Assembly: GCF_000716715.1 (NCBI RefSeq)
Contig: NZ_JNYJ01000036.1
Location: forward strand, 206,842 to 270,841
Source of the DNA: Dactylosporangium aurantiacum
Lineage (GTDB): Bacteria > Actinomycetota > Actinomycetes > Mycobacteriales > Micromonosporaceae
Length of the DNA stretch: 64,000 nucleotides
Direction of reading: 5' to 3'
Every line of letters starts with the position of its first letter. Within the stretch, counting starts at the first letter, position 1. The position numbers were made by a program, and so were the translations under genes. Shown here piece by piece: positions 1-64,000 of this stretch. The notes below the pieces were generated by a model. The model was not told where the DNA came from, did no database searches, and saw nothing but the letters and a program-made list of their open reading frames with translations.

Positions 1-1
1 G

Positions 2-1105
2 GCGGACGCGCGCTTCGACCTGACGAAGAACCCCAACGAGGCGCACCGCTTCGGCTGGGTCGTCGAGGTGGACCCGTTCACGCCGGGCTCGACCCCGCGC
101 AAGCACACCGCGCTCGGCCGGGTGAAGCACGAGGGCGCGAACGTCATCATCGCCAAGAACGGCAAGGCCGTCGCGTACATGGGCGATGACGAGCGGTTCG
201 ACTACCTGTACAAGTTCGTGTCGGACAAGAAGTTCGACAGCGGCAAGTCCTACTTCGCCCGCCGGCACAACCTGACGCTGCTGGAGTCCGGCTCGCTGTA
301 CGTGGCGAAGCTCGGCTTCACGTCCGCGGCGGAGATCGACGGCAGCGGCAAGCTCCCCGCCGACGGCGCGTTCAACGGCACCGGCGAGTGGGTCGCGCTG
401 GTCAAGGACGGCAAGTCGCAGGTGCCCGGCATGTCGGTCGAGGAGGTGCTGGTCTTCACCCGGCTCGCCGGCGACGCGGTCGGCGCCACCAAGATGGACC
501 GGCCCGAGGACGTCGAGCCCAACCCGAAGACCGGCAAGATCTACGTCGCATTGACGAACAACACGGCGCGCGGCCCGGCCGGCAAGGCCCCCGCCGACGA
601 GGCGAACCCGCGGACCAACAACAAGCACGGGCACATCTTCGAGATCACCGAGAACAACGGCGACCACACCGGCACCGCGTTCACGTGGACGATCCCGATC
701 GTCTGCGGCGACCCGAAGGATCCGGCGACGTACTTCATGGGCTTCGACAAGACCCAGGTGTCGCCGATCTCGTGCCCGGACAACGTCGCGTTCGACGGCG
801 CCGGCAACCTGTGGATCGCCACCGACGGCAACGCGTTGGGCACCAACGACGGCCTGTTCGCGGTGCCGCTCGACGGTCCGGAGAAGGGCCACCTGAAGCA
901 GTTCCTGACGGTGCCGTACGGCGCGGAGACCTGCGGCCCGTGGATCCACGGCGACAACAGGAGCGCGTTCGTGGCGGTGCAGCACCCGGGTGAGATCAGC
1001 GGCGCGTCGGTGGAGAAGCCGGCGTCGAACTGGCCCGACGGCGACTTCGCCAAGCCGGGCATCGCGGTGGCGTGGCGCCTGGACGGGCGCAACATCGGCG
1101 TCTGA
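2..1105 (+). CDS. PhoX-family (DUF839) phosphatase, 5' truncated by window edge
   Basis: The frame is open from base 2 and stops with TGA at 1103-1105, so about 367 C-terminal residues are visible; the start and the expected Tat signal lie outside the window. Family signatures seen are RFGWVVEVDPF near the edge, the KHEGAN segment, RPEDVEPNPKTGKIY and a beta-propeller-like segment with PDNVAFDGAGNLWIATDGN. PhoX proteins are secreted Ca/Fe-dependent alkaline phosphatases releasing phosphate from organic esters, usually under phosphate starvation. Whether this copy is catalytic cannot be judged without its N-terminal metal ligands. A hairpin terminator follows directly. Confidence 0.88.
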   Translation, partial: ADARFDLTKNPNEAHRFGWVVEVDPFTPGSTPRKHTALGRVKHEGANVIIAKNGKAVAYMGDDERFDYLYKFVSDKKFDSGKSYFARRHNLTLLESGSLYVAKLGFTSAAEIDGSGKLPADGAFNGTGEWVALVKDGKSQVPGMSVEEVLVFTRLAGDAVGATKMDRPEDVEPNPKTGKIYVALTNNTARGPAGKAPADEANPRTNNKHGHIFEITENNGDHTGTAFTWTIPIVCGDPKDPATYFMGFDKTQVSPISCPDNVAFDGAGNLWIATDGNALGTNDGLFAVPLDGPEKGHLKQFLTVPYGAETCGPWIHGDNRSAFVAVQHPGEISGASVEKPASNWPDGDFAKPGIAVAWRLDGRNIGV

Positions 1106-1120
1106 GCCGGTACGTGTGAG

Positions 1121-1147
1121 AAGGGCGCTCCCGCCGGGGGCGCCCTT
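1121..1147 (+). terminator. Intrinsic terminator-like hairpin after PhoX gene
   Basis: AAGGGCGC (1121-1128) pairs with GCGCCCTT (1140-1147), and inner bases can extend the stem by a few pairs. It sits 15 bases after the PhoX stop codon. Because the arms begin with AA and end with TT it could also serve the convergent IclR gene ending at 1162. Confidence 0.7.
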
Positions 1148-1161
1148 CGTCATGTACCCGG

Positions 1162-1938
1162 CTACTCCGCCAGGACGGTCGCCAGGTGGTGCGCCGTCGC
1201 GAGCAGCCGCGTCCGGACGACCTTCGCCGAGGACATCAGCTCCGCCGGCGGCAGCGCGCACGCCAGGACGACCCGGCGGTCCGGGTCGCGGTCGTTGACC
1301 ACCATGACGGCGGCGCACGCGAGGCCCTGACGGAACTGCCCGATCTCGATCTGCATGCCGCGGCGGTCTCCGGCCGCCAGGTCCGAGTCGAGCGCTTCGG
1401 GCGATGTCAGGGTCGCCGAGGTGTACGCACGCATCCCGTACTCCTTGAGGAACCGCCACCGCTGATCCGCGCTCATCGTGGCCAGCAGCGCCTTGCCGAG
1501 GGCGGTCGCGTGCGCGGCATCGTCGTAGCCCGGCACGAGCTCGTCCATCGGCGGGGTACGCGGACCCTCGGCCGCGGCCGTCACGGCGATCCTGCCGCCG
1601 ATGAAGCGCCCCAGATAGTGGCTGTACCCCGTTTCCGCCGCGGCACGGCGCAACCGGTCGGTGACCGCGCTGGGCCCCCGGAACGCGAGCACCAGCTCCC
1701 GGTACCGGTCGGCGATCTCCAGGCCGACGACATAGGTGCCGTTCTCCCGGCGGATCACGTAGCCCTCGTACGCGAGGGTGCGCACGAGGTGGTACGTCGT
1801 AGCGACCGTGAAGTCACATCGCCGGGCGATCTGCTTCACGGTGAGGCCGCGTGGTGATTGACCCACGGCCTCCAAGACTCGTAGTGCCCTCGACACGCTC
1901 CGGATGAGGTCCGAGGGTTCGGCCTGTGGATCCCGCAC
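1162..1938 (-). CDS. IclR-family transcriptional regulator
   Basis: 258 residues, the family's usual length. The N-terminal winged helix-turn-helix (about residues 12-70) contains SVSRALRVLEAVGQSPRGLT and VKQIARRCDFTVATTYHLVR; the rest is the IclR effector-binding domain (PF01614), with the typical ALGKALLA segment near its middle. The GTG start at 1938 has a GGGGAGGG ribosome site four bases upstream. IclR proteins are dimeric repressors or activators of catabolic genes that respond to small aromatic or organic acids. No adjacent catabolic operon is visible, as the upstream neighbour is an empty gap, so the target is unknown. Confidence 0.92.
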   Translation of the reverse strand: MRDPQAEPSDLIRSVSRALRVLEAVGQSPRGLTVKQIARRCDFTVATTYHLVRTLAYEGYVIRRENGTYVVGLEIADRYRELVLAFRGPSAVTDRLRRAAAETGYSHYLGRFIGGRIAVTAAAEGPRTPPMDELVPGYDDAAHATALGKALLATMSADQRWRFLKEYGMRAYTSATLTSPEALDSDLAAGDRRGMQIEIGQFRQGLACAAVMVVNDRDPDRRVVLACALPPAELMSSAKVVRTRLLATAHHLATVLAE

Positions 1939-2507
1939 CGCCGCCCTCCCCAGCCGCAGCAGTAACTGGATTCACACCATATGAAACTGGAGATGGTCCA
2001 GGGAACACTTTGATCATTTATGACGCCAGGTGAGGGGATCGGAACGCTCTACACATGGCGATGAATGGCCCATTCCGGACATCGGTTGTGTGCAGTCACG
2101 CTCACGACACGCCGTGTGATGTAAGTACTGCTCAATATTGAAACGCGCTAGCTGTGTAAGTAAATGGCCTTCGCTTGAGTAGGTGTGAGGCGTGCCCTGC
2201 ACGTCCACTCCTGGCTGTCATCACGTCGTTGCGAGTTGTTGCGAAGGGGGGTATGAGCGCCACATCGCTTTGAGCAATGTCGCTACCGGTGCTGCACACC
2301 GTTGTGAGGGCCGCTGACGGCGTTCCGCACCGGTTTGGGGGTCGAATGGGTCGCACCCATGACAGTGGCGGAGGCGAGCGATGACAGGGCGCTGGCGGCG
2401 TGGCGGCGGCGTCACGGCGATGCGAGGCGGTCGCAGGGACGGTGTGTTCAAACGGTAGGCACGGACCAGGCAACAAGACGGCGGTCCGCTGACCAGACCC
2501 CAGAAAG
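1939..2507. other. AT-richer intergenic gap without a convincing gene
   Basis: About 570 bases between the IclR start and the nuo-operon terminator. Short stretches such as 1970-2040 and 2110-2170 are clearly less GC-rich than the surroundings. Frames here lack codon bias, ribosome sites and recognisable motifs. Near-repeats of GTAAGTA (about 2119 and 2156) and GTTGCGA (about 2228-2240) occur. The IclR promoter probably lies at the left side. Nothing else is supported. Confidence 0.5.
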
Positions 2508-2547
2508 ACGGCCGCCGGCCGACCTGGACAGGTCAGCCGGCGGCCGT
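2508..2547 (-). terminator. Strong terminator of the nuo-polyprenyl synthase operon
   Basis: Near-perfect palindrome: 12 bases at 2508-2519 pair with 2536-2547, one C/A mismatch follows, then GACCT (2521-2525) pairs with AGGTC (2530-2534) around a GGAC loop. It lies eight bases beyond the stop of the last minus-strand gene, as expected for the operon's rho-independent end, though without a long U tract. Confidence 0.75.
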
Positions 2548-2555
2548 GGGAAGCG

Positions 2556-3578
2556 TCAGTTGGTGCGGTCGGCGATGAAGTCGCACAGCGACTCCAGCGC
2601 GGCCCGGGCCGGCACGTGCGGCAACGGGGCCAGGGACGCCCGGGCGCGGTCGGCGTAGCCCCGGACGGTCTCGCGGGCCTGCTTGAGCGCCGCGGACTCG
2701 CGCAGCAGCGTCAGGGCCTCCGCGTGCAGCGCGTCGTCGGTGACCGGGCCCGCCGAGAGGATCTCGCGGAGGCGGATCGAGGCGGCGTCGTCGTCGCTGG
2801 AGGCGAGCGCGTACAGGACCGGCAGCGTCGGCACGCCCTCACGGAGGTCGGTGCCGGGGGTCTTGCCGGACTGGGTGCTCTCGCTGGCGATGTCGATCAG
2901 GTCGTCGGAGAGCTGGAACGCGATGCCGAAGGTCTCGGCGAACGTGGCCAGCGCCTCGACCTGCTCGTCGGTGCAGCCGCCGAACATGCCGCCGAAGCGG
3001 GCGCTGGTGGAGATCAGCGAGCCGGTCTTCTGCGAGATGACCCGCAGGTAGTGCGAGATCGCGTCCTCGCCCTGCAGCGGGCCGGCGGTCTCGGCGACCT
3101 GGCCGTGGACCAGGCGGGAGAACGTGCTCGACTGGATCTTCACGGCCTCGAGGCCGAGCTCAGTGGCGACGGCGGCGGCGCGGGCGAACAGGTAGTCGCC
3201 GATGAGGATGGCCAGGGCGTTGCCCCAGCGCGAGTTGACGCTGGGCGCGCCGCGGCGCACGGCCGCCTCGTCCATGACGTCGTCGTGGTAGAGCGTGGCG
3301 AGGTGGGTCAGCTCGACCACCGCGCCCGCCATGACGACCTCACGCGCGCTCGGGTCGCCGAAGTGCGCGGCGAGCGCGACCAGCAGCGGCCGGAACCGCT
3401 TGCCACCCGCGTTGACCAGGTGGCGGGCCGCCTCGGTCACCAGCGGGTTGGCGCTGTCGACGGAGTCGATCAGCACCGTCTCGACGTCCCGGAGGATCGC
3501 CATGACGCTGCTTTCCAACGCCGGATCGGCGAAAGTCAAGCCGACAGACGCACCCGATTGCACGGTTCCCGTACTCAC
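2556..3578 (-). CDS. Long-chain polyprenyl diphosphate synthase (menaquinone side chain)
   Basis: 340 residues from the preferred GTG at 3578, which has GGAG five bases upstream; an in-frame ATG at 3629 would add 17 residues. All-alpha trans-isoprenyl diphosphate synthase: GGKRFRPLL, first Asp-rich motif in LYHDDVMDEA, and second Asp-rich motif in FQLSDDLIDI. It condenses isopentenyl diphosphate units onto an allylic primer to give a C40-C50 chain. Bulky residues before the first Asp motif decide length and were not modelled. Being the last gene after nuoN, with menaquinone genes nearby, it probably supplies the quinone tail. It resembles the GrcC/HepT group. Confidence 0.93.
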   Translation of the reverse strand: MSTGTVQSGASVGLTFADPALESSVMAILRDVETVLIDSVDSANPLVTEAARHLVNAGGKRFRPLLVALAAHFGDPSAREVVMAGAVVELTHLATLYHDDVMDEAAVRRGAPSVNSRWGNALAILIGDYLFARAAAVATELGLEAVKIQSSTFSRLVHGQVAETAGPLQGEDAISHYLRVISQKTGSLISTSARFGGMFGGCTDEQVEALATFAETFGIAFQLSDDLIDIASESTQSGKTPGTDLREGVPTLPVLYALASSDDDAASIRLREILSAGPVTDDALHAEALTLLRESAALKQARETVRGYADRARASLAPLPHVPARAALESLCDFIADRTN

Positions 3579-3681
3579 CACAGCTCCAACGATGCCATAG
3601 CCGGTCCGATCAGCTTGCGGCGCCCTCATACAGCGACGTCCCCACGTGGCTGACCACGGGGGACGTCGCGGCGCGCAGCCT

Positions 3682-5220
3682 CTACTTGCCTACGAATATC
3701 CCCGCGTGCTCGGTCGCCTCGATCAAGACACTCGGGGCGACACCCAGCACGAGCGTCGCGACGGTCCCGATGACCAGCGCCGCTGCCGTCATCGCGCCCG
3801 GGATAGACACCGCAGGGGTGGTCTCGCCCGGCTCCGACAGCCACATCATGACGACCACCCGCAGATAGGGGAAGGCCAGAATGGCGCTGCTCACCACGCC
3901 GGCGATCACCAGCCAGGTCTGGTCGGCGTCGATCGCGGCCGCGAAGACCCCGAACTTGGCGGTGAAACCGCTGGTCAGCGGCAGACCCGCGAAGGCCAGC
4001 AGGATGAAGGTGAACAGGGTCGCATACAGCGGCGAGCGCCGCCCCAGCCCGGCCCAGCGGGACAGGTGGGTCGCCTCACCGTCCGCGTCGCGGACCAGGG
4101 TCACCACGGCGAACGCGGCGAGCACCGTGAAGCCGTAGGCGACGAGGTAGAACATCGAGCTGGACAGGCCCTGCTCCGACACCGCGAGGACGCCCACCAG
4201 CAGGTAGCCGGCGTTGGCGATCGAGGAGTAAGCGAGCAGCCGCTTGATGTCGGTCTGCGTCACGGCCAGGATCGCGCCGACGAGCATGGTGAGGACCGCC
4301 ACCGTGCCGAGGACCTGCTGCAGCTCCCACTCCGTGCGGGAGAAGCCCACGTACACCAGCCGCAGCAGACCACCGAAGGCGGCGACCTTCGTGCAGGCCG
4401 CCATGAGCGCCGTCACCGGCGTCGGGGCGCCCTGGTAGACGTCCGGGGTCCACACGTGGAACGGCACCGCGGCGGCCTTGAACAGCAGGCCGATCGCGAG
4501 CATCGCCAGGCCGACGTAGAGCAGCACGTCGTCGTTGGCCGAGTTCTGGATCGCGGTGTCGATCGCCTTGAAGTCGACCTGGCCGGCGTACCCGTAGACG
4601 AGCGCGATGCCGAACAGGAAGAACGCCGAGGCGAACGAGCCCAGCAGGAAGTACTTGAGCGCGGCCTCCTGCGACAGCAGCCGGCGGCGGCGGGCGAGCG
4701 CACACAGCAGGTACAGCGGCAGCGAGAAGACCTCGAGGGCCACGAACATGACCAGCAGGTCGTTCGCGACACAGAACAGCAGCATGCCGGCCAGTGCGAA
4801 CATCGTGAGCGGGAAGACCTCGGTCGCCCCGGTCGTGCGCGCGGCCTGGTCGCGGTCGGCGTCGGTGTTGGCGGTGACGGCGGCCTGCGCGACGAACGCG
4901 CCGCCGGTCTCCAGCGTCCGCTCACCGATCAGCAGCAGCGACACGATGCCGAGCACGATGATCGCGGCCGACAGGAACAGGCCGGGGCCGTCGATGGCGA
5001 CCGCGGTCTGCGCCGTGATCACGTCCTTGCTGCCCTGCCGGATCACCATCACCAGCGCGGCGACGAGGCCGAGCAGCGACAGGGACAGCTGCACGGTGTG
5101 CCGCATCCGCCGCGGCACGAAGCCTTCGACGAGCACCCCGATGCACGCGACACCGAACAGGATCAGCATCGGCGAGAGCGCCGCGTAATCCAGGTTCGGC
5201 AGTTGGAGTTTGTCGTTCAC
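3682..5220 (-). CDS. nuoN: NADH-quinone oxidoreductase subunit N
   Basis: 512 residues, polytopic, one of the three antiporter-like proton-pumping subunits of complex I. The family core is obvious: YFLLGSFASAFFLFGIALVYG, FKAAAVPFHVWTPDVYQGAP with the conserved Lys, and KRLLAYSSIANAGYLLVGVL. The GTG start at 5220 overlaps the nuoM stop in a GTGA, implying translational coupling. It is the last nuo gene; the polyprenyl synthase follows about 100 bases later on the same strand. C-terminal residues VSIPGAMTAAALVIGTVATL form the final helix. Confidence 0.97.
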   Translation of the reverse strand: MNDKLQLPNLDYAALSPMLILFGVACIGVLVEGFVPRRMRHTVQLSLSLLGLVAALVMVIRQGSKDVITAQTAVAIDGPGLFLSAAIIVLGIVSLLLIGERTLETGGAFVAQAAVTANTDADRDQAARTTGATEVFPLTMFALAGMLLFCVANDLLVMFVALEVFSLPLYLLCALARRRRLLSQEAALKYFLLGSFASAFFLFGIALVYGYAGQVDFKAIDTAIQNSANDDVLLYVGLAMLAIGLLFKAAAVPFHVWTPDVYQGAPTPVTALMAACTKVAAFGGLLRLVYVGFSRTEWELQQVLGTVAVLTMLVGAILAVTQTDIKRLLAYSSIANAGYLLVGVLAVSEQGLSSSMFYLVAYGFTVLAAFAVVTLVRDADGEATHLSRWAGLGRRSPLYATLFTFILLAFAGLPLTSGFTAKFGVFAAAIDADQTWLVIAGVVSSAILAFPYLRVVVMMWLSEPGETTPAVSIPGAMTAAALVIGTVATLVLGVAPSVLIEATEHAGIFVGK

Positions 5221-6746
5221 TTGCCGGCCTCCACGGTGCCTGCGGTGGCTTTCGGGTCGGTGACGTGCATGTCCGTCATCGTCGCCTTGATCGCCGGGTT
5301 GATCACGTCGATGACCGGCTTCGGGTAGAAGCCGAGCACCAGGATCAGCGCGATCAGCGGCGTGACGACGACGGCCTCACGCAGCGACAGGTCCCGGCTC
5401 ATCGCCTTGACCTCGAGCAGCTTCGGGTTCGTGGTGCCCTGCGTGGTGCGCTGGATCATCCAGAGTACGTAACCGGCGGCCAGGATGATGCCGGCGGTGG
5501 CGATGACGGCCACCGTCTTGTTCACCGTGAACGTGCCGATCAGCACCAGGAACTCGGAGACGAACGGCGACGTGCCCGGCAGCGCGAGCGAGGCCAGACC
5601 GGCGATGAAGAACACCCCGGCGAGGACCGGCACGAGCTTGCCGGCGCCGCCGAAGTCGCTCACCAGGGCGCTGCCGCGGCGGCTCACCAGCATGCCGACG
5701 ACCAGGAAGAGCAGGCCGGTCGCGAGGCCGTGGTTGACCATGTACAGCACCGCGCCGGTGCCCGCCTGCGTCGTGAAGGCGAAGATGCCGATGCCGATGA
5801 AGCCGAAGTGCGCGATCGACGTGTACGAGACCAGCCGCTTGAGGTCCTGCTGGCCGATCGCCACGAGTGCGCCGTAGATGATGCCGACGACCGCGAGGGT
5901 GAGCCCGAGCCAGGCGAAGTACTTCGACGCGTTCGGGAACAGCGGCAGGCAGTAGCGCAGGATGCCGAACGTGCCGACCTTGTCCATGACGCCGACCAGC
6001 AGCGCCGCCGAGCCGGCCTGGGCCGCGCCACCGGCGTCGGGCAGCCAGGTGTGGAACGGGAAGAACGGCGCCTTGATCGCGAACGCGAGGAAGAAGCCGA
6101 GGAACAGCCAGCGCTCGGCGGTGACGCTGAAGTCCGCGGACAGCAGCGTCGGCCAGTCGAAGGTGTGCCCACCGAGGACCCACAGCCCGACCACGGCGGC
6201 GAGCATGAAGAGCCCGCCGACCAGCGAGTACAGGAAGAACTTGACCGCCGCGTACTGCTCCTGGTGCCCGCCGTACGAGCCGATGAGGAAGTACATCGGC
6301 ACGAGCATGACCTCGAAGAACACGTAGAACAGGAACACGTCCTGCGCGGCGAAGACGCCGATCATCGTGGACTCGAGGGCCAGCAGCAGCGCGAAGTACG
6401 CCGGCACCGACCGCTTGCTCTTGTCGGCGTCGTGCCAGGACGCGAGCACGACCAGCGGCACCAGCAGCGCGATCAGCGCGATCATGACCAGGGCGATGCC
6501 GTCGACCGCGAAGGTGAACTTGGCGCCCCACTGCGGGATCCACGTGTAGGACTCGCGGAACTGGAACCGCTCGCCGTTGGGCTTGAACTGCACCCACAGC
6601 CCGACGGTCAGCGCCAGGATCAGCAGCGACCAGCCGAAGGCGGCGCGCTTGGCCAGCTCCGGTTTGTCCTTCGGCAGGAACGCGACCCCGGCGGCGCCGA
6701 CGAGCGGCGCGACCGTGAGCACGGTCAGATACGGAAAGGAGCTCAT
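5217..6746 (-). CDS. nuoM: NADH-quinone oxidoreductase subunit M
   Basis: 509 residues from the ATG at 6746 (start MSSFPYLTVL), which overlaps the nuoL stop as ATGA; the frame is open further upstream but only as a shadow of nuoL. Antiporter-like membrane subunit. Key proton-channel residues are present: Glu145 in FYVFFEVMLVPMYF and Lys225 in FAIKAPFFPFHTWLPDAG. A further channel region is QDLKRLVSYTSIAHFGFIGI. Length matches the usual 490-530. It stands between nuoL and nuoN in canonical order. Confidence 0.97.
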   Translation of the reverse strand: MSSFPYLTVLTVAPLVGAAGVAFLPKDKPELAKRAAFGWSLLILALTVGLWVQFKPNGERFQFRESYTWIPQWGAKFTFAVDGIALVMIALIALLVPLVVLASWHDADKSKRSVPAYFALLLALESTMIGVFAAQDVFLFYVFFEVMLVPMYFLIGSYGGHQEQYAAVKFFLYSLVGGLFMLAAVVGLWVLGGHTFDWPTLLSADFSVTAERWLFLGFFLAFAIKAPFFPFHTWLPDAGGAAQAGSAALLVGVMDKVGTFGILRYCLPLFPNASKYFAWLGLTLAVVGIIYGALVAIGQQDLKRLVSYTSIAHFGFIGIGIFAFTTQAGTGAVLYMVNHGLATGLLFLVVGMLVSRRGSALVSDFGGAGKLVPVLAGVFFIAGLASLALPGTSPFVSEFLVLIGTFTVNKTVAVIATAGIILAAGYVLWMIQRTTQGTTNPKLLEVKAMSRDLSLREAVVVTPLIALILVLGFYPKPVIDVINPAIKATMTDMHVTDPKATAGTVEAGK

Positions 6747-8653
6747 CCGAACGTCACCGCCAGCATGGCGGCCACCACGAGCACCGCGCCTCCAAGGATG
6801 GACAGGGCATAGGAGCGCACGAAACCGGTCTGTGCCCGGCGGAGCCGGCCGGAGCCGCCGCCGACCCCTGCGGCGAGGCCGTTGACCAGCCCGTCGATGC
6901 CGCGGTTGTCGATGTAGACCAGGGCGCGGGTCAGGTAGCGGCCGGGCGCCTCGAAGACCGCCTCGTTGAACGAGTCGGTGTAGAGGTTCTTGCGGGCGGC
7001 GGTGACCAGCGGGCCGGCCGGCTGCTCCTGCAGGGCGGTGCCCTTGTTGAACAGCGCGATGGCCAGGCCGGCACCGGCGAACGTCATCACGATCGACAGG
7101 ACGGTGATGAGCAGGTGGCTCATGACCGGCTCGTGCTCGGCGTGCTCGCTGCCGTAGACCGGGGTCAGCCACTCGGGCACCGAGGTCGACAGCAGGTAAC
7201 CGGCCGCGACCGAGCCGACCGCCAGCAGGATCAGCGGGATCGTCATGATCTTCGGCGACTCGTGCGGGTGCCGGATGTCGTCGGTCCAGCGCTCCGGGCC
7301 GTGGAACGTGAGCCAGAAGAGCCGCGTCATGTAGAACGCGGTCAGGCCGGCGCCGAGCAGGGCCGCGCCGCCGAACAGCCACGCGGTCCAGCCCTCGCGC
7401 TCGAACGCCGCGACGATGATCGGCTCCTTGGAGAAGAAGCCGGACAGGCCGGGGAAGCCGATGATCGCGAGCCAGCCGAGGCCGAACGTGATCCAGGTGA
7501 TCTTCATGTACTTGTACAGCCCGCCGAAGCGGCGGATGTCCACCTGGTCGTGCATGCCGTGCATGACGGATCCGGCGCCGAGGAACATGCCGGCCTTGAA
7601 GAAGCCGTGGGCCAGCAGGTGGATCAGGGCGAGCGCGTAGGCGGCACCGCCGAGGCCGACACCCAGGAACATGTAGCCGATCTGGCTGACCGTCGACCAG
7701 GCGAGGACCCGCTTGATGTCGTCCTTGGCGCAGCCGATGATGCAGCCCATCAGCAGCGTCAGCGCGCCGACCGCGACGACGACCGTCTGCGCCGTGGAGT
7801 TGGCGTCGAAGATCGGGTGCGACCGGGCGATCAGGTACACGCCGGCGGTGACCATCGTGGCGGCGTGGATGAGCGCCGACACCGGGGTCGGGCCCTCCAT
7901 GGCGTCCGGGAGCCAGGCCTGCAGCGGGAACTGGCCGGACTTGCCGGCCGCGCCGAGCAGCAGCAGGAGCGCCATGAGCAGGACCACGCCGCTGCTGAGC
8001 TTGTGCACGCCGTTGAAGACCTCGGCGTAGTCGACCGTGCCGAGGTAGGCGAACATCATGAAGATGGCGATCGCGAAACCGGCGTCACCGACGCGGTTCA
8101 TCAGGAACGCCTTCTTACCGGCGGTCGCCGCGCTCGGCTTCAGGTACCAGAAGGAGATCAGCAGGTAGGACGCGAGACCGACGCCCTCCCAGCCGAAGTA
8201 CAGCATCACGTAGTTGTTGCCGAGCACCAGCAACAGCATCGCCGCGACGAAGAGGTTGAAGTAGCCGAAGAACTTCCGGCGACCCGGGTCGTGGTCCATG
8301 TAACCCACCGCGTAGAGGTGGATCAGTGAGCCGACACCCGTGATCAGCAGGACGAACATCGCCGACAGCGGGTCGAACAGCAGACCCAGGTCGACCTTGA
8401 AGTCCCCGACGCCGATGTAGTCCCACAGCTTCAGCTCGACGCCGTTGCGGTTCTCGAGGCCGCGGAGCGTGAAGAAGTAGGTCAGCCCCAGCACGAAGGA
8501 CGTGGCGACGCTGAGCACGCCGAGCCAGTGTCCCCAGCGGTCGGCGCGCTTGCCGAGCAGCAGCAGCACTGCCGCGCTGGCCAGCGGGATCGCGGGCAGC
8601 AGCCAGAACGTGCCCAGCCACCCGTTCGCCGCCGTGTAGGCGATTGGTTCCAC
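6743..8653 (-). CDS. nuoL: NADH-quinone oxidoreductase subunit L
   Basis: 636 residues, the largest antiporter-like subunit, which carries the long lateral helix along the membrane arm of complex I. Signatures: LGNNYVMLYFGWEGVGLASY with the channel Glu, AAGKSGQFPLQAWLPDAMEG with the channel Lys, and DIKRVLAWSTVSQIGYMFLG. The C-terminal part holds the amphipathic lateral helix and a final membrane segment (LSILGGAVLVVAAMLAVTFG). The stop overlaps the nuoM ATG; ten bases separate it from nuoK. Confidence 0.97.
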   Translation of the reverse strand: MEPIAYTAANGWLGTFWLLPAIPLASAAVLLLLGKRADRWGHWLGVLSVATSFVLGLTYFFTLRGLENRNGVELKLWDYIGVGDFKVDLGLLFDPLSAMFVLLITGVGSLIHLYAVGYMDHDPGRRKFFGYFNLFVAAMLLLVLGNNYVMLYFGWEGVGLASYLLISFWYLKPSAATAGKKAFLMNRVGDAGFAIAIFMMFAYLGTVDYAEVFNGVHKLSSGVVLLMALLLLLGAAGKSGQFPLQAWLPDAMEGPTPVSALIHAATMVTAGVYLIARSHPIFDANSTAQTVVVAVGALTLLMGCIIGCAKDDIKRVLAWSTVSQIGYMFLGVGLGGAAYALALIHLLAHGFFKAGMFLGAGSVMHGMHDQVDIRRFGGLYKYMKITWITFGLGWLAIIGFPGLSGFFSKEPIIVAAFEREGWTAWLFGGAALLGAGLTAFYMTRLFWLTFHGPERWTDDIRHPHESPKIMTIPLILLAVGSVAAGYLLSTSVPEWLTPVYGSEHAEHEPVMSHLLITVLSIVMTFAGAGLAIALFNKGTALQEQPAGPLVTAARKNLYTDSFNEAVFEAPGRYLTRALVYIDNRGIDGLVNGLAAGVGGGSGRLRRAQTGFVRSYALSILGGAVLVVAAMLAVTFG

Positions 8654-8663
8654 AACCCGCTCC

Positions 8664-8963
8664 CTAGTACTTCAGCAGGTTCGCGTCGTCGACGCTTGCG
8701 GAGCGTCGAGTCCGGAAGATCGACATGATGATCGCCAGGCCGACGACGACCTCGGCCGCCGCGACGACCATGACGAAGAACGCCATGATCTGGCCGTCGA
8801 GCGTGCCGTTGATCCGGCTGAACGTGACCAGCGCCAGGTTCGCGGCGTTGAGCATGAGCTCGATGCACATGAACAGCACGATGGCGTTGCGGCGGATGAG
8901 CACGCCCACCGCGCCGATCGTGAACAGGATCGACGCCAGGACGATGTAGTACGTCGGTGTCAC
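8664..8963 (-). CDS. nuoK: NADH-quinone oxidoreductase subunit K
   Basis: 99 residues with three membrane helices, the standard size. The start is the GTG at 8963 coupled to the nuoJ stop through GTGA (sequence begins [20 protein letters not shown]). Conserved buried acidic residues are in [16 protein letters not shown] and in [14 protein letters not shown]; both Glu residues sit in the proton path described for NuoK. The short C-terminal tail [16 protein letters not shown] is cytoplasmic. Confidence 0.96.
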
Positions 8964-9733
8964 TTCTCGGTCCCCTTCGGTGCGACGTCTGCCGACGTCA
9001 ACTCCCGGGTCGGGAGGATCTTGGAGATGCTGCGCTCCGACGGCGTGCCGTCGGGCAGTCGCGCGGGCGTCGCCACCGAGTCGGAGGTGGAGAACACGCC
9101 CGGGCCGGGCTTCGGCGCGGGGTAGCTGCCCGGCTGGAACCGGGCGAGCATCCGCTCCGGCTGGCTGACCTTGTCTTCCTTGCGCTTCTCGATGTGCGCC
9201 AGGATCATCGCGCCGACGGCCGCCGTGATCAGCAGCGCCGAGGTCACCTCGAACACGTACACGTACTTGGTGAAGATCAGCTTCGCCAGGCCGGTCACGT
9301 TGCCCGCGGCGTTCGCCTCGGTCAGGCCCTTCGGGTCCGAGTCGCCGAGCGCGCGGTACAGGGCGATGCCCAGCAGCAGCGACAGCCCGACGCCGAGCAT
9401 GATCGCCACCATCCGCTGGCCGCGCAACGTCTCGATCAGCGAGTCCGAGGAGTCGCGACCGACGAGCATCAGCACGAAGAGGAACAGCATCATGATCGCG
9501 CCGGTGTAGACGATGATCTGCACCATGCCGATGAACGGGCCGGCCTGCAGCACGTAGAACACGCCCAGGCACAGCATCGTGATCACCAGGAACAGCGCGG
9601 AGTGCACCGCGTTGCGGGCCCACACCATCCCGATGGCGCCGAGGACCGCGATCGGGGCGAGGATCCAGAAGGTGGTGGCCTCGCCTCCCTTCACGTCACC
9701 GGCGGCGGCGAGCAGTTCCAGGGACAGGTTCAT
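8960..9733 (-). CDS. nuoJ: NADH-quinone oxidoreductase subunit J
   Basis: 257 residues from the ATG at 9733 ([13 protein letters not shown]), which overlaps the nuoI stop as ATGA. Five predicted membrane helices in the first 185 residues, with the family segment [20 protein letters not shown] containing the pi-bulge helix linked to coupling of quinone reduction and proton transfer. The C-terminal 65 or so residues ([20 protein letters not shown] onwards) are a polar tail that E. coli NuoJ lacks; such tails are common in actinobacterial copies. Confidence 0.96.
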
Positions 9734-10281
9734 GCCTGACCGCCCCCCTTGTAGTGCTCGGCGCCCGCGGACGTGCCGGGGTTGTCGAGCGCGCCGACGT
9801 AGTAGTCCTTCTCCGTCTCGCCGAGACGCATGTCGTGCGGCGGGCGCTCCATGCCGGGCAGCAGCGGCGCGAGCAGCATCTCCTTGGTGAAGATGAGGTC
9901 GCGCCGGTTGTCGCGGGCCAGCTCGTACTCGTTGCTCATGGTCAGCGAACGGGTCGGGCAGGCCTCGATGCACAGACCGCAGAAGATGCAGCGGGCGTAG
10001 TTGATCTGGTACGTCTGGGCATACCGCTCACCGGGCGAGAAGCGCTGCTCCTCGGTGTTGTCGGCGCCCTCGACGAAGATCGCGTCCGCGGGGCACGCCC
10101 ACGCGCACAGCTCGCAGCCGATGCACTTCTCGAGGCCGTCCGGCCACCGGTTGAGGATGTGCCGTCCGTGGTACCGGGGCGCCGGAGGCTTGCGCTGCTC
10201 CGGGTACTCCTCGGTGACCACCTTCTTGAACATGTGCGAGAAGGTGACCCCGAATCCCTTCAGGGTGCCGCCGATGCTCAT
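9730..10281 (-). CDS. nuoI: NADH-quinone oxidoreductase subunit I, 2x[4Fe-4S]
   Basis: 183 residues. Two ferredoxin-type motifs, [12 protein letters not shown] and [12 protein letters not shown], bind clusters N6a and N6b, which pass electrons from NuoG towards N2 in NuoB. The N-terminal amphipathic helix and the [10 protein letters not shown] segment are typical. The start at 10281 overlaps the nuoH stop by four bases. The C-terminus carries an extension beyond the core fold (about residues 150-183). Confidence 0.97.
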
Positions 10282-11627
10282 GCGTTCTCCTTGCCGGTCG
10301 AGACGGGCTCCCGCTCGACGATCACGCGCTTGGCCCGCGGGCTCGGCGGGACCTCAAGGTTCAGCGGCGGCAACGGGAAGCCCTTGTCGCCACCGACCCG
10401 GCCGCCAGGGTGCGCCTTCGGCATCTCGACCGCCGTCACGTTGCGCCGCGACAGGGCGATCGCCGTGAGGCCGAGCGCCAGCGCGGCGACGATGATCGCG
10501 ACGGAGACGCCGAACTTGCCGAGGGAGCTGAGGTTGTCGCTGTCGATCGTCAGCAGGATGCCGGCGAGCGAAAGGATCCAGATCAGGTTGGCCGGGATCA
10601 GGACCTTCCAGCCGAACCGCATGAACTGGTCGTACCGCAGCCGGGGCAGCGTGCCGCGCAGCCACACGAAGACGAACAGCAGCAGCAGGACCTTGATGGT
10701 GAACCAGAGGACCGGCCACCAGCCCTGGTTGGCGCCGTCCCACAGCGAGATCGGCCACGGGGCGCGCCAACCGCCGAGGAACAGCGTTGCGCACAGGCCC
10801 GAGACGGTGACCATGTTGACGTACTCGGCGAGGAAGAACAGCGCGAACTTCAGCGAGGAGTACTCGGTGTGGAAGCCACCGACCAGCTCCGACTCGGCCT
10901 CGGGAAGGTCGAACGGGGCCCGGTTGGTCTCGCCGACCGCGGCGGTGAAGTAGATCAGGAAGCTCGGCAGCAGCAGGATGCCGTACCAGGCCGGCAGGTC
11001 CGCCTGCCAGCCGCCGATGTCGACGGTGCCGTTGCCGGCCTGCCCCTCGACGATCTGCGAGGTGGACATCGTGCCCGACACCAGGAAGACCGAGACGATC
11101 GACAGGCCCATCGCGACCTCGTACGAGATCATCTGGGCGCTCGAACGCAGGCCACCGAGCAGCGGGTACGTCGAGCCGGAGGCCCAGCCGCCGAGCACGA
11201 CGCCGTAGATGCCCATCGACGAGCACGCCAGCACCAGCAGCACCGCCACCGGGATGTCGGTGAGCTGCAGCGGGCTGTGCGTACCGAAGATCGACACGGT
11301 CGGCCCGAACGGGATCACCGAGAAGGCGGTGAACGCGCAGATCGTGGAGATCACCGGCGCGAAGAAGAAGACGACCTTGTCCGCGAGCCGCGGCATGATG
11401 TCTTCCTTGAACGCCAGCTTCAGGCCGTCCGCGAGGGACTGCAGCAGGCCGAACGGGCCGTTACGGTTCGGGCCGGGCCGGACCTGCATCCGGGCGACGA
11501 CCTTGCGCTCGTACCAGATGGCGAAGAGCGTCATGACGACCAGGAACGCGAAGATCACGACGACCTTGGCGAGCACCAGCCACCAGGGGTCTTTGCCGAA
11601 CTGGTCGAGGTTCTCGGCGAGGATCAT
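10278..11627 (-). CDS. nuoH: NADH-quinone oxidoreductase subunit H
   Basis: 449 residues, about eight membrane helices. Forms the quinone tunnel floor with NuoB/NuoD. Hallmarks: [20 protein letters not shown], the acidic loop around [20 protein letters not shown], and the [20 protein letters not shown] segment. About 45 extra polar residues follow the last helix (from [14 protein letters not shown]), longer than proteobacterial NuoH. The stop overlaps the nuoI start and the start overlaps the nuoG stop, both by four bases. Confidence 0.97.
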
Positions 11628-14083
11628 GATTTGGTACCCCCAGAGCTGATCTCGACCAGCGCACCTTCGGCGACGCCGAGCGTGCGGCGCAGGGTCGAGC
11701 CGGGTGAGTTCGTCGGGACCCAGACGACCCCGTCGACCATGTCGGCGACCAGAGCCGGCAGGGTGATCGCGCCCCGCTCCGTGCCCACCGTCACCGCGTC
11801 ACCGTCGGCGACCCCGAGGTCGGCGGCGGTGCTCTTGGAGATCCGCACGACCGGCGTGCGGGCGGTGCCGGCCAGGTGGCCGTCGCCGTCCTGCAGCGAA
11901 CCGTTGTCGAGCAGGTGGTGCCAGGAGGCGAGGACCGCCTGGCCGCCGGCCGGCGCGGCGGCCGTGCCGGGGGCGACCGTCGGCACCGTGGCCCGCACGC
12001 TGGCGCGCAGGGCGGTGCCGGTCTCGGCGGTCCCGGGCAGCGGCAGCTCCGCCAGCGTGGCGAGCTGCGCGCGCACCGCGTCGACGTCGCCGACGCCCAG
12101 CTCGATGCCGAGCTCGCGACCCAGCGCGTCGAGGACGCGGGCGTCGCTCATCGCGGCGGTCTTGAGCACCGTGCCGAACGGGCGGACCCGGCCTTCCCAG
12201 TTGACGTACGAACCGGTCTTCTCGACCGCCGGGGCGATCGGCAGGACCACGTCGGCGCGCTTGGCGACGGCGCTGAGCCGCAGCTCCAGGCTGACCACGA
12301 AGCCGACCTCGTCCAGCGCCTGCTCAGCGGCGATCGGGTCGGACAGGTCGGCCGGGTCGACGCCGCCGACGAGCAGCGCGCCGAGCTGGCCGGCCTTGGC
12401 GGCGGCGATGATCGCGTCGGTGTCCCGGCCGGAGGCGCTGGGCAGGACGCCCGCGTCCAGCTGCCACGCGGCGGCGACCTCGCTGCGAGCGGCCGGGTCG
12501 TAGACCGGCCGGCCACCGGGCAGCAGGGTCGGCAGCGCGCCGGCCTCGACCGCGCCGCGGTCACCGGCGCGACGCGGCACCCAGGCGAGCCTGGCGCCGG
12601 TCTCCTCGGCGATGCGCGCCGCGGCGGACAGGCCGCCCTCGACGCCGGCCAGCCGCTCGCCGACGAACAGGATCGCGCCCTCGGCCGACAGCGCCTCGCG
12701 CAGCTGCTCGGACGCGCCGAGCACCTCCGCCTCGGCGCCGGGTGCGGTCAGCAGGACGGTCGCGCCGAGCTTCTCGAACCCGCGGCTGACGAACGGGGCG
12801 ACCGCGAAGCTGGGCAGCCCCCGCTTCAGGTACGTCTTGCGGGCCCGCAGGAAGATGATCGGGCACTCCTCCTCGGGCTCCAGCCCGACGAAGACGACCG
12901 CCCCGGCCCGCTCGATGTCGGCGTACGTGACCTCGACCTTGCCGGCCACGGACGAGCCGAGGAACTCGGTCTCCTCCGCCGACAGCGGGCGGGCCCGGAA
13001 GTCGATGTCGTTGGTGCCGAGGGCGACCCGGGCGAACTTCGAGTACGCGAACGCGTCCTCGACCGTCAGCCGGCCGCCGGTGAGGACGCCGACGCCGCCG
13101 TTGTCCTTCGCGGCGGCGAGGCCCGCGGCCGCGACCGTGAGGGCCTCGGGCCAGCTCGCCTCGCGCAGCTCACCGGTCTTGCTGTCGCGCACCAGCGGCT
13201 TGGTCAGCCGGTCGGTGGCGTTGGTGTACTGGAACGCGAAGCGGCCCTTGTCGCAGTTCCACTCCTCGTTGACCGCCGGGTCGTCGCCCGCCAGGCGGCG
13301 CATGACCTTGCCGCGGCGGTGGTCGGCCCGCTGGTCACAGCCGGCGGCGCAGTGCTCGCACGCGCTGGGCGTGGAGACCAGGTCGAACGGCCGGGCCCGG
13401 AAGCGGTACTGGGCGCTGGTCAGCGCGCCGACCGGGCAGATCTGGATCGTGTTGCCGGAGAAGTACGAGTTGAACGGCGCGTCGTCCTCGGGCGTCTCGG
13501 GGTTGCCCCGGAAGACGCCGATTTGCTCGTTGGACGAGCGCTCCATCAGGTCGATGAACTTGTCGCCGGCGATCTCGTCGGAGAACCGGGTGCAGCGCTG
13601 GCACAGCACGCACCGCTCGCGGTCGAGCAGCACCTGGGTGCTGATCGGCAGCGGCTTCGGGTACTCCCGCTTGTGCTCGACGAACCGGCTCTCGGACTGG
13701 CCGTTGCTCATCGCCTGGTTCTGCAGGGGGCACTCGCCGCCCTTGTCGCAGACCGGGCAGTCGAGCGGGTGGTTGATCAGGAGGAACTCCATGATGCCCT
13801 CTTGGGCCTTCTTGGCCACTTCGGAGGTCATCTGGGTGCGGACCACCATGCCTTCGGCGACCGGCTGCGTGCACGAGGCCACCGGCTTGCGCTGGCCCTC
13901 GATGTCGACCAGGCACTGGCGGCACGCGCCGGCCGGGGCCAGCAGCGGGTGGTCGCAGAAGCGGGGGATGGAGATGCCGATCTGCTCGGCGGCCCGGATG
14001 ACGAGCGCGCCCTTGGGTGCCTCGACCTCGATGCCGTCGATGGTCAGCTTGACCGTGTCGGCCTTCGGAACGACGTCCGTCAT
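11624..14083 (-). CDS. nuoG: NADH-quinone oxidoreductase subunit G
   Basis: 819 residues. Order: N-terminal [2Fe-2S] domain with Cys43, Cys54, Cys57, Cys71 (N1b); [17 protein letters not shown] with His/Cys ligands (N5) and CVLCQRC plus ICPVG (N4); then a molybdopterin-oxidoreductase-like domain starting with CEHCAAGC and a later NCDKG, which should bind the extra cluster N7 found in only some bacteria. The molybdopterin domain is structural and has no catalytic cofactor in complex I. The C-terminus has a formate-dehydrogenase-like beta barrel. The ATG at 14083 overlaps the nuoF stop by one base. Confidence 0.97.
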
Positions 14084-15405
14084 CAGTGGGCTCCTACCAG
14101 TTCGCCCTTGAACATCGGAGTCTTGCGGCCCTCGATGTAGTCCAGGTAGTCCTGCTTGAAGTACTTGATCGAGGACGTCACCGGGCTCGTCGCACCGTCA
14201 CCGAGCGCGCAGAACGAGCGCCCGAGCAGGTTGTCGCAGGCGTCCAGCAGGGTGTCGAGGTCCTGGTGGGTGCCCTGGCCGGCGAGGATGCGGTGCAGGA
14301 TCCGCACCATCCAGTAGTTGCCCTCGCGGCACGGCGTGCACTTGCCGCAGGACTCGTGGTGGTAGAAGGCGATCCACCGGTACGTGGCGTAGACGATGTC
14401 GTCCTGGTCCGAGAAGACCTGCACGGCCGTCGTGCCGAGCATCGTGCCGACGCCCGCCATGCCCTCGAAGTCCATCGGCACGTCGAGGTGCTCGTCGGTG
14501 AGCATCGGCGTCGACGACCCGCCCGGCGTCCAGAACTTCAGCTTGTGGCCGGGCTGCATGCCACCGGCCAGGTCGATGAGCTGCCGCAGCGTCACGCCGA
14601 GGGAGCACTCGAACTGGCCGGGGTTGTTGACCCGCCCCGAGATCGAGTAGATCTTCGGGCCGGGCGACTTCTCGGTGCCCATGCTGCGGAACCAGGCCGA
14701 GCCGCCGAGCACGATGTACGGGACGCTGGCGATCGTCTCAACGTTGTTGACGACCGTGGGCGAGGCGTACAGGCCGTGCGTGGCCGGGAACGGCGGACGC
14801 AGCCGGGGCTGGCCGCGGTAACCCTCCAGCGAGTCCAGCAGCGCCGTCTCCTCGCCGCAGATGTAGGCGCCCGCTCCACTGTGGACGACCAGGTCCAGGT
14901 CGAAGCCGCTGCCGAGGATGTTCTTGCCGAGGTACCCCTTGGCGTACGCCTGCTGGACCGCGGCGCGCAGGCGGCGGGCGGAGTGCACGGCCTCGCCGCG
15001 GATGTAGATCGCGGCGAAGTTGGCCCGGATCGCGTAGGAGGCGATGATGACGCCTTCCACCAGCGCGTGCGGGTCGGCCATCATCAGCGGCAGGTCCTTG
15101 CAGGTGCCCGGCTCGCCCTCGTCGGCGTTGACCACCAGGTAGTGCGGCTTGCCGTCGTTCTGCGGGATGAAGCCCCACTTCATGCCGGTGGGGAAGCCGG
15201 CGCCGCCGCGGCCGCGCAGGCCCGAGTCCTTGACCAGCTGGATCAGCTCGTCGGGGTGGGCCTTGAATGCCTTGCGCAGCGCGGTGTAGCCGTCGAGCCG
15301 CTCGTACACGTCGATCTTCCACGCGTCGGGCGACAGCCAGCGCTTGGTCAGCACGGGCGTCAGCTTCGACAGCGACTCCTGGGAAGGCTGGTAGTCGAGC
15401 GTCAC
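14083..15405 (-). CDS. nuoF: NADH-quinone oxidoreductase subunit F, NADH/FMN site
   Basis: 440 residues from the GTG at 15405, coupled to the nuoE stop by GTGA. Rossmann-like NADH/FMN-binding segment [16 protein letters not shown] and the [16 protein letters not shown] stretch are intact; the [12 protein letters not shown] motif with a downstream Cys binds [4Fe-4S] cluster N3. It oxidises NADH and passes electrons via FMN to the iron-sulphur chain. Length matches the family. The frame is open upstream within nuoE but that part is a shadow. Confidence 0.97.
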
Positions 15406-16199
15406 GCCTTCGCCTCCTTCACTGCGTCTTTCTGCGGCATGGGGCTGTCGCCGGCCGGCTTGGCGTCCGAGGCCGCCTTCGGCATGGTCTCGGCCGGCTT
15501 CGGCGCCGGGGCCTCGTCCTTCTTGCCGATCGGGGTCTCCGGGTCGAAGCCCGGCACCGCGATGCCGAACCGCTCCGCGAGCCGGTTGCCGGCGAGGGTC
15601 GGCCCGCCCGCGGGACCGTCGGCGATCACGTCGTCGCCCCGGTCGTCGGCGAAGCCGGCCAGCTGGACCGCCATCTCCTTGAGCGTGCACAGCCGCGTGC
15701 CGCGGGTCGGCTGCGGGCGCTCGCCGTTCTGCAGCTGCTTCACCAGGGTGAGCGCGCTGTCCTCGGTGATCTGGTCGAAGAACTCGTAGTTGACCGTCAT
15801 CACCGGGGCGTAGTCGCAGGCGGCCAGGCACTCGGCGTGCTCGAGCGTGATCTTGCCGTCGGCCGTGGTCTCGTCGTGGTCGACACCCAGGTAGTCGCGC
15901 AGCGCCTCGTACGCCTTGTCGCCGCCGAGCACACCGCACATGGTGTTGGTGCAGACGGAGACGAGCCAGTCGCCGGTCGGCTTGCGCTTGTACATGGTGT
16001 AGAACGTGGCCACCGCGCCGACCTGGGCCTTGGTGATGCCGAGGATCTCGGCGCAGAAGGCGATGCCCTCCGGCGACACGTAGCCCTGCTCCGACTGCAC
16101 CAGGTGCAGCAGCGGCAGCAGTGCCGAGCGCGACCGGCCTTCGGGGTACCGCGCGATGATCTGCCGCGCACGTTCGTGCGTGACCTCACTGAACGCCAT
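15402..16199 (-). CDS. nuoE: NADH-quinone oxidoreductase subunit E with extended C-terminal tail
   Basis: 265 residues. Thioredoxin-like [2Fe-2S] domain (about 1-165) with cluster N1a ligands in CTNTMCG and CLAACDYAP. The last 90-100 residues are Ala/Pro/Lys-rich and low in complexity (TPIGKKDEAPAPKPAETMPK), giving a protein about 100 residues longer than E. coli NuoE. The tail sits before the nuoF start and has no recognisable domain. Start ATG 16199 overlaps the nuoD stop by one base. Confidence 0.95.
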   Translation of the reverse strand: MAFSEVTHERARQIIARYPEGRSRSALLPLLHLVQSEQGYVSPEGIAFCAEILGITKAQVGAVATFYTMYKRKPTGDWLVSVCTNTMCGVLGGDKAYEALRDYLGVDHDETTADGKITLEHAECLAACDYAPVMTVNYEFFDQITEDSALTLVKQLQNGERPQPTRGTRLCTLKEMAVQLAGFADDRGDDVIADGPAGGPTLAGNRLAERFGIAVPGFDPETPIGKKDEAPAPKPAETMPKAASDAKPAGDSPMPQKDAVKEAKA

Positions 16200-17515
16200 T
16201 AACGATCACACCCACCCATGACGGGGTCGAGCGAGGCGCCGCCCACGATGACGTCGGCGAGCAGCCCGCCCTCGGCCATCGCCGGAATAGCCTGCAGGTT
16301 GACGAAGCTGGGCTCCCGGTAGTGCACCCGGTAGGGCCGGGTGCCTCCGTCGGAGACCGCGTGCACGCCGAGCTCGCCGCGGGGCGCCTCGATCGGCACG
16401 TACACCTGGCCGGCCGGCACCCGGAAGCCCTCGGTGACCAGCTTGAAGTGGTGGATCAGGGCCTCCATCGACTGGCCCATGATCTTCGCGACGTGGTCCA
16501 GCGAGTTGCCGAGGCCGTCGCCGCCGATCGCCAGCTGCGCCGGCCAGGCGATCTTCTTGTCGCCGATCATGATCGGGCCGGGCTCGAGCCTGTCCATGGC
16601 CTGCTGGATGATCCGCACCGACTGGCGCATCTCGTTGAGCCGGACCATGTAGCGGCCCCACGCGTCGCCGGTCGGCTCGGTGGGGACCTCGAAGTCGTAC
16701 GTCTCGTAGCCGAGGTACGGCTGCTGCTTGCGGATGTCCCAGCCGAGACCCGCGGAGCGCAGCACCGGGCCGGTGATGCCCAGCGCCAGGCAGCCGGTCA
16801 CGTCGAGCACGGCCACGCCCTGCGTGCGCTCGCGCCAGATCGTGTTGCCCGACAGCAGGTCCTCGTACATGTCGATGCGCTCGGGCATCCAGGTCAGGAA
16901 CTCCCGGATCTTCGCGGCCGCTTCCTCGGGCAGGTCCTGGGCCAGGCCGCCGGGGCGGATGTACGCGTGGTTCATCCGCAGGCCGGAGGCCAGCTCGAAG
17001 ATGTCGAGGATGTACTCGCGCTCACGGAAGCCGTAGATCATCATCGACAGCGCGCCGAGCTCCATGCCCGTCGTCGCCAGCCACACCAGGTGGGAGGAGA
17101 CCCGGTTGAGCTCCATCATGAGCACGCGGATCGTCTTCGCCCGCTCGGTGATCTGGTCCTCGATGCCGAGCAGCTTCTCCACCGCGAGGCAGTAGCCGGT
17201 CTCGTTGAACATCGGCGCGAGGTAGTCCATGCGCGTGACGAACGTGGTCCCCTGGGTCCAGTTGCGGAACTCCAGGTTCTTCTCGATGCCGGTGTGCAGG
17301 TAGCCGATGACGGTGCGGGCCTCGGTGACCGTCTCGCCTTCCAGCTCCAGGACCAGCCGGAGCACGCCGTGGGTCGACGGGTGCTGCGGACCCATGTTGA
17401 CGACGATGCGCTCCTCGGAGCCCGCCTCGTTGACGACCGTGTCCCAGTCGCCGCCGGTGACGGTGAAGACCCGGCCTTCCGTGGTCTCGCGAGCGCTTGC
17501 GTAATCGGTGGTCAC
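16199..17515 (-). CDS. nuoD: NADH-quinone oxidoreductase subunit D
   Basis: 438 residues, GTG start at 17515 with GGAGGAG six bases upstream, overlapping the nuoC stop as GTGA. Descended from [NiFe]-hydrogenase large subunit and forms the quinone head-group site with Nuo[21 protein letters not shown] contains the His involved in quinone binding, and the conserved Tyr lies in the region around [20 protein letters not shown]. The C-terminus ends near [17 protein letters not shown], as typical. NuoC and NuoD are separate here, unlike the fused E. coli protein. Confidence 0.97.
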
Positions 17516-18246
17516 TGGTAACTCCTCCGCTGGTCCGGCGGTGGGATCTCGGCGCCCTTGTACTCGACCGGCACGCCGCCGAGCGGGTAGTCCTTCCGCT
17601 GCGGGAAGCCCTCCCAGTCGTCGGGCATCAGGATGCGGGTCAGGTTCGGGTGGCCGTCGAAGACGATGCCGAACATGTCGTAGGTCTCCCGCTCCTGCCA
17701 GTCGGCGGTCGGGTACACCTTGGTGACGCTCGGCAGGTGCGGGTCCTCGGCGGTGACCGCCGCCTCCAGCCGGATGCGGCGGCGGAACGTCATCGAGGTC
17801 AGGTGGTAGACGGCGTGCAGCCGCCGGCCGTCGGAGCCGAGGTAGTCGACGCCGGACACCGACGACAGCAGCTCGAAGCGCAGCGCCGGGTCGTCCCGCA
17901 TGATCTGCGCGACCTCGGCGATCCGCTCGGGCACCACGTGCAGCGTCAGCTCGCCGCGGTCGACCACGACCCGCTCGATCGCGTCGTCGAAGCCCGGGTA
18001 GGCCTCCTCGAGCCCGTCGACGACCTCGTCGAAGTACCCGCCGAACGGCCGCGGCGAGTCCAGCTCGACCGCGCGGCGCCGGCGGAGACCGCCGAAGCCC
18101 GAGGTGTCGCCGGTGCCGTGGACACCGAACATGCCCCGGCCCGCGGCGATGGACGGCGGGTAGTCGGCTGGAGCGCCGGTCTGTGCGCCGGTCGGCGGCG
18201 CGGCGGCCGGGACGCCGCTCGGTTCCACATTGGACGGGCTGGTCAC
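17512..18246 (-). CDS. nuoC: NADH-quinone oxidoreductase subunit C
   Basis: 244 residues from the GTG at 18246, which has an excellent GGAGGAG site four bases upstream and overlaps the nuoB stop (GTGA). The 30-kDa subunit core spans roughly residues 70-220, with [20 protein letters not shown] and [16 protein letters not shown] as diagnostic segments. The first 60-65 residues are Pro/Ala-rich and unstructured in appearance, an extension absent from E. coli but usual in actinomycetes. It is part of the peripheral arm contacting NuoD. Confidence 0.96.
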
Positions 18247-18914
18247 TTCGCTCCTCCGGACAGGTTCGCCCGCTCTTCCATCCACTTCTGGATGCGCAGC
18301 TGCTCCTCGCGGCCCTGAGCGACGGCCTTGGTCCACTCGGCGCGCTTGGCCTTGTCGAACCGGTAGCTCGACGGCATCGCGCCCGGCGCGACGATCGGCG
18401 CGCCGTCGCGCTCGACGCGGGCCTCGATCATGCGGCGGCGGCGGTCACCGAGCGGCTCGGCCATCACCTTGTCGTGCAGACGCAGGATCGCGTCGATCAG
18501 CATCTCCGGCCGCGGCGGGCAGCCCGGGAGGTACATGTCGACGGGCACGATGTGATCGACGCCCTGCACGATCGCGTAGTTGTTGAACATGCCGCCGCTG
18601 GACGCGCACACGCCCATCGAGAGCACCCAGCGGGGCTCCGGCATCTGGTCGTAGATCTGGCGCAGGACCGGGGCCATCTTCTGGCTGACCCGGCCGGCGA
18701 CGATCATCAGGTCGGCCTGGCGGGGGCTGGCCCGGAAGACCTCCATGCCGAACCGCGCCAGGTCATACCGCGCGGCGCCGGTCGCCATCATCTCGATGGC
18801 ACAACAGGCCAGACCGAAGGTGGCGGGCCAGAAGCTCGCCTTGCGCGACCAGTTGACCAGCTTCTCGACGGTGGTCAGCAGTACGCCGGTCGGTACCTTT
18901 TCCTCGATGCCCAT
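18243..18914 (-). CDS. nuoB: NADH-quinone oxidoreductase subunit B, cluster N2
   Basis: 223 residues. The tandem cysteines Cys37-Cys38 in [13 protein letters not shown], the Cys of [15 protein letters not shown] and the Cys of [10 protein letters not shown] bind [4Fe-4S] cluster N2, the electron donor to menaquinone. About 50 residues after the core (from [20 protein letters not shown]) form a polar tail. The start lies three bases after the nuoA stop. Confidence 0.97.
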
Positions 18915-18917
18915 GGC

Positions 18918-19283
18918 TCAGTCCCAATCCAGCCCGCCGCGCCGCCACACGTAGGCGAACGCGACGAACACCGTGACGATGAACAGGATCATCTCCACGA
19001 ACCCGAAGAGGCCGAGCATGCCGAAGTTCACGGCCCACGGGTACAGGAAGATGATCTCGATGTCGAAGACGATGAAGAGCATCGCGGTCAGGTAGAACTT
19101 GACCGGGAAGCGGCCACCACCGACGGGCTGCGGAGTGGGCTCGATGCCGCACTCGTAGGCGTCAAGCTTCGCCTTGTTGAAGCGGCGCGGCCCGACGAAC
19201 GGGGCCACCGCGACGGAGAACAGGGCGAAGCCCGCGGCGAGGGCGAAGAGTCCGAGGATAGGTACGTACGGCGCGAGCGACAT
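18918..19283 (-). CDS. nuoA: NADH-quinone oxidoreductase subunit A, first gene of the operon
   Basis: 121 residues, ATG at 19283 with GGAG seven bases upstream; an upstream in-frame start near 19337 is less likely because it lacks a ribosome site and adds a non-family N-terminus. Three membrane helices and the signature [20 protein letters not shown] followed by [20 protein letters not shown]. It caps the quinone cavity with NuoH and NuoJ. It opens the 14-gene operon; the promoter must lie within 19284-19448, where no consensus box stands out. Confidence 0.96.
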
Positions 19284-19373
19284 CGTGCTGCTCCGTCCTT
19301 TCGGCGAGCCCGCGGGGCTGCCGCCCCTGGGGACCACTCAAGCTGTATGCGGTTTAACACTATTCGGTGATGT

Positions 19374-19391
19374 CCGGACGGCTTCGTCCGG
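19374..19391 (-). terminator. Short hairpin after menJ-like gene
   Basis: CCGGACG (19374-19380) and CGTCCGG (19385-19391) form a seven-pair stem with a GCTT loop, about 58 bases beyond the stop of the minus-strand reductase and upstream of nuoA. It may separate the two transcription units, but no U tract follows. Confidence 0.4.
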
Positions 19392-19448
19392 GGCACCCCA
19401 AATGCGGCTTTGGGCTGTGCTTTTAGCTCTCGACCGCACTGCCGGCGC

Positions 19449-20723
19449 TCACGCCGCGGGTGCGATGCGGGTCATTGCGTTGATCACGCGGTCCATGGCG
19501 TCGCCGCCTCGCGGGTCCGTGAGGTTGGCGAGGAGCTTCAGCACGAACCGCATGAGCATGGGGTGGGGCATGCCGTGCTTGGTGGCCATCCGCATCACCT
19601 GCGGCTGACCGATGAGCTTCACGAAGATGTTGCCGAGCCGGTAGTAACCGCCGTAGCGCGCCTTGAGCTCGGCGGGGTAGTTGGCGAGCACCCGCTCGCG
19701 CGAGGTGCCCTGCGGGCGGGCGAGAGCCTGGATGGCGATCTCCGCCGCCAGCTCGCCGGACTCCATGGCATACGCGATGCCCTCCCCGTTGAACGGGTTG
19801 ACCATGCCGCCGGTGTCACCCACCAGCAGCACGCCCCGGGTGTAGTGCGGCACCCGGTTGAAGCCCATGGGCAGGGCGGCACCCTGTGGCTTGCCGTCGG
19901 CGTTGGCCGGGTCCGACAGGCCCCACTCGGCCGGCGTGTTGTCCAGCCAGTCGGCGAGCAGCGTCTTGTAGTTGGTCTTGCCGTAGGCCACGCTGCTGTT
20001 GAGCACGCCGAGGCCGACGTTGACCCGGCCGTCGCCGAGGCCGAAGATCCAACCGTAACCCGGCAGCAGCTTGTCGCCGGACTCCCGGCTGCGCAGCTCC
20101 AGCCACGACTCCAGGTAGTCGTCGTCGTGCCGGAACTCACTGCGGAAGTATTGCCGGACCGCCACGCCCATCGGCCGGTCCTCACGCTTGGCGATGCCCA
20201 GCGCGAGCGCGAACCGGCCGGAGACCCCGTCGGCGGCGATGACCAGGGGCGCGCGGAACTCCAGCGGCTCCTTGCCGGGCCCGGTCGCGGTCACGCCGAC
20301 CACCCGGCCGGTGCGGTCGAGGATCGGCCCCGTCACCGGCGTGCCGGTGCGCAGCACGGCGCCCGCGTCCGTCGCCGCCGTGGCCAGCATCTGGTCGAAG
20401 TCCATGCGGGTGCGGGTCAGGCCGTAGTCCGGGTAGCTGGCGAGCTCGGGCCAGTCCAGCTCGAGCCGGACGCCACCACCGATGACGCGCAGGCCGCGGT
20501 TGCGCAGCCAGCCCTTCTCCTCGGTGGTGTCGATGCCCATCTTGATCAGCTGCTTGACCGCACGAGGGGTCAGCCCGTCGCCGCAGACCTTTTCCCGGGG
20601 GAACTCGGTCTTCTCCAGCAACAGCACCCGCAGCCCGTGCCGGGCCAGGTGGAACGCGGCGGACGACCCGCCGGGCCCAGCGCCGACGACGATGACATCC
20701 GCGTCGTTTCCAGTGTCGGTCAC
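19449..20723 (-). CDS. menJ: FAD-dependent geranylgeranyl-reductase-family protein, MenJ-like
   Basis: 424 residues from the GTG at 20723, preceded by GGAGGTGA five bases away; a GTG three codons earlier overlaps that site and is unlikely. N-terminal FAD-binding VVGAGPGGSSAAFHL, then REKVCGDGLTPRAVKQL, a signature of the geranylgeranyl reductase family, and a second FAD motif RGVLLVGDTGGMVNPFNGEG. The family includes M. tuberculosis MenJ, which saturates one isoprene bond of menaquinone. Location between nuo and menG/mqnC supports that role here; other polyprenyl reductase substrates cannot be excluded. Confidence 0.85.
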   Translation of the reverse strand: MTDTGNDADVIVVGAGPGGSSAAFHLARHGLRVLLLEKTEFPREKVCGDGLTPRAVKQLIKMGIDTTEEKGWLRNRGLRVIGGGVRLELDWPELASYPDYGLTRTRMDFDQMLATAATDAGAVLRTGTPVTGPILDRTGRVVGVTATGPGKEPLEFRAPLVIAADGVSGRFALALGIAKREDRPMGVAVRQYFRSEFRHDDDYLESWLELRSRESGDKLLPGYGWIFGLGDGRVNVGLGVLNSSVAYGKTNYKTLLADWLDNTPAEWGLSDPANADGKPQGAALPMGFNRVPHYTRGVLLVGDTGGMVNPFNGEGIAYAMESGELAAEIAIQALARPQGTSRERVLANYPAELKARYGGYYRLGNIFVKLIGQPQVMRMATKHGMPHPMLMRFVLKLLANLTDPRGGDAMDRVINAMTRIAPAA

Positions 20724-21005
20724 AGCCGTCACCTCCTGCCCTTCGTCACGCTGACCGGTGGTTTCCGGCTCGTGAAAGTCTTCACAAAGTCACTCTGGTG
20801 GGAGTCTAGAACCGCGGAGCGGCCCACTGTCGGTTAGGCGACCCTAAGTTGTCACCCGAGCGGTCACCTAGATCGGCAAATCGGACGACAAGGCACTGGT
20901 AGGTCGGTATCGGCGCGGTGGCAAATAGCGATCATCGTGGTGGGTTATCCACAGAAAATTCTTGTGCGTCGACTTCGGATGGGTACATGACGATCCTCGG
21001 ACATC

Positions 21006-21905
21006 ATGAACCCCGGGCAGCCGGAGCGTGACCGGCTCGACGCACATGCCGCCGACCAGTGCGGCCTCTTCACTCGGCAGCAGGCTCTGAGCTGCGGATA
21101 CACCAGTGCGCGAATCAGGACCAAGGTGCAGGCCGGCGATTGGATGGCCGTCCTGCGCGACGTCTTCGCCGACCGGGGCCTGCCGGTGACCCCGCGGCTG
21201 CGCGACGTGGCCGCCCAGCTCGCCCTTCCCGGTGCCGTGCTCGCCGGCCCGTCGGCCGCCAGGTGGCACGGCTGGACCATGCCGAGCACCGAGACGTTCG
21301 TGGCGCTCGCCGGCCGGCGTCCGCGGCTGCGGCACGTCCACGTCCTGACGCAGGAGGTGCCGGAGACCGACGTGCAGATCATCGACGGCCACCGCGTCAC
21401 CGGCCCTGACCGCACCGTCTTCGACTGCGCCCGCCTCCTGCCCGACGGCGTGGCCTCTGCCCTGCTCACCACCGCGCTGCAGGAGTGCTGGACGACGATG
21501 CCCGAGCTGGCCAGCCGCATCCGCGACGCGACCGGCCGGCACGGGACCCCGCGGCTGGTCCGGCTGATCCGCACGGTGGCGCTGGGCAACCGCACGGCCG
21601 CGTTGCGGCTCGCCGGGAAGCTGCTGCAGCGGGCGGGGATCTGGGGGTGGAGCCCGCACGAGCCGATCAGCGACCGGTGGGGCCTGATCGGCCTCGGCGA
21701 CCTGGTCTTCCCCGAGGCGAAGCTGGTCATCGAGCTGGGCATCGACGAGCTGGAGCCGGCACCGTTGCGGGAGCGGCACACCCGGCTGGCCGCGGCGGGC
21801 TGGACGGTCGTCACCTACACCTGGGGCGACTTGACCAGCCGCCCGTCGGACCTGGTGGCGGAGCTGCGCCAGCACCTGGACCGGCTGACCCCGGTGCGCT
21901 GGTGA
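21006..21905 (+). CDS. AbiEi-like N-terminal domain with degenerate DUF559/Vsr-like C-terminus
   Basis: 299 residues. Residues about 18-60 (CGLFTRQQALSCGYTSARIR) resemble the winged-helix AbiEi antitoxin N-terminal domain common in actinobacterial proteins of this architecture. The C-terminal 90 residues align by eye with DUF559/Vsr-like endonuclease folds (DLVFPEAKLVIELGIDELE ... LAAAGWTVVTYTWGDL), but the usual Asp-Gly and His-His of the active site are replaced (GID, no HH). No cognate AbiEii toxin is adjacent. Function unknown; possibly an inactive nuclease-fold regulator. The neighbouring repeats end a few hundred bases before the menG gene. Confidence 0.75.
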   Translation: MNPGQPERDRLDAHAADQCGLFTRQQALSCGYTSARIRTKVQAGDWMAVLRDVFADRGLPVTPRLRDVAAQLALPGAVLAGPSAARWHGWTMPSTETFVALAGRRPRLRHVHVLTQEVPETDVQIIDGHRVTGPDRTVFDCARLLPDGVASALLTTALQECWTTMPELASRIRDATGRHGTPRLVRLIRTVALGNRTAALRLAGKLLQRAGIWGWSPHEPISDRWGLIGLGDLVFPEAKLVIELGIDELEPAPLRERHTRLAAAGWTVVTYTWGDLTSRPSDLVAELRQHLDRLTPVRW

Positions 21906-22379
21906 CGGCGACGATGGCAGTGCGGCACCGGCGCGTGCTGGAGGCCGCCGGGTGGGACTGGGCCTCCGGCGGGCTGAGGGCGACGGCTGGGTGGGGAGGG
22001 GCCGGCGGAGGGAGACGTGCCGGTGGAGGGGGACGTGCGGCTTCGCGGGGATCTGCGGCTGAGCGAGGGCGGGCGGGCCTTCGCTGGTGCCGACCGCAAC
22101 CAGTGGTCCGGCCGCCGCCTCTCACGAGCCGGCTGGCCGCCGGTCCGCCTGAACTGACGCCGAGGGGTTGCCGTCGTCGCCCTCGTCCCGCCTCCGTGCG
22201 GTGTGCCGGCGGAGGCCATGGGCAGTTCGGGTTGGCGGCGGGCAGTGCCTACCCGCCGGCGAGCATGACCGCGCGGAGCCGTGGAACGTGAGACCCGCCG
22301 CCGAGGCGGCCAGGTGGCAGGCCCAGCCCAGCCCGGCCAGCTCGCTCGGGTAGGCCCGGCGCAAGTCGCTCAAGATGGT
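21906..22379. other. Gene-poor stretch leading into the repeat region
   Basis: After the AbiEi-like gene, about 470 very GC-rich bases (runs of GGCGGAGG and GGGGACGTGC type between 21990 and 22060) show no ribosome site with a plausible downstream protein. Open frames exist because of composition only. Confidence 0.5.
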
Positions 22380-22640
22380 GCGGCGCGACTCGCTCAAGCC
22401 GGCCCGGCGCGGCGCGGCGCGCTTGCTCAGGTCGGCCCGGCGCGGCGCGGCTCGCTCAGGTCGGCCTGGCGTGGCCTGGCTCGCTCGGTTGGCGCGGCGT
22501 GGCCTGGCTCGCTCAGGTCGGCGCGACGCGGCCTGGCTCGCTCGGTCGGCGCGACGCGGCCTGGCTCGCTCAGGTCGGCGCGGCGCGGCGGCTCAGGCTC
22601 GGACCAGCCCGGGCTCAGCCCAGCCCGCTCAGGTCGGGGT
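22380..22640. repeat. Degenerate 28-30 bp tandem repeats (GGCCTGGCTCGCT / GCTCAGGTCGGC)
   Basis: The core GGCCTGGCTCGCT recurs at about 22473, 22501, 22530 and 22558, and GCTCAGGTCGGC at about 22426, 22456, 22510, 22569 and 22630, giving an imperfect array with a period near 28-30 bases. Related but more diverged copies continue to about 22990. The translated frames are monotonous Arg/Ala/Gly strings on either strand and are not believable proteins. Confidence 0.7.
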
Positions 22641-23066
22641 GCTCAGGCCGCCGCAGCGCACTGGCTCAGCTCAGCGCTCGGCCGATGCGGCGCGGCCCAG
22701 CCCAGCTCGCTCGGGCCGACGCGGCGCGGCCCAGCCAGACCGCTCTCGGGCCGACGCGGCGCGGCCCAGCCCGCCCGATCGGCGTGCTCAGGGCGGCGCG
22801 ACCCGGCCCAGCCCAGCCCGCTGGGTTGACGCGGCGTGGCGGAGACCAGCCCGCTCGGGTCGGCATGCTCAGGTATGCGCCTCCCTGATAAGCCCGCTCA
22901 GGTCGGCGTGCTCAGGTCGGGGCGGCGCGATCGGGCTCAGCTCAGCCGCTCGGGCACACGCGGCGCGACTCAGCCGTTCGGGCTGGCGCGGCGCAGGCTC
23001 AGACCAGCTCAAACCGGCCCGGACCCGCACTCCGCGCCCAAGACAGTCCGGCTCAAACAATTCAGG
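22641..23066. other. Diverged continuation of the repeat field
   Basis: Scattered GCGGCGCGGCCCAGCC and CTCAGGTCGG motifs recur at irregular spacing to about 22990, then composition shifts to CTCAAACCGG/CAGACC words that lead into the 32-base array. No gene is supported. Confidence 0.45.
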
Positions 23067-23210
23067 CCCGAAACAACCCGGCCCCAGACCAGCCCAAGCC
23101 CGAAACAACCCGGCCCCAGACCAGCCCAAGCCCGGAACAGCCCGGGCCCAGACCAGCCCAGGCCCGAAACAGCCCGGGCCCAGACCAGCCCGGGCTCAGA
23201 CCAGCCCGGG
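23067..23210. repeat. 32-bp tandem array, four and a half units
   Basis: Units start at 23067, 23099, 23131 and 23163, each 32 bases and beginning CCCGAAAC or CCCGGAAC; units 1 and 2 are identical, units 3 and 4 differ by a few substitutions. A 16-base partial unit follows at 23195-23210. The array stops 11 bases before the menG stop codon, so it is downstream of menG. Confidence 0.85.
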
Positions 23211-23221
23211 TTCAAAGCAGC

Positions 23222-23914
23222 TCAGACCCGGAAGCCTCGGTGGAGGGCGACCACGCCGCCGGTGAGGTTGCGCCAGGCGACCTTGCGCCAGCCGTTGGCG
23301 GTGACGCGGGCGGCCAGGCCTTCCTGGTTGGGCCAGGCGCGGATCGACTCGGCCAGGTAGACGTAGGCGTCGGGGTTGCTGGAGACGCGCTTGGCGACCT
23401 GCGGGAGGGCCTTCATCAGGTACCCGAGGTACGCGCCACGGAAGGGGCGCCACGTCGGGTGGCTGAACTCACAGATGACCAGGCGGCCGCCGGGCTTGGT
23501 GACGCGGGCCATCTCGCGGAGGGCGGCGTCGGTATCGACGATGTTGCGCAGGGCGAAAGAGATGGTGATCGCGTCGAAGGTCTCGTCGGCGAAGGGGAGG
23601 GCCAGGGCGTCGCCGGCGAGGAGGGGGACGGCGGGGCGCTTGACGTGGCCGGCCTGGAGCATGCCGATGGAGAGGTCGACGCCGACGGCCTGGGCGCCTG
23701 ACTTGGCGAGCTCCTCGGTGGAGACGCCGGTGCCGGCGCCGAGGTCGAGGACGCGCTCGCCCGGCTTCAGGCCCAGGGCCAGCCGGGTCTCGCGGCGCCA
23801 CATGCGGTCCTGGCCGCCGGAGATGACGGTGTTGGTGAGGTCGTACCGCTTGGCGACGCCGTCGAACATGGCGGCGACCTCGTGGGGCTGCTTGTCCAGC
23901 GAGGCGCGGCTCAT
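23222..23914 (-). CDS. menG: Demethylmenaquinone methyltransferase
   Basis: 230 residues, ATG at 23914 overlapping the mqnC stop (ATGA). SAM-dependent class I methyltransferase: start [20 protein letters not shown] and [10 protein letters not shown] are the UbiE/MenG family segment, [15 protein letters not shown] is the SAM motif [16 protein letters not shown] the family motif, and [14 protein letters not shown] follows. It performs C-methylation of demethylmenaquinone, the last step of menaquinone synthesis. The futalosine genes nearby indicate it methylates the product of that pathway. Confidence 0.95.
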
Positions 23915-25149
23915 GACGACACCGGGGTCAGCGGGATGGAGCGGCCGGTGCCGCCGCCGGGGATGGCGATCGAGGAGAAGTGTGACTGCACGCGGTCGTC
24001 CGTGGGGTCGTCGGCTGGGGTCCAGTGCACGCGGAGGTGGCGGTACTGGGTGTCGCGCTGGGCCGGGATGCGGTCCGCGTCGCGGATCATCTGGACCAGT
24101 TCGGTGAGGCGGGACCGGTGGCGGGCGCCGGCGGAGGAGATGACGTTCTCCTCGAGCATGATCGAGCCGAGGTCGTCGACGCCGAGGTGCAGCGACACCT
24201 GGCCGACGTCCTTGCCCGTGGTGAGCCACGAGGACTGCAGGTGGGCGATGTTGTCGAAGAACAGCCGGGCCACCGCGACGATGCGCAGATATTCGAGGCT
24301 GGTCGCCTGGGTGCGGCCCTTGAGGTGGTTGTTCTCCGGCTGGTACGTCCACGGGATGAACGACCGGAAACCGCCCACCGTGCCGGCCAGGTCGGCCTCG
24401 ACGGTGTAGCCGTTGGCGACGGCCTTGTCCTGCACGTCGCGGATCATGCGCAGGTGCTCGATGCGCTCGGCGTTGGTCTCGCCGGTGCCCATCATCATCG
24501 TGGCGGTCGAGGAGACGCCGAGGCGGTGGGCCTGGGTCATGACCTCCAGCCAGCGCTCGCCGGACTCCTTGAGCGGGGCGATCGCCTTGCGCGGGCGCTC
24601 GGGGAGCATCTCGGCGCCGGCGCCGGCGATGGAGGCCAGGCCGGCGGCCTTGATCCGCTGGATCGCCTCCTCGATGGAGACGCCGGAGACCTTCGCCATG
24701 TGCAGGACCTCGGACGGCCCGATCGAGTGGATGACCAGCGACGGGAACGCCTGCTTGACGGCGGAGAACAGCTCCTCGTAGTACTCGACGCCGTAGTCGG
24801 GGTGGTGACCGCCCTGCAGCATCACCTGGGTCGCGCCGAGGTCGACGGCCTCCTGGCAGCGGTGCAGGATCTCCTCGGTGCCGTGGGTCCAGCCCTCGGC
24901 GTGCTTGGGCGCCCGGTAGAAGGCGCAGAACTTGCACGCCGTCACGCAGACGTTGGTGTAGTTGATGTTGCGGTCGATGAGGTACGTGACGATGTTGTCC
25001 GGGTAGCGCCGGCGGCGCACCGTGTCGGCCGCCTCACCCAGCGCGTGGAACGGGGCGTCGGTGTAGAGCAGCAGCGCCTCTTCGGGGCTGATCCGCCCGC
25101 CGTCGGCGGCGCGCTGCAGGATGTCGCTGATCACCGGAGTTTCCGTCAC
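23911..25149 (-). CDS. mqnC: MqnC, dehypoxanthine futalosine cyclase (radical SAM)
   Basis: 412 residues. The radical-SAM motif [12 protein letters not shown] (CxxxCxxC) and downstream [39 protein letters not shown] and [16 protein letters not shown] identify MqnC of the futalosine menaquinone pathway. It cyclises dehypoxanthine futalosine to a spiro precursor of the naphthoquinone ring. The GTG start at 25149 is preceded by TAGTCT six bases upstream, with no ribosome site, so it is probably a leaderless transcript. Coupled to menG by ATGA. Confidence 0.95.
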
Positions 25150-25155
25150 ACCCCG

Positions 25156-25161
25156 AGACTA
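25156..25161 (-). promoter_or_regulatory. TANNNT -10 box for leaderless mqnC
   Basis: On the minus strand TAGTCT occupies 25161-25156, followed by exactly six bases and the GTG start at 25149. This is the actinobacterial leaderless layout, where transcription begins at the start codon. No -35 element is evident. Confidence 0.6.
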
Positions 25162-25207
25162 CGTTGGCGATGAAGCCGTCCGGCAGGGCCCCGCGACCTG
25201 TCGTGCC

Positions 25208-25213
25208 TAGGAT
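25208..25213 (+). promoter_or_regulatory. TANNNT -10 box for leaderless aldo/keto reductase
   Basis: TAGGAT ends six bases before the GTG at 25220 and no ribosome site precedes that codon. It forms a divergent pair with the mqnC box, only 46 bases apart. Confidence 0.55.
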
Positions 25214-25219
25214 CACCAA

Positions 25220-26176
25220 GTGACTGACATGCGCTATCGGCGCCTCGGCGCCTCGGGTCTGACCGTCTCCGTCGTCGGCATCGGGTGCAACAACTTCGGC
25301 GGCCGCATCGACGCGGACCGGGCGGCGGAGGTCGTCCACGCCGCGATCGACCTCGGCGTCACGCTTTTCGACACGGCCGACATCTATGGTGCGACCCCCG
25401 GCGCCTCGGAGGAGGCACTCGGCGCGGCGCTGGGCAAGCGGCGCGACGACGTCATCGTCGCCACCAAGTTCGGCATGGACGCGCGCGGCGCCAACGGGCC
25501 CGACTGGGGCGCCCGCGGCAGCCGGCGCTACATCGCCAGGGCCGTCGAGGCGTCGCTGCGCCGGCTCGGCACCGACTACATCGACCTGTACCAGCTGCAC
25601 GCGCCCGACCCGAAGACGCCGATCGAGGAGACGCTCGACGCGCTCCACGCCCTCGTCCAGGCCGGGAAGATCCGGTACATCGGACACTCGAACTTCAGCG
25701 GCTGGCAGGCCGCGGACGCCGCGTGGACCGCGCGGAGCAGGCACCTGACGCCGTTCGTCAGCGCCCAGAACTATTACTCGCTGCTCGAGCGCTCCGTCGA
25801 GCAGGATCTGGTGCCGGCGCTGGAGCACTACGGGCTGGGCCTGCTGCCGTTCTTCCCGCTCGCGCACGGGCTGCTGACCGGCAAGTACCGGCGCGGCGAG
25901 GCGGCCCCGGCCGGCACCCGGCTGGCCCGGGACGGCTTCGACAAGGTCCTCGCGGCGGCGCCCTGGGACACGATCGAACGCCTCGAGGCGGTCGGCCGGG
26001 AACGCGGCGTCGACCTGCTCACCGTCGCCATCGGCGGCCTGGCCGCCCGGCCGGCGGTCACCAGCGTGATCGCCGGTGCCACCAGCGCCGAGCAGGTCAG
26101 GGCCAACGTCGCCGCCGGCGCCTGGGTCCCCACGCCCGAGGACCAGATCGCGATCGACGAGGCGCTCAAAGCCTGA
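25220..26176 (+). CDS. Aldo/keto reductase
   Basis: 318 residues, TIM-barrel NADPH-dependent oxidoreductase. The catalytic tetrad is visible: Asp51 and Tyr56 in FDTADIYG, Lys83 in VIVATKFGM, His127 in DLYQLHAPDP. The NADP-binding end has GLAARPAVTSVIAGATSAEQ. The family reduces aldehydes and ketones; the substrate is not predictable. GTG at 25220 matches a leaderless start; an ATG three codons later is the alternative. Divergent from mqnC with a 70-base gap; no evident functional link. Confidence 0.93.
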   Translation: MTDMRYRRLGASGLTVSVVGIGCNNFGGRIDADRAAEVVHAAIDLGVTLFDTADIYGATPGASEEALGAALGKRRDDVIVATKFGMDARGANGPDWGARGSRRYIARAVEASLRRLGTDYIDLYQLHAPDPKTPIEETLDALHALVQAGKIRYIGHSNFSGWQAADAAWTARSRHLTPFVSAQNYYSLLERSVEQDLVPALEHYGLGLLPFFPLAHGLLTGKYRRGEAAPAGTRLARDGFDKVLAAAPWDTIERLEAVGRERGVDLLTVAIGGLAARPAVTSVIAGATSAEQVRANVAAGAWVPTPEDQIAIDEALKA

Positions 26177-26181
26177 AACGA

Positions 26182-26201
26182 GGCCTCAACGGACCGAGGC
26201 C
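26182..26201. terminator. Hairpin between convergent genes
   Basis: GGCCTC (26182-26187) pairs with GAGGCC (26196-26201) around an eight-base loop. It lies within the 26-base gap between the aldo/keto reductase stop and the RskA stop and could act both ways; no T run. Confidence 0.4.
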
Positions 26202-26202
26202 G

Positions 26203-26904
26203 TCACAGCCTGATCTGCCCGACGAGCGGCTCGGTGGGCCGGTCCGATCCGCCGGCCGGCTCCTTCGTCACCGCGAAACCGGACGCCAGCCCTTCGATGT
26301 ACCGCCGCCCCGTCCCGCCGGCGACCACGCCGACGGAGCGGGGCCCGGCGGAGTCGAGCATCCACAGCTGGTAGTCCTTGTCCGCGCCGGGGTCGTCCAG
26401 CCCGTCCAGCACCGCCACCGCGGCGTCGCGCGACGGCGACACGACCAGCGTCACCCGGCCGCCGCCCATCTCGGCGGAGACCAGGCGGGCGTCCGGGGCG
26501 GCGAGGACCCCGTCGATTCTGGCGTTCTCCTGCCGTACCCCCTGCTGCGCCACCGTCCACGTGCCGACCCCGACCCCGGCCGCCAGCACCGCCGCGGCCA
26601 CCCCGGCGACGGCCCAGCGCACCAGCCGGGACCGCCGCGACCGCCCGGCACCCGGCGCGCTGCGGCGGGGCCGTTCCTGCGCGGTCCGGCCGATCTCCGC
26701 CAGCACCGCCTCCCGCAGCCGGGGCGGCGGCGGCGACGCGACCGCGTGGGTCAGCCAGGACGCCGTCTCCCGCAGCTCGGCGACCTCGACCGCGCACGCT
26801 TCGCAGTCGCGCAGGTGCCGGTCGAACGCGGCACGCTCCACGTCGTCGACCGCGTCGAGCGCGTACGCGCCCGCCAGCGCGTGGATGTCCACCGTCTCGG
26901 CCAT
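26203..26904 (-). CDS. rskA: RskA-family anti-sigma factor
   Basis: 233 residues from the ATG at 26904, overlapping the sigma-factor stop by one base (TGATG). The cytoplasmic N-terminus carries the zinc anti-sigma motif FDRHLRDCEAC (His30, Cys34, Cys37), a single membrane helix lies at about 94-118 (LVRWAVAGVAAAVLAAGVGV), and the outside domain contains DKDYQLWMLDSAGP and VAVTKEP-type RskA segments. It should hold the sigma factor at the membrane until regulated proteolysis. The co-transcribed sigma gene is directly upstream. Confidence 0.93.
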   Translation of the reverse strand: MAETVDIHALAGAYALDAVDDVERAAFDRHLRDCEACAVEVAELRETASWLTHAVASPPPPRLREAVLAEIGRTAQERPRRSAPGAGRSRRSRLVRWAVAGVAAAVLAAGVGVGTWTVAQQGVRQENARIDGVLAAPDARLVSAEMGGGRVTLVVSPSRDAAVAVLDGLDDPGADKDYQLWMLDSAGPRSVGVVAGGTGRRYIEGLASGFAVTKEPAGGSDRPTEPLVGQIRL

Positions 26905-27521
26905 CAGAACGCCACCCCCAAGCAGTCCCGCATCCGGATCAGCCCGTCGCGCATGCGTGTCTTGATGGTCGGCAGGGCGGCGCCGAGCAGGTCGGCGACC
27001 TCGCGGTAGCTGTTGCCGTTGTAGTAGGCGAGGGTGATCGCCTCGCGCTGCAGGTCGGTGAGGCCGTCCAGACAGCGGCGGACCTGTTGCTGCTCGATGC
27101 GGGCGGTGGCGGTCTCGACCACGTCGTCGTACGGGGTGTCGACGCTGCTCGCGGCCACCCGGTGCGCCCGGTCGTTGCTCGCCTGCTCGGCCCGGACCCG
27201 GTCGACGGCCCGGCGGTGGGCGATCGTGAAGACCCAAGCCGTCGCCGAGCCGCGGGTGCCGTCGAAGCGGCCGGCGTTGCGCCACACTTCGACCATGACC
27301 TCCTGCGCCACCTCCTCGGACTGGGCGGGGTCGCGCAGGACGCGGCGGATCAACCCGTACACCCGCGGCGACAGCAGGTCGTAGAGCTCGGCGAAGGCCC
27401 GCTCGTCCCCCCTGGCGACCCGGCTCAGCAGATCGTCGGGGTCGGCGCGCCGCTGTGGGGCCGGCACGGCGACGAGCCGCTGCGTGGACAGCTCCTCCTG
27501 GTCGGGTCTCATGTCGTTCAT
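26904..27521 (-). CDS. sigK: ECF sigma factor, SigK type
   Basis: 205 residues from the ATG at 27521 (alternative Met at codon 4). Region 2: FAELYDLLSPRVYGLIRRVL, EEVAQEVMVEVWRNAGRFDG and TIAHRRAVDRVR; region 4: LTDLQREAITLAYYNGNSYR with EVADLLGAALPTIKTRMRDG. This layout and the RskA partner match SigK, which in mycobacteria responds to reducing/redox stress. The gene follows paaE by 40 bases on the same strand. No strong ribosome site is visible. Confidence 0.92.
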   Translation of the reverse strand: MNDMRPDQEELSTQRLVAVPAPQRRADPDDLLSRVARGDERAFAELYDLLSPRVYGLIRRVLRDPAQSEEVAQEVMVEVWRNAGRFDGTRGSATAWVFTIAHRRAVDRVRAEQASNDRAHRVAASSVDTPYDDVVETATARIEQQQVRRCLDGLTDLQREAITLAYYNGNSYREVADLLGAALPTIKTRMRDGLIRMRDCLGVAF

Positions 27522-27561
27522 TCGGAGCCGCCGCCGCGGCGGATGGGATCGATCCCGAGCC

Positions 27562-28656
27562 TCATGCGTCGTAGTCCACCACGACCTTGTCCGTGATCGG
27601 CAGGGCCTGGCAGGTGAGCACGTAGCCGGCGGCGAGCTCGTCGGGCTCGAGGGCGAAGTTGCGCGCCATGGAGACCTCGCCCTCCACGACCTTCGCCCGG
27701 CAGGTGGAGCAGACCCCGCCCTTGCACGCGTACGGCAGCTCGGGCCGCTGGCGCAGCGCCGCGTCGAGGATCCGCTCGTCGGCGGCCATGGAGATCCGCG
27801 ACGTGCGCCCGTCCAGCACGATGTCGACCGTGACGCCGGCGGCGTCGTCCGTACGAGGGGCGGCCGGGACCGGTACATCGGCGACATGGAACAGCTCGGT
27901 GTGCACGGCGTCGTCGGGGACGCCCCGCACGCTGAGGGCCACCCGGGCGTCCAGCACCATGCCGTGCGGCCCGCACAGGAACCACTCGTCGACGGTGCCC
28001 GCGGGCAGCAGCGTGTCGAGGACGGCACCGATGCGCTGCTCGTCGAGGCGCCCGGACAGCAGCGCCGACTCCTGCGCCTCGCGGGACAGCACGTGGATGA
28101 CGTGCAGCCGCTCCCGGTGCCGGTCCTTCAGGTCGGCGAGCTCCTCGGCGAACATGACGGTGCCGGCGGCGCGGTTGCCGTAGACGACCGTGCACCGGCT
28201 CGACGGCTCGACGTCCAGCGCCGTGGCGATGATCGACAGCACCGGTGTGATCCCGGAGCCGGCCACGAGCGCGGCGTAGTGCCGGGTCCGCGACGGGTCG
28301 AACGCGCTGGTGAAGTGGCCCAGCGGGGGCATCACGTCGATCTCGTCGCCGGGGCAGAGGCCGGCGACCGCGAACGAGGAGAACGCGCCGCCCGGCACGG
28401 CCCGGATGCCGACCCGCAGGAGCCCTTCGCGGGCCAGCTGTGCCGGGGTCGAGCAGATCGAGTACGACCGGCGGATCTCGGTGTCGCCGTCGAAGCGCCG
28501 CACGGTGAGGTGCTGGCCGGCCTGGAACGCGAACGCGGCGCGCTGCGGGGCCGGCACGTCGAAGGTCACCACGACCGAGTCGTCGGTGAGCGGCTCGACG
28601 TCCATGACGGCCAGCCGCTGGAACGTGGGCCGGCGGAGCTTGAGCGGGGTGGTCAT
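27562..28656 (-). CDS. paaE: Phenylacetyl-CoA epoxidase reductase subunit
   Basis: 364 residues, ATG at 28656 overlapping the paaD stop (ATGA). FAD-binding ferredoxin-reductase domain (RRSYSICSTPAQLAREGLLR), NAD(P) domain (LVAGSGITPVLSII, FLCGPHGMV), then a C-terminal plant-type ferredoxin domain with CKGGVCSTCRAKVVEG and a final Cys near YVLTCQALP holding [2Fe-2S]. It moves electrons from NADPH to the diiron PaaA. An open frame upstream is a shadow of paaD. Confidence 0.96.
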   Translation of the reverse strand: MTTPLKLRRPTFQRLAVMDVEPLTDDSVVVTFDVPAPQRAAFAFQAGQHLTVRRFDGDTEIRRSYSICSTPAQLAREGLLRVGIRAVPGGAFSSFAVAGLCPGDEIDVMPPLGHFTSAFDPSRTRHYAALVAGSGITPVLSIIATALDVEPSSRCTVVYGNRAAGTVMFAEELADLKDRHRERLHVIHVLSREAQESALLSGRLDEQRIGAVLDTLLPAGTVDEWFLCGPHGMVLDARVALSVRGVPDDAVHTELFHVADVPVPAAPRTDDAAGVTVDIVLDGRTSRISMAADERILDAALRQRPELPYACKGGVCSTCRAKVVEGEVSMARNFALEPDELAAGYVLTCQALPITDKVVVDYDA

Positions 28657-29114
28657 AGCGCCTTCACCGCGTCGAAGGGCTCGAGGCAGGCCGTGCAGCG
28701 CCACAGCGACTTGCACGCGGTCGAGCCGAACCGGGACAGCTGCTCGGTCGCCGGCGACCCGCACCTGGGGCAGCGCACGGACAGCTGGACGAACACCGAG
28801 CCGGACATCGGGGCGGGGGGCGCGATGCCGGCCGCGGCCAGCTTGGCCTTGCCCTCGGGGCTGATCATGTCGGTGGACCACGGCGGGTCGAGCACGGTCC
28901 GCACGTCGACCCGGGCGACGCCGGCGTCGTGCAGCGCGGACTCGATGTCGGCGCGGATCAGGTCCATCGCGGGGCAGCCCGAGTACGTGGGGGTGATCGT
29001 CACCGTGACGGCGTCGCCGTCGACCGTGACGTCCCGCAGGATGCCGAGCTCGGCGACGTTGAGGACCCGCAGCTCGGGGTCCTTGACGGCGGCGACCACG
29101 TCGAACAGCGTCAC
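28653..29114 (-). CDS. paaD: PaaD, phenylacetyl-CoA epoxidase maturation protein
   Basis: 153 residues from the GTG at 29114 (GTGA overlap with paaC). N-terminal MIP18/DUF59 fold with VKDPELRVLNVAELGILRDV and TPTYSGCPAMDLI, as in iron-sulphur assembly factors, and a C-terminal zinc ribbon with CPRCGSPATEQLSRFGSTAC and CTAC. The family is needed for an active PaaABCE complex, probably by helping assemble the reductase cluster. Confidence 0.95.
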   Translation of the reverse strand: MTLFDVVAAVKDPELRVLNVAELGILRDVTVDGDAVTVTITPTYSGCPAMDLIRADIESALHDAGVARVDVRTVLDPPWSTDMISPEGKAKLAAAGIAPPAPMSGSVFVQLSVRCPRCGSPATEQLSRFGSTACKSLWRCTACLEPFDAVKAL

Positions 29115-29854
29115 CAGCGGGCTCCCGGGTGTGCGCGGTGCAGGACCTGCATCTCGGCGAGCAGCTTGGCGAGCGCCTCGGTGTGCGCGCCCCGCCCGCC
29201 GGCCGGTGCCGCGACGTCGGCCGGCCTGGTCAGCGTCGCCTCGGCGAGCACCGCGTCGACCGTCGCCAGCCACGCCGGGCGCAGCGTGGACGGGTCGACG
29301 ACGACACCGGCGACGCCCAGGGCGTGCACGTCCGGGTCGACCTGGAACAGCTGGTGCGTGTACGGCCACACCAGGTCGATCGCGGCCTGCATGCGCCGGT
29401 GCGACTCCTCGGTGCCGTCGCCGAGCCGCACGACCCACCGGGCGCTGTGATCGACGTGGTACGCCGACTCCTTGCGCGCCTTCGCGGCCACGGCGGCGAC
29501 GCGCTCGTCGCCCACGCCGATCGACCGGTCGTAGAGCAGCCGCTGGTACACCGACAGGAACAGCAGCTTGGCCATGGTGACCGCGAAGTCGCCGTTGTCC
29601 AGCTCGACCAGGCGGACGTTGCGGAACTCGTGCTCGGCGCGCAGGTACGCCAGGTCGTCCTCGGTGCGGCCGCGGCCCTCCAGCTCGCCGGCGTAGGTCA
29701 GCAGCATCCTGGCCACGCCGAGCTGGTCGAGGGCGATGTTGGCCAGCGCGATGTCCTCTTCCATCTCCGGCGCGCGCGAGCACCACTCGCCGAGCCGCTG
29801 CGCGGCGATCAACGCGTCGTCGGCGAGGCCGAGCACGTACCCGAAGTGGCTCAT
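29111..29854 (-). CDS. paaC: Phenylacetyl-CoA epoxidase structural subunit C
   Basis: 247 residues, all-alpha ferritin-like fold. Segments MEEDIALANIALDQLGVARM, EHEFRNVRLVELDNGDFAVT and KARKESAYHVDHSARWVVRL identify PaaC (PaaI). It pairs with PaaA to form the oxygenase core but does not itself carry a complete diiron site. Start overlaps the paaB stop by four bases. Confidence 0.95.
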   Translation of the reverse strand: MSHFGYVLGLADDALIAAQRLGEWCSRAPEMEEDIALANIALDQLGVARMLLTYAGELEGRGRTEDDLAYLRAEHEFRNVRLVELDNGDFAVTMAKLLFLSVYQRLLYDRSIGVGDERVAAVAAKARKESAYHVDHSARWVVRLGDGTEESHRRMQAAIDLVWPYTHQLFQVDPDVHALGVAGVVVDPSTLRPAWLATVDAVLAEATLTRPADVAAPAGGRGAHTEALAKLLAEMQVLHRAHPGARW

Positions 29855-30120
29855 ATGTGGTGCGCACCTTCCGGCACGTCGTAGAACGTCGGGTGGCGGT
29901 ACACCTTGTCGGCGGCGGGCGCGAAGAACGCGTCCTTCTCGTCGGGGCTGCTCGCGGTGATCTCCGCGGCCGGCACGACCCAGATCGACACGCCCTCCTG
30001 GCGGCGGGTGTAGACGTCCCGCGCGTTGCGCAGCGCCATCTCGGCGTCGGGCGCGTGCAGGCTGCCCACGTGGGCGTGGGACAGGCCGCGCCGGGGTCGA
30101 ACGAACACCTCAAACAGCAC
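29851..30120 (-). CDS. paaB: Phenylacetyl-CoA epoxidase subunit B
   Basis: 89 residues: [40 protein letters not shown] and [10 protein letters not shown] are the complete PaaB fold, a small bridging subunit of the monooxygenase. The ATG at 30120 begins eleven bases inside the end of paaA, so translation is probably coupled. Confidence 0.95.
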
Positions 30121-31129
30121 TTTTCTCTCTTTTCCCCGCGTACGCCTGCGCGGCTTCCCGCACCCACGCGCCGTCCTCGTGCGCGCGCCGGCGGTGCGCC
30201 ATCCGCTCCTGGTTACAGGGCCCGTCGCCCTTGATCACGCGCATCAGCTCGTCGTAGTCCGGCTGGGTGAACGCGTAGTGCCCGCGCTCCTCGTCCCAGC
30301 GCAGGTCGGGGTCGGGGATCCGCAGGTCGAGCACCTCGGCCTGCTGCACGCACATGTCCACGAACCGCTGCCGCAGCTCGTCGTTGGAGAACCGCTTGAT
30401 CTTCCAGGCCATCGACCGCTCGGAGTGCGTCGAGTCGGTGTCCGGCGGCCCGAACATGGCCAGCGACGGATACCACCACCGGTCGACCGCGTCCTGCGCC
30501 ATCGCCTTCTGCTCCGGGGTGCCGTGCGACAGCGTGTGCAGGATCTCGAACCCCTGCCGCTGGTGGAACGACTCCTCCTTGCACACGCGGATCATCGCCC
30601 GCGCGTACGGCCCGTAGGAGCACCGGCACAGCGGCACCTGGTTGACGATCGCGGCGCCGTCGACCAGCCACCCGATCGCGCCGACGTCGGCCCAGGTCAG
30701 CGTCGGGTAGTTGAAGATGGAGCTGTACTTCTGGCGGCCGTCGATCAGCATCTCGACCAGCTCGTCGCGGGAGACGCCGAGCGTCTCGGCCGCGGCGTAG
30801 AGATACAGCCCGTGCCCTGCCTCGTCCTGCACCTTAGCCAGCAGGATGGCCTTGCGCTTCAGCGACGGCGCGCGGGAGATCCAGTTGCCCTCCGGCTGCA
30901 TGCCGATGATCTCCGAGTGCGCGTGCTGCGCGATCTGCCGGATCAGGGTCTTGCGGTACGCCTCGGGCATCCAGTCGCGCGGCTCGATCTTCTGATCCGC
31001 CGCGACGATCGTGTCGAAGTAGTCCTGAAGGTCCGTCCCGGCCGCCACGTCACGGCCGGCGGCCTGCTGCAGGTCCCGCTCGGCGCTGTCCACCTGCTCG
31101 AGGAGCGGGGCGAAGTCGTTGCCGTACAC
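30110..31129 (-). CDS. paaA: Phenylacetyl-CoA epoxidase catalytic subunit A
   Basis: 339 residues. Ferritin-like diiron oxygenase: ligands are in [15 protein letters not shown] (ExxH) and [14 protein letters not shown] (EExxH). It converts phenylacetyl-CoA to the 1,2-epoxide in aerobic phenylacetate breakdown. First gene of paaABCDE. The GTG at 31129 has GAGGGG directly before it and a TAACAC box a few bases further, so leaderless or short-leader start is possible. No paaK, paaZ, paaG or paaR is in the window. Confidence 0.96.
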
Positions 31130-31367
31130 CCCCTCAGTGTTACAGCAACCGACCGACTCAGCAAGAAGGTGTCACAGCCGTCGAGGCAACTACCAGCGAC
31201 TTTTGAGCGCGTCCGGGATGCGGGCAATGCGTTGGAAGGAGAGACTGTCCGGGTTCGTCACCCGTCGGGTCACCCCAGATCCCTTACGACCTGTTAACAC
31301 CGGCAACACCTGTTCATGACCGGCCGTCGATGCAATTGGGCGACTGCCAGGGAGGGACCACCGACCC

Positions 31368-32246
31368 ATGCGCAAGCGCGTCGGATTCACCGTGCTCGTA
31401 CTGCTCGCCGTCGCAGTGATGGTCGGCGTGCCGTACGTATGGGGCAGCGGCGTCCTGGACGACTACCGTTCCAGCGCCGCCGCGCCCGCCGCCGCCACTG
31501 CGCCCGAGTCCCCCGCCCCCGCCGCGACGCGCAAGGCGGCCCCCGCCGCGCCGGCCGCGCCGTCCCTGCCGCCGGCGCTGCTGCACCCCGCCCCGGTCGC
31601 CGTGAACGCCACCGGCTTCTGGTCCTGGACCGTGCTCGACCGCCGCACCGGCGCGATGGCCGGCTCCGAGAACGCGGCGATCACCCAGCGCACCGCCTCG
31701 ATGATCAAGGCCTGGCTGGCCGCCGACTACCTGCGCCGCACCCCGAGCCCGAGCACCTCGAACCTCCGCCAGCTGACCTCGATGATCCGCAACAGCGACA
31801 ACACCGCGGCCTCGTACTTCTGGCAGCTCAACGGCCGCTCGGCCAGCATCACGCGGCTCGTGCAGCTGTGCGGGCTCACCGACAGCAAGGCGTATATCGA
31901 CTGGGCCAGCACCCTGGTCTCGGCCCGCGACGCCGCACGCATGGGCGCCTGCGTCGCCGACGGCCGCGCCGCCGGCGACAAGTGGACCGACTGGGTCCTC
32001 AACGAGATGCGCAACGTCAGCGGCAGCCAGGAGTTCGGCGTGGTCCCCGCCCTCCCCGCCGAGGAGCAGGCCGCGACGGCGGTCAAGAACGGCTGGATCG
32101 CCCGCAGCGACGGCAAATGGCACGTCAACTGCCTGGCCATCGGCACCGACTGGGTGCTCAGCGTCCTGACCGTCTACCCGTCCTCGAAGGGCATGGGCTA
32201 CGGCGCCGAGATCTGCTCCAGCGTGACCCGCCAGCTGCAGGCCTAG
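31368..32246 (+). CDS. Membrane-anchored serine beta-lactamase-fold protein (PBP/class A-like)
   Basis: 292 residues. An N-terminal membrane helix (about 7-25) is followed by a 50-residue Ala/Pro linker and a class A beta-lactamase-like domain with all three catalytic boxes: Ser111-Met-Ile-Lys114, Ser143-Asp144-Asn145, and Lys240-Asn-Gly242. No clear Glu166-type omega loop was found, so it may be a DD-peptidase-like or non-hydrolytic member rather than a beta-lactamase. GGGAGGGA lies ten bases before the ATG. A paralogue with the same segments (GFWSW, KWTxWxLNEMRNV) lies at 33396-34253. Confidence 0.8.
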   Translation: MRKRVGFTVLVLLAVAVMVGVPYVWGSGVLDDYRSSAAAPAAATAPESPAPAATRKAAPAAPAAPSLPPALLHPAPVAVNATGFWSWTVLDRRTGAMAGSENAAITQRTASMIKAWLAADYLRRTPSPSTSNLRQLTSMIRNSDNTAASYFWQLNGRSASITRLVQLCGLTDSKAYIDWASTLVSARDAARMGACVADGRAAGDKWTDWVLNEMRNVSGSQEFGVVPALPAEEQAATAVKNGWIARSDGKWHVNCLAIGTDWVLSVLTVYPSSKGMGYGAEICSSVTRQLQA

Positions 32247-32472
32247 CCGCTCGTTTTCCCTGCTCAGGTCCGTCGTGGGCGCGGCCCGCCGCTCCCGTCA
32301 GCCACCGGTCGGCCGCGAACGGCCTCCCTGCCAGGTCCGCGTGCGGTCACCCGGACACGACCTGCGGTCGTGACAGACGCGGCCGCGGACGGCCGCGACG
32401 CGACCTGCCGGCCGCGGACAAGCCCGCGACCTTCGGCCGCGACAAACCCGGCGCGGGTTACGAGCGCCGGGG
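32247..32472. other. Convergent gap with recurring GGCCGCG words
   Basis: 226 bases between the beta-lactamase-fold gene and mqnA, both ending here. GGCCGCGGAC, GGCCGCGAC and GACCTGCGG words recur several times and could fold into mixed hairpins; no single terminator stands out. Confidence 0.45.
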
Positions 32473-34253
<1,781 letters not shown>

Positions 34254-35451
34254 CCCGCCACATCCAGCCGCCGAAGATCGCCACCGCGACCAGGCCCGCC
34301 ACGCCGCACCCGATCACGATCTGGCGCGGCTCGAAGCGACCGACCAGCACCCCGCCGGCGGCGTAGCCGAGCAGGTTGGCGGCGTTGATCACGGCGCCGA
34401 AGCGGGCGAAGAACGCCCCGCGGACCTCCCCCGGCACGCGCCGGGCGGCGATCACGCCGAGGAAGTTGTTCTCCGCGCCGTTCGCGGCGCCGCCGAGCAG
34501 CCACAGCGGGTACATGAGCAGCACCGTCCCCACGAAGCCCGACGCCAGCACGACGGCGGCGGTCACCACGTGGAGCAGCACGATGAGGCGGCCGAGCGCG
34601 CCGTCGTCGCGGGCGCGGGCCGCCGCGATCCATCCGCCGGCCAGCATGCCGGCCGTCCATGCCGCCTCGACCAGCCCGAACTCGGCAGGCGCGGCGCCGA
34701 GCGTCTCGCGGATGAAGAACACGCCCACGACCATGTCGACGTTGATCGTGAGCACGATCGCGCCGACCAGGCACGTCATGGCCAGCAGGAATCTGTCCTC
34801 GCGGATTTTCCATCCTGTACGGCCACCGCCCGGCCCTCCGGCGGCCGCCTTCCGGCGGGTGTGCAGCAGGAGCCCGGCGGCGACCACGGCCAGGTAGGTC
34901 GCGGCGTCGATGAGCAGCGGGATCCGCAGCCCGAACGCGCCGACGAACACGCCGGCCAGGGCCGGGCCGGCGAGCGAGCCGACCGAGTTGGCGGTCTGCC
35001 CGATCGCCATCGCCCGGCCGACACCGTCCGGCCCGGCCATGTCCGGCAGCAGCGCGTTGAACGTCGGGGTCGTGATCGCCACCCCCGCGGCGAGCAGCCC
35101 GACCAGCGTGATCAGCAGCCAGGTGCGGGTGGTCAGCGCCATCGCCGTGCAGCAGGCGGCCTGGCCGAGCCCGACGACGGTGAGCAGGACCCGGCTGTCG
35201 ACCCGGTCGACGAGCCGCCCGACGAGCGGGGCCAGCGCGACGACCGGCACCACGGACGCGATGAGCACGGCGGCGACCGCCGGCCCACCCGCGCCGCGCT
35301 CCTGCAACGCCAACACGATCGCCGTGGCGGCCATGAAGTCGCCGAGGAACGAGACGCCCCGCGCGACCGCGAGCAGGTACACGTCACGGGCAGATGTGAA
35401 GGACATGCTTCGAAAATAATCCTTCACATCTACTGATCGCTAGAGCATGTC

Positions 35452-36084
35452 CTATATACGGGGAAAGGACCGGTACGTCACATTCACCTGCCGCGAGCCC
35501 TCGGGCGGGTCGGGGCGGCGGGACCGGGCGTACCGCTCGAACAGCGCGAACACCTGGTCGTTGAGCTCCCGCAGCTCGTCGGCGGTGACCTGGATCTGCA
35601 GGTCGGCCGAGGTGGCGGCGGTGTACCACTCGTAGGGCTCGTCGTCGCGCCGGGCCAGCCAGGCCCTGGCCCGGGCGTCCTCGATCTCCAGGAACATCAC
35701 CGACAGCTCGCGGTCGGCGGCCTTCTCCGCGGCGCCGCCCTCCGGGCCGGCCTCGATGTTGAGGCCCTTCAGGTGGCTGCGCCACACCCGCTCCCGGCCG
35801 TCGCCGCGGCTCGGCGCCTCCTCGATCAGCTGAGCCTTGGCCAGCTCCCGCAGGTGGTAGCTGGTCGCGCTGGGTGACAGCCCGCAGACCTCGGCGAGCT
35901 CCGTCGCCGTGGCGGGCGCGCCACCCTCGAAGAGCCGATCGAGGATCGCGATCCTGGCAGGGTGCGCCAGCGCACGCATCGTCGCCGCATCACGGATCTG
36001 CGCGCGGCCCGGGTCGAGCCGGGCCGGAGTTCGGTCAGCCACGGGACCAGCGTATTCGCGGCGCCCGTTCGACATCTCATCCAT
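35452..36084 (-). CDS. ArsR-type winged-helix transcriptional regulator
   Basis: 210 residues. N-terminal winged helix at about 30-100: RDAATMRALAHPARIAILDR, TATELAEVCGLSPSATSYHL, RELAKAQLIEEAPSRGDGRE. No Cys-rich metal site is visible, so it is not a classic metal sensor. The C-terminal half (ELSVMFLEIEDARARAWLAR onward) is an alpha-helical domain common in actinobacterial HTH_20 regulators. ATG at 36084 with GAAGGG just upstream. Next to the MFS gene it presumably controls. Confidence 0.9.
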   Translation of the reverse strand: MDEMSNGRREYAGPVADRTPARLDPGRAQIRDAATMRALAHPARIAILDRLFEGGAPATATELAEVCGLSPSATSYHLRELAKAQLIEEAPSRGDGRERVWRSHLKGLNIEAGPEGGAAEKAADRELSVMFLEIEDARARAWLARRDDEPYEWYTAATSADLQIQVTADELRELNDQVFALFERYARSRRPDPPEGSRQVNVTYRSFPRI

Positions 36085-36156
36085 GACCCTTCGGATGATC
36101 TAAGGTCAGACCTTTTTTCTTATGGTGGTGATCCATTCTTGCTGGAGGAGTTGTCG

Positions 36157-36930
36157 GTGCGAGTACGTGGCTACGCCCCCGCGACACCGTGCTGGACGGT
36201 GCTGACCAGCGCCGATACCGCAAGCTCCGCGGACTTCTACAGCGGTCTGTTCGACTGGACGACCGCGCCCGCCGACGACGGGACCACCACGTTCCTGCGG
36301 CACGGCCTGGCGGTCGCCGGGCTCGCCGCCGCGCCGGGCCGCCCGTCGGCCTGGCTGACCTACGTGTCGACCGAGGACGTCGAGGCGACCGCCGCGCTGG
36401 TCGCCGACGCCGGCGGCACCGTGCTGGCCCCGCCGGCCGAGGCCGGCACCCGGGGACGCTCCGCCCTCTTCGCCGACGCCACCGGCGCGGTCTTCGGGGG
36501 CTGGCAGCGTGGGACGTTCGCCGGCGCCCAGGTCGCCAACGAGTCCAACACGATCTGCTGGAGCGAGGTCGTCACCCCCGACGTCCCCGCCGCGGTGGCC
36601 TTCTACGGCAAGGTCTTCGGTTGGACGGAACGCGCCGGCTCGGCCGGCACGCACCAGGAGTATCACGAGTGGGTCGCCACGAACCGCGTGGTCGGCGGGA
36701 TGAGCCCGATCGGCGAGCTCTACCCGCCCGGCACCCCCGCCCACTGGCGCACGATCATCCTGGTCGACGACTGCGCAGCGACGGTGGCCCGCGCCGCCGA
36801 GCTGGGCGGCCGCCTCATGGCCGGACCGGTCGACGCCGGCATCGGCGTCGGCGCGTTCCTGCTGGACCCGACGGGCGCGGCGTTCCTCGCCTTCGAGCTG
36901 GTCCCGGAGCTGCGCGAGGCGATGGGCTGA
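36157..36930 (+). CDS. VOC (glyoxalase/bleomycin-resistance fold) protein, tandem domains
   Basis: 257 residues, GTG at 36157 with a perfect GGAGGAG six bases upstream. Two VOC domains: residues 1-125 (RVRGYAPATPCWTVLTS, FYSGLFDWT) and 130-255 (TICWSEVVTPDVPAAVAFYG, KVFGWTE, DPTGAAFLAFELVPEL). The family covers dioxygenases, isomerases and drug-binding proteins; metal ligands were not assigned. A paralogue with the same opening ([12 protein letters not shown]) lies at 47251-48000. Confidence 0.9.
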   Translation: MRVRGYAPATPCWTVLTSADTASSADFYSGLFDWTTAPADDGTTTFLRHGLAVAGLAAAPGRPSAWLTYVSTEDVEATAALVADAGGTVLAPPAEAGTRGRSALFADATGAVFGGWQRGTFAGAQVANESNTICWSEVVTPDVPAAVAFYGKVFGWTERAGSAGTHQEYHEWVATNRVVGGMSPIGELYPPGTPAHWRTIILVDDCAATVARAAELGGRLMAGPVDAGIGVGAFLLDPTGAAFLAFELVPELREAMG

Positions 36931-37023
36931 GCCGGGCGATCGCCGGTCGCGTCCGCCCCACTGCACCGCTCGCCGCGGGGCCGGACTCGTCCCGCCCCGC
37001 CGCGCCGCCGCCCTCATCCGTCC

Positions 37024-37521
37024 TCATCCGTCCTGCTGCCTGCTCGCGGCGAGGCGGGTGCGCAGGGCGGCGGCGAGGTCGGCGGCGGCGGCGAGCTGCT
37101 GCGCGCTCAGGGCGTCGACGAACAGCTCGCGCACGGCCCGCAGGTGCGGCACCGTCGCGTCGCGGAACGACTCCGCGCCCGCGGGAGCGAGCACGACCTC
37201 GGCCCCCCGGCTGTCGCTGGCGCACTCCTCGCGGCGGATCAGCCCCCGCCGCTCCATGCGGGCGAGATGGTGCGAGAGCCGGCTGCGCTCCCAGCCGATG
37301 CCCGCGGCCAGGTCCGACGAGCGCAACCGCCGGTCACGCGCCTCGCTGAGCGCGAGCAGCACCGAATAGTCCCCCGGCGACAGCGAGGTCTCGCTCTGCA
37401 GCCGGGACGCCAGCGCCGAGCGCAGCGCCTCCGCGGTCTCGATGAACTCGCGCCAGACCCGCAGCTCATCCATGGTCGGCAGCTGCCGCCCCCGCCGCTC
37501 GCGCGGTGTGTCCTCCGTCAT
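37024..37521 (-). CDS. MarR-family regulator
   Basis: 165 residues from the ATG at 37521, with GGAGGA four bases upstream; an earlier in-frame ATG at 37557 lies beyond its -10 box and is unlikely. MarR winged helix: SLSPGDYSVLLALSEARDRR, LRSSDLAAGIGWERSRLSHH with LARMERRGLIRREECASDSR. The second recognition helix matches MarR types that respond to phenolic or oxidative ligands. Divergent from the LLM oxidoreductase, with two palindromes and two overlapping promoters between them, so it likely represses itself and that operon. Confidence 0.92.
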   Translation of the reverse strand: MTEDTPRERRGRQLPTMDELRVWREFIETAEALRSALASRLQSETSLSPGDYSVLLALSEARDRRLRSSDLAAGIGWERSRLSHHLARMERRGLIRREECASDSRGAEVVLAPAGAESFRDATVPHLRAVRELFVDALSAQQLAAAADLAAALRTRLAASRQQDG

Positions 37522-37531
37522 CGGTCCTCCA

Positions 37532-37545
37532 ATTGACGTGTCAAT
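37532..37545. promoter_or_regulatory. Operator palindrome 1 (ATTGAC-GT-GTCAAT)
   Basis: Six-base arms ATTGAC and GTCAAT separated by GT. It contains the -35 TTGACG of the rightward promoter and touches the -10 of the leftward one. With the second copy (37561-37574) it is a typical MarR operator pair. Confidence 0.75.
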
Positions 37546-37562
37546 CATACGATGCACATAAT
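37533..37562 (+). promoter_or_regulatory. Rightward promoter for the LLM oxidoreductase operon
   Basis: -35 TTGACG (37533-37538), 18-base spacer and -10 CATAAT (37557-37562), 31 bases before the ATG at 37594, whose ribosome site is GGAAGGG. Both elements overlap the palindromes. Confidence 0.75.
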
Positions 37563-37573
37563 TGACGCGTCAA
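37544..37573 (-). promoter_or_regulatory. Leftward promoter for the MarR gene
   Basis: On the minus strand -35 TTGACG (37573-37568), 18-base spacer, -10 TATGAT (37549-37544), then the ribosome site and ATG at 37521. The arrangement mirrors the rightward promoter, so one regulator bound at the palindromes would block both. Confidence 0.75.
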
Positions 37574-37574
37574 T
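37561..37574. promoter_or_regulatory. Operator palindrome 2 (ATTGACGCGTCAAT, perfect)
   Basis: A perfect 14-base palindrome, centre 29 bases from the first. It contains the leftward -35 and adjoins the rightward -10. Confidence 0.78.
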
Positions 37575-37593
37575 CACGGAAGGGATTGCTGCC

Positions 37594-38622
37594 ATGTCTG
37601 CTCTTGAGTTCGGCCTCGACACCTTCGGCGACGTGCCGACCGACGACGCCGGCGCGCCGGTCTCCTACGCTGCCGCGATCCGGCAGGTCGTCGACGAGGC
37701 GGTGCTGGCGGACGAGCTGGGCGTGGACGTCATCGCGCTCGGCGAGCACCACCGGCCGGAATACTCGGTGTCCACGCCCGAGACCGTGCTGGCCGGCATC
37801 GCCGCGCGGACGTCGCGCATCCGGCTCGCCTCCGGCGTGACGGTGCTCAGCTCCGACGACCCGGTGCGGGTGTTCCAGCGCTTCGCCACCGTCGACGCGC
37901 TGTCGCACGGGCGGGCCGAGGTCATCCTCGGGCGCGGCTCGTTCACCGAGTCGTTCCCGCTGTTCGGCTACGACCTCGCCGACTACGATGTGCTGTTCGA
38001 GGAGAAGATCGACCTCTTCGTGCGGCTCCTCGACGAGCGGCCGGTCACGTGGAGCGGCACCGTGCGCGCCCCGCTCGTGGACGCCGACGTCTTCCCGAAG
38101 ACCGAGTCGGGCCGCCTGCGCACCTGGGTCGGCGTCGGCGGCTCGCCGCAGTCGGTCGTGCGCACCGCCCGCTACGGCCTGCCGCTCATGCTCGCCGTCA
38201 TCGGTGGCCGTCCGGCCCGGTTCAATCCGTACATCGACCTCTACCGGCGCGCCGCCGACCAGCTGGGCACCACCGCGCACCCCGTCGGCATGCACTCCCC
38301 GGGCTTCGTCGCCGACACCGACGAGGAGGCCAAGGAGGTGTTCTGGCCGCACTACAAGGTGATCCGCGACCGGATCGGCGCGCTGCGCGGCTGGCCGCCG
38401 ATCCGCCGCGAGGAGTTCGAGGCCGAGATCGAGCACGGCTCCCTCTATATCGGCGCCCCGGACACCGTGGCCCGCAAGATCGCCCGCACGCTGGGCAGCG
38501 TCGACGTCGGCCGGTTCGACCTCATCTACACCGCCGGCGCCCAGCCCGTCAGTGCCCGCCTGCGCGCCGTCGAGCTGTACGGCACCAAGGTCATCCCGAT
38601 GGTCCGGGACCTGCTGGCGTGA
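37594..38622 (+). CDS. LLM-class flavin-dependent oxidoreductase
   Basis: 342 residues from the ATG at 37594 (GGAAGGG eight to nine bases upstream); an earlier in-frame ATG lies upstream of the -10 and is excluded. Luciferase-like TIM barrel: [93 protein letters not shown]. These bind FMN or F420. The substrate is unknown. Coupled by GTGA to a reductase that could supply reduced cofactor, and governed by the divergent MarR gene. Confidence 0.92.
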
Positions 38623-39266
38623 ACAGCTCTATCGGGATTCTCGGGGCGGGCAAGGTCGGCACCGTCCTTGCCCGCCTCGCCGTGGCCGCCGGGCACCGGG
38701 TGCTGATCGCCGGCTCCGGCGATCCGGCGGCCATCGCACTCACCGTCGAGGTGCTCACCCCGGGCGCGGTCGCCACCACCGCCCGGGCCGCCGCGCTCGG
38801 GGCCGACATCGTGATCCTGGCGCTGCCGCTGGGCAGGTACCGCACCATCCCCGCGGACGCGCTGGCCGGCAAGCTCGTCATCGACGCCATGAACTACTGG
38901 TGGGAGGTCGACGGCGACCGCCCCGACCTGCGATCCTCGTCCAGCGAGCTGGTCCAGGCCTTCCTGCCCGGGTCCCGGGTGGTCAAGGCGTTCAACCATC
39001 TCGGCTATCACGACCTCGAGGACCGGGCGTCGCCCGCCGGCACCGCGGCCAGGACCGCCATCGCGATCGCCGGCGACGATCCGGCGGACCTGGCGACGGT
39101 CGCCGGGCTGGTCGACGCGCTGGGGTTCGATCCGGTGGTCGCCGGCGGGCTGGCCGAGGGCGTCCGCTTCGAGCCGGGCACCCCCTTGTTCGGCGCCACC
39201 GTCGACGCGGACTCGGTCCGGTCGATGCTGCATGCGGTGACCCCGGTGGGTGAGACCGGAGGGTGA
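38619..39266 (+). CDS. NAD(P)-binding reductase, F420-dependent NADP reductase-like
   Basis: 215 residues, GTG at 38619 overlapping the previous stop. N-terminal Rossmann motif [19 protein letters not shown], then [28 protein letters not shown] and [16 protein letters not shown], which match the COG2085 (F420H2:NADP oxidoreductase-like) family. It may recycle reduced flavin or F420 for the LLM partner, but cofactor preference was not established. Confidence 0.88.
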
Positions 39267-39296
39267 TTCGAAGGGTGATTTCCAAGTTCACCCTCC
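39258..39296 (+). terminator. Hairpin after the LLM operon
   Basis: GGAGGGTGA (39258-39266, covering the stop codon) can pair with TCACCCTCC (39288-39296); a shorter alternative uses AGGGTGA at 39271 onwards. No T run follows, so strength is uncertain. Confidence 0.5.
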
Positions 39297-39326
39297 GCAG
39301 TCGGATCAGTACGCGCCGATGGCCGT

Positions 39327-39332
39327 TACGTT
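39327..39332 (+). promoter_or_regulatory. TANNNT -10 box for leaderless lectin gene
   Basis: TACGTT is followed by six bases and the ATG at 39339; no ribosome site precedes it. Confidence 0.6.
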
Positions 39333-39338
39333 CGCGTC

Positions 39339-40241
39339 ATGCGACCCCCGGACGCTGAACCTCTGTTGGTCCGCCCCTACGTACGCCTGGTCGAGCAACA
39401 GCACGCGGAAAGCTCGGCCGAGGAGCCCTGGGGCGGCGCGCCCGCGCCCACCGGCGAGCCCGACGACGGCGGCCGGCACGCGACGACGACCACCGACGTC
39501 CGGCAGGTCCTCGCCGGCGCGGATGCGGCGTTCCCGGTCCGCCGGAGCCGCCGGCGCATGCTGGCGGTCGGCTCGGGCGCGCTGGCGCTCGCGCTGGGCG
39601 CCGTCGTGCTCGCACTGAGCGTCAGCGACGGGCCCGCGGCCCCGGCCGCGGGCGGGGGCTGGCCGACGCCGCCGAAGGGTGGCCTCTTCGCCACCGCCGC
39701 CGTCCCGGGGTCGGCGGCGGCGAGCACGCAGGCGAGCACGCAGGCCGCGGCGACCGCGACGCCATCCGGCGCGGCGCAGCCCTCACTGTCCGGGGCGGCT
39801 CCCTCGGATGCCGCCGCGGCGGACACCGCGTCCGTGGGCAGCGATCCGCCCGCCGCGTCCGCGCTGCCGCTGGACATCCAGCCCCGCACGGGCCGGATCA
39901 CCGGCGCCACCGGGCTGTGCCTCGACGGCAACGGCGCCACGGACGGGGGCGACAGGATCCGCAGGTGGGACTGCAACAACACCTCCGGCCAGGCGTGGAC
40001 CGTGGCGGACGACGGCACCGTCCGGACCCTCGGCCGTTGCCTGCAGGCCTCGGGCGACCAGCCCCAGCTGCGCACCTGCGATGGCGGACCGGCCCAGCGC
40101 TGGCGGTCGGGGCCCGGGGGCGCCCTGGTGAGTCAGGCGTCGGGGCTGTGCCTCGGCGGCACGGACAATGCGGACAGCAGGGCACCACAGCGCATGGCCA
40201 CCTGTAACCAGTCGGATGCGCAGCGATGGACGCTGCCGTAG
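39339..40241 (+). CDS. Membrane-anchored ricin-type beta-trefoil lectin
   Basis: 300 residues. A cytoplasmic N-terminus of about 70 residues is followed by one helix (MLAVGSGALALALGAVVLAL, 74-93), then a Ser/Thr/Ala linker of about 80 residues and a beta-trefoil of about 115. QxW repeats occur as GQAWTV, AQRWRS and AQRWTL, with GLCLDGNG and GRCLQASG as repeat starts. Ricin-type domains bind sugars, so this is probably a surface carbohydrate-binding protein with its lectin outside. No catalytic domain is present. Leaderless start inferred. Confidence 0.88.
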   Translation: MRPPDAEPLLVRPYVRLVEQQHAESSAEEPWGGAPAPTGEPDDGGRHATTTTDVRQVLAGADAAFPVRRSRRRMLAVGSGALALALGAVVLALSVSDGPAAPAAGGGWPTPPKGGLFATAAVPGSAAASTQASTQAAATATPSGAAQPSLSGAAPSDAAAADTASVGSDPPAASALPLDIQPRTGRITGATGLCLDGNGATDGGDRIRRWDCNNTSGQAWTVADDGTVRTLGRCLQASGDQPQLRTCDGGPAQRWRSGPGGALVSQASGLCLGGTDNADSRAPQRMATCNQSDAQRWTLP

Positions 40242-40396
40242 TACTGATCAACTGCGTGTAACGCGGCGGGTACGTAGAGCGCTATTTCCAAGGGGGGATA
40301 TCTCCGGAATGGCGTTAAGACCGCATCCGCCAAGCGGATCCGACGGCATCCGGGCCGACCCCACCACCTTGGGACGCCGGCCGATGGGGTGCACGG

Positions 40397-41332
40397 ATGC
40401 TGACCGCGTTGAACCTGGCCTGCGAGACTCCGCCCGATCTCGCAGCCACCATGAAACTGCAGATTCCCGCCCTGGCCTGGCACCTGGTCGGGGTCGGCGC
40501 GTGGCAACGCAGTTTCTACCCGCACGGGCGGGGCATCCCGGTGCGGGTCGAGGCCGGCCGCGGCGGGTTGCGGTTCTCCTTCCGTACCAGCGCGGAAGAA
40601 GCACTGTTGCGTGACGTCGTACTCGCCACGTTCCGCAACGGTGCACAGGTCGGTGCGATGGCGCTCTCGGGTCACCCGGCGCTGCGCGCACTTCGCCGGC
40701 ACCACAAGGGCATGCTGCTGCTGGCCGGCTCGCCGTTCGAGACGCTCGTCCTGGCGATCCTGGCCCAGGGCCGGCCCGCGGCGACCGTCCGGAAGGTGTT
40801 CGCCCCGCTCGCCGCCGCGTGCGGCGGCCTCACCCCGCAGCGGCTCTCCGCGCTGCCGCTGCCCAGGCTGACCGAGCTGGTGCGGCCGCTCGGCGAGGTC
40901 AAGGCCTCTCGCCTGCACGCCACCGCGGCGATCCTCACCAGGCGGGGCGCCACGGCGTTCGACCGGCTGATCGCCAGTTCGAACTCGAGCGCGCTGAGCT
41001 ACCTGTTGTCCCTGCCCGGCGTCGGCATCCATACCGCCGCCATCGTCATGACGCACATCAACGACGTATCGGACCTGGTGCCGGTCGACCAGCATCTGAT
41101 GCGGGTCGCCCACCGGCTCGGGCTCACCGAGCACGACGGCCGGCTCACCAAGCCGGGCAGCCGCCAGGTCGCCGCGGACCTGCTCGCCTACGGTCCGGAG
41201 CTGGCGCGGGTGCACCCGCTGCTCCAGGAGGTGGCGAACGACACCTGCACGGCGAGCACCCCGGACTGCCGCCGCTGCTTCCTCGCCCCCTCCTGTCGCT
41301 ATGCGATGGACACCGCGGGCAGCCGGGTCTGA
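40397..41332 (+). CDS. HhH-GPD DNA glycosylase with [4Fe-4S] motif
   Basis: 311 residues. The Nth/MutY-type core (about 105-310) has the helix-hairpin-helix LPGVGIHTAAIVMTH, the catalytic-Asp segment LVPVDQHLMRVAHRLGL, and a C-terminal cluster ligand set CTASTPDCRRCFLAPSC that fits Cx6Cx2Cx5C. The HhH position holding the nucleophilic Lys of endonuclease III has His here, so a monofunctional glycosylase is expected. The N-terminal 100 residues do not match EndoIII and look like a separate small domain. ATG at 40397; Met19 is an alternative. Confidence 0.85.
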   Translation: MLTALNLACETPPDLAATMKLQIPALAWHLVGVGAWQRSFYPHGRGIPVRVEAGRGGLRFSFRTSAEEALLRDVVLATFRNGAQVGAMALSGHPALRALRRHHKGMLLLAGSPFETLVLAILAQGRPAATVRKVFAPLAAACGGLTPQRLSALPLPRLTELVRPLGEVKASRLHATAAILTRRGATAFDRLIASSNSSALSYLLSLPGVGIHTAAIVMTHINDVSDLVPVDQHLMRVAHRLGLTEHDGRLTKPGSRQVAADLLAYGPELARVHPLLQEVANDTCTASTPDCRRCFLAPSCRYAMDTAGSRV

Positions 41333-41454
41333 TCCGGGGCCGTGGCCGTCTGCCGTAGGCGTCGATGTCGACCCGCGGGACAGGTGACATGCGCGTTCGC
41401 GTGGGTAGCCAATGGGGCGCTGAGCGGGCGAGCTACCAAGGAAGGGGGGTCGAC

Positions 41455-41742
41455 ATGATCGGGACGATCCTGTGGGCGATCATCGGGGGCGCCATCATCG
41501 GCGTTCTCGCGCGACTGATCCTGCCCGGCCGGCAGAACATTTCGGTGCTGCTCACCGTCGTGGTCGGCATCGTCGCCGCGCTGATCGGCGGTTTGATCGC
41601 CACCTGGCTCGGGGTCGGGAAAACCAATGGCGTCGACTGGATCCGGCACGGCATCCAGATCGCGCTCGCGGTCATCGGCGTCTACATCGCCGCCCGGGCG
41701 ACGAGCGGACACGGGCGACCTGCCGGCACCACTCGTATGTGA
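41455..41742 (+). CDS. GlsB/YeaQ/YmgE-family small membrane protein
   Basis: 95 residues with three helices, ATG at 41455 with the strong site AAGGAAGGGGGG five bases upstream. Family segments: TILWAIIGGAIIGVLARLIL, PGRQ and a second glycine-rich helix VVVGIVAALIGGLIATWLG. These transglycosylase-associated (PF04226) proteins are commonly stress-induced; molecular role unclear. A small helical protein follows 65 bases later on the same strand. Confidence 0.88.
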   Translation: MIGTILWAIIGGAIIGVLARLILPGRQNISVLLTVVVGIVAALIGGLIATWLGVGKTNGVDWIRHGIQIALAVIGVYIAARATSGHGRPAGTTRM

Positions 41743-41807
41743 CGAGCCATCCGGCGACGCCGTCGCGGCCGCCGACGAGACCACCCACGACGAGAGGAAA
41801 TCCCGCG

Positions 41808-41990
41808 ATGGGCAAGCTCCTGGACAAGGCCAAGGAACTGCTGAACAAGCACGACGACAAGGTCGACAAAGGGTTGGACATGGCCGGCCAGCAGGCCGAC
41901 CGGCGCACCGACCAGAAGTACACCGAGCACATCGACAAGGGTGTGCAGGCAGCGAAGGACCGCACCGGAGAAAGCGGGACGACGAGGTAA
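41808..41990 (+). CDS. MT0933-like small Lys-rich helical protein (antitoxin family)
   Basis: 60 residues, too small for most gene finders. ATG at 41808 with GAGAGGAAAT upstream. The sequence MGKLLDKAKELLNKHDDKVD then KGLDMAGQQADRRTDQKY is strongly helical and charged and matches the MT0933-like antitoxin family (PF14013). No toxin is encoded beside it, so the antitoxin label may be only a family name. Sits after the GlsB gene and before a hairpin. Confidence 0.72.
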   Translation: MGKLLDKAKELLNKHDDKVDKGLDMAGQQADRRTDQKYTEHIDKGVQAAKDRTGESGTTR

Positions 41991-42000
41991 CGCATCCGTC

Positions 42001-42036
42001 GGCGCGCTCGTGCCGCCCCGGCCGCACGAGCGCGCC
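42001..42036. terminator. Bidirectional terminator hairpin
   Basis: GGCGCGCTCGTGC (42001-42013) is perfectly complementary to GCACGAGCGCGCC (42024-42036), with a ten-base loop. It lies between the MT0933-like stop and the convergent stop at 42045. Confidence 0.75.
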
Positions 42037-42044
42037 GCGGAGCG

Positions 42045-43103
42045 CTAATTGCCGTAGGTGATGACCATCGGTGCCGGCTGCAGGGCCATGACCTGCTCCG
42101 GGGTCATCAACTTGTTCTTCGACTCCAGCTCGTAGAAGATCTTAAATCCGCCGTACCTGAAGTTCTGGAACCGCTGCATGCCCTGGGCGACCCATTTGCC
42201 GTACTGTTCGGTTTTCACCTCGATGTCGCCGGGCCAGCCACCCACCGAGTCGACGTGGATCACCACGTCCACCCGGCTGTCATTGCGCAGGTTCCGCTTG
42301 TCGGCGATGATCGCCGCCCCCGGGTTGTAGGGATTGGCCAGGTCGTCGCCGTCCGGCCGGTACTGGTGAATCATGAAGATCTTCCGGGGCACCTGGTACT
42401 CCGCCGGCATCTGTGCGACCGCACTGATGAGCGGGTTGAGGTCGGCGGCGCGCACATTGGACAAGTGGACGCCCGGCACGCCGTTGTGCCGCGGGAACAT
42501 CCATTCCGGATCCACGGCGACGTGCACGAACGGCAGCTTGAGATAGGGCCGGAAGAAGTTCAGCTCGGTCACCGGGTCGGACCAGCCGAAGTTGAGGTCC
42601 AAAAACAGCAGCAGGTTGTTCTTCCGGCAGAATTCGACGTACCGGTCGATGGTCGGCGCGTCCACCCGGTGGCTGTACGTGCCGGCCGGCCCGGGCTTCC
42701 TGTCCGGCACGCTGACGACCAGGTCGATCCCGGCCAGCACCGGATGCGCCGGGTCGAGCTGCTGATATACCGCCGCCTGCCGCCTGAGCCGGGCGAGCAT
42801 CGCGTCGGTGATCTCGTGTGCCGGGCCGGTGGCCGCGGCCCCGGGCACCGCGTAGAAGGCGACGACCCGGTTTCGCGGCAGCGCCGCACCGGCGTCCGGG
42901 TCGAATGACGGCGACGGTGCCGGCGACGCGGTTGGCGTGGATATCGCCGTGGAAGCGGCCGGCGTTTTGCCGGCACTGCCCTTCATGACGTAACTGACGA
43001 TCGACACGATCATGACCAGCGCCAGCACTGCCGGCACGATCATGATCGTGCGGTTCAGCCGGCGTCCTTTCGGCGCATGAGAATGCGGTGGCGAATGACT
43101 CAT
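42045..43103 (-). CDS. Exported membrane-anchored protein of unknown function
   Basis: 352 residues from the ATG at 43103; upstream in-frame codons exist but give a poor N-terminus. A cytoplasmic N-terminus with PPHSHAPKGRRLNR precedes one membrane helix at about 20-40 (MIVPAVLALVMIVSIVSYVM), a Ser/Thr/Pro linker, then about 270 residues. Segments GIDLVVSVPDRKPGPAGTYS, FCRKNNLLLFLDLNFGW, VHVAVDPEWMFPRHNGVPG and KIFMIHQYRP alternate strands and acidic/aromatic residues like a TIM-barrel hydrolase, but I do not recognise the family. Divergent from the glycosyltransferase operon, with a palindrome between, so a role in the same surface process is a reasonable guess. Confidence 0.75.
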   Translation of the reverse strand: MSHSPPHSHAPKGRRLNRTIMIVPAVLALVMIVSIVSYVMKGSAGKTPAASTAISTPTASPAPSPSFDPDAGAALPRNRVVAFYAVPGAAATGPAHEITDAMLARLRRQAAVYQQLDPAHPVLAGIDLVVSVPDRKPGPAGTYSHRVDAPTIDRYVEFCRKNNLLLFLDLNFGWSDPVTELNFFRPYLKLPFVHVAVDPEWMFPRHNGVPGVHLSNVRAADLNPLISAVAQMPAEYQVPRKIFMIHQYRPDGDDLANPYNPGAAIIADKRNLRNDSRVDVVIHVDSVGGWPGDIEVKTEQYGKWVAQGMQRFQNFRYGGFKIFYELESKNKLMTPEQVMALQPAPMVITYGN

Positions 43104-43549
43104 GGAGCAGGTGTCCTTCGGTTCTGAAGTCGCACACGAATCGCAGCCCTGCGAGTCCAAACGTGCACTTGCTTCAGTCCGGCCCCACCCGAGATGCCGG
43201 CGTCGAATCCCCGCTACGCACCGCATCAAACCACCGGCTCACGGTAACCGCACCTTCACCCGGAAACGGGTCGCCGTATGAGTTCACGAGTGGCGCGTCG
43301 TCATTTGCCCGCCGTACCCTTCGACCGCCGATGATTCATGCACCGGATTTCACCCGGGTGAAACGGCACCGGATGCCTTGCGATTACGCCACCGCCGCGA
43401 GCAAAGTCGACTCCGCAACCCGTCATGCATTCGCGTCCGTCGTGCCGCCGGCCCGTCTCGAGTCGGCGATTGAGCGGTCACACGGACCCGCGGAGACCCC
43501 TTGAACAAAAAGGGCGTTGCCCGCACGAGCTTCGAAGGGCGATCCGGTC
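43104..43549. other. 446-base divergent control region
   Basis: Lies between the starts of the exported protein (left) and the glycosyltransferase (right). Less GC-rich than the genes. Holds the perfect palindrome at 43348-43363; no gene, and no clear -35/-10 pair, was found. Confidence 0.55.
43348..43363. promoter_or_regulatory. Perfect 16-bp palindrome TTTCACCCGGGTGAAA
   Basis: Fully self-complementary, in the divergent control region between the exported protein and the glycosyltransferase. The size and symmetry suit a dimeric repressor. No regulator gene is adjacent. Confidence 0.65.
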
Positions 43550-44773
43550 GTGCGCCTCAACCTGACCGACGACATCATTGACGTCGAGCGCGCCGCACCC
43601 TGGCCGAGCGAGAAGACCGACGGCGACCCCACCGTGGTCGTCCGCGCGTTCCCGATGCAACGGTCCCGCCATGACCGGCCCACCGCGAAGATCGTCGCCC
43701 TGGTTCCCGCGTACAACGAGTCCGCGACCATCGCCGGCACCATCCGGGCGCTGCGGCGGCAATGGTCCCCGCCGATCGACCGGATCGTCGTCGTGCCGAA
43801 CAACTGCACCGACGACACCGCCGAGGTCGCCGCCGCCGGCGGCGCCGAGGTGTACGAGTTCCCCGGCCACAACCCGCACAAGAAGGCCGGCGCGCTGAAC
43901 TGGGCGGTCCTCAACCTGCTGCCCGGGCTGGCCGACGACGACTTCCTGCTCGTCACCGACGCCGACAGCCTCCTGCACCCCGACTTCACCCAACATGCCG
44001 TCAGAGCGCTGACCAGGCCCCGCGTCGGGCACCGCTGGCGGCGGCCCGTCGGCGCCGCCTGCGCCAGCTTCCACACGTCACGCGACGGCACCACCCTGCT
44101 CGACCGGCTGCAGCGCAACGAGTACACCCGGTTCGCGCGGCAGGTGGCCCGGCGCATGGACAAGGCACTCGTGCTGTCCGGCGTCGCGACCCTGCTCCAG
44201 GTGCGGGTGATCCGGGACGTGCTCATCGCCCGCGGTCAGGGCCGGCTCCCCGGTTACCGCGGCGAGCTGTACCACCGCGACACCGCCACCGAGGACATCG
44301 AGCTGACGTTCGCGATCCAGGCGCTCGGCTACCGGCCGGTGGCACCGTCGAAGGCGACGGCGACCACGGAGTCGATGCCGACCTGGCAGGCGTTGAAGGA
44401 TCAGCGGCTCCGCTGGCAGCGGGGCATGCTCGACAGCCTCCGCCTGTACGGGATGAACCGGCGCACGTTCGGCACCTGGGTCCGCCAGGTCGCGATCTAC
44501 GCCGGCTCTCTGGTGGCGCCGGTGTATCTCACGTTCCTGGCCTTGCTCCTCACCATGACGGGCAGCCTGCCGTTCGACCCGCGATGGCTGCCGTTGACGG
44601 GCCTCTTCCTGCTCGAGCGGGTCTGGACGGTCCGGTCGAACCGCCCCGGTGACATCGCGCTGGCGGCGGCGCTGCTGCCCGAGTGGTTGTTCGAACAATG
44701 GCGCGCCGGCGTGTACTGGCTGGCGGTGTGGAAGACGGTCCGCGGTGCTGACCGTGAATGGATCAATCCCTGA
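43550..44773 (+). CDS. Family 2 membrane glycosyltransferase
   Basis: 407 residues from the GTG at 43550; a TTG eleven codons earlier is the alternative. GT-A domain: VALVPAYNESATIAGTIRAL, nucleotide/metal DAD at 137-139 (LLVTDADSLLHPDF), acceptor-base TED at 247-249 (TATEDIELTF), and the QRLRW motif at 285-289, all as in processive beta-glycosyltransferases such as cellulose and hyaluronan synthases. Hydrophobic stretches follow at about 315-360. It probably makes or exports a beta-linked surface polysaccharide. The next gene, 12 bases later, is an LPxTG microprotein. Confidence 0.9.
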   Translation: MRLNLTDDIIDVERAAPWPSEKTDGDPTVVVRAFPMQRSRHDRPTAKIVALVPAYNESATIAGTIRALRRQWSPPIDRIVVVPNNCTDDTAEVAAAGGAEVYEFPGHNPHKKAGALNWAVLNLLPGLADDDFLLVTDADSLLHPDFTQHAVRALTRPRVGHRWRRPVGAACASFHTSRDGTTLLDRLQRNEYTRFARQVARRMDKALVLSGVATLLQVRVIRDVLIARGQGRLPGYRGELYHRDTATEDIELTFAIQALGYRPVAPSKATATTESMPTWQALKDQRLRWQRGMLDSLRLYGMNRRTFGTWVRQVAIYAGSLVAPVYLTFLALLLTMTGSLPFDPRWLPLTGLFLLERVWTVRSNRPGDIALAAALLPEWLFEQWRAGVYWLAVWKTVRGADREWINP

Positions 44774-44785
44774 GGAGGAATGCAC

Positions 44786-44944
44786 ATGTACGAAGGAAGC
44801 GTCGTCGGTGCGGCCGGCACCGGTGTCGCGACGCTGCCGGTGACCGGTCTGTCGATCGGCTGGCAGCTGGTCCTCGCCGCCACACTGATCATGGGCGGCT
44901 TCGCGTTGCTCCGGTTGTCACCCCGGGTCCGGCGGCATCGCTGA
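44786..44944 (+). CDS. 52-residue LPxTG sorting-signal microprotein
   Basis: Not an accidental frame: TGAGGAGGAA, the glycosyltransferase stop plus a strong ribosome site, precedes the ATG by five bases. The sequence MYEGSVVGAAGTGVATLPVT then GLSIGWQLVLAATLIMGGFA and LLRLSPRVRRHR shows a short hydrophilic start, LPVTG at residues 17-21, a hydrophobic helix and a positive tail. This is exactly a sortase cell-wall sorting signal, but with no signal peptide or passenger domain. It may be an acceptor, a substrate for modification or a regulator. No sortase is in the window. Confidence 0.75.
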   Translation: MYEGSVVGAAGTGVATLPVTGLSIGWQLVLAATLIMGGFALLRLSPRVRRHR

Positions 44945-45267
44945 CGGTCGCTGGGGGCGCAGGCCGAAGAACGGGTCCGCGCCCCTGCACCGCGCTCATG
45001 AACACCAGGTGGTTGATCGGACACCCCGATCAACCACCGTTTCGCATCTCGCCCCCATGCGGCCGGAACCCTCACCTACCGCCGGTCCGCGTCGGGTCAG
45101 GCCGAAATTCGGTGGAGTCGGCGGGCGGCGGCGCGTAACGTGGTGGGCCGCTTGACGGCCGCGGTGAGGTAGGCACCGCAGCGGACGTCCCGACGCGCCG
45201 GGGTTCGACCGAGAGGTCCCGGATACGCGAGCGAGCAGCTGATGAGATTCCCCTGAAGGAAATCACC
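44945..45267. other. Intergenic region before HelR
   Basis: 323 bases. Holds a strong hairpin at 45008-45038. The rest has no gene. I looked for the rifamycin-associated element known upstream of some helR genes and did not see a convincing copy. Confidence 0.5.
45008..45038 (+). terminator. Terminator hairpin after the glycosyltransferase operon
   Basis: GGTGGTTGATCGG (45008-45020) is complementary to CCGATCAACCACC (45026-45038) around ACACC, followed by GTTTCG. Confidence 0.7.
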
Positions 45268-47196
45268 GTGCCCGCACTGGAAGACGAGCTCGCCGCTGAG
45301 CGAGCGCACCTGGAAGCATCCCGTAAAGCGCTCCGCAGGATGCGGGAGCATGCGGAGGACCTGTTCTCGACCGGGGATCAGGTGGCGGGAGACCCATTCG
45401 CGGCGGAGACGCTGGGACGGCATCTGGCCCGCAGGATCGCCGAGCTGGCGGACAGCCCCGACACGCCGCTGTTCTTCGGCCGGCTGGACATCGAGGAAGA
45501 GCGGTTCCACGTGGGGCGGCGGCACGTCACCGACGTGGCCGGTGAGCCGATGGTGCTGGACTGGCGGGCGCCGGTGTCCCGGAAGTTCTACCAGGCCAGT
45601 GTCAAGGACCCGCAGGACGTGCGGACCCGCCGGCGGTTCGGGTTCGTCAAGGGGGCACTGACCAGCTTCGAGGACGAGCACCTGCAGGCCGGGGAGGAGC
45701 TCGGCACCGCCAGCCGGATCCTGCTGGAGGAGATCGAGCGGCCGCGTGTCGGGCCGATGCGGGACATCGTCGCCACGATCCAGCCGGAGCAGGACGAGCT
45801 GGTGCGCGCCGAGCTGGACGAGTCGATCTGCGTGCAGGGCGCGCCCGGCACCGGGAAGACCGCGGTGGGGCTGCATCGGGCGGCGTATCTGCTGTACCTG
45901 CACCGCGAGCGGCTCAAGCGGTCCGGTGTGCTGATCGTGGGGCCGAACAGCGCGTTCCTGAGCTACATCGCCAGCGTGCTGCCGGCCCTCGGGGAGATCG
46001 AGGTGCAGCAGTCGACGATCGACGGCCTCCTCGGTACCGTCGCGACGGCCACCGACACCGCGGCGGCCGCCGAGGTGAAGCACGACCCGCGGATGGCCAC
46101 GGTGCTGGCGCGGCGGCTCAACGGCAAGATCCGCAAGCCGGAGGCGCCGCTGACCGTGTCCGACGGGTCCTATCGGTGGCGGGTGTCGACGGAGGCGCTG
46201 CGGCGGGTCGTGGACGACGTGCGACGGGAGGCGCCGCCGTACGGGATCGGCCGGGAGCGGGTCAGGGCGCGGATCGTGTCGCTGCTGATGCGGCAGTCGG
46301 AGGCGCGCCGCGGCGACTCGCCGAGCGAGGCCTGGCAGCGCCGGATGGGCCGGTCGCAGCCGGTCGTCGAGGTGCTCGACCACGCGTGGCCGGCGGTCAC
46401 CGCGGAGCAGCTGGTGTTCGAGGTGCTCAGCGACCCGGCCGACGAGCTGCTGGAGCCGGCCGAGCAGGCGGCGATCGCCTGGGCGAAGCCGCCGAAGACC
46501 GCGCGGTCCGCGAAGTGGACGGCGGCGGATGCGGTACTGATCGACGAGGCCGCCGGGTTGATCGACCGGGTGCCCTCGTTCGGCCACGTGGTGCTGGACG
46601 AGGCGCAGGACCTGTCGCCGATGCAGGCGCGGGTGATCGCGCGGCGCTCCGAGCACGGCTCGATCACCCTGCTCGGCGATCTCGCCCAGGGCACGGCGCC
46701 GTGGGCGGCCCGGGACTGGCGGACGCTGCTGGCGCACCTGGGCAAGCCGGAGGCGCGGGTGGTGCCGCTGACGACCGGGTTCCGGGTGCCGGCCGCGGTC
46801 GTCGCGCTGGCCAACCGGCTGCTGCCGGCGCTGGGGGTGGACGTGCCGGAGGCGCGGTCCCTGCGCACCGACGGGGCGCTCACGATCGGGGCGACGCCGC
46901 TGCGGGACGCGGTCCGCGACGCCCTGCGGTTCGAGGGCTCCATCGGGGTGATCGCGGCCGACGCGACGGTGCCGCTGATCGCCGCCGGGATCGAGCACGA
47001 GCGGGTGACGGTGCTGCCGGCGAGCCTCGCGAAGGGTCTCGAGTACGACCACGTGATCGTCGTGGAGCCGGCCGACATCGTGGCGGCCGAACCCCGCGGG
47101 CTCAACCGGTTGTTCGTGGTCCTGACGCGAGCGGTTTCCCGCCTGGATGTGTTACACGAGCGTCCGCTTCCTCCACCGTTGGATAGGGTTTCGTGA
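45268..47196 (+). CDS. helR: HelD/HelR-family RNA polymerase recycling ATPase
   Basis: 642 residues, GTG at 45268 with AAGGAAA upstream. UvrD-like superfamily 1: the Walker A GAPGTGKTAVGLHRAAYL is at 191-198 and VVLDEAQDLSPMQARVIA is Walker B. The N-terminus starts with a charged coiled coil (AAERAHLEASRKALRRMREH) that enters the RNA polymerase secondary channel in this family, then FFGRLDIEEERFHVGRRHVT and LDWRAPVSRKFYQ, both family marks. HelD/HelR dislodges stalled RNA polymerase; some actinomycete copies give rifampicin resistance. Rifampicin function here is not shown by the sequence. Confidence 0.88.
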   Translation: MPALEDELAAERAHLEASRKALRRMREHAEDLFSTGDQVAGDPFAAETLGRHLARRIAELADSPDTPLFFGRLDIEEERFHVGRRHVTDVAGEPMVLDWRAPVSRKFYQASVKDPQDVRTRRRFGFVKGALTSFEDEHLQAGEELGTASRILLEEIERPRVGPMRDIVATIQPEQDELVRAELDESICVQGAPGTGKTAVGLHRAAYLLYLHRERLKRSGVLIVGPNSAFLSYIASVLPALGEIEVQQSTIDGLLGTVATATDTAAAAEVKHDPRMATVLARRLNGKIRKPEAPLTVSDGSYRWRVSTEALRRVVDDVRREAPPYGIGRERVRARIVSLLMRQSEARRGDSPSEAWQRRMGRSQPVVEVLDHAWPAVTAEQLVFEVLSDPADELLEPAEQAAIAWAKPPKTARSAKWTAADAVLIDEAAGLIDRVPSFGHVVLDEAQDLSPMQARVIARRSEHGSITLLGDLAQGTAPWAARDWRTLLAHLGKPEARVVPLTTGFRVPAAVVALANRLLPALGVDVPEARSLRTDGALTIGATPLRDAVRDALRFEGSIGVIAADATVPLIAAGIEHERVTVLPASLAKGLEYDHVIVVEPADIVAAEPRGLNRLFVVLTRAVSRLDVLHERPLPPPLDRVS

Positions 47197-47250
47197 TCAC
47201 TGTCCGGATGTCACTATCTCGAAACAGTGCGACAACCGGAAGGACGCGGA

Positions 47251-48000
47251 ATGCGAGTAAGGGGTTACGCACCGGGCACGCCGTGCTGGGCCGAGGTCGC
47301 CAGCCCCGACCCCGGCGCCGCGCGCGCGTTCTATGGCGGCCTCTTCGGATGGCAGTTCAACGACGACGGGCACTTCACGCTCAACGGCCGCGCCGTGGCC
47401 GGCCTGCGCACCGCCGCCCCGGGCGGGCCGGCCGCGTGGCTGATCTCGATCGCGACCGACGACCCGGCCGGCACCGCGGAGGCGGTCGTGCACGCCGGCG
47501 GCAGCGTCAAGGTGCCCCCGACCAGCGTGCGTGACCTGGGCACGATGGCCGTGCTCGCCGACGCCGGCGGCGCGGTCTTCGGCACCTGGCTGCGCAGCAG
47601 GTTCGGCGGCGCGCAGGTGTCCTTCGAGCCCGGCGCGATCTGCTGGTACGAGCTGGCCTCCCACGACCTGGAGCGCACCGGCGCCTTCTACGGCGAGGTG
47701 TTCGGCTGGCACCCGGTCGAGACGGAGAACACCGAGCCGTACTTCGAGCTGCACCACCACCACGACGCCGTGGGCGGGCTGCTGCCGATCGACGACCGGT
47801 TCCCGCCCGGACTGCCGGAGCACTGGACGGTCTGCTTCATGGTCGAGGACGCCGTCACCGCGTGTGAGCGGGTGGCGGAGCTGGGCGGCACGGTGGCCCG
47901 CAAGCCGATGGCGTCGTCGGCCGGTTGGTACGCCCGCGTCGCCGACCCGTCCGGGGCGCATTTCGCGCTGATCGAGATTTCCGACGAATACGGCTTTTAG
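47251..48000 (+). CDS. VOC-family protein, tandem domains (paralogue of 36157-36930)
   Basis: 249 residues, ATG at 47251 with GGAAGGA nine bases upstream. Two VOC modules begin [20 protein letters not shown] with FYGGLFGW and [20 protein letters not shown] with EVFGWHP; ends [18 protein letters not shown]. Same opening as the first VOC gene. Both modules keep the family fold; substrate unknown. The four last bases overlap the convergent M14 gene. Confidence 0.9.
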
Positions 48001-49796
48001 GACCTTCTCACCACGACGTCGTCCACGCCGGCCTCGATGAGGCTGGCGCCGGCGGCGTCGGTGGTCTCGATCAGCAACTGGATGGTCCTGCCCGCGAACG
48101 GGGTGAGGTCGGCCTTGGCGCTCGCCCACGCGGCGTCGCGGTCGGCGGCCGCGCCGGCCTTCGTGAACAGGCCGGTCTTCACCCCGTCGGCCAAAACGCT
48201 GACCTTGAACAGGTCGCTCGCCGACGCGTTGGCGGCGTGCGCGAAGTACCAGGACCAGTCCAGGGTGAGCGGGCCGGTCGCCGGCAGCGGGATCGACGGC
48301 GACCGCACGCCGGTGGTGCCGCCGTCGACGTCGTTGCTGCCCGCCGCCGTGCCCGCCTTCCGGCCGGTCACCAGGTCGTTGTCGCCACTGGCGGGGGTGC
48401 CGAGCTGCTTCGGGCCGTTCTGCGTGGTCGGCTCAGGGTTGCCGCGCTCCCACAGCCCGCCGGTCGCGGTGCCCTTGGTGACCGTCCAGCCCTTGGCGCT
48501 CTCGAAGTCGTCGGACCAGACCGCGCCGTTCCCGCAGTACCTGGCCTCCTTGCCGATGATCCGGTAGACGCAGTCCGCGAACTCGGCCAGCTGCAGGCTC
48601 GCCTCCTTGTTCCGGGTGGTCTGCGCGGCGATCACGCTCGCCGGCGGGTAGAAGCCGTTGCCGCTCGGGTTGGGACCCGGGTACATCTCGAACGTGTACG
48701 CGAAGACCCCCTGCGTCGCCCACAGCCAGTCGATGATCGAGCCGTCGGTGATGTAGAGGTCGCTGGACTGCTCCGGGGTGTAGCCGTTGGAGTTCGCCAT
48801 GCGCACGCCGAGGCTCATGAAGGCGGCCTGCTGGTCGGCGTTCATCCCCGAGGCCGTGTCCGCGGTCGTGTAGCCGAACGGCCACAGGATGAGCTCCGAG
48901 TACGTGTGGAAGTCGATGCTCGCCTTGATCTGCTGTACCCCACCGATCCGGCGACTGAGCACGAAGTCCCGCAGGCGCTGCGTCTCGGGCGCGGAGAACC
49001 CCGACGGCCCGTGGTAGGTCTCCGACGCCGGGCTGTCCGACGAGCCGCCGCAGCAGGCGAACTTGAAGCTCCAGTTGCGGTTGAGATCCGTGCCGACGGT
49101 GTTCGAGCCGGCGTTGGGCTGCCGGTTCTTGCGCCAGTTGCGGTAGGCGCCGGTGGCGATGTCGTACTCGCCACCGTCGGGGTTCAGGTCCGGCACGATC
49201 CACAGCTCGCGGCTGTCGACCAGCTTGGTGATCCTGGGATCCTTGCCGTACCCGTCGGTGTACAGCTTCACCAGGTAGAGCGCCATCTCGACGGTCAGGT
49301 GCTCGCGGGCGTGCTGGTGCGCGCCGTACAGGACCTCGGGCTCGTCCTCGTCCACCGCGACGTTGTCGGAGATCTTGATCAGTGGCAGGTCGCGGCCCTG
49401 GTACGACTTGCCGATGCTGGTCTTGCGCATGATCGCCGGATGGGCGGCGACGGCCTTGTCGAGCTCGGCGACCATCTCGGCGTAGTTGTGATAGCCGGCG
49501 TCGGCCTTCGGGAAGTCCTCGGCGCGCCGCTCGAGGACCCGGAACCCCTGGTCGCGGAGCCGGCGCGCCTCGGCGGGCAGCGCGGTGATCTCGGCCCGGC
49601 CGTGCTCGACCGAGTCGATGGCGGCCCCGCTGCGGGCGACCCGGTTGCGGTCGTCCAGGGTACGGACGCCCTCGACCACATACCGCCCGGCCTGCTCCGC
49701 CGGGTCCACCGGGGCCGCGCCGGCGGCATGGACCCCGGCGAGCATGAGCAGCCCGACACCGGCGAGCGTGAGCGATACGGAGAGCCTGCGGCCCAT
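47997..49796 (-). CDS. Secreted M14-family zinc carboxypeptidase
   Basis: 599 residues, ATG at 49796 with AAGGAGG four bases upstream. A signal peptide ([20 protein letters not shown]) leads to a zinc carboxypeptidase domain from about residue 100: zinc motif [12 protein letters not shown] with His162 and Glu165, [11 protein letters not shown] (substrate Asn-Arg), a later zinc His in [17 protein letters not shown], and the catalytic Glu in FAYTFEMYP. The last 150 residues ([20 protein letters not shown]) look like a beta-sandwich accessory domain. Removes C-terminal residues from peptides outside the cell. Convergent with the VOC gene. Confidence 0.93.
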
Positions 49797-49841
49797 CGCG
49801 CCTCCTTGGGTGGTTTTGCACCATCCAAGGTTTAAGCGCTA

Positions 49842-50123
49842 TTAGTCCGCTTTGGTGGTGCTTTCACCCCCATCATCATCCCCGTTGAGCGCGGCGCGCA
49901 GTCGTTCGCGCTTTTCGGTGCGGCGGCGCGCCGCGCCGACCGCCTGCACGGAGGCCTCCTCCCGCAGTCCTTTCAGCAGGAAGAAGGCCAGCGCGGCGGA
50001 GACCACCACGGCGATCATCAACTTCAGCAGCGAGCTGATGTCCAGCGGGACGGCGAGCAACGCGGCCGCGACGACGACGAAGAGCCCCAGCCGGGCGAGC
50101 GTGTACTTCAACAACGCAGACAT
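49842..50123 (-). CDS. DUF4229 small membrane protein
   Basis: 93 residues. KYTLARLGLFVVVAAALLAV and LLKLMIAVVVSAALAFFLLK are two helices, followed by a charged tail (GLREEASVQAVGAARRRTEK). This matches the actinobacterial DUF4229 family. ATG at 50123, with TATCCT nine bases before it and no ribosome site. Between the M14 gene and mqnE; function unknown. Often seen near menaquinone genes in actinomycetes, as here next to mqnE. Confidence 0.8.
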   Translation of the reverse strand: MSALLKYTLARLGLFVVVAAALLAVPLDISSLLKLMIAVVVSAALAFFLLKGLREEASVQAVGAARRRTEKRERLRAALNGDDDGGESTTKAD

Positions 50124-50132
50124 GGTGTGGCC

Positions 50133-50138
50133 AGGATA
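50133..50138 (-). promoter_or_regulatory. -10 box for DUF4229 gene
   Basis: On the minus strand TATCCT spans 50138-50133, nine bases before the ATG at 50123; consistent with a leaderless or very short leader transcript. Confidence 0.45.
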
Positions 50139-50178
50139 TCCCTGCCCACGGCCGGTGCCGCACCGGCCGTGGGGCGGG

Positions 50179-51348
50179 TCAGGCCCAGACCTGCTGCGGC
50201 TCGGCGCGGCGTTGTGCCAGCGGGGTCGGCTTGTCGTACTCGCGGACGACCTCATACCGGGTGTTGCGCTCGACCGGCTGGAAGCCCGCGTCCCAGATCA
50301 GGTGCAACAGGTCCTCGCGGTGCATGGTGTTGGGGGTCCCGTAGCTGTCGGCGTCGTGTGTGATCTTGTACTCGACCACCGAGCCGTCGAGGTCGTCGAC
50401 GCCGAAGTTGAGGGAGAGCTGGGCGACCGACAGGCCGTGCATGACCCAGAAGCACTTCACGTGGGGCACGTTGTCGAACATCAGGCGGGACACGGCGAAC
50501 GTCTTGAGCGACTCCGCGGGCGAGGCCATCTTGGTGCGGGCCTGCAGCCGGTTGCGGATCTTGCCGTCGGCGGAGTCGACGAAGTCGTGCTGGTAGCGCA
50601 GCGGGATGAAGACGGTGAAGCCGCCCGTCTCGTCCTGCAGCTCACGCAGGCGCATGACGTGGTCGACGCGGTGCCGGGGCTCCTCGATGTGCCCATACAG
50701 CATGGTCGAGGGCGTGCGCAGGCCCTTGCTGTGCGCGAGGCGGTGGATGCGCGACCAGTCCTCCCAGTGGCAGGCGTGGTCGACGATGTGCTGGCGGACC
50801 TCCCAGTCGAAGATCTCCGCCCCGCCACCGGTGAGCGACTCCAGGCCGGCGTCGATGAGCTCGTCGAAGATCTCGTCGGCGGGCAGACCGCTGATCTTCT
50901 CGAACCACTGGATCTCCGTCGCGGTGAACGCCTTGAGCTTCACCCCCGGCAGGGCACCCTTCAGCTCGCGCAGGACCTTCGGGTAGTACTTCCACGGCAG
51001 GGTCGGGTGCAGGCCGTTGACGATGTGCAGCTCGGTGAGCTGCTCGTCCTCCATCTCCTTGGCCTTCGCGACCGCCTCGTGGATGCGCATCGTGTACGCG
51101 TCCTTCTCGCCCGGCTTGCGCTGGAACGAGCAGTACGCGCAGCTCGCGGAGCAGACGTTGGTCAGGTTGAGGTGCCGGTTGACGTTGAACATCACCCGGT
51201 CGCCGTTGAGCTCGGTGCGCTTCAGGTGGGCCAGCCGGCCGAGCCAGACCAGGTCGTCACTCTCGTAGAGGGCGACGCCGTCTTCCCTGCTCAGCCGCTC
51301 CCCGGCGACGACCTTGGCCTCGAGTTCACGCTTCACACCTGCATCCAC
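50179..51348 (-). CDS. mqnE: MqnE, aminofutalosine synthase (radical SAM)
   Basis: 389 residues from the GTG at 51348, which has TACGCT exactly six bases upstream; upstream in-frame Met at 51432 lacks such a signal. Radical-SAM motif CSASCAYCSFQRKPGEKDAY, then HIVNGLHPTLPWKYYPKVLR, LKAFTATEIQWFEKISGLPA and TPSTMLYGHIEEPRHRVDHV identify MqnE. It joins 3-enolpyruvylbenzoate to SAM to give aminodeoxyfutalosine, the second step after MqnA. Thus mqnA and mqnE sit 17 kb apart. Confidence 0.95.
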   Translation of the reverse strand: MDAGVKRELEAKVVAGERLSREDGVALYESDDLVWLGRLAHLKRTELNGDRVMFNVNRHLNLTNVCSASCAYCSFQRKPGEKDAYTMRIHEAVAKAKEMEDEQLTELHIVNGLHPTLPWKYYPKVLRELKGALPGVKLKAFTATEIQWFEKISGLPADEIFDELIDAGLESLTGGGAEIFDWEVRQHIVDHACHWEDWSRIHRLAHSKGLRTPSTMLYGHIEEPRHRVDHVMRLRELQDETGGFTVFIPLRYQHDFVDSADGKIRNRLQARTKMASPAESLKTFAVSRLMFDNVPHVKCFWVMHGLSVAQLSLNFGVDDLDGSVVEYKITHDADSYGTPNTMHREDLLHLIWDAGFQPVERNTRYEVVREYDKPTPLAQRRAEPQQVWA

Positions 51349-51354
51349 GTCGCC

Positions 51355-51360
51355 AGCGTA
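51355..51360 (-). promoter_or_regulatory. TANNNT -10 box for leaderless mqnE
   Basis: On the minus strand TACGCT (51360-51355) is followed by six bases and the GTG at 51348, the same spacing as at mqnC. Confidence 0.6.
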
Positions 51361-51562
51361 CGTCGACCCGGGCCGGACCTCACCGGCCCCCGCGTTAGTG
51401 CGGCATTCATCTCTCCGGACGCAAGCTGACATTGATCAGGCCTCGACGCTGATTGCTTCCGTGAGGTAAACAAAAGTGGGCAGAAACACGGTCGGGCGGC
51501 AGACCGACTGATCGATCGATCTTGATCGACCAATGGCGGGGCTTCCGACTGGGGACGGTGGC

Positions 51563-53179
51563 ATGGACGGACTGGTGTTGAGGGCGGCGAGTTATCCCGG
51601 CGACAGCTGGGTGCCGCCCGCCGAGGCAGAGACATCCGCGCAGGTCGCGGCGATGATCCCGAAGCAAAGGGGCAGGCACCGGCGAGGGCCTGTGTTCGTC
51701 GCGGCCGTCGTGTGTACGTTGCTGTGCTCGCTGGTCCCGCGTCCGGCCTACGCCGACCCGGGCGGCGTGATCCCCGACACCGGCTCGCGGCCGATCGCCT
51801 CCGGCACGCTGGTCATGCCCGGACAGGGCGGCACCACCGCGCCCCCGGCCGCCGGCGGGAGCAGCGCCACGCTGCGCGGACCGCTCGCCACGCGGCTCGC
51901 GACGCTGGAGATCGCGGTCAACACGCTGGGCCAGAAACGGCTCCAGGCACAGCTCAACCTCGAGACGGCCCAGGCCGCCGCCACCGACGCCCAGGACAAG
52001 CTGCGCGCCGCCACCGCCCAGGTCGCCGAGCTGCGCAGCCGGGCCGACTCGGCCGCCGCCGAGGCGTACAAGCGCGCGACCGGCCTCGGCCCCCTCGACG
52101 GCTATGCGCACGACCTGCACCAGTTCGGGCTGCTCGCGCCCGGCATCGGCCAGCAGCCCGGCAGTCAGCAGGACGCCCGGGACCTGCTGCGCGCCGAGCA
52201 GGAGGAGACGGCCGCCAAGCAGCAATACCAGCTGGCGCAGACCGCCTACCTGAGCGCGCAGAGCGCGTACGCCCCGATCGACGCCCAGTTCCAGGCGCAG
52301 AACGCGGAGTACGTGCAGCTCAAGACCCAGAACGAACAGGCCGTGCTGCAGATCGCGGCGCAGGAGGACGCGGCCGAGCAGAGCCGCGGCACGGTCTCCA
52401 CCGTCCCCGTCGACGGCATGGTCGCCAACCCGAAGGCCATCCAGGCGCTCAACTACGCCCTCAGCAAGATCGGCAGCTGGTACGTCTGGGGCGACGAAGG
52501 CCCGAGCACCTTCGACTGCTCCGGCCTGGCGTACTGGTCCTACGGGCAGGTCGGGGTCCGCGTGCCGCGCGTCGCCAACGACATGTACCACGGCACCCCC
52601 GCCATCCGGGCGACCAAGAACAGCCTCGGTGACCTGCTGCTCCCCGGCGACCTGGTCTTCTTCGCCAGCGACAGCGGCGACTGGCGCTCGATCTACCACA
52701 TGGGCATCTACGTCGGCGGCGGCAAGATGGTCCACGCCCCGACCACCGGCGAGAAGGTGAAGATCGGGCAGGTGAAGTGGTCGCGCTTCTTCGGCGCGAC
52801 ACGGATCTTCCCGGCCGTCCAGGCGCCCGGCGCCACGCCGTCGGCCACCTCGGCGTCACCCTCGTCGACCGGCACGGCGTCACCCTCGTCGAGCACCTCG
52901 TCGACCGCCTCGCCGTCGGCCTCGACCACCACGTCGCCGAGCGGGTCGGCCTCGCCGACGGTCACCAACTCGCCGTCGGAGTCGCATTCGCCGTCGCCGA
53001 CGTCGACGACCACGTCGGCGCCGCCGCCGCAGCCCGAGCCGAGCGACGAGCAGACGTCGCAGGCGCCGAGCACCCCGGCGAAGACCACCGCGGCGTCACC
53101 GTCGAAGTCGTCCGTCGAGCCGACCTCGACGGGGGCCAGCACGGCGGCACAGACCACGGCGTCCGCGGCGGGCAACTGA
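51563..53179 (+). CDS. NlpC/P60 cell-wall peptidase (C40) with coiled coil and S/T-rich tail
   Basis: 538 residues if started at 51563 (GGGGAC upstream); ATG 51533 and ATG 51653 are alternatives. The last would begin directly at the signal peptide (RGPVFVAAVVCTLLCSLVPR, then AYA). Middle 90-290 is an Ala/Gln-rich coiled coil; NlpC/P60 core has the Cys in FDCSGLAYW, His in YHMGIYVGGG and a third polar residue in VHAP. The C-terminal 110 residues are Ser/Thr/Pro. It cleaves peptide bonds in peptidoglycan, as RipA-like enzymes do for division. A perfect terminator follows. Confidence 0.9.
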   Translation: MDGLVLRAASYPGDSWVPPAEAETSAQVAAMIPKQRGRHRRGPVFVAAVVCTLLCSLVPRPAYADPGGVIPDTGSRPIASGTLVMPGQGGTTAPPAAGGSSATLRGPLATRLATLEIAVNTLGQKRLQAQLNLETAQAAATDAQDKLRAATAQVAELRSRADSAAAEAYKRATGLGPLDGYAHDLHQFGLLAPGIGQQPGSQQDARDLLRAEQEETAAKQQYQLAQTAYLSAQSAYAPIDAQFQAQNAEYVQLKTQNEQAVLQIAAQEDAAEQSRGTVSTVPVDGMVANPKAIQALNYALSKIGSWYVWGDEGPSTFDCSGLAYWSYGQVGVRVPRVANDMYHGTPAIRATKNSLGDLLLPGDLVFFASDSGDWRSIYHMGIYVGGGKMVHAPTTGEKVKIGQVKWSRFFGATRIFPAVQAPGATPSATSASPSSTGTASPSSSTSSTASPSASTTTSPSGSASPTVTNSPSESHSPSPTSTTTSAPPPQPEPSDEQTSQAPSTPAKTTAASPSKSSVEPTSTGASTAAQTTASAAGN

Positions 53180-53193
53180 CGTCTCGTACACCG

Positions 53194-53224
53194 GACCGGC
53201 CCACGGAAGATCCGTGGGCCGGTC
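53194..53224 (+). terminator. Perfect terminator after NlpC/P60 gene
   Basis: GACCGGCCCACGGA (53194-53207) and TCCGTGGGCCGGTC (53211-53224) are exact complements, AGA loop, followed by TCGTTT. A textbook rho-independent terminator except for a short T tract. Confidence 0.85.
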
Positions 53225-53275
53225 TCGTTTGTTGGGTTCGCCCTTTGACGCAGTCGTTCGTTCCCGGATGATCCG

Positions 53276-53323
53276 GGTGATCGCGGTGCCGGGTGATGGT
53301 GGTGCCGGGTGATGGTGGTGCCG
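53276..53323. repeat. 16-bp tandem repeat, three units
   Basis: GGTGATCGCGGTGCCG at 53276, then two identical GGTGATGGTGGTGCCG units at 53292 and 53308, with a partial copy after. It lies between the terminator and the Pro-rich gene. Confidence 0.7.
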
Positions 53324-53466
53324 GGTGATCCAAAACCCGACGCAGTCCGGTCCAGCGTTCCGTGACTCGATGTGGCACCGTGGAGCCGGGACTGGCGGAG
53401 GGGCACGCCGGCGGCACGGCGACGCCCACGCAACAGTCGCACAGGGCAAGGTCATGGAGGGCAGCG

Positions 53467-56400
53467 ATGGACGAGCGGGAGACACGGGACGGCGCACGCG
53501 GCGAGGAGGTGCGGGCCGGCTCGCCGTTCGGGTTCCCGCCCGGCGCCCAGCCGCAGGCGACCAGTCCGGAGCCCGAGCCAGACGCACTCGACGGCGACCT
53601 GCCGCCGCTGCCGCCGCCACCACCGGTCGGCGCCGAGCTCCCCCCGGACACCCCCGAAGAGGTGGTCCCGGACGCACCGTTCGAGCTGCCGCCCACGCCC
53701 GTCGACGGCGCGCTGTGGCCGGGCGGTGACCCGTTCGCCGGCGCCGACGAGGACGACGAGGACGACCCGGAGGTCGCGGCCATGGTCGCGGCGTTCAACT
53801 CGACCGACGCCGCAGTCGCACCGGGCTCGGCGTCCGCCGGCCTGAGCGAGGCCCCGGACGCTGCCGTGGGCGTGAGCGCCGGCCTGAGCTCCGGCGCGGG
53901 CGCTGGTCCGGACTTCGTCACGAGCTCTGGTGCGGGCTCTGGTGCGGGCTCTGGTGCGAGCTCCGGTCTGGCCGAGGCGCCCGCGGGCGTGGACGCCGGC
54001 GTGAGCGCGGCGCCTTCCACCATCGCCGGGCCTCCGGAGATCGGTCTCGGCGCGCTCGCCGGCCTCAGCGGGCTGCGCGAGGCACCCGCGTCGCAGGCGT
54101 CCGCACCGCCTGCGGAGGGTCCTGACGAGCCCCGGCGGCCGGCGGAGCCGGAGGCGGACGTCATCGCGGCCGCGCTCGCCAGCGAGCCGCCGGCGTACCA
54201 GCTGCCGGACTTCGACTCCGTAGCCGGGACGTACGGCCCCCCGCCCGCCGAGTCCACGCCGTACTCGGGGATTCACCCGGCCGAGCCGGTGTCGTCGGAC
54301 GTCGGGGCGCCGTTCGCGCCGGTCCCGGTCTCCGGGTTCGGCGCGCCGGCCGCGGCGATCGACGAGCCGTCGGGCGCCGTCGACGCACCCGGGCCGGTGG
54401 CCGATCCGCCCGCCTCCGCCCCTGCCGCCCCTGCCGCTGACGAGGCGCTGCCTCCGCTGCCGAGCCGGGCCCGGGCGCCCCGGCAGCTGCCGGAGTCGTC
54501 GTGGGACGCGTTCGCGCTGCCGTGGAGCGCACCGTCGTCCGGTTCGTCCGCTTCGTCGTCCGCTGCCTCCTCGGGGGCCGCTGGTCCGTCGGAGCCCCAG
54601 GCCGCGCCGCCGCCGTTCGCGGTGCCTGCGCCCGCCGAGGCCCAGGCCGCGCCGCCGCCGTTCGCGGTGCCCGCGCCCGCCGAGGCCCAGGCCGCACCGC
54701 CGCCGTTCGCCGTGCCCGCGCCCGCCGAGGCCCAGTCCGCGCCACCGCCGTTCGCCGTGCCCGCCCCGGCCGAGGCCCAGTCCGCGCCGCCGGCGTTCGC
54801 GGTGCCGGCCGCGGAGCCGCCGGTGGTGTCGGAGCCGCAGGTGGTGCACCCGTTCGCGGTGCAGAGCCGGCCGGCCGCCGGGCCCGCGGCCGAACCAGTC
54901 CTCGCCCCCATCGACCGGCCCGTCGTCGACGTGCCGGCGCAGCCCTTGATGGCGCCTCCCTCGTCGGCACCGCCGGTCGCGCTGCCGGTCGCCGGGACGT
55001 TCGCCGCCGCCGTGGTCGCCGCCCGGGCCAGCGCTTCCGTGCCCGGCGCCCGTTCGGTCACCGCCGAGGAGGCCGCGCAGGCCGCCCGCACCGCCGGCAC
55101 CCCGACGGTGTACCGCACCTCCATGGCCCTGCCGCAGTCCATGGGCTTCCCCGCCGCCGGCGCCGGCTCCTCCAACGACCCCTCCCCCGCCGCACCGTCC
55201 GCGCCCGGTGGTGCCGGTGGTCTGGGCGGCCCGGGGCAGCCTGAGCCGGGCCGGCCGAGCGAGCCTGGTCAGCCGAGCGAGCCGGGCCGGCCGAGCGAGC
55301 CGTTCCCGAGTCCTGAGCCGTCACCGTTCCCGAGCCCCGAGCCGGTGCCGACGCCGGAGCCGGCCCCGTTCCCGCCGGCGCCTGGGCCGGAGCCCATCCC
55401 GCAGCCGTACCCACCCGCGCCGCCCGCCCCGACGCCGCCCCCACCCGTGCCGAACCCGGAGCCGCCGCCACCGCCCTTCCCGGGGCCCGCCCCGGAGCCG
55501 ACGCCGCCGCCGATCCCGGGTCCCGGGCCGCAGCCGCCGTCACCGTTCCAGGCCCCGGCGCCGTACACGACACCGTCGTCGCAACACCCGTGGGGCACGG
55601 GCGACACCGGCCAGCCCGCCGCAGCCGCCGCGGCCGGACAGGGTCCCAGCTGGGCACAGCCGCCGGCGCAGGGATGGGCCCAGCCGCCCGCGGCGCAGCA
55701 GCCGCCGCAGCAGTGGTCCGCTCCCCCCGCGCAGCCCGGCGTCTACGGCACCCCCGCCCACCAGCCACCGGCCGCTCCCAGCCAGCCGCCGGCCGCTCCC
55801 GGCCAGTACGGCACCCCCGGCCAGTACGGCACGGCGCCGCAGCCGGGCCAGTACGGCACCCCGGGCCAGCCAGCGCAGGGTCAGTACAGCGTCCCCGGCC
55901 AGCCCACCCCTGGCCAGTACGGCACCCCGCAAGGCCAGCAGCCCGGCCAGTACGGCACACCACAGGGCCAGCAGCCAGGGCAGTACGGCACCCCGCCCGG
56001 CCAGTACGGGACGCCGCCCGGCACGTACGGGCAGCCGCAGCAGTACTCCGCGCCGGGGCAGCCTCAGCCGGGGCAATCTGGTCAGCCGGGTTGGGCCGCG
56101 CCGCCGGCACCGGGCGGGCAGGGCGCACCGGGGCAGCCGAGCTGGGCCACGCCGCAGGGCCAGCCGGCGTCGGCGCCGCCGTCGCCGCAGGGCTGGGCCG
56201 CGCCGCCGAGCCCTCCGGTGTCCACGCCGCCGTCGCCGCAGGGCTGGGCCGCTCCGCCGGCTCCCGCGCAGCCGGGCTGGCAGCAGCAGCAGCCAGGGCA
56301 GCAGCAGCCGGCCGCGCCGGGATGGGCGCCACCGCCCGCGTTCGCGCCGCCGGTCTCCGGTGGTCCGGCGTCGGCCCCGCCGTCGTCGGGCGGCCCCGCG

Positions 56401-57675
56401 TTCGCCCCGCCCGTTTCGGGCGGTCCGGCGTCCGCGCCACCGTCCTCTGGCGGGCCTGCCTTCGCGCCACCGTCCTCTGGCGGTCCGGCGTTCGCGCCGC
56501 CGGCTTCGAGCGGGCCGGCCTTCGCGCCACCGCCGTCGAGCGTTCCGGCGTCCGCGCCGCCGGTCAGCGGGCCGGCCTTCGCGCCGCCGCCGTCCACGCC
56601 CGTGTCGTCCGCGCCGGCCGCGTTCGCGCCGCCCACCTCGGGCGCAGGCGCACCCTCCGCGCCGCCGGCGTCGGCAGGGGTGCCGGGGGCGGGGCAGCCG
56701 TCGTACACGATGCCGACAACGACACCATCCGATTCCATGCCGCCGGTGTCGGCGCCGCCGGCGTTCTCCATCCCCTCGGCGAGCCCTTCCGCGGCGACCC
56801 CGCCCGTGTCGGCGCCGCCGAACTGGGCGCCGGGTGGGGCACCGTCCTGGGCGCAGCCGGCCGACCAGCAGGTTTCCGCTCCTGCGGCGCCGAGCTGGGC
56901 GCAGCCGCCCGCGAGTGACGCGGTGTCGGCACCGTTCGCGCCGAGCTGGGCGGCCTCGCCGGCGGCTGAGCCGGCCGCGCCGTCCTCGCCGGGCTGGACG
57001 CCGCCGGCGCCGGAAGAGGCCGCGCCGGGCTGGGCACCGCCGCCGTCGGGGCAGGCCGCGTGGGCACCGCCCGCCGAGGGGCAGCAGCCGTCGTACTCGG
57101 TGCCGAGCGCCCATTCCGACCTGCCGCCGGTCCAGCAGACCGGGTGGGGCGCGCCGTCCTGGGCGCCGCCGCCGTCGGCGGGGCCGGAGCGCGACGACCG
57201 GGCGGCCAGCGACCGGGCGCCCGGTGGGGTCTACCCGTCGAGCGGGGCACCGGCCAACCCGGCTCCGCCGGCGCACCAGCAGCCGCCCGCGAACCCCCCG
57301 CCCGAAGAGGAGGAAGAAGTCCAAGTGGTCAGCGACGCGGGTCCTCCGCCCGCATCGGAAAGCTACGGCAACTGGGCACGGAACCAGCGCAGCTCTGCAG
57401 GCACAGTCTATGGCGGGCAACGCGTCACCCCGGTGACCGCGACCCCCGCCGACGGCGGCAGCTCACTGGAGAACACCGGCTCGCTTACCGGGCACATCTT
57501 GAGTCAAGGCACACAGGTAGCCGACGATGACGACGAGCCGGAGAAGTCCGGCAACCTGAAGGTCATGATCATCATCGGGATCATCGTGGTGGTGCTCCTG
57601 GTCGGCGGCTACCTGGCCGTTACGTTCTCCAAGTCGTTCATCGAGGAAATGTTCAGCGGCGTACCGCAGAAATAG
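53467..57675 (+). CDS. Giant Pro/Ala-rich low-complexity tail-anchored membrane protein
   Basis: 1402 residues from the ATG at 53467 with GGAGG six bases upstream. Almost all is disordered and rich in Pro, Ala, Gly, Ser and Gln: an acidic segment near 100 (DEDDEDDPEVAAMV), five 15-residue AQAAPPPFAVPAPAE-type repeats at about 377-450, a GQYGTP array at about 779-850, FAPP/SAPP repeats at about 960-1060, and SWAxPP repeats. It ends in one helix (MIIIGIIVVVLLVGGYLAV) and SKSFIEEMFSGVPQK, so the bulk is probably cytoplasmic and C-tail anchored. No catalytic domain is recognised. Codon use is like that of the neighbours. Confidence 0.8.
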   Translation: MDERETRDGARGEEVRAGSPFGFPPGAQPQATSPEPEPDALDGDLPPLPPPPPVGAELPPDTPEEVVPDAPFELPPTPVDGALWPGGDPFAGADEDDEDDPEVAAMVAAFNSTDAAVAPGSASAGLSEAPDAAVGVSAGLSSGAGAGPDFVTSSGAGSGAGSGASSGLAEAPAGVDAGVSAAPSTIAGPPEIGLGALAGLSGLREAPASQASAPPAEGPDEPRRPAEPEADVIAAALASEPPAYQLPDFDSVAGTYGPPPAESTPYSGIHPAEPVSSDVGAPFAPVPVSGFGAPAAAIDEPSGAVDAPGPVADPPASAPAAPAADEALPPLPSRARAPRQLPESSWDAFALPWSAPSSGSSASSSAASSGAAGPSEPQAAPPPFAVPAPAEAQAAPPPFAVPAPAEAQAAPPPFAVPAPAEAQSAPPPFAVPAPAEAQSAPPAFAVPAAEPPVVSEPQVVHPFAVQSRPAAGPAAEPVLAPIDRPVVDVPAQPLMAPPSSAPPVALPVAGTFAAAVVAARASASVPGARSVTAEEAAQAARTAGTPTVYRTSMALPQSMGFPAAGAGSSNDPSPAAPSAPGGAGGLGGPGQPEPGRPSEPGQPSEPGRPSEPFPSPEPSPFPSPEPVPTPEPAPFPPAPGPEPIPQPYPPAPPAPTPPPPVPNPEPPPPPFPGPAPEPTPPPIPGPGPQPPSPFQAPAPYTTPSSQHPWGTGDTGQPAAAAAAGQGPSWAQPPAQGWAQPPAAQQPPQQWSAPPAQPGVYGTPAHQPPAAPSQPPAAPGQYGTPGQYGTAPQPGQYGTPGQPAQGQYSVPGQPTPGQYGTPQGQQPGQYGTPQGQQPGQYGTPPGQYGTPPGTYGQPQQYSAPGQPQPGQSGQPGWAAPPAPGGQGAPGQPSWATPQGQPASAPPSPQGWAAPPSPPVSTPPSPQGWAAPPAPAQPGWQQQQPGQQQPAAPGWAPPPAFAPPVSGGPASAPPSSGGPAFAPPVSGGPASAPPSSGGPAFAPPSSGGPAFAPPASSGPAFAPPPSSVPASAPPVSGPAFAPPPSTPVSSAPAAFAPPTSGAGAPSAPPASAGVPGAGQPSYTMPTTTPSDSMPPVSAPPAFSIPSASPSAATPPVSAPPNWAPGGAPSWAQPADQQVSAPAAPSWAQPPASDAVSAPFAPSWAASPAAEPAAPSSPGWTPPAPEEAAPGWAPPPSGQAAWAPPAEGQQPSYSVPSAHSDLPPVQQTGWGAPSWAPPPSAGPERDDRAASDRAPGGVYPSSGAPANPAPPAHQQPPANPPPEEEEEVQVVSDAGPPPASESYGNWARNQRSSAGTVYGGQRVTPVTATPADGGSSLENTGSLTGHILSQGTQVADDDDEPEKSGNLKVMIIIGIIVVVLLVGGYLAVTFSKSFIEEMFSGVPQK
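54595..54774 (+). repeat. 45-bp intragenic tandem repeats
   Basis: Four 45-base units starting at 54595, 54640, 54685 and 54730, encoding AQAAPPPFAVPAPAE with minor changes (first copy begins PQ, last copy AQS), plus a shortened fifth to about 54816. Confidence 0.85.
55801..56016 (+). repeat. GQYGT-coding repeat array
   Basis: GGCCAGTACGG recurs seven times, giving GQYGT, spaced by 6-12 residues of Pro/Gln. Other copies vary (GQYSV, GTYGQ). Confidence 0.75.
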
Positions 57676-57755
57676 TGAACCGCGACACCTCCGCGCGGGG
57701 TCAGTGAGCGAGATCGGATAAGCTGAAGGGTCTCCAATCGGAAGGTCCCAGCTCC

Positions 57756-59105
57756 TTGCTGCTCGCTGACCCCAGTTCGTACCCCTCCATCTTCGACGCG
57801 AAAGACCAGCTCGAAGCCGTAGAGGAAATCCAAGGGCCCGGTTTCGCCGGGCTCGGCCTGCCCAACAAGTTGGTGCGCGCACTTGCCAACCAGGGCATCA
57901 CCGATCCGTTCCCGATCCAGTCCGCGACCATCCCTGATGTGCTCGCGGGCCGTGACGTCCTGGGCAGGGGGCGCACCGGTTCGGGCAAGACGCTCGCCTT
58001 CGGCCTGCCGTTGCTGGCCCGGCTCGCGGCCAGCGGGCGGTCCCGTCCGCACGCCCCGAAGGCCCTGGTCCTCGTGCCGACGCGCGAGCTGGCCATGCAG
58101 GTCAACGACGCGTTGACCCCGCTGGCCAAGACGCTCAATCTGTTCTGCAAGACCGCCGTGGGCGGCGTGCCGTACGACCGGCAGATCTGGTCGCTCGAGC
58201 GGGGCGTCGACGTGCTCGTCGCGACGCCCGGCCGCCTCGGTGACCTGATCAAGCGCGGCGTGTGCCGGCTCGACGCGGTGGAGATCACCGTGCTCGACGA
58301 GGCCGACCAGATGGCCGACATGGGCTTCCTGCCGGAGGTCACGGAGATCCTGGCGCAGACGCCGGCCACCGGCCAGCGCCTGCTCTTCTCCGCGACCCTC
58401 GACAAGGACGTCGACACGCTGGTCAAGCGCTTCCTGGTCGACCCGGTGACGCACTCGATCGAGCCGGCGACGGCGTCGGTCGGGTCGATGGACCATCACG
58501 TGCTGCTGGTCCCGCCGAACGACAAGTTCGCCATCGCCGCGTCGATCGCCGCCCGCAAGGGCCGCACGATCCTCTTCGTGAAGACGCAGCAGGCCGTCGA
58601 CGAGCTGGTCGAGCAGTTCGCGGCCGTCGGCGTGCGGGCGGGCGCCCTGCACGGCGGCAAGACGCAACGGGTGCGCACGCGCACGCTCGCCGAGTTCAAA
58701 GAGGGCACGTGCGACGTGCTGGTGGCGACCGACGTCGCCGCGCGTGGCATTCACATCGATGACGTGTCGCTGGTCGTACACGTGGATCTGCCGCGGGACC
58801 AGAAGGATTACCTGCACCGGGCGGGTCGCACCGCGCGGGCGGGGGCGACGGGCACGGTCGTGACGCTGGTGCTGCCGCGGCAGCGTCGGCGGGCGGCGGC
58901 GCTGCTGGCGAAGGCCGGGGTCACCCCGACCGAGCTGCGGGTGCGGGCCGGCGACCCGGCGTTGGCCGAGGTCACGGGCGCCCGGCAGCCGAGCGGCGTG
59001 CCGGTGCGGATCCAGCGCAGCACCCCGCAGCACGGCGCGTCGCACTTCAGCGGCAGGCCCGGGCGGCGGCCGCAGCACGAGCATGATCGTCGTCCACGGC
59101 GTTAG
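57756..59105 (+). CDS. DEAD-box RNA helicase
   Basis: 449 residues from a TTG at 57756 (GGAAGG ten bases upstream). Q motif FPIQSATIPDVLAG, motif I GRTGSGKTLAFGLPLLA, Ia PTRELAMQV, Ib VATPGRLGDLIKRG, II VLDEADQMADMGFLPEV, III LLFSATLDK, and C-terminal VATDVAARGIHIDDV with HRAGRTARAGATGTV. A complete RecA-like pair with a short basic C-terminus (RRPQHEHDRRPRR). Probable role is RNA unwinding, as in RhlE/DeaD-type ribosome or mRNA helicases. Two hairpins bound it (53 kb and 59.1 kb). Confidence 0.95.
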   Translation: MLLADPSSYPSIFDAKDQLEAVEEIQGPGFAGLGLPNKLVRALANQGITDPFPIQSATIPDVLAGRDVLGRGRTGSGKTLAFGLPLLARLAASGRSRPHAPKALVLVPTRELAMQVNDALTPLAKTLNLFCKTAVGGVPYDRQIWSLERGVDVLVATPGRLGDLIKRGVCRLDAVEITVLDEADQMADMGFLPEVTEILAQTPATGQRLLFSATLDKDVDTLVKRFLVDPVTHSIEPATASVGSMDHHVLLVPPNDKFAIAASIAARKGRTILFVKTQQAVDELVEQFAAVGVRAGALHGGKTQRVRTRTLAEFKEGTCDVLVATDVAARGIHIDDVSLVVHVDLPRDQKDYLHRAGRTARAGATGTVVTLVLPRQRRRAAALLAKAGVTPTELRVRAGDPALAEVTGARQPSGVPVRIQRSTPQHGASHFSGRPGRRPQHEHDRRPRR

Positions 59106-59115
59106 GTGACGACAG

Positions 59116-59149
59116 GGCGGTCCGCAGAATCGGTGCGGACCGCCTTTTT
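59116..59149 (+). terminator. Intrinsic terminator after DEAD-box gene
   Basis: GGCGGTCCGCA (59116-59126) pairs perfectly with TGCGGACCGCC (59134-59144) around GAATCGG and is followed directly by TTTTT. Confidence 0.92.
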
Positions 59150-59178
59150 GTCGCCCTCGTTTTGTCGTACCCGTCGGA

Positions 59179-59184
59179 TAGCGT
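59179..59184 (+). promoter_or_regulatory. TANNNT -10 box for leaderless glycolipid-binding gene
   Basis: TAGCGT is followed by six bases and the ATG at 59191; no ribosome site precedes the ATG. Confidence 0.6.
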
Positions 59185-59190
59185 CTACGT

Positions 59191-59796
59191 ATGACGGTGC
59201 TTCCACGGGCCTTCGCCTGGCAGCGGACCGACACTGCCGGCGGCGAGTTCGTCACGCTCGACGACCGCCGGGGCCTTTATGCCAAGGGCACGGCGTTCGC
59301 CGCCGACAATGCGTTGTATTCCTGTAGATATGAGCTGCACACCGACGAGGGCTGGGCGAGCACCCGGCTCGAGGTGACGGCCGAGGGTGCCGGCTGGCGC
59401 CGGACGTTGAAGATGGAGCGGGCCGCGGGGCGCTGGCGGGTCACCACCGGTGAGCAGGGTGACCTGGAGCGGGTGCTGCCGAGGGCGCCCTTCGCCGGCA
59501 TCGAGGAGCCCGACCGGCTCCACCAGGTGCTCGACGTGGATCTCTACAACTCCCCGCTGACCAACACGTTACCGGTGCGCCGGTTGGGCCTGCACCGTGC
59601 GGCGCCCGGCACGGTGTCGACGATCGAGGCCGCCTGGGTGCTGCTGCCGAGCCTGGCGGTGTTGCCCCTCCAGCAGGTGTACGAGGTGCTGCCCGGCCGC
59701 CGGGTGCGCTACAGGTCGGAGACGTTCACGGCCGACCTGCAGCTGGACGACGACGGCTATGTCGTGGAATATCCGGGGCTGGCGGAGCTGGCCTAG
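59191..59796 (+). CDS. Putative glycolipid-binding protein (PF06475 family)
   Basis: 201 residues. Segments FAWQRTDTAGGEFVTLDD, SCRYELHTDEGWASTRLEV, GDLERVLPRAPFAGIEEPDR and LPVRRLGLHRAAPGTVSTIE, TFTADLQLDDDGYVVEYPGL match the putative glycolipid-binding family, which adopts a barrel like lipoprotein-localisation proteins. No signal peptide is visible. Biological ligand unknown. Convergent with the Lrp gene, overlapping by four bases. Confidence 0.85.
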   Translation: MTVLPRAFAWQRTDTAGGEFVTLDDRRGLYAKGTAFAADNALYSCRYELHTDEGWASTRLEVTAEGAGWRRTLKMERAAGRWRVTTGEQGDLERVLPRAPFAGIEEPDRLHQVLDVDLYNSPLTNTLPVRRLGLHRAAPGTVSTIEAAWVLLPSLAVLPLQQVYEVLPGRRVRYRSETFTADLQLDDDGYVVEYPGLAELA

Positions 59797-60239
59797 CAGG
59801 CCGACTGGGGGCGGCCCTCCCATTTCGTCGACAGCGCGATCGCAGTGCGGGTCCGTGCGACGCCCTTGACGCGGTTCAGCTCGATGATGAGCCGTTCAAG
59901 GTCGCCAATGGTCTTCACGCGCGCCTTGCACAGGAATGATTCCTCACCCGCCATGAAGTAGCACGATTCGATCTCCGGATGCTCGCGCAGGGCTTCCAGG
60001 ATGCCGTCGGTGTCGCCGCTGCTGTCGTGCACGATGCCGATGACCGCGGTGAGCGGCAGCCCGACGGCCTCCGGGTGGATCTCCGCCCGGTAGCCCTGGA
60101 TGACGCCGGAGGATTCGAGCTTGCTGACGCGCTCGTGCACGGCCGGCGCCGACAGGCCGACCTTCCGGGCCAGCTCCGCATATGGAAGCCGGGCGTTGCC
60201 TCGAAGCAGGTCGATGAGTTGTCGATCGATCGCATCCAT
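59793..60239 (-). CDS. Lrp/AsnC-family regulator
   Basis: 148 residues from the ATG at 60239, with TAGGCT seven bases upstream, so probably leaderless; upstream in-frame codons are not needed. N-terminal helix-turn-helix (DAIDRQLIDLLRGNARLPYA, ELARKVGLSAPAVHERVSKL) and the C-terminal RAM domain (ALREHPEIESCYFMAGEESF and FLCKARVKTIGDLERLIIEL). Lrp-type proteins sense amino acids and act as octamers or more. Its targets are unknown; the divergent region toward bldC is 187 bases. Confidence 0.92.
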   Translation of the reverse strand: MDAIDRQLIDLLRGNARLPYAELARKVGLSAPAVHERVSKLESSGVIQGYRAEIHPEAVGLPLTAVIGIVHDSSGDTDGILEALREHPEIESCYFMAGEESFLCKARVKTIGDLERLIIELNRVKGVARTRTAIALSTKWEGRPQSAC

Positions 60240-60246
60240 CGCGTCC

Positions 60247-60252
60247 AGCCTA
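60247..60252 (-). promoter_or_regulatory. TANNNT -10 box for leaderless Lrp gene
   Basis: On the minus strand TAGGCT (60252-60247), then seven bases, then the ATG at 60239. Confidence 0.55.
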
Positions 60253-60426
60253 ATGGTCGGGGTTTTAGCACAGCTAATTACCCAACACGTGCGATTTCCT
60301 CGTTTCCCGGACACGGCACGCTAGCGGTGCTGTAATGGGCGTACATCCCAGGATGACTCGTGCTTTCAGCTTGCCGCATGGGGGTGCGCGGGCCCGATCG
60401 AGCCACCCATGGGTTAAGGAGGGGCC

Positions 60427-60654
60427 GTGGAGACGGGAGATCGTCTGCTGACGCCCGGCGAGGTCGCTGCCTTGTTTCGTGTGGATCCGAAAACGGTGAC
60501 ACGCTGGGCGGCGGCCGGCCGGATCAGCAGCATCCGAACCCCGGGGGGACACCGGCGGTTCCGGGAATCCGAGGTGCGGGCGCTGCTCGAAGGAGACGAC
60601 GCGCTCGACGACACCTCTAACGGGAATGGCCGAGTTCACCCGACCAACGAGTGA
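60427..60654 (+). CDS. bldC: BldC-family MerR-like developmental regulator
   Basis: 75 residues. GTG at 60427 with AAGGAGG five bases upstream. The winged helix LLTPGEVAALFRVDPKTVTR, WAAAGRISSIRTPGGHRRFR and ESEVRALLEG is near-identical in layout to BldC of Streptomyces, a small MerR-like protein that binds head-to-tail on DNA and holds back development. Only the DNA-binding core plus a 15-residue tail is present, as in the family. The end overlaps the convergent UbiX gene by 38 bases. Confidence 0.93.
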   Translation: METGDRLLTPGEVAALFRVDPKTVTRWAAAGRISSIRTPGGHRRFRESEVRALLEGDDALDDTSNGNGRVHPTNE

Positions 60655-61246
60655 ACAAGGTATGAGACACGCCGGCGGCGTCGAGGACTTTGCCGGCGAC
60701 GAAGTCGACGAGTTGGGCCGCCGTGGCCGCCGCTCCGGCCGAGTAGAAGCCGGGGCTGGCGGGGAGGACCACGGCGCCGGCGTCGTGCAGGGCAATGAGG
60801 TGCTCCAGGTGGCTGCGGGTCACCGGGGTCTCCCGCGGGACGACGACGACCGGTCGGCGCTCCTTGAGGTTGACCTCGGCCGCCCGTTGCAGCAGGTCCT
60901 TGGAGAGCCCGATCGCGATGCCCGCGCACGCCGCCGTGCTCGCCGGCACGATGAGCATGCCCTTGACCTGGTACGACCCACTGCTCGGCCCGGCGGCGAG
61001 ATCACCGGCGGGCCAGTGGACCACGTCGCCGAGCTCGCGTCCGACCCACGTGGCCAGGTCGTCCTTCCAGTGCGCGTCGCGGAACCCGATCCCGGTCTCG
61101 TCGAGGATCGTGAGCCGGGCGGCGCGTGACACGATGAGGTCGACGGCCTCGCCCGCGTCGAACAGCGCCCGGATCACCGCCGCCGCATACGGCGTGCCGG
61201 ACGCCCCGGACACCCCGACGACCCACGGCCTGCGCTGATCAACCAC
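60617..61246 (-). CDS. UbiX-family flavin prenyltransferase
   Basis: 209 residues from the GTG at 61246; the frame is open further but without a believable N-terminus. Flavodoxin-like fold: VGVSGASGTPYAAAVIRALF, SKDLLQRAAEVNLKERRPVV and VVPRETPVTRSHLEHLIALH are the UbiX marks. It makes prenylated FMN, the cofactor needed by UbiD-like decarboxylases. The next gene is such an enzyme, on the opposite strand, starting 69 bases away, so the two probably work together in late menaquinone synthesis. Confidence 0.94.
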   Translation of the reverse strand: MVDQRRPWVVGVSGASGTPYAAAVIRALFDAGEAVDLIVSRAARLTILDETGIGFRDAHWKDDLATWVGRELGDVVHWPAGDLAAGPSSGSYQVKGMLIVPASTAACAGIAIGLSKDLLQRAAEVNLKERRPVVVVPRETPVTRSHLEHLIALHDAGAVVLPASPGFYSAGAAATAAQLVDFVAGKVLDAAGVSHTLFTRWSGELGHSR

Positions 61247-61314
61247 GCGGTCAACTCTGCCACAACTGACCGGCCCGCTCGGAAAGTGTCGTACCGGGTT
61301 GGCAGGATGGGGGC

Positions 61315-62775
61315 ATGGCACGCGGCTTCCCATACGCAGACCTCAACGAGTTCCTGGCCGCCCTGCAGCGGGCCGGTGAGCTGCACCGCGTGTCCGCGCC
61401 GGTGGACCCGCACCTGGAGATCAGCGAGATTGTCACCCGCACCGTCCGGGCGGGCGGCCCGGCGCTGGTGTTCGACCGCCCGACCCGCGGCGACATGCCC
61501 GTCGCGATCAACCTGTTCGGCACCGAACGGCGCATGGCGATGGCACTCGGCGTCTCGCACCTCGACGAGGTCGGCGAGCGCATCGGCTCGCTGGTGAAGC
61601 CGGAGCTGCCGGTCGGCTGGGCGGGCATCCGCGACGGCATCGGCAAGCTGCTCCAGCTCAAGGCGGTGCCGCCGAAGCACGTGAAGACCGCGCCGTGCCA
61701 GGAGGTGGTCTACAAGGGCGACCAGGTCGACCTCAACCGGCTGCCCGGCCTGCAGATCTGGCCCGGCGACGGTGGGATCTACCACAACTTCGGCCTGACC
61801 CACACCAAGCACCCCGAGACCGGCAAGCGCAATCTCGGGCTCTATCGCCTGCAGCAGCACAGCCACAACACGCTCGGCATGCACTGGCAGATCCACAAGG
61901 ACTCGACCGCGCACCACGCCGTGGCCGAGCGGCTCGGGCAGCGCCTGCCGGTGGCGATCGCCATCGGCGCCGACCCGGTCGTCTCCTATTCGGCGAGCGC
62001 GCCGCTGCCGTCCGACATCGACGAATACCTGTTCGCGGGCTTCCTGCGCGGTGAGCGGGTCGAGATGGTCGACTGCCTGACGGTGCCGCTGCAGGTGCCG
62101 GCCAACGCGCAGATCGTGCTCGAGGGGTATCTGGAGCCCGGCGAGCGCCTGCCCGAGGGGCCGTTCGGCGACCACACGGGCTTCTACACGCCGGTCGAGG
62201 ACTTCCCGGTGCTGCACGTGGAGTGCATGACCACCCGCAAGCAGCCGATCTACCACTCGATCATCACGTCGAAGCCGCCGCAGGAGGACCTCGGCCTCGG
62301 CAAGGCGACCGAGCGCATCTTCCTGCCCCTGCTGAAGATCATGATCCCCGACATCGTCGACTACGACCTGCCGGCCGCCGGCGTGTTCCACAACTGCGTG
62401 ATCGTGTCGATCCGCAAGCGCTACCCGAAGCACGCGCAGAAGGTCATGAGCGCCATCTGGGGCGCCCACCTGCTCTCACTGTCCAAGCTGATCGTGGTCG
62501 TCGACGACGACTGCGACGTGCACGACTACGCGGAGGTCGCCTTCCGCGCCTTCGGCAACGTCGACTACCAGCACGACCTGCTGCTCACCGAGGGCCCGGT
62601 CGACCACCTCGACCACTCCTCCTATCAGCAGTTCTGGGGCGGCAAGGCCGGCCTCGACGCGACGCGCAAGGGTCCGGCGGAGGGCTACCATCGCGGCTGG
62701 CCGGAAGAGATGGTCATGTCGCCCGAGGTCGTGGCGCGGGTCGACAAGCGCTGGAGAGAGTATGGGTTCAAGTGA
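61315..62775 (+). CDS. UbiD-family menaquinone biosynthesis decarboxylase
   Basis: 486 residues. UbiD fold: RTVRAGGPALVFDRPTRGDM, LPGLQIWPGDGGIYHNFGLT, NLGLYRLQQHSHNTLGMHWQ (prFMN and metal binding), PEGPFGDHTGFYTPVEDFPV with the catalytic acid region, and NVDYQHDLLLTEGPVDHLDH. In actinomycetes with the futalosine pathway this enzyme removes the carboxyl group after prenylation of the naphthoate. ATG at 61315. Coupled to mqnP by GTGA. Confidence 0.94.
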   Translation: MARGFPYADLNEFLAALQRAGELHRVSAPVDPHLEISEIVTRTVRAGGPALVFDRPTRGDMPVAINLFGTERRMAMALGVSHLDEVGERIGSLVKPELPVGWAGIRDGIGKLLQLKAVPPKHVKTAPCQEVVYKGDQVDLNRLPGLQIWPGDGGIYHNFGLTHTKHPETGKRNLGLYRLQQHSHNTLGMHWQIHKDSTAHHAVAERLGQRLPVAIAIGADPVVSYSASAPLPSDIDEYLFAGFLRGERVEMVDCLTVPLQVPANAQIVLEGYLEPGERLPEGPFGDHTGFYTPVEDFPVLHVECMTTRKQPIYHSIITSKPPQEDLGLGKATERIFLPLLKIMIPDIVDYDLPAAGVFHNCVIVSIRKRYPKHAQKVMSAIWGAHLLSLSKLIVVVDDDCDVHDYAEVAFRAFGNVDYQHDLLLTEGPVDHLDHSSYQQFWGGKAGLDATRKGPAEGYHRGWPEEMVMSPEVVARVDKRWREYGFK

Positions 62776-63674
62776 CGCTCGTTGAGGCACCCCGGAGCCG
62801 GGTCAAGGCATTCCTGCGGCTCGTCGCGATCGAGCATTCGGTGTTCGCGCTGCCGTTCGCCTATCTGTCGGCCCTGACCGCGATGACCGTCCACGGTGGC
62901 CGCGTCAACTGGGCGGACCTGCTCCTGGTGACGGTCGCCATGGTCGGCGCCCGCACGTTCGCGATGGCCGCCAACCGGATCATCGACCGCCACATCGACG
63001 CCCGCAACCCGCGCACCTCCCAGCGCGAGCTCGTCACCGGCGCCGTGTCCGTCCGCACCGCGTGGACCGGCGCCGCGGTCGCCCTCGTCGTGTTCCTGGG
63101 CGCCGCCGCTTTGCTCAACCCGCTCTGCCTGGCCCTCGCCCCGCTGGCCGTGGTGCCGCTGGTGCTCTACCCGTATGGCAAGCGCTTCACCAACTGGCCG
63201 CACGCGCTGCTCGGCCTCGCGCAGATGGTCGGCCCGGTCGGCGCGTGGCTCGCGGTGACCGGCGACCTGCGCGGCTCGGGCGCCGCCTGGGTCCTCGGCG
63301 CCGCCGTCGGCCTCTGGATCGGCGGCTTCGACCTCATCTACGCCTGCCAGGACGCCGCCGTCGACCGCGAGATCGGTGTCCACTCCGTCCCGTCCCGCTA
63401 CGGCATCCCGTTCGCCCTCCACCTGTCGACCGCCGCGCACGTCGTGACGTTCGCCCTCTTCGTGTGGTTCGGCCAGCTCGTCGACCTCGGCTGGCTGTGG
63501 TGGATCGGCCTGGTGGTCACGGCGGTCGCCTTCGTCTACGAGCACGCCATCGTCCGCCCCGACGACCTGTCCCGCGTGAACCGCGCCTTCTTCACGGCCA
63601 ACGGGTTCGTGGGGATCGCACTGTTCGTGTTCGCCTTGCTCGACCTGGTCATCCTGTCCGGCCTACGCCCCTGA
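62772..63674 (+). CDS. mqnP: MqnP, UbiA-type prenyltransferase for menaquinone
   Basis: 300 residues from the GTG at 62772 (GTGA). About nine helices. The first Asp-rich motif NRIIDRHIDARNPRTSQREL and the second DLIYACQDAAVDREIGVHSV are intact. The protein attaches the polyprenyl tail, made by the synthase at 2556, to the futalosine-derived naphthoate. It is distinct from MenA-type enzymes by its linkage to UbiD/UbiX. A second, degraded copy of its last 36 coding bases and following sequence lies at 63916-64000. Confidence 0.94.
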   Translation: MTLVEAPRSRVKAFLRLVAIEHSVFALPFAYLSALTAMTVHGGRVNWADLLLVTVAMVGARTFAMAANRIIDRHIDARNPRTSQRELVTGAVSVRTAWTGAAVALVVFLGAAALLNPLCLALAPLAVVPLVLYPYGKRFTNWPHALLGLAQMVGPVGAWLAVTGDLRGSGAAWVLGAAVGLWIGGFDLIYACQDAAVDREIGVHSVPSRYGIPFALHLSTAAHVVTFALFVWFGQLVDLGWLWWIGLVVTAVAFVYEHAIVRPDDLSRVNRAFFTANGFVGIALFVFALLDLVILSGLRP

Positions 63675-63714
63675 CCCGTCCGCGCTCCCAACCAGCCGGA
63701 CGCGACGGTTGGGC

Positions 63715-63799
63715 GGGACGCACGCCGAGCCGGCACGCACGCCGGGCCGGCACGCACGCCGAGCCGGCACGCACGCCGAGCCGGCACGCACGCCGGGCC
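63715..63799. repeat. 17-bp tandem repeat, five units
   Basis: Units GGCACGCACGCCGAGCC or GGCACGCACGCCGGGCC start at 63715 (first base variant GGGAC), 63732, 63749, 63766 and 63783. Two units differ by a single A/G change. Confidence 0.88.
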
Positions 63800-63915
63800 C
63801 AGCCAGCCGGGATGCACGCTGAGCCGGGCGGAGGCGTCTCGACCCGGCGCGGCAAGACGAGGTGAAGCTGCAAGGCCCGGCGAAGGAGGCCCGGCGAGGC
63901 AGGGCGTCGGGCCAA

Positions 63916-64000
63916 GCTCGACCTGGTCATCCTGTCCGGCTTACGCCCCTGATCAGCCCGCGCCCCCAACCAGCCGGACGACGGTTGGGCGGAACGCATG
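63916..64000 (+). repeat. Partial duplication of the mqnP 3' end
   Basis: The 85 bases from GCTCGACCTGG onward repeat 63638-63724 with about seven substitutions and one 2-base gap, including the end of mqnP (LDLVILSGL) and its stop region. Offset is 278 bases. The copy is truncated by the window end. Confidence 0.85.

What the first reader, a model, noticed from the sequence alone, without database searches (positions are those of the whole stretch)
44786..44944. A stand-alone 52-residue LPxTG signal follows a beta-glycosyltransferase
Seen: a strong ribosome site, then a protein that is only LPVTG, a helix and RVRRHR, without signal peptide or passenger. Known: sortases cut LPxTG between Thr and Gly and transfer it to a nucleophile. 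Inference: the peptide may be anchored or modified by, or be a membrane partner of, the adjacent family 2 glycosyltransferase, so a minimal surface-glycan system could exist here.
Basis: partly seen in the sequence, partly recalled or inferred. Interest (0 to 1): 0.72.

Follow-up and report, generated by a model that had tools for sequence, protein, structure and literature searches.

The report
Sortase-tagged micropeptide paired with a glycosyltransferase
A 52-residue peptide that is little more than a cell-wall attachment tag is a real, conserved partner of a sugar-chain-building enzyme in many actinobacteria and some of their viruses, and in some relatives a matching attachment enzyme is encoded next door, which hints at a compact way to fix a sugar polymer to the cell wall.

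Summary
The 52-residue frame (44786-44944) has a well-placed ribosome site right behind a GT2 gene, evolves like a protein, and recurs behind orthologous GT2 genes: 4 of 7 genomes of the genus have both genes, 3 neither; 26 of 28 GT2 loci from the family sample carry it with a tag. It recurs across Actinomycetota and in 13 of 13 viral loci read.

A sortase tag is well supported. L[PA]xTG (x = 14 residues) precedes one helix and a basic tail. In 8 of 88 such loci a class E sortase gene lies within 2 kb of the GT2, in two gene orders. In a lineage without L[PA]xTG, a class F sortase adjoins the GT2 in 16 of 16 testable loci, and the same place reads [AS]P[FW]xG (15 of 17).

The GT2 model has the hyaluronan/cellulose/chitin synthase fold. 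I infer that the microprotein couples the GT2's glycan to the wall; glycan on the tyrosine is untested. Some relatives have untagged partners. I found no description of the module.

The parts
43550..44773 (+). GT2 glycosyltransferase gene (407 aa from GTG 43550; start uncertain, the longest frame starts at TTG 43517), with DAD, TED and QRLRW motifs of processive GT2 enzymes
44774..44779 (+). GGAGGA ribosome-binding site, directly after the GT2 stop codon, 6 nt before ATG 44786
   Evidence: read directly
44786..44944 (+). 52-aa microprotein gene
44786..44833 (+). 16-residue passenger with Tyr2 (its only tyrosine)
   Evidence: family comparison; pLDDT under 50 in the fusion model (residues 367-391)
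44834..44848 (+). LPVTG sorting pentapeptide (residues 17-21)
44849..44917 (+). single hydrophobic helix (residues 22-44)
   Evidence: helix 394-416 of the fusion model; blocks 401-420 at pLDDT 89-91
44918..44941 (+). basic tail SPRVRRHR

Best explanation
The 52-aa protein is a dedicated microprotein partner of the adjacent processive-type GT2 synthase and is itself a minimal sortase substrate. Shown by comparison: GT2 and microprotein recur as a two-gene unit (sometimes with a sortase gene) in otherwise different neighbourhoods; the microprotein has a short Tyr-bearing passenger, a sorting pentapeptide that differs with the class of sortase encoded beside it, one hydrophobic helix and a basic tail. 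Inferred: translational coupling delivers it to the GT2; it inserts with its N terminus outside; its helix packs on the GT2, which has few helices of its own; a sortase (in this genome one encoded elsewhere, class E by kind of tag) cuts Thr|Gly and joins the passenger to peptidoglycan precursor. The passenger, perhaps through its tyrosine, carries or caps the GT2's glycan, so the sugar chain ends up fixed to the wall.
For: Co-occurrence in the genus: both genes in 4 genomes, neither in 3. 26 of 28 family GT2 loci carry the microprotein with the tag; the window and 14 enlarged loci share little else. L[PA]xTG in 86 of 117 distinct microproteins with Tyr at residues 2-4 and in 0 of 30 without; x takes 14 different residues. 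43 of 43 genomes with the tag have a class E sortase match, against 25 of 31 without (Fisher p 0.004, kinship not corrected). Class E sortase within 2 kb of the GT2 in 8 loci, all tagged, in two gene orders; 4 of them in the 75-genome survey against 0.13 expected. Class F sortase beside the GT2 in 16 of 16 testable type II loci, whose tag sits in the same register. SrtE1 of S. coelicolor cleaves both LPETG and LAETG (passages of PMC5148588). 13 of 13 viral loci read keep pair and tag. The GT2 model has the hyaluronan, cellulose and chitin synthase fold.
Against: No experiment shows sortase cleavage or any glycan on the peptide. 80 of 88 type I loci have no class E or F sortase in the DNA searched (median flank 1.5 kb a side), the window among them. 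38 of 156 distinct GT2s were labelled type III (LLPxS-like, no tag), and none of the 6 genomes without a class E match has L[PA]xTG, so the GT2 gene persists without a tagged partner. 13 of 156 fit no type, some with Tyr but no tag. One metagenomic relative reads LQLTG. A cytosolic GT2 active site and an outside passenger are a topological difficulty for direct glycosylation.
Confidence: 0.55

Rival explanations
1. The microprotein is mainly a transmembrane subunit that completes or activates the GT2 (as IcaD/PgaD do for poly-GlcNAc synthases, recalled); sortase cutting only matures or retires it, and no glycan is attached to the peptide.
For: Type III partners without the tag still follow the GT2. 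Confident helix in both fusion models. The alignments to yeast Chs1 (8k3u) cover 377 and 383 residues, more than the 367 and 358 residues of the GT2 part, so they take in some of the rest. NCBIfam's best GT2 hit is PgaC/IcaA, far below its cut-off (53 of 422 bits).
Against: Does not explain why a tag that differs with the neighbouring sortase class and a single N-terminal Tyr go together.
Confidence: 0.28
2. The passenger is simply a wall-anchored or released peptide (a signal or surface decoration) that happens to share an operon with the GT2.
For: Self-contained sortase substrate layout; passengers of 4-22 residues.
Against: The pairing recurs across genera and in viruses, and survives a change of gene order.
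Confidence: 0.09
3. The pentapeptide is a helix cap and has nothing to do with sortase.
For: Tag absent in type III and in the 13 'other' loci; most type I loci have no sortase close by.
Against: Sortase genes beside the GT2 in 8 class E and 16 class F loci, with the tag differing by class; free x position with L, P/A, T, G fixed.
Confidence: 0.05
4. The frame is not translated.
For: No expression data were available.
Against: dN below dS in 8 of 8 pairs, good ribosome site, conserved frame.
Confidence: 0.03

Closest known systems
Class E sortase substrates (LAXTG proteins such as long chaplins and CwpA/CwpB)
   Same: Tag, helix and basic tail; class E sortase in the same genomes; SrtE1 accepts LPETG and LAETG (passages of PMC5148588); CwpA, CwpB and long chaplins seen in passages of PMC13251363
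   Different: Known ones are exported proteins with a signal peptide (recalled) and a folded passenger; here no signal peptide is seen and the passenger has 4-22 residues, tied to a GT2 gene
NCBIfam NF058583 'LAXTG motif-containing small protein' (LAXTG_small_WW)
   Same: Nearest named family: the window protein scores 33.3 bits over profile positions 6-50 of 54; 7 of 10 chosen relatives also hit it
   Different: None of these reaches the cut-off of 65 bits (highest 37.5); a family name only, no system or function found
XrtG / Firmicu-CTERM system of Lactobacillales
   Same: Sorting enzyme, a protein with a sorting signal and associated glycosyltransferases together (one passage of PMC12854382); the window GT2 weakly hits the XrtG- and XrtP-associated glycosyltransferase models (36 and 27 bits)
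   Different: Exosortase, not sortase; scores far below the cut-offs (364 and 520 bits); other phylum
PEP-CTERM / EpsH exosortase
   Same: Sorting signal genetically tied to exopolysaccharide genes (passages of PMC1569441)
   Different: Bacteria with an outer membrane, often many substrates with a signal peptide (same passages), no single GT2 partner
Hyaluronan, cellulose and chitin synthases

Membership tests
Cell-wall sorting signal (sortase substrate) | Pentapeptide L-P/A-x-T-G | tested here: met
   LPVTG, residues 17-21; L, T, G invariant in the 17 aligned group-1 sequences
Cell-wall sorting signal (sortase substrate) | Hydrophobic segment and basic tail after it | tested here: met
   Helix 22-44, tail RVRRHR; mean net charge after the helix +3.4 over 88 members
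Classical LPXTG surface protein | N-terminal signal peptide and exported passenger domain | tested here: not met
   Only 16 residues before the tag, by reading; no predictor run; so not filed as a classical surface protein
Sortase substrate | Cleaved Thr|Gly and joined to the wall | not testable with these tools
   needs experiment
Class E sortase pathway | Class E sortase in the genome | tested here: met
   3 matches to NF033747 in the window's genome, best 234 bits, cut-off 160
Glycosyltransferase family 2, processive type | GT2 domain, DxD, TED, QxxRW | tested here: met
   PF13641 72 bits over cut-off 27; invariant columns in 26 sequences; processivity itself not tested
PgaC/IcaA poly-GlcNAc synthase | Score over the TIGR03937 cut-off | tested here: not met
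   53 bits against 422.3
IcaD/PgaD accessory subunit | Family match of the small partner | tested here: inconclusive
   no Pfam hit; NCBIfam gives no such family for the window protein, but 52 residues is short for such tests
NF058583 LAXTG_small_WW | Score over 65 bits | tested here: not met
   33.3 bits
XrtG or XrtP system | GT2 over the TIGR03111 or NF053846 cut-off | tested here: not met
   36.2 of 364 and 26.8 of 520 bits
XrtG or XrtP system | Exosortase in the locus | not tested
   exosortase was not searched for

The most novel reading that the evidence does not exclude
A peptide-primed, sortase-anchored polysaccharide: the GT2 starts its chain on the single N-terminal tyrosine of the microprotein, the growing chain leads the peptide out of the cell, and a sortase whose specificity has co-evolved with the tag fixes the glycopeptide to peptidoglycan. 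Phages carry GT2 and primer to recoat their host with the host's own sortase.
Probability: 0.25. Interest if true: 0.93.

Novelty: new variant of a known kind. Interest (0 to 1): 0.77.

Why it matters
It would be a route for tying a synthase-made glycan to the Gram-positive wall that does not use LCP ligases (recalled as the usual route), with three small parts: synthase, peptide and sortase. It is widespread, carried by phages, and the difference of tag beside class E and class F sortases offers natural variants for reading sortase specificity; a class F signal of the form [AS]P[FW]xG is proposed here. It may also explain some small 'LPXTG-motif cell wall-anchored' or 'hypothetical' proteins in databases that have no visible cargo (such names appear in the list).

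Tried and rejected
A larger conserved gene cluster: not seen in Micromonosporaceae; in the window and 14 enlarged neighbourhoods no frame of 90 or more residues other than the GT2 recurred in more than 5 of 15 (the two that reached 5 lie antisense over the end of the GT2). Among the named loci a convergent secreted-looking protein lies behind the pair in 16 loci, Arthrobacter and close kin in the 13 that a stricter search lists; its example has no Pfam match. I had guessed a glycoside hydrolase and do not claim it.

'No tag means no sortase': rejected as a general rule, since 25 of 31 genomes without the tag still have a class E match and type II loci have class F next door. The 31 include 2 genomes in which no partner was found at all. 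A class F sortase also lies about 3.3 kb from a type I GT2 in L071, and a weak class F-like one beside L084 (LAMSG); class E ones lie 6-8 kb away in L204, L205, L206 and L216 and are not in the count of 8.

Plasmid spread: 1 of 72,556 plasmid records hits at E 1e-20, a 5.7 Mb Embleya replicon whose GT2 is also followed by an LAATG microprotein.

Misses: L041/L116 (the same Virgisporangium locus, GT2 frame ends early), L110, L151, L169 (no partner found), L195 (streptococcal satellite phage GT2, no partner). L128/L190 have the partner upstream on the other strand; L142 and L207-L211 have a type III partner.

Biases: the start picker gave weight to Tyr at residues 2-4 (not to the tag), so Tyr counts are partly shaped by start choice; three 'Tyr' members without a tag (L170, L185, L186) are really type III, and the window itself was picked from ATG 44780 there. 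In one search the type II and III labels came from patterns written after seeing the sequences; one type III label (L224) looks doubtful. The GT2 tree was a quick one and its supports were not examined. The family and class searches scored only the 4-6 best candidates per genome, so presence counts are lower bounds; one search kept the best 80 of 549 relatives. One viral contig (L227/L231) has the same microprotein as phage RobsFeet, so the 13 viral loci are not all independent, and hosts of the viral contigs were not checked.

Literature: 10 searches gave no paper on a GT2-LPxTG microprotein module in their listings; only open-licence papers are held. PMC5148588, PMC13251363, PMC1569441, PMC7302621 and PMC12854382 were seen as passages; all others only as search listings.

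Full report
What is there. The frame at 44786-44944 encodes a 52-residue protein. A Shine-Dalgarno sequence (GGAGGA, 44774-44779) follows the stop codon of a GT2 gene directly and ends 6 nt before ATG 44786. The protein reads: a 16-residue passenger beginning Met-Tyr, then LPVTG, a 23-residue helix and a basic tail.

It is a real gene. Strong matches in the genus lie in the window's genome and three congeners (84, 71 and 69% identity), and the GT2 is found in exactly these 4 of 7 genomes of the genus. In 8 of 8 close pairs that I compared, synonymous change exceeds amino-acid change, with ratios of about 0.05 to 0.34. A protein-database search gave 5 relatives, one from a named Dactylosporangium; one of the five reads LQLTG instead of LPxTG.

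It belongs to the GT2. In 300 genomes sampled from the family, 27 have the GT2 at E 1e-40 or better, giving 28 loci, the window's included. In 26 of 28, a microprotein with L[PA]xTG starts between 1 nt before and 50 nt after the end of the GT2 stop; of the two misses, one GT2 frame ends early and the other has a type III partner. The window and 14 enlarged neighbourhoods share little else. A class-level sample had the GT2 in 49 of 394 genomes at E 1e-60, and a scan of named genomes kept the best 80 of 549 relatives, from Streptomyces, Nonomuraea, Actinomadura, Pseudonocardia, Amycolatopsis, Nocardioides, Microbacterium, Arthrobacter and others. One search examined 172 loci in all (count), with repeats of some genomes, 7 phage loci and 1 plasmid locus included.

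Types of partner. One search sorted 156 distinct GT2s by their partner: 88 type I (L[PA]xTG), 17 type II, 38 type III, 13 other. Nine loci with a truncated, over-long, masked or repeated GT2, or no partner, were left out by name, then identical and short sequences. Among 147 distinct microproteins, 117 have Tyr at residues 2-4; 86 of these 117 carry L[PA]xTG and 0 of the 30 others do. The x takes 14 different residues; position 2 is Ala in 66 and Pro in 20; passengers are 4-22 residues. In 88 distinct type I members the passenger has one Tyr within residues 2-4 and none elsewhere; the start-picking script favoured such starts, so this count is partly shaped by it. Group 2, from Actinoplanes and relatives (names), has the tag after only 4-5 residues and a longer C terminus. 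Type III (LLPxS-like) has neither the N-terminal Tyr nor the Gly of the tag, and in six loci (L111, L207-L211) it is the start of a frame of at least 400 codons.

The sortase link. Class E sortases were sought in 78 genomes: 72 match at E 1e-10. Of 74 genomes with the GT2 (G542 dropped because its microprotein is masked), 43 have L[PA]xTG and all 43 have a class E match; of 31 without the tag, 25 have one (Fisher p 0.004; with the curated cut-off 42 of 43 against 20 of 31, p 0.0002). Kinship is not corrected for. More telling, a class E sortase gene is a close neighbour in 8 loci, all type I: directly behind GT2 and microprotein in L200, L201, L202, L203, L133 (Nocardioides terrigena) and L178 (an Actinomycetospora assembly), and beside the microprotein on the opposite strand, divergent from the GT2, in L128 and L190 (two Streptomyces). 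NCBIfam of the 8 class E over its cut-off; for the other 3 class E is the best model but below it. In the genome survey 4 such neighbours were seen where 0.13 were expected. The other 80 of 88 type I loci, the window among them, have no such neighbour in the DNA searched, a median of 1.5 kb on either side.

The tag differs with the sortase. A lineage of Nonomuraea, Microtetraspora, Planotetraspora, Actinomadura and unnamed kin (Streptosporangiales, recalled) lacks L[PA]xTG. All 16 of its loci whose flanks could be read have a class F sortase beside the GT2, in three gene arrangements (L136 is cut by the contig end); the 5 that I scanned pass the class F cut-off. Of 17 such microproteins, 15 read [AS]P[FW]xG and two read SPLFG and SSWLG, with the helix Trp 5 residues after the Gly in 17 of 17; in type I the Trp is at that distance in 38 of 88. 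I infer that this is the class F signal. One class-level locus with LAMSG (L084) also has a weak class F-like neighbour. On a quick GT2 tree the state of the adjacent sortase (none, E, F) needs at least 7 changes and the partner type at least 14, so the association does not look like one event; branch supports were not examined.

Phages. Twenty phage records have the GT2 at 29-45% identity. I opened seven; all six actinophages among them (RobsFeet, Merry, Count, Sparcetus, SilentRX, Cantare) have a 50-54 residue MY...LA[AYV]TG microprotein directly behind the GT2, and the streptococcal satellite phage does not. Seven viral contigs with enough downstream DNA have a tagged one too, one of them identical to RobsFeet's; an eighth is cut. 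[quoted passage not shown]

The enzyme. The GT2 has invariant DAD, TED and QRxRW positions in the 26-row alignment. A model of GT2 and microprotein read as one artificial chain has mean pLDDT 89 and pTM 0.87; the microprotein helix is confident and the passenger is not. Foldseek and VIA-align match hyaluronan, cellulose and chitin synthases and an archaeal mannosyltransferase. The alignments to yeast Chs1 (8k3u: 377 residues) cover more than the 367 residues of the GT2 part, so they take in some of the microprotein; a second model, of the Actinoplanes-type pair, gives the like (383 against 358). That is weak support for a subunit role, since the linker forces closeness.

Mechanism. Shown by comparison: conserved pairing, tag, sortase neighbours, tag differing with sortase class. 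Follows from established work: the class E sortase SrtE1 cuts both LPETG and LAETG at Thr-Gly (passages of PMC5148588). Inferred: insertion with the N terminus outside (basic tail inside), docking on the GT2, transfer of the passenger to the wall. Speculative: the tyrosine as the place where the glycan is joined. The main rival is that the helix is a subunit of the synthase and the sortase only matures it; type III partners argue that the helix has a role of its own.

Novelty. NCBIfam holds a narrow family, NF058583, 'LAXTG motif-containing small protein'; the window protein and 7 of 10 chosen relatives hit it below its cut-off. So a close kind of protein has been named. I found no description of the GT2-microprotein-sortase module in ten searches of an open-licence library (calls listed under Tried and rejected). 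The nearest systems by idea are XrtG with its associated glycosyltransferases and PEP-CTERM/exosortase.

Noticed in passing
window 42045-43229 (-): Divergent gene upstream of the GT2 for a protein of up to 394 aa with no Pfam match; no homologue in the 14 relatives' enlarged neighbourhoods.
   Followed up: partly
window 39339-40241 (+): Protein with a C-terminal ricin-type beta-trefoil lectin domain (PF00652, 77 bits).
   Followed up: no
window 45268-47196 (+): UvrD/AAA_19-like helicase downstream of the microprotein, after a gap of about 320 bp.
   Followed up: no
   Followed up: partly
L141 4300-5958 (-) and similar loci: Arthrobacter and close kin share a convergent, secreted-looking protein (553 aa in L141) behind the pair: 16 loci, 13 listed by a stricter search; the L141 one has no Pfam match.
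   Followed up: partly
L192 3707-3844 and 3854-5969: Phage RobsFeet has a second 45-residue membrane protein behind the microprotein, then genes annotated as sigma factor, ParB-like, another glycosyltransferase and UDP-glucose dehydrogenase.
   Followed up: no
L071 3767-4183: Class F sortase match about 3.3 kb from a type I GT2.
   Followed up: no
P0005: Metagenomic relative with LQLTG in place of LPxTG: either a broken or a variant tag.
   Followed up: no
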